Assembly (NCBI GenBank): GCA_017959485.1
Contig: JAGDAM010000324.1
Coordinates: 1-5,494, forward strand
Origin: Clostridia bacterium
GTDB lineage: Bacteria > Bacillota_A > Clostridia > Oscillospirales > CAG-272
Length of the DNA: 5,494 nt
Direction: 5' to 3'
Every line of letters begins with the position of its first letter. The stretch's first letter is position 1. The notes beneath the pieces are model-generated. The model was not told the DNA's origin. It was given only the letters and a program-made list of their open reading frames with translations, and searched no databases. Made by a program: the position numbers and the translations under genes. Of this stretch, positions 1 to 5,494 are shown in pieces.

Positions 1-384
1 CGCGCCTCGCTCGGAGGACGCGCGGCTGAGATCGTATATTACGGCGAAAGGGACGGGGTTTCAACCGGCGCCTCCGGTGATCTCGTGAACGCGACCGCGC
101 TGGCCCGGCAGTTCATCTGCGCCTACGGAATGGACGCGGAGTTCGGTCTGTCGGTCGTTGATTACCGCGCGGCTGCCGAGGGCGAACTCTCTGCAGAGGT
201 CAGAGCGGCTGTCAACAGGATTCTGGAAAGAGAACTTGCAGGCGCTATCGGAATAATTGAAGAACGCCGCGAGGCGGTAGACGCTCTCGTCGGCGAACTT
301 GTCGCGAAGAATTATCTGAACAGAGAGGAGATATCCGCAATACTCGGACATCCGGTGTCCGGCGGAGAAGTGGTGCCCAAATGA
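1..384 (+). CDS. FtsH-like AAA/M41 zinc metalloprotease, C-terminal part (5' end outside window)
   Basis: FtsH-type proteases are membrane-anchored hexamers that use an AAA motor to pull membrane and cytoplasmic proteins into an M41 zinc protease chamber. Only the last 127 residues are visible. They begin with an LGGRAAE segment (residues 4-10), followed by YGERDGVSTGASGDL (14-28). This matches the FtsH signature ending in TGASNDL, whose Asp (here D27) is the third zinc ligand of the family. Next come ATALARQFICAYGM (31-44) and a C-terminal helical bundle ending in LNREEISAIL, like the usual LDGEEIxxIL end of FtsH. The AAA domain, the HEXXH motif and the membrane helices would lie upstream and cannot be checked. 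The reading frame is open to base 1, so the internal GTG at 85 is not the start. The link between the zinc-ligand segment and the C-terminal helices (about residues 45-62) is shorter and less conserved than in housekeeping FtsH, and the usual long polar tail is missing. It may therefore be a divergent paralogue rather than the main FtsH. Its stop overlaps the next gene by 4 bp. Confidence 0.85.
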   Translation, partial: RASLGGRAAEIVYYGERDGVSTGASGDLVNATALARQFICAYGMDAEFGLSVVDYRAAAEGELSAEVRAAVNRILERELAGAIGIIEERREAVDALVGELVAKNYLNREEISAILGHPVSGGEVVPK

Positions 385-3245
385 CTTGTTGTTTTACTGT
401 TGGAGCGATCCTGTCGCTGCTCGCTTTCGGCGGGGCAGTGGTCCTGTTCGTATTTTACGTCGTACAGGAGATACGCAAAAAAAGTTTGATCAAAAAAGGC
501 CAAAAAGTCGAGGCCTTCAGAATCCGCACCCGCTCGATCAGAACGAAGACCATGTGGCTGTCAGTCCTGCTGATGGCGTCGGTGTTGTTTTTAAGACTGG
601 CAGTCGGTTTTTATATCATAGGCGACCCGGATGTGGTCCCGGAAAACGAGCGTATATCGCTGGGCATTTTCGAGACCTCGCTGAACAGCGTTGTATTCGC
701 TCTCCAGACGTTCAGTCTCGACGCGAGCTACGCGACCTTCATCTCGGTCGGTCGGTCGATTGTAAGCAAGCTTTGCGGCGAGGGATGGGGATGTGCTTTC
801 GGGGGCTATACTGCCTTTCTGAACGCGGCGGCCCCTCTTATGGGCGGTTTCTTCATCCTTGAGGTCATAGCCGAGTTGTCTCCTTCGCTGAGAATGCGTC
901 TGCACTGCTGGGGCAGCAAATACTTTTTCAGCGAACTTAACGAAAACTCTCTCGCCCTTGCAAAAGAACTTGCGGGACCGGGCATTATGCTCATTTTTAC
1001 CGACGTTTCGCGTGACGGAGTCGATTCCGAGTTTGTGTCACAGGCAAAGGGACTCGGCGCGGTCTGTTTGAAAGAGGATCTGCTCAGCATTCCCGCTCCG
1101 AAGCTTACAAGCAGCAAAACCAAACTGTTTCTGATCGATACTTCGGAAACCGCCAATCTCGAGGCACTGACTTCGCTCCTTTCTTCGCTGCCTTCCTCTC
1201 CCAAAAAGTCTTCGGGGGAGAACACACATGACAAGAACGAGTCGGCAGAAATATACGTCTTTTCGACCGACCGGGAATATTCAAATCTTGACGAGGAGAT
1301 CGCTTTTATCGTAAATCGGCTTTTCGACGGCAAAGACACAGGCAGAGTTCCAAGGATCATTCCGGTAAACGGAATACGCAATATGGTCATAAAGCTGTTT
1401 ACCGACGTTCCTCTTTTCGAGCCGCTCATCGGTTCTCAAGATCCCGGGAAAGCTGAAGACAAGCAGCTGAATCTGACCATCATCGGAAGCGGTTCCATCG
1501 GCACCGAGGCGTTTCTCAACGCATACTGGTGCGGGCAGATGCTCGGCTGCCGTCTGCATATTACTGTTATTTCTAAAGAAAAAAGAAATGCTCACAGCAG
1601 CTTCCCCGGAGAGGGCGATTTTGAGGGAAGGATAAACTCAATAAATCCCGAGATTTTTATGACGGCCGATCCATCCTCGCCGCTTTTCAAAAACAATAAA
1701 AAGAACGGGACAAATCCGCCTTATTTTTCATACGATTATATTGAGGCGGACGTCCTTTCAGGCGAGCTCGATTCGGGAGTCTGCTGCGAAGCCGTATCCG
1801 ATACCGATTATTTTATCGTTGCAATCGGTACCGACGAGCTGAATTTTGAACTTGCAGACAAGCTTCGCCGTGCGGTCGGAGCGCGTCATCTTTACGATGA
1901 CGGGCACCGCAATACGGTAATAAGCTATGCTGTCTACAGTTCCGATCTGTGCCGCGCTCTCAATAAGGAAAAAAGGCACAAATACCGTCCGTCGGAGGGC
2001 GCCTGTGACGTCTATATGCACGCGTTCGGGAGTCTGGAAGAGGTTTACAGCCGTGAAAACGTCACGCTTTCCGATTGTAAAATCAACAATTATTCGGATA
2101 TTTACAGCGTCCAGTCGGATTCCGCGAGAAGGACCCACCGCAGATACGCGGAATATTCCGCCGGATTCCATACCGAGTCGTTTTTCACAAGCGCAAACGA
2201 CGGTATTTTCACCCTCCCGGCGGAAGAATATCTTGTATTCGTGAAGAATCCGGAAGCGGAGCCGCCCCGCGGAGGCACCGGCAGGCAGAGTATGCTGAAC
2301 GACCTTGCCTGGCTCGAACACCGCAGATGGAACGCGTATATGAGGAGCAGAGGTTTCAGAAACCCGCGGGACAAATTCGGGAAAGGATTCGAACAGTACT
2401 GCAATCTGACCGGGCTTACCGATCATCCGGAGAAGTCACATAAGTATATTTCGCTCAGATTGCATCCCTGCCTTGTCGAATGCGACAAACTCGGAATGAG
2501 TGAAAGCATTGACGAGCTTAAGAATAATCCGGAAGCAAACGATCCGCTGGACATGGTGTCTCTTGAAAGATACGGTCTGATTTATGACCCGGACGGACTG
2601 GCCGACCCTCCGTCGGATTTTAAAAAATTCGATAAACCGTCGGAAGGAATATCAAAGGAGGAAGAGACGACTGCAAGGCTGCTTGTTGAATGGCGCAAAA
2701 AACTTGACCAAGTTCTTGAGCTCAGGTATTTCTTCGTTGCGAAAAAATGTTCCGCTCACACGTTCCCCTTCGACGGTGCTCCCGTGGCGGATAAGCTTGT
2801 TAAGAATGACATATGTCTGCTTCTCGCAGGGGAGCAAAAGGGAAGTGAAAGCAAAGACGATAAGCGGTGGGTGCGGATCAAAAACGTAACCAGCGGCATA
2901 ATCTCTTATATTGATGAATCGTATATCGGGGAAACGGTAACCGGTTCCTCTCTTGCTCAACCCGAGTTCTGTCCGGGCAGCCCATCGTCCGCGAAGCATA
3001 GAACAGTGGAGGTCATACTCAGCGACGCCGCACCCCGCGGATGCATCTATGTCGCGGAATTCTCTTATCATAACGGCAGCGGCAAGAAAAGCACAAATAC
3101 GGTTTCTTTCACCGGAAACAGAGTTTCGGACCGAATCGGAGCAGACTGCGTTTGTACCGTCAGAGCATCTTTGAAAGTTAATGACAGTACGCTGAATGTT
3201 GAATCATCTCAAGTCCGCTCGGGAGAGATAGTAGTCAAAGAATGA
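381..3245 (+). CDS. Channel-like membrane protein with tandem RCK/TrkA-type Rossmann domains and a RyR domain (954 aa)
   Basis: I recognise the architecture but know no established function. Hydrophobic helices lie at about residues 6-28, 58-80 and 143-165. A further amphipathic, pore-helix-like stretch at 95-123 (ending TFSLDASY) sits in the loop between the last two. The basic stretch 31-57 suggests a cytoplasmic loop after helix 1, which would place the large C-terminal part in the cytoplasm. Residues 178-347 look like a degenerate Rossmann/RCK unit, starting YFFSELNENSLALAKEL and ending with the RCK-like MVIKLFTDVPLFEPL. Residues 361-525 form a second Rossmann unit with a clean GSGSIG (369-374, GxGxxG) for a dinucleotide or nucleotide ligand and a later strand, DYFIVAIGTDEL. 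Residues 637-740 carry RyR-domain hallmarks: WLEHRRWNAYMRSRGF and LHPCLVECDKL. Residues 795-850 resemble a bacterial SH3 fold (KRWVRIKN, then GIISYIDESYI), and 872-954 are beta-rich. The ATG at 381 lies in an ATGA overlap with the upstream FtsH-like stop, with GGAG at 364-367 (13-nt spacing), so translational coupling is likely. The gene ends at a strong terminator. A ligand-gated channel or membrane sensor is inferred; the domain calls come from motif reading. Confidence 0.8.
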   Translation: MTCCFTVGAILSLLAFGGAVVLFVFYVVQEIRKKSLIKKGQKVEAFRIRTRSIRTKTMWLSVLLMASVLFLRLAVGFYIIGDPDVVPENERISLGIFETSLNSVVFALQTFSLDASYATFISVGRSIVSKLCGEGWGCAFGGYTAFLNAAAPLMGGFFILEVIAELSPSLRMRLHCWGSKYFFSELNENSLALAKELAGPGIMLIFTDVSRDGVDSEFVSQAKGLGAVCLKEDLLSIPAPKLTSSKTKLFLIDTSETANLEALTSLLSSLPSSPKKSSGENTHDKNESAEIYVFSTDREYSNLDEEIAFIVNRLFDGKDTGRVPRIIPVNGIRNMVIKLFTDVPLFEPLIGSQDPGKAEDKQLNLTIIGSGSIGTEAFLNAYWCGQMLGCRLHITVISKEKRNAHSSFPGEGDFEGRINSINPEIFMTADPSSPLFKNNKKNGTNPPYFSYDYIEADVLSGELDSGVCCEAVSDTDYFIVAIGTDELNFELADKLRRAVGARHLYDDGHRNTVISYAVYSSDLCRALNKEKRHKYRPSEGACDVYMHAFGSLEEVYSRENVTLSDCKINNYSDIYSVQSDSARRTHRRYAEYSAGFHTESFFTSANDGIFTLPAEEYLVFVKNPEAEPPRGGTGRQSMLNDLAWLEHRRWNAYMRSRGFRNPRDKFGKGFEQYCNLTGLTDHPEKSHKYISLRLHPCLVECDKLGMSESIDELKNNPEANDPLDMVSLERYGLIYDPDGLADPPSDFKKFDKPSEGISKEEETTARLLVEWRKKLDQVLELRYFFVAKKCSAHTFPFDGAPVADKLVKNDICLLLAGEQKGSESKDDKRWVRIKNVTSGIISYIDESYIGETVTGSSLAQPEFCPGSPSSAKHRTVEVILSDAAPRGCIYVAEFSYHNGSGKKSTNTVSFTGNRVSDRIGADCVCTVRASLKVNDSTLNVESSQVRSGEIVVKE

Positions 3246-3284
3246 CCGCGGAATTGCCATAGATAATTTTGTAAAACAGCTAAT

Positions 3285-3331
3285 CGGGTCTGTAAAAAAA
3301 GTCGATTTTTTCACAGACCCGCCTGTTTTTT
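3285..3331 (+). terminator. Intrinsic terminator closing the FtsH-like / RCK-RyR operon
   Basis: CGGGTCTGT (3285-3293) pairs perfectly with ACAGACCCG (3313-3321). Inside this, after one A-C mismatch, six A:T pairs extend the stem to a 5-nt loop, GTCGA. The hairpin is followed, after CCTG, by six T residues (3326-3331). It begins 40 bases after the stop of the 954-residue gene and precedes the next promoter, so it separates the two transcription units. The stem is much longer than is usual for a minimal terminator. Confidence 0.9.
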
Positions 3332-3351
3332 AACAAAACCGCTCAGGACTA

Positions 3352-3380
3352 TTGACAAACCCGCAGCCGCGATGTATAAT
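3352..3380 (+). promoter_or_regulatory. Sigma-A/sigma-70 promoter with perfect consensus hexamers
   Basis: TTGACA (3352-3357) and TATAAT (3375-3380) are separated by exactly 17 bp, so both hexamers and the spacing are the housekeeping consensus. Transcription would start near 3386-3388, giving a leader of about 70 nt before the ATPase gene at 3456. It lies just downstream of the previous operon's terminator. A promoter this close to consensus is expected to be strong unless it is repressed. Confidence 0.9.
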
Positions 3381-3387
3381 GAATACA

Positions 3388-3410
3388 AATTCAGTGAAAA
3401 ATAATTCAGT
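3388..3410 (+). repeat. Two direct AATTCAGT repeats just downstream of the -10 box
   Basis: The octamer AATTCAGT occurs at 3388-3395 and again at 3403-3410, 15 bp apart start to start, with an A-rich spacer. The first copy sits at the predicted transcription start, so the pair could be an operator for a repressor of the strong promoter. The sequence is short and AT-rich, so chance is possible. Confidence 0.35.
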
Positions 3411-3443
3411 AAGATAACGCCGAATAATCATCGGGCGAGGTAA

Positions 3444-3450
3444 GGGAGGA
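3444..3450 (+). promoter_or_regulatory. Shine-Dalgarno site of the ATPase-DUF234 gene
   Basis: GGGAGGA at 3444-3450 contains a full GGAGG core (3445-3449) that ends 6 nt before the ATG at 3456. This is near-ideal spacing and fixes the start of the downstream gene. Confidence 0.9.
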
Positions 3451-3455
3451 CGGTC

Positions 3456-4820
3456 ATGTTTTTCGCGAGAGAGAAGGAGCTGGCGCTTATCGGAGAACTG
3501 CTCCGCAAAAAAAGCGGGAGCGCTATGATATACGGGAAGCGGAAAGTCGGCAAAACGACGCTTCTCACATACGCTTTGAGTAAAAGCCGGGAAAAAACAG
3601 TTTATTATGAATGTCTGAAATCCACGATGGAGGACAACGTCGAGGGCTTTGTAGACGTTCTGGTGCGCGAAAAGGTAATTCCGGTTCCGATTTCGTTCAG
3701 AAGTTTCACCGACGTTTTTGCGTATCTGAACACTCTCGACGGAACCTACAACGTAATCATTGACGAATACCCGTATCTTAAGGAGTTAACTCTGCCCGAA
3801 ACGGTCGATTCGGTTTTTCAGGCAGTCATAGACAATCATATTAAAAACGTCCGTCTGTTTATCTCCGGCTCGCACGTCGGTATGATGAGGGACCTGCTGG
3901 AGGAGAAGAACGCTCTTTACGGCCGCTTTTCCCTGACGCTGCAGCTGAAAGAGCTGAATTACCGTGAAGCCGCTATGTTCTATCCCGAAAAAAGCGCGTA
4001 TGATAAAGCGGGAGTGTACGCGGTATTCGGCGGTTCTCCCTACGTGAACGGATTCATCGATCCGGCCAAATCGCTGAAGGAGAATATTATATCTACTGTC
4101 CTCAACGAATCGCATCCCGTTTATCAGTACGCGGAGCATCTTATGATTTCCGATTTTTCACGCGCGATCGGCGCGGAGCGGATTGTCGCGGCAATCGCCA
4201 ACGGAAAGCAGAAGTACGGCGAAATTGAAAGCAAGCTCGGCATGAAGAGCAACGGACTGCTTTCAAAGCAGCTCGCGGCTCTTCTCCGCATGGAGATTGT
4301 AACCAAAACCTTCCCGATCAACAAACCGGACGACAGTAAAAAAAGCGCTTACGAGGTGAACGACAATCTGCTGCGGTTTTACTACTCGTACGTTTATAAA
4401 AACAAGAGCGCTCTGCGTGTGCTCGGTCAGGAAGCTTTTTTCGACGGGTACGTTGACCGGTCGCTTCCGACCTTCGTTTCGCACCGGTTTGAGGAGATCG
4501 CGCGAACGTATTTTGCGCTCCGTGTGAGAAGCGGGGAGCTGAAGGGCGTTACAAATATCGGAACCTATTATTACGACGACAGCGAAACGAAGACGAACGG
4601 CGAATTCGACGTAGCTCTGGAGCGCGGGAATATATATGATATTTACGAAGTAAAATACCGTTTGGCTCCGCTCGGTATCGGTGAAATGAAAAAAGAAGAA
4701 GAGCAGATAAAGAGAATAAAAGGCCTGCAGATAGGAAAAATCGGATTCGTGTCGATTTCGGGATTCGATTCCGCGCAAAGCGAATTAGATTTGGTAACCG
4801 GAGACGATCTGTATTCCTGA
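3456..4820 (+). CDS. Archaeal-type P-loop ATPase with C-terminal DUF234 nuclease-like domain (454 aa)
   Basis: The protein starts FFAREKELALI, the typical opening of the ATPase_2 (archaeal ATPase, STAND-related) family. A Walker A motif, GKRKVGKT (27-34), follows, then a Walker B strand NVIIDE (99-104) and the sensor-like RLFISGS (132-138). The segment LQLKELNYREAAMFY (162-176) matches the conserved post-ATPase region of the family. Residues of about 240-300 look like a winged-helix module (KYGEIESKLGM, then LSKQLAALLRMEIV). The C-terminal part (about 300-454) fits DUF234: NDNLLRFYYSYVY (303-313), FEEIARTYF (345-353), GEFDVAL (382-388) and IYEVKY (396-401). Together these give the E...D...ExK pattern of PD-(D/E)XK nuclease folds, with D385, E398 and K400 as candidate catalytic residues. 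Length and domain order are normal for the family, which is common in Clostridia, Bacteroidetes and archaea, often as isolated genes, and has no settled function. It has its own consensus promoter and ribosome binding site and ends before a large hairpin, so it is monocistronic. Family assignment is firm; nuclease activity is inference. Confidence 0.9.
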   Translation: MFFAREKELALIGELLRKKSGSAMIYGKRKVGKTTLLTYALSKSREKTVYYECLKSTMEDNVEGFVDVLVREKVIPVPISFRSFTDVFAYLNTLDGTYNVIIDEYPYLKELTLPETVDSVFQAVIDNHIKNVRLFISGSHVGMMRDLLEEKNALYGRFSLTLQLKELNYREAAMFYPEKSAYDKAGVYAVFGGSPYVNGFIDPAKSLKENIISTVLNESHPVYQYAEHLMISDFSRAIGAERIVAAIANGKQKYGEIESKLGMKSNGLLSKQLAALLRMEIVTKTFPINKPDDSKKSAYEVNDNLLRFYYSYVYKNKSALRVLGQEAFFDGYVDRSLPTFVSHRFEEIARTYFALRVRSGELKGVTNIGTYYYDDSETKTNGEFDVALERGNIYDIYEVKYRLAPLGIGEMKKEEEQIKRIKGLQIGKIGFVSISGFDSAQSELDLVTGDDLYS

Positions 4821-4833
4821 AGGCAAATGACAC

Positions 4834-4877
4834 ACTTCCGCCCGGCGTTCGGGGTTTCCCGAACGCCGGGCGGAAGT
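4834..4877. terminator. Perfect 20-bp GC-rich hairpin between convergent genes, probable bidirectional terminator
   Basis: The arms 4834-4853 and 4858-4877 are exact reverse complements with a 4-nt GTTT loop. The core is CCGCCCGGCGTTCGGG. The hairpin starts 14 nt after the ATPase stop and ends 27 nt before the tpiA stop on the other strand, so it is well placed to terminate both transcripts. Neither side has a U-tract, so it is not a canonical intrinsic terminator. It may instead stabilise both 3' ends or act with Rho or another factor. Confidence 0.7.
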
Positions 4878-4904
4878 TATAATGATAAGCGGTTTCGGCG
4901 AAAC

Positions 4905-5494
4905 TTACTGAGCGGCGTCGACGATTGCGGCGAACTTTTCGGGAACGAGAGACGCGCCTCCGATGAGGCCTCCGTCGACGTTCTTCTTGGCGAGAAGCTC
5001 GGCGGCGTTCTTGTCGTTCATCGATCCGCCGTACTGGATGGTGATCTCTTCGGCGGCCTTCTTGCCGTAAAGCCCGGCGATAACCTTGCGGATGACTCCG
5101 CAGGTCTCGTCCGCCTGCTCGGGAGTGGCGGTGAGCCCGGTCCCGATCGCCCAGACGGGTTCGTAGGCGATGATGACGTTCTTCAGCTCGTCGGCGGTGA
5201 TGCCGGCGAGGTCGAGCTTGGTCTGCATACCGACGACTTCGTCGGTGATGCCCGCGAGGCGCTGTTCCTTTACCTCTCCGAGGCAGAGGATGACCTTGAG
5301 TCCGGCGGCGAGAGCGGCTCTCGTGCGCTTGTTGACCGTTTCGTCGGTCTCGGCGAAATACTGACGTCTCTCGCTGTGTCCGACGATGACGTACTCGACG
5401 CCGACCTCTTTCAGCATTCTCGCGGATACTTCGCCGGTGAAGGCGCCGTGGTCCTCGAAGTGGACGTTTTCGGCTCCGACGTGAATGTTGGTGC
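4905..5494 (-). CDS. tpiA: Triosephosphate isomerase, N-terminus cut by window edge
   Basis: This enzyme interconverts dihydroxyacetone phosphate and glyceraldehyde 3-phosphate in glycolysis and gluconeogenesis in the cytoplasm. About 196 residues of the usual 250 or so are visible, and the frame runs open to the window edge. The first visible residues, including HFEDHGAFTGEVSARML, belong to the family, so the internal ATG at 5417 is not the start. Catalytic histidine is present in VGHSERR and catalytic glutamate in AYEPVWAIGTG, which also holds the flexible loop 6. The C-terminal phosphate-binding segments IQYGGSMND and GGLIGGASL are intact, ending at a TAA stop (4905-4907). The N-terminal lysine motif (NWKMN) lies outside. 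Codon use leans strongly to AAG, ATC and GTC, as expected of a highly expressed gene, unlike the two upstream genes. It is convergent with the ATPase gene and shares the hairpin between them. Upstream glycolytic neighbours cannot be seen. Confidence 0.97.
   Translation of the reverse strand, partial: TNIHVGAENVHFEDHGAFTGEVSARMLKEVGVEYVIVGHSERRQYFAETDETVNKRTRAALAAGLKVILCLGEVKEQRLAGITDEVVGMQTKLDLAGITADELKNVIIAYEPVWAIGTGLTATPEQADETCGVIRKVIAGLYGKKAAEEITIQYGGSMNDKNAAELLAKKNVDGGLIGGASLVPEKFAAIVDAAQ

Follow-up and report, generated by a model that had tools for sequence, protein, structure and literature searches.

Introduction

RCK channels and the TrkA/KtrA proteins have a role in ion homeostasis, FtsH is a degrader of membrane proteins, and gene overlap as such is common among bacterial genes. 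Several described systems come close to the gene pair considered here, and they are compared with it below. In the ternary systems with FtsH that Kaur et al. (2020) described, a vWA-MoxR core is accompanied by two FtsH-type AAA+ domains, of which the first is inactive (PMC7159879). Cap1 (PMC12642688), Cam1 (PMC10808066, PMC11229360), and Csx23 (PMC11229360) are nucleotide-gated membrane effectors of type III CRISPR systems, and the protease CalpL acts on an anti-sigma factor (PMC11229360). Tuck et al. (2025) described nuclease-protease pairs in which an MBL nuclease is joined to a trypsin-like or caspase protease (PMC12799240).

The window, that is, the whole stretch of DNA analysed here (5,494 nt; Clostridia bacterium, contig JAGDAM010000324.1, positions 1-5,494, forward strand), carries the end of an AAA+ metalloprotease gene and, overlapping it, the complete gene of a channel-like membrane protein (Table 1). 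The pair was found again in further Clostridia of the gut, where genes of known defence types are often close by, and it may represent a bacterial module for immunity or stress that has not been described before.

Results

Gene junction and terminator

A reading of the sequence alone had proposed that the M41 protease gene and the 954-residue membrane gene are coupled through a shared ATGA and closed by a terminator. The former was confirmed by the ORF calls and the Pfam M41 match, the protease frame ending inside the channel start with a -4 overlap, and the latter by a terminator-like stem-loop (about 3285-3321) and the subsequent GCCTGTTTTTT, 3' of the 954-codon gene (-30.2 kcal/mol for the 100-nt terminator region, z = -4.5 against shuffled sequences). 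The same -4 overlap was seen at loci L030 and L078, and the overlap of the window pair stands above chance because the same adjacency recurs in other loci. The downstream ATPase_2 gene, which has its own promoter match (12-of-12), was rejected as a third member; the genes called at 80 loci contained no homologue of it at E <= 1e-10.

Table 1. Features of the gene pair, in window positions
Feature	Position	Strand	Basis
M41 zinc-peptidase end, last 127 codons of Clp-FtsH-type AAA+ metalloprotease gene, cut by window start	1..384	+	Pfam
ATGA stop/start overlap	381..384	+	ATG 381-383, TGA 382-384
RCK-gated-channel-like membrane protein, 954 aa, complete gene	381..3245	+	ORF, homologues, AF2 model
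Predicted membrane helix 1, residues 2-38	384..494	+	AF2 model, helix prediction
Predicted membrane helix 2, residues 53-81	537..623	+	AF2 model, helix prediction
Pore-helix-like segment and loop, residues 96-117, QTFSLDASY	666..731	+	Model, alignment
Predicted inner membrane helix 3, residues 134-166	780..878	+	AF2 model, helix prediction
RCK-like Rossmann domain 1, residues ~178-345; degenerate glycine motif, SELN	912..1415	+	Model, fold search, alignment
RCK-like Rossmann domain 2, residues ~360-565; GxGxIGTE conserved	1458..2075	+	Model, fold search, alignment
Divergent RyR-like domain, residues ~635-790; EHRRW-x8-F and HPCLV motifs	2283..2750	+	Alignment, model
Variable C-terminal tail, residues 792-954; model confidence low, unconserved in family	2754..3242	+	Alignment, model
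Intrinsic terminator-like hairpin and T tract, closes pair	3285..3332	+	Folding

The upstream protease

The window contains just the C-terminal portion of the protease, since the match of its frame to Pfam Peptidase_M41 (E 1.4e-17) spans profile positions 69-191 of 191. The Asp in GASGDL (codon 27 of the fragment) is retained and invariant in the alignment of the Clp-FtsH chimeras (D1088), and is probably the third zinc ligand; the HExxH zinc site, invariant in the relatives, belongs to the gene part outside the window. The fragment shares up to 61% identity with a set of Clp-FtsH chimeras, compared with at most 33% with the canonical FtsH of the relatives' genomes (matches of at least 109 residues). 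The chimeras are proteins of ~1,170 aa that unite a ClpB-D2-type AAA+ module, an FtsH AAA+ module, and M41 in one chain, the first AAA+ module being Clp-type with intact Walker motifs. A receiver-like middle segment between the two modules was weak (E 0.013 and 0.12, below the cut-off), and the N-terminal 145 residues of the L028 protease gave no Pfam hit as Clp_N.

In the tree, the fragment groups with the chimeras outside the canonical FtsH clade (12 rows, 100/100 support), and a canonical ftsH is encoded separately in 15 of the 16 genomes that carry the pair. The upstream gene of the window is thus not a housekeeping ftsH, in agreement with the sequence-only reading, which its being the sole such gene would have contradicted. 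The same reading had also taken the protease to be a membrane protein, which did not hold up: a membrane-bound nature is unlikely, its relatives being Clp-FtsH chimeras with no clear membrane helix in 14 of 15 cases (maximum 19-residue hydropathy 1.05 to 1.43; 1.92 at residue 28 in the L042 chimera), a count in which the L030 protein is cut at its start and the N-terminus of the window's own falls outside the window.

The channel-like membrane protein

The 954-aa protein has no Pfam match over the cut-off and no NCBIfam or PADLOC match, and annotation based on any of these three would therefore overlook it. It has 127 homologues at E <= 1e-3, with whose N-termini its predicted start is consistent; two alignments were made, A1 with 34 and A2 with 116 of the 120 listed homologues, each plus the window protein. 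No solved relative was found by sequence search, the channel profile returning only 13 rows against solved structures, all at E 1.4 or worse. The AF2 model is laid out as three membrane helices, a pore-helix-like loop, two RCK domains, and an RyR-like end, and it resembles RCK-gated channels (DMI1/CASTOR gating rings, GsuK, TrkA); the fold searches also gave SAHH and further Rossmann enzymes, which were taken as generic Rossmann matches. RCK (TrkA-like) Rossmann domains follow the membrane helices, and the RCK assignment made from the sequence alone is well supported by the model and its fold matches. By hhalign, RCK1 and RCK2 showed no similarity to one another.

The majority letters of the family at the pore loop are QTFSMDE-Y, and a G[YFL]G filter occurs there in 0/115 relatives (aligned members with letters in residues 96-135). 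Moderate support was obtained for the RyR assignment: the motif and a weak profile-profile match (probability only 31%) speak for it, as against the lack of a PF02026 hit for either the window protein or its C-terminal piece. True PF02026 domains stand at the C-terminus of the channel homologues P0041 and P0049. Overall, the protein resembles in shape a ligand-gated ion channel.

Recurrence and genomic distribution

Counting the window, 15 of 67 channel loci have a Clp-FtsH chimera directly upstream of the channel, on the same strand and separated from it by -8 to 39 bp; without the window the count is 14 of 66 testable loci, two of the 14 (L027 and L028) coming from one genome. The recurrence of the pairing that the sequence-only reading anticipated was thus borne out over many species, the collection holding one genome per species. 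No Clp-FtsH gene was present in the fetched stretch of 57 of 75 channel loci; the channel gene itself was missing from the ORF calls at 6 of 80 loci (L017, L018, L021, L063, L068, and L074).

Elsewhere in the genome (in trans), Clp-FtsH was found in 22 of 50 further channel genomes as against 5 of 689 background genomes, in a test that covered 50 of the 57 non-adjacent loci; the background came from two partly overlapping sets, for which two candidates per genome were scored and the threshold was 1e-100 instead of 1e-80. It went undetected in the other 28 of the 50, which are drafts with completeness not given. Distant matches (36-39% identity) made up 7 of the 22 trans and 3 of the 5 background cases, and at an identity of at least 41% the counts were 15/50 and 2/689. 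Two of the five background matches were in genomes that carry a channel-family gene as well, namely G575, to which L075 belongs, and G657, to which L090 belongs. Deeper scoring of smaller background sets, the first overlapping one of the larger ones, gave 0/50 and 0/49 once the centre and a known pair genome were set aside. Clp-FtsH therefore occurs in about 1% of background genomes and is rare and patchy.

Twenty trans regions were fetched, three of them without a Clp-FtsH gene in the ORF calls (L120, L124, and L134), and in the remaining 17 loci, some of whose stretches end at contig ends, no channel was found within six genes of Clp-FtsH. Among the Clp-FtsH genes located independently of the channel, those at L088, L089, L091, and L092 likewise have no channel nearby. 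A single locus divided between contigs may account for some of the trans cases. Carriage by phage or plasmid was rejected, with no plasmid match and 0 confirmed relatives among 22 viral-contig stretches that fitted a pattern.

Mantel tests on 14, 17, 11, and 10 pairs, those with full genes in hand, indicated that adjacent channel-protease pairs co-diverge beyond species kinship; the co-divergence of trans pairs was weak (r 0.21, p 0.027). Across a quick channel tree, the Clp-FtsH label changes 15 times.

Neighbouring genes

Recurrent neighbours of the channel loci are CARF-PD-(D/E)xK nucleases, TIR proteins, small RyR proteins (PF02026, 1.9e-37 at L007), and YbjN-like proteins, with DUF4062 genes also present. 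The CARF gene has a Card1/Can2-like architecture of CARF plus PD-(D/E)xK: PADLOC CARF4 matched the two neighbours scanned (1.3e-29 and 1.1e-34), Card1_endonuc scored 2.1e-5, just under the Pfam cut-off, and an NE[IV]D...SCK motif is found in 17/17 of these nucleases. In 8 of 17 loci, CARF occurs in the channel locus without Clp-FtsH; conversely, 5 of the 17 trans Clp-FtsH loci have YbjN-like or CARF genes instead of the channel, and YbjN-like genes are the sole companions of Clp-FtsH at L088. The proposal of a two-gene system consequently stands as far as the recurrence of the pair itself is concerned and is too narrow in that the pair often sits within this larger set of CARF nuclease, YbjN-like, RyR, and TIR genes. 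A role as a type III CRISPR accessory is unsupported: of 24 genomes, drafts with completeness not given, 4 had a match to Cas10 palm (PF22335), which was weak in two, and a hit is no proof of Cas10, as the model also matches in E. coli among the controls. In the same search, no ligand synthase was identified.

Discussion

We regard the pair, with a probability of roughly 0.4, as part of a modular, patchily spread conflict system of gut Clostridia, probably anti-phage, that would combine a nucleotide-gated channel effector with a dedicated AAA+ protease. The cytoplasmic RCK ring and the RyR-like domain would bind a nucleotide-type ligand that is produced or modified in the course of infection, whereupon a pore not of the K+ type would open and the cell would be depolarised or arrested. 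The upstream gene would encode a probably soluble double-AAA+ metalloprotease, a Clp-type unfoldase fused to FtsH-type AAA+ and M41, co-translated and co-diverging with the channel, whose most likely target is the channel itself or a shared regulator, the effector thereby being kept off or reset. The analysis itself shows the RCK fold match, the intact protease motifs of the relatives, the recurrent adjacency, the co-occurrence at genome level, the co-divergence, and the defence-type neighbours, while we infer the ligand, the gating, the ion flow, the defence role, the protease target, and the direction of control; ligand-controlled proteolysis and proteolytic control of the channel, both suggested earlier, would each be conceivable. 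Counting against the mechanism are the 57/75 loci without Clp-FtsH in the stretch, the 28/50 genomes with none detected, the 0/17 trans loci with a channel, the Clp-FtsH genes at L088, L089, L091, and L092 with none nearby, and the lack of a ligand synthase, of a Pfam or PADLOC match for the channel, of plasmid matches, and of confirmed relatives in viral contigs. A more specific version seems unlikely to be right in full, namely bacterial immunity with an RCK-RyR channel, ligand-gated and not selective for K+, as the effector, which a nucleotide signal, possibly TIR- or NAD-derived, would open and whose level or activity would be set by Clp-FtsH, with the CARF nuclease as a parallel arm.

A rival explanation, itself less likely than not, is that the same defence loci have gathered the channel, the CARF nuclease, TIR, and Clp-FtsH as effectors or regulators that can replace one another and respond to the same trigger, the protease acting on phage proteins or a regulator, as CalpL does on its anti-sigma factor (PMC11229360), and not on the channel. 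Module swapping along the channel tree, the Clp-FtsH loci with YbjN-like or CARF genes and no channel, and the CARF genes in channel loci without Clp-FtsH all fit such an arrangement, yet the short gaps and the co-divergence of adjacent pairs beyond kinship argue for a closer tie; the weak co-divergence of the trans pairs is also entered against it. A non-immune regulatory module, in which an ion or osmotic channel under nucleotide-state control would be served by a dedicated quality-control protease, would suit the homeostatic role of RCK channels and TrkA/KtrA, to which the fold matches point, and the degradation of membrane proteins by FtsH; it is rendered improbable by the rare and patchy distribution, the CARF nuclease, TIR, and DUF4062 neighbours, and the absent K+ filter. 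As for an ordinary housekeeping ftsH that overlaps an unrelated membrane gene by chance, the M41 match as such would be in keeping with it, but the grouping of the fragment with the chimeras, the separate canonical ftsH genes, and the recurring adjacency leave it hardly credible.

Should the conflict-system reading be true, the RCK gating ring known from ion channels such as BK and CASTOR would, together with an RyR-like domain, join the bacterial conflict effectors, an unusual AAA+ protease architecture would be tied to the control of a membrane effector, and a bacterial setting would be available for testing what RyR domains bind.

Comparison with known systems

Like RCK-gated channels and gating rings (GsuK, DMI1/CASTOR, Slo1, TrkA/KtrA), the window protein has two RCK Rossmann domains behind its membrane helices, and GsuK matches model residues 54 to 563 at an rmsd of 11.1; the family differs in its lack of G[YFL]G, the degenerate first RCK motif, the added RyR-like C-terminus, and the conflict-type neighbours. 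It shares with RyR domain proteins (PF02026) the H-x2-W-x8-[FW] spacing and the PCLV motif, and differs in having no PF02026 hit and a profile-profile probability of 31%. The relatives of the window protease contain the modules of both FtsH (M41) and the ClpB/ClpC AAA+ proteins, but fused in one chain, with the weak receiver-like segment between the AAA+ modules and, in 14/15 cases, without a clear membrane helix; unlike FtsH, they do not have a single FtsH-type AAA+ but a second, Clp-type module, the window's own AAA+ part lying outside the window.

As to the other described systems, FtsH-type AAA+ proteins in conflict systems are shared with those of Kaur et al. (PMC7159879), whereas here, comparing the AAA+ proteins alone, the first AAA+ is of the Clp type and keeps its Walker motifs intact. 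Cap1, Cam1, and Csx23 likewise fuse membrane helices to a nucleotide-sensing domain, and a CARF protein is often found in the same locus here; the sensors, however, are RCK/RyR, mostly with no Cas10 match. The recurrent nuclease-protease partnership in defence loci recalls the pairs of Tuck et al. (PMC12799240), the partners here being a CARF-PD-(D/E)xK nuclease and an AAA+ metalloprotease, with the channel in addition.

Gene Organisation of the Window

The membrane protein encoded in the window is RCK-channel-like, and the protease preceding it, of which only the C-terminal end is contained, is, as judged from its relatives, a Clp-FtsH chimera (Clp-type AAA+, FtsH AAA+, and M41) and probably soluble. 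The sequence-only reading had proposed a membrane protease coupled to a membrane sensor or channel; the channel-like character is supported, whereas a membrane protease is unlikely in view of the relatives. The overlap of the two genes and a terminator-like hairpin closing the pair, both pointed out in the same reading, are present in the window (see table). The ATPase encoded thereafter is taken as a bystander because no homologue (E <= 1e-10) was found among the called genes of 80 channel loci. The inverted repeat beyond it is perhaps a terminator shared with the triosephosphate isomerase gene.

Features of the window and of related loci (L numbers denote stretches of relatives' genomes)
Feature	Position	Strand	Remarks
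M41 protease end	1-384	+	frame open at window start; match to final two thirds of Peptidase_M41, E 1.4e-17
ATGA stop/start overlap	381-384	+	protease stop shared with start of 954-codon frame
Hairpin with T tract	about 3285-3332		after second gene; folding far beyond shuffles, z -4.5
Sigma-70-type promoter	3352-3380		perfect match, ahead of ATPase gene
ATPase_2/DUF234 ATPase	3456-4820		next gene after hairpin; also matches PADLOC candidate family PDC-S27
Inverted repeat	4834-4877		20-pair stem, between convergent ATPase and triosephosphate isomerase genes
Triosephosphate isomerase		-	beyond ATPase gene
Clp-FtsH gene in two frames	L001 3712-5483		downstream of channel
Shorter channel paralogues	L019 4590-6377, L029 4644-6443, L032 4559-6373, L037 9818-11620, L079 9800-11590, L090 12910-14718		about 600 aa
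180-272 aa family	L060 4681-5496, L065 12048-12590, L066 12039-12581, L069 12300-12842, L072 7181-7723, L074 5882-6424, L075 8979-9797		no Pfam match in two members scanned
Tubulin-like N-terminus and C-terminal TIR in one protein	L090 8424-9494	-	directly beside Clp-FtsH; Tubulin_2 1.8e-5, just under cut-off; TIR 1.4e-18
Putative sigma-factor-like genes (by eye)	L019 871-1863, L088 339-1139		upstream of cassette; no Pfam match for the L088 gene
Type IV secretion coupling protein	L020 8249-9895		directly upstream of channel

Pairing of the Channel and Clp-FtsH

The channel/Clp-FtsH pair is genuine and recurs across loci. Scanning a collection with a single genome for each species gave 200 related stretches, 80 of which were kept; a channel gene was callable in 74 of these, giving 75 loci with the window, and Clp-FtsH is present in 18. 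When the genes upstream of the channel homologues were tabulated, as the sequence-only reading had proposed, Clp-FtsH proved to be the immediately preceding, co-oriented gene in 15 of 67 loci; these 67 comprise the window and the loci in which a long channel gene is preceded by 1 kb or more of sequence. The gaps are -8, -4, -4, -4, 8, 11, 12, 16, 21, 22, 26, 33, 33, 33, and 39 bp, with L027 and L028 representing the same pair of one genome. That reading would have been refuted if the upstream gene were the sole housekeeping ftsH of the genome; the protease gene of the pair is not a housekeeping ftsH, and a separate canonical ftsH is present in 15 of the 16 pair-bearing genomes. The genome of L001, with its Clp-FtsH gene in two frames, carries a second, uninterrupted copy beside a CARF gene on another contig (L116).

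The association extends beyond adjacency. Of the 57 channel genomes lacking the adjacent pair, 50 were examined, and in 22 of these a Clp-FtsH gene lies elsewhere than in the fetched stretch, against 2/390 background genomes of the class and 3/299 of the family, centre excluded (Fisher p 7e-24); two of these five positive background genomes also hold a channel-family gene. At an identity of at least 41%, the contrast is 15/50 versus 2/689 (p 4e-17). Smaller backgrounds scored more deeply yielded no Clp-FtsH except in the centre genome and in one other that already belonged to the pair set. Channel and Clp-FtsH distances are correlated for locus-mates (r 0.59, n=14, p 1e-4), also with housekeeping-FtsH distance removed (partial r 0.72, n=11, p 4e-4; 0.67, n=10, p 0.002 without L048), and weakly for pairs encoded apart (r 0.21, n=17, p 0.027), the numbers being small throughout; partial Mantel tests can be over-optimistic. 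The Clp-FtsH label changes 15 times on the channel tree (83 rows; a quickly built tree in which 20 of its 79 inner branches are open), and the link has therefore been gained or lost repeatedly.

Neighbouring Genes and Family Branches

At least one of Clp-FtsH, CARF, TIR, and DUF4062 lies within five genes in 41 of the 75 loci. A Card1/Can2-like CARF-PD-(D/E)xK nuclease occurs in 17 of the 75, and nine of these also contain Clp-FtsH (p 0.003, with L027 and L028 counted twice). TIR proteins lie at most three genes from the channel in 12 loci and DUF4062 proteins in three; the resulting contrast (16/407 genes within three positions versus 2/547 farther off, p 1e-4) is inflated, as five of the 16 were query genes chosen for lying near channels. 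Small RyR proteins were found in 15 loci by neighbour clustering and 16 by profile over all loci (PF02026, 1.9e-37, in the one scanned), and YbjN-like proteins, often as tandem pairs, in 10, the three members scanned falling just below or above the Pfam cut-off. The fullest cassette runs YbjN, YbjN, CARF, Clp-FtsH, channel (L008, L015, and L078), with an RyR gene after the channel in L078. A Cas10-palm match was obtained in only four of 24 genomes, two of them weak; the putative CARF ligand, if any, therefore probably has another source.

The shorter channel paralogues form a distinct clade (SH-aLRT 100), being directly upstream of Clp-FtsH in L019, L029, and L090, and in L029 between CARF and Clp-FtsH. 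The 180-272 aa family directly adjoins another channel-family branch in six of its seven loci, L074 having no called channel gene. A divergent second Clp-FtsH subfamily (L117, L131, L133, L135, and L136), 25-31% identical to the M41 end of the window, has no channel within six genes. The coupling-protein gene of L020 suggests an integrative conjugative element. One channel homologue (P0047) is annotated with the precomputed Pfam domain PF27645, which the Pfam scan performed here on that protein did not report.

Proposed Role

The role best supported is that of a modular conflict system in which the gated channel would serve as effector. The possibility that protease and channel are instead parallel effectors sharing one defence locus should be given serious consideration, since Clp-FtsH also occurs without an adjacent channel. 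Clp-FtsH genes retrieved with channel-free queries have a channel-family neighbour in two copies of one genome (G010) and in L090 (the short paralogue), and none in L088 (YbjN-like only), L089, L091, and L092. Likewise, none of the 17 loci with a called Clp-FtsH gene encoded apart from the channel has a channel within six genes, YbjN-like or CARF genes being found in five (L094, L119, L121, L123, and L125).

Comparison with Known Systems

No description of the channel/Clp-FtsH pairing was found in the open full-text literature, incompletely covered, among the titles and abstract openings of the matches listed, and the term "RyR" is absent from the main text of PMC12669027 and PMC8195603. CalpL-CalpT-CalpS would be a precedent for the putative sigma-factor-like genes upstream of the cassette. 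The FtsH ternary systems, in the excerpts available of PMC7159879, comprise a vWA-MoxR core with two FtsH-type AAA+ domains. The closest functional precedents of the pair, as far as the available portions of these articles go, are the nucleotide-gated membrane effectors described in PMC12642688, PMC10808066, and PMC11229360, together with the nuclease-protease pairs described in PMC12799240.
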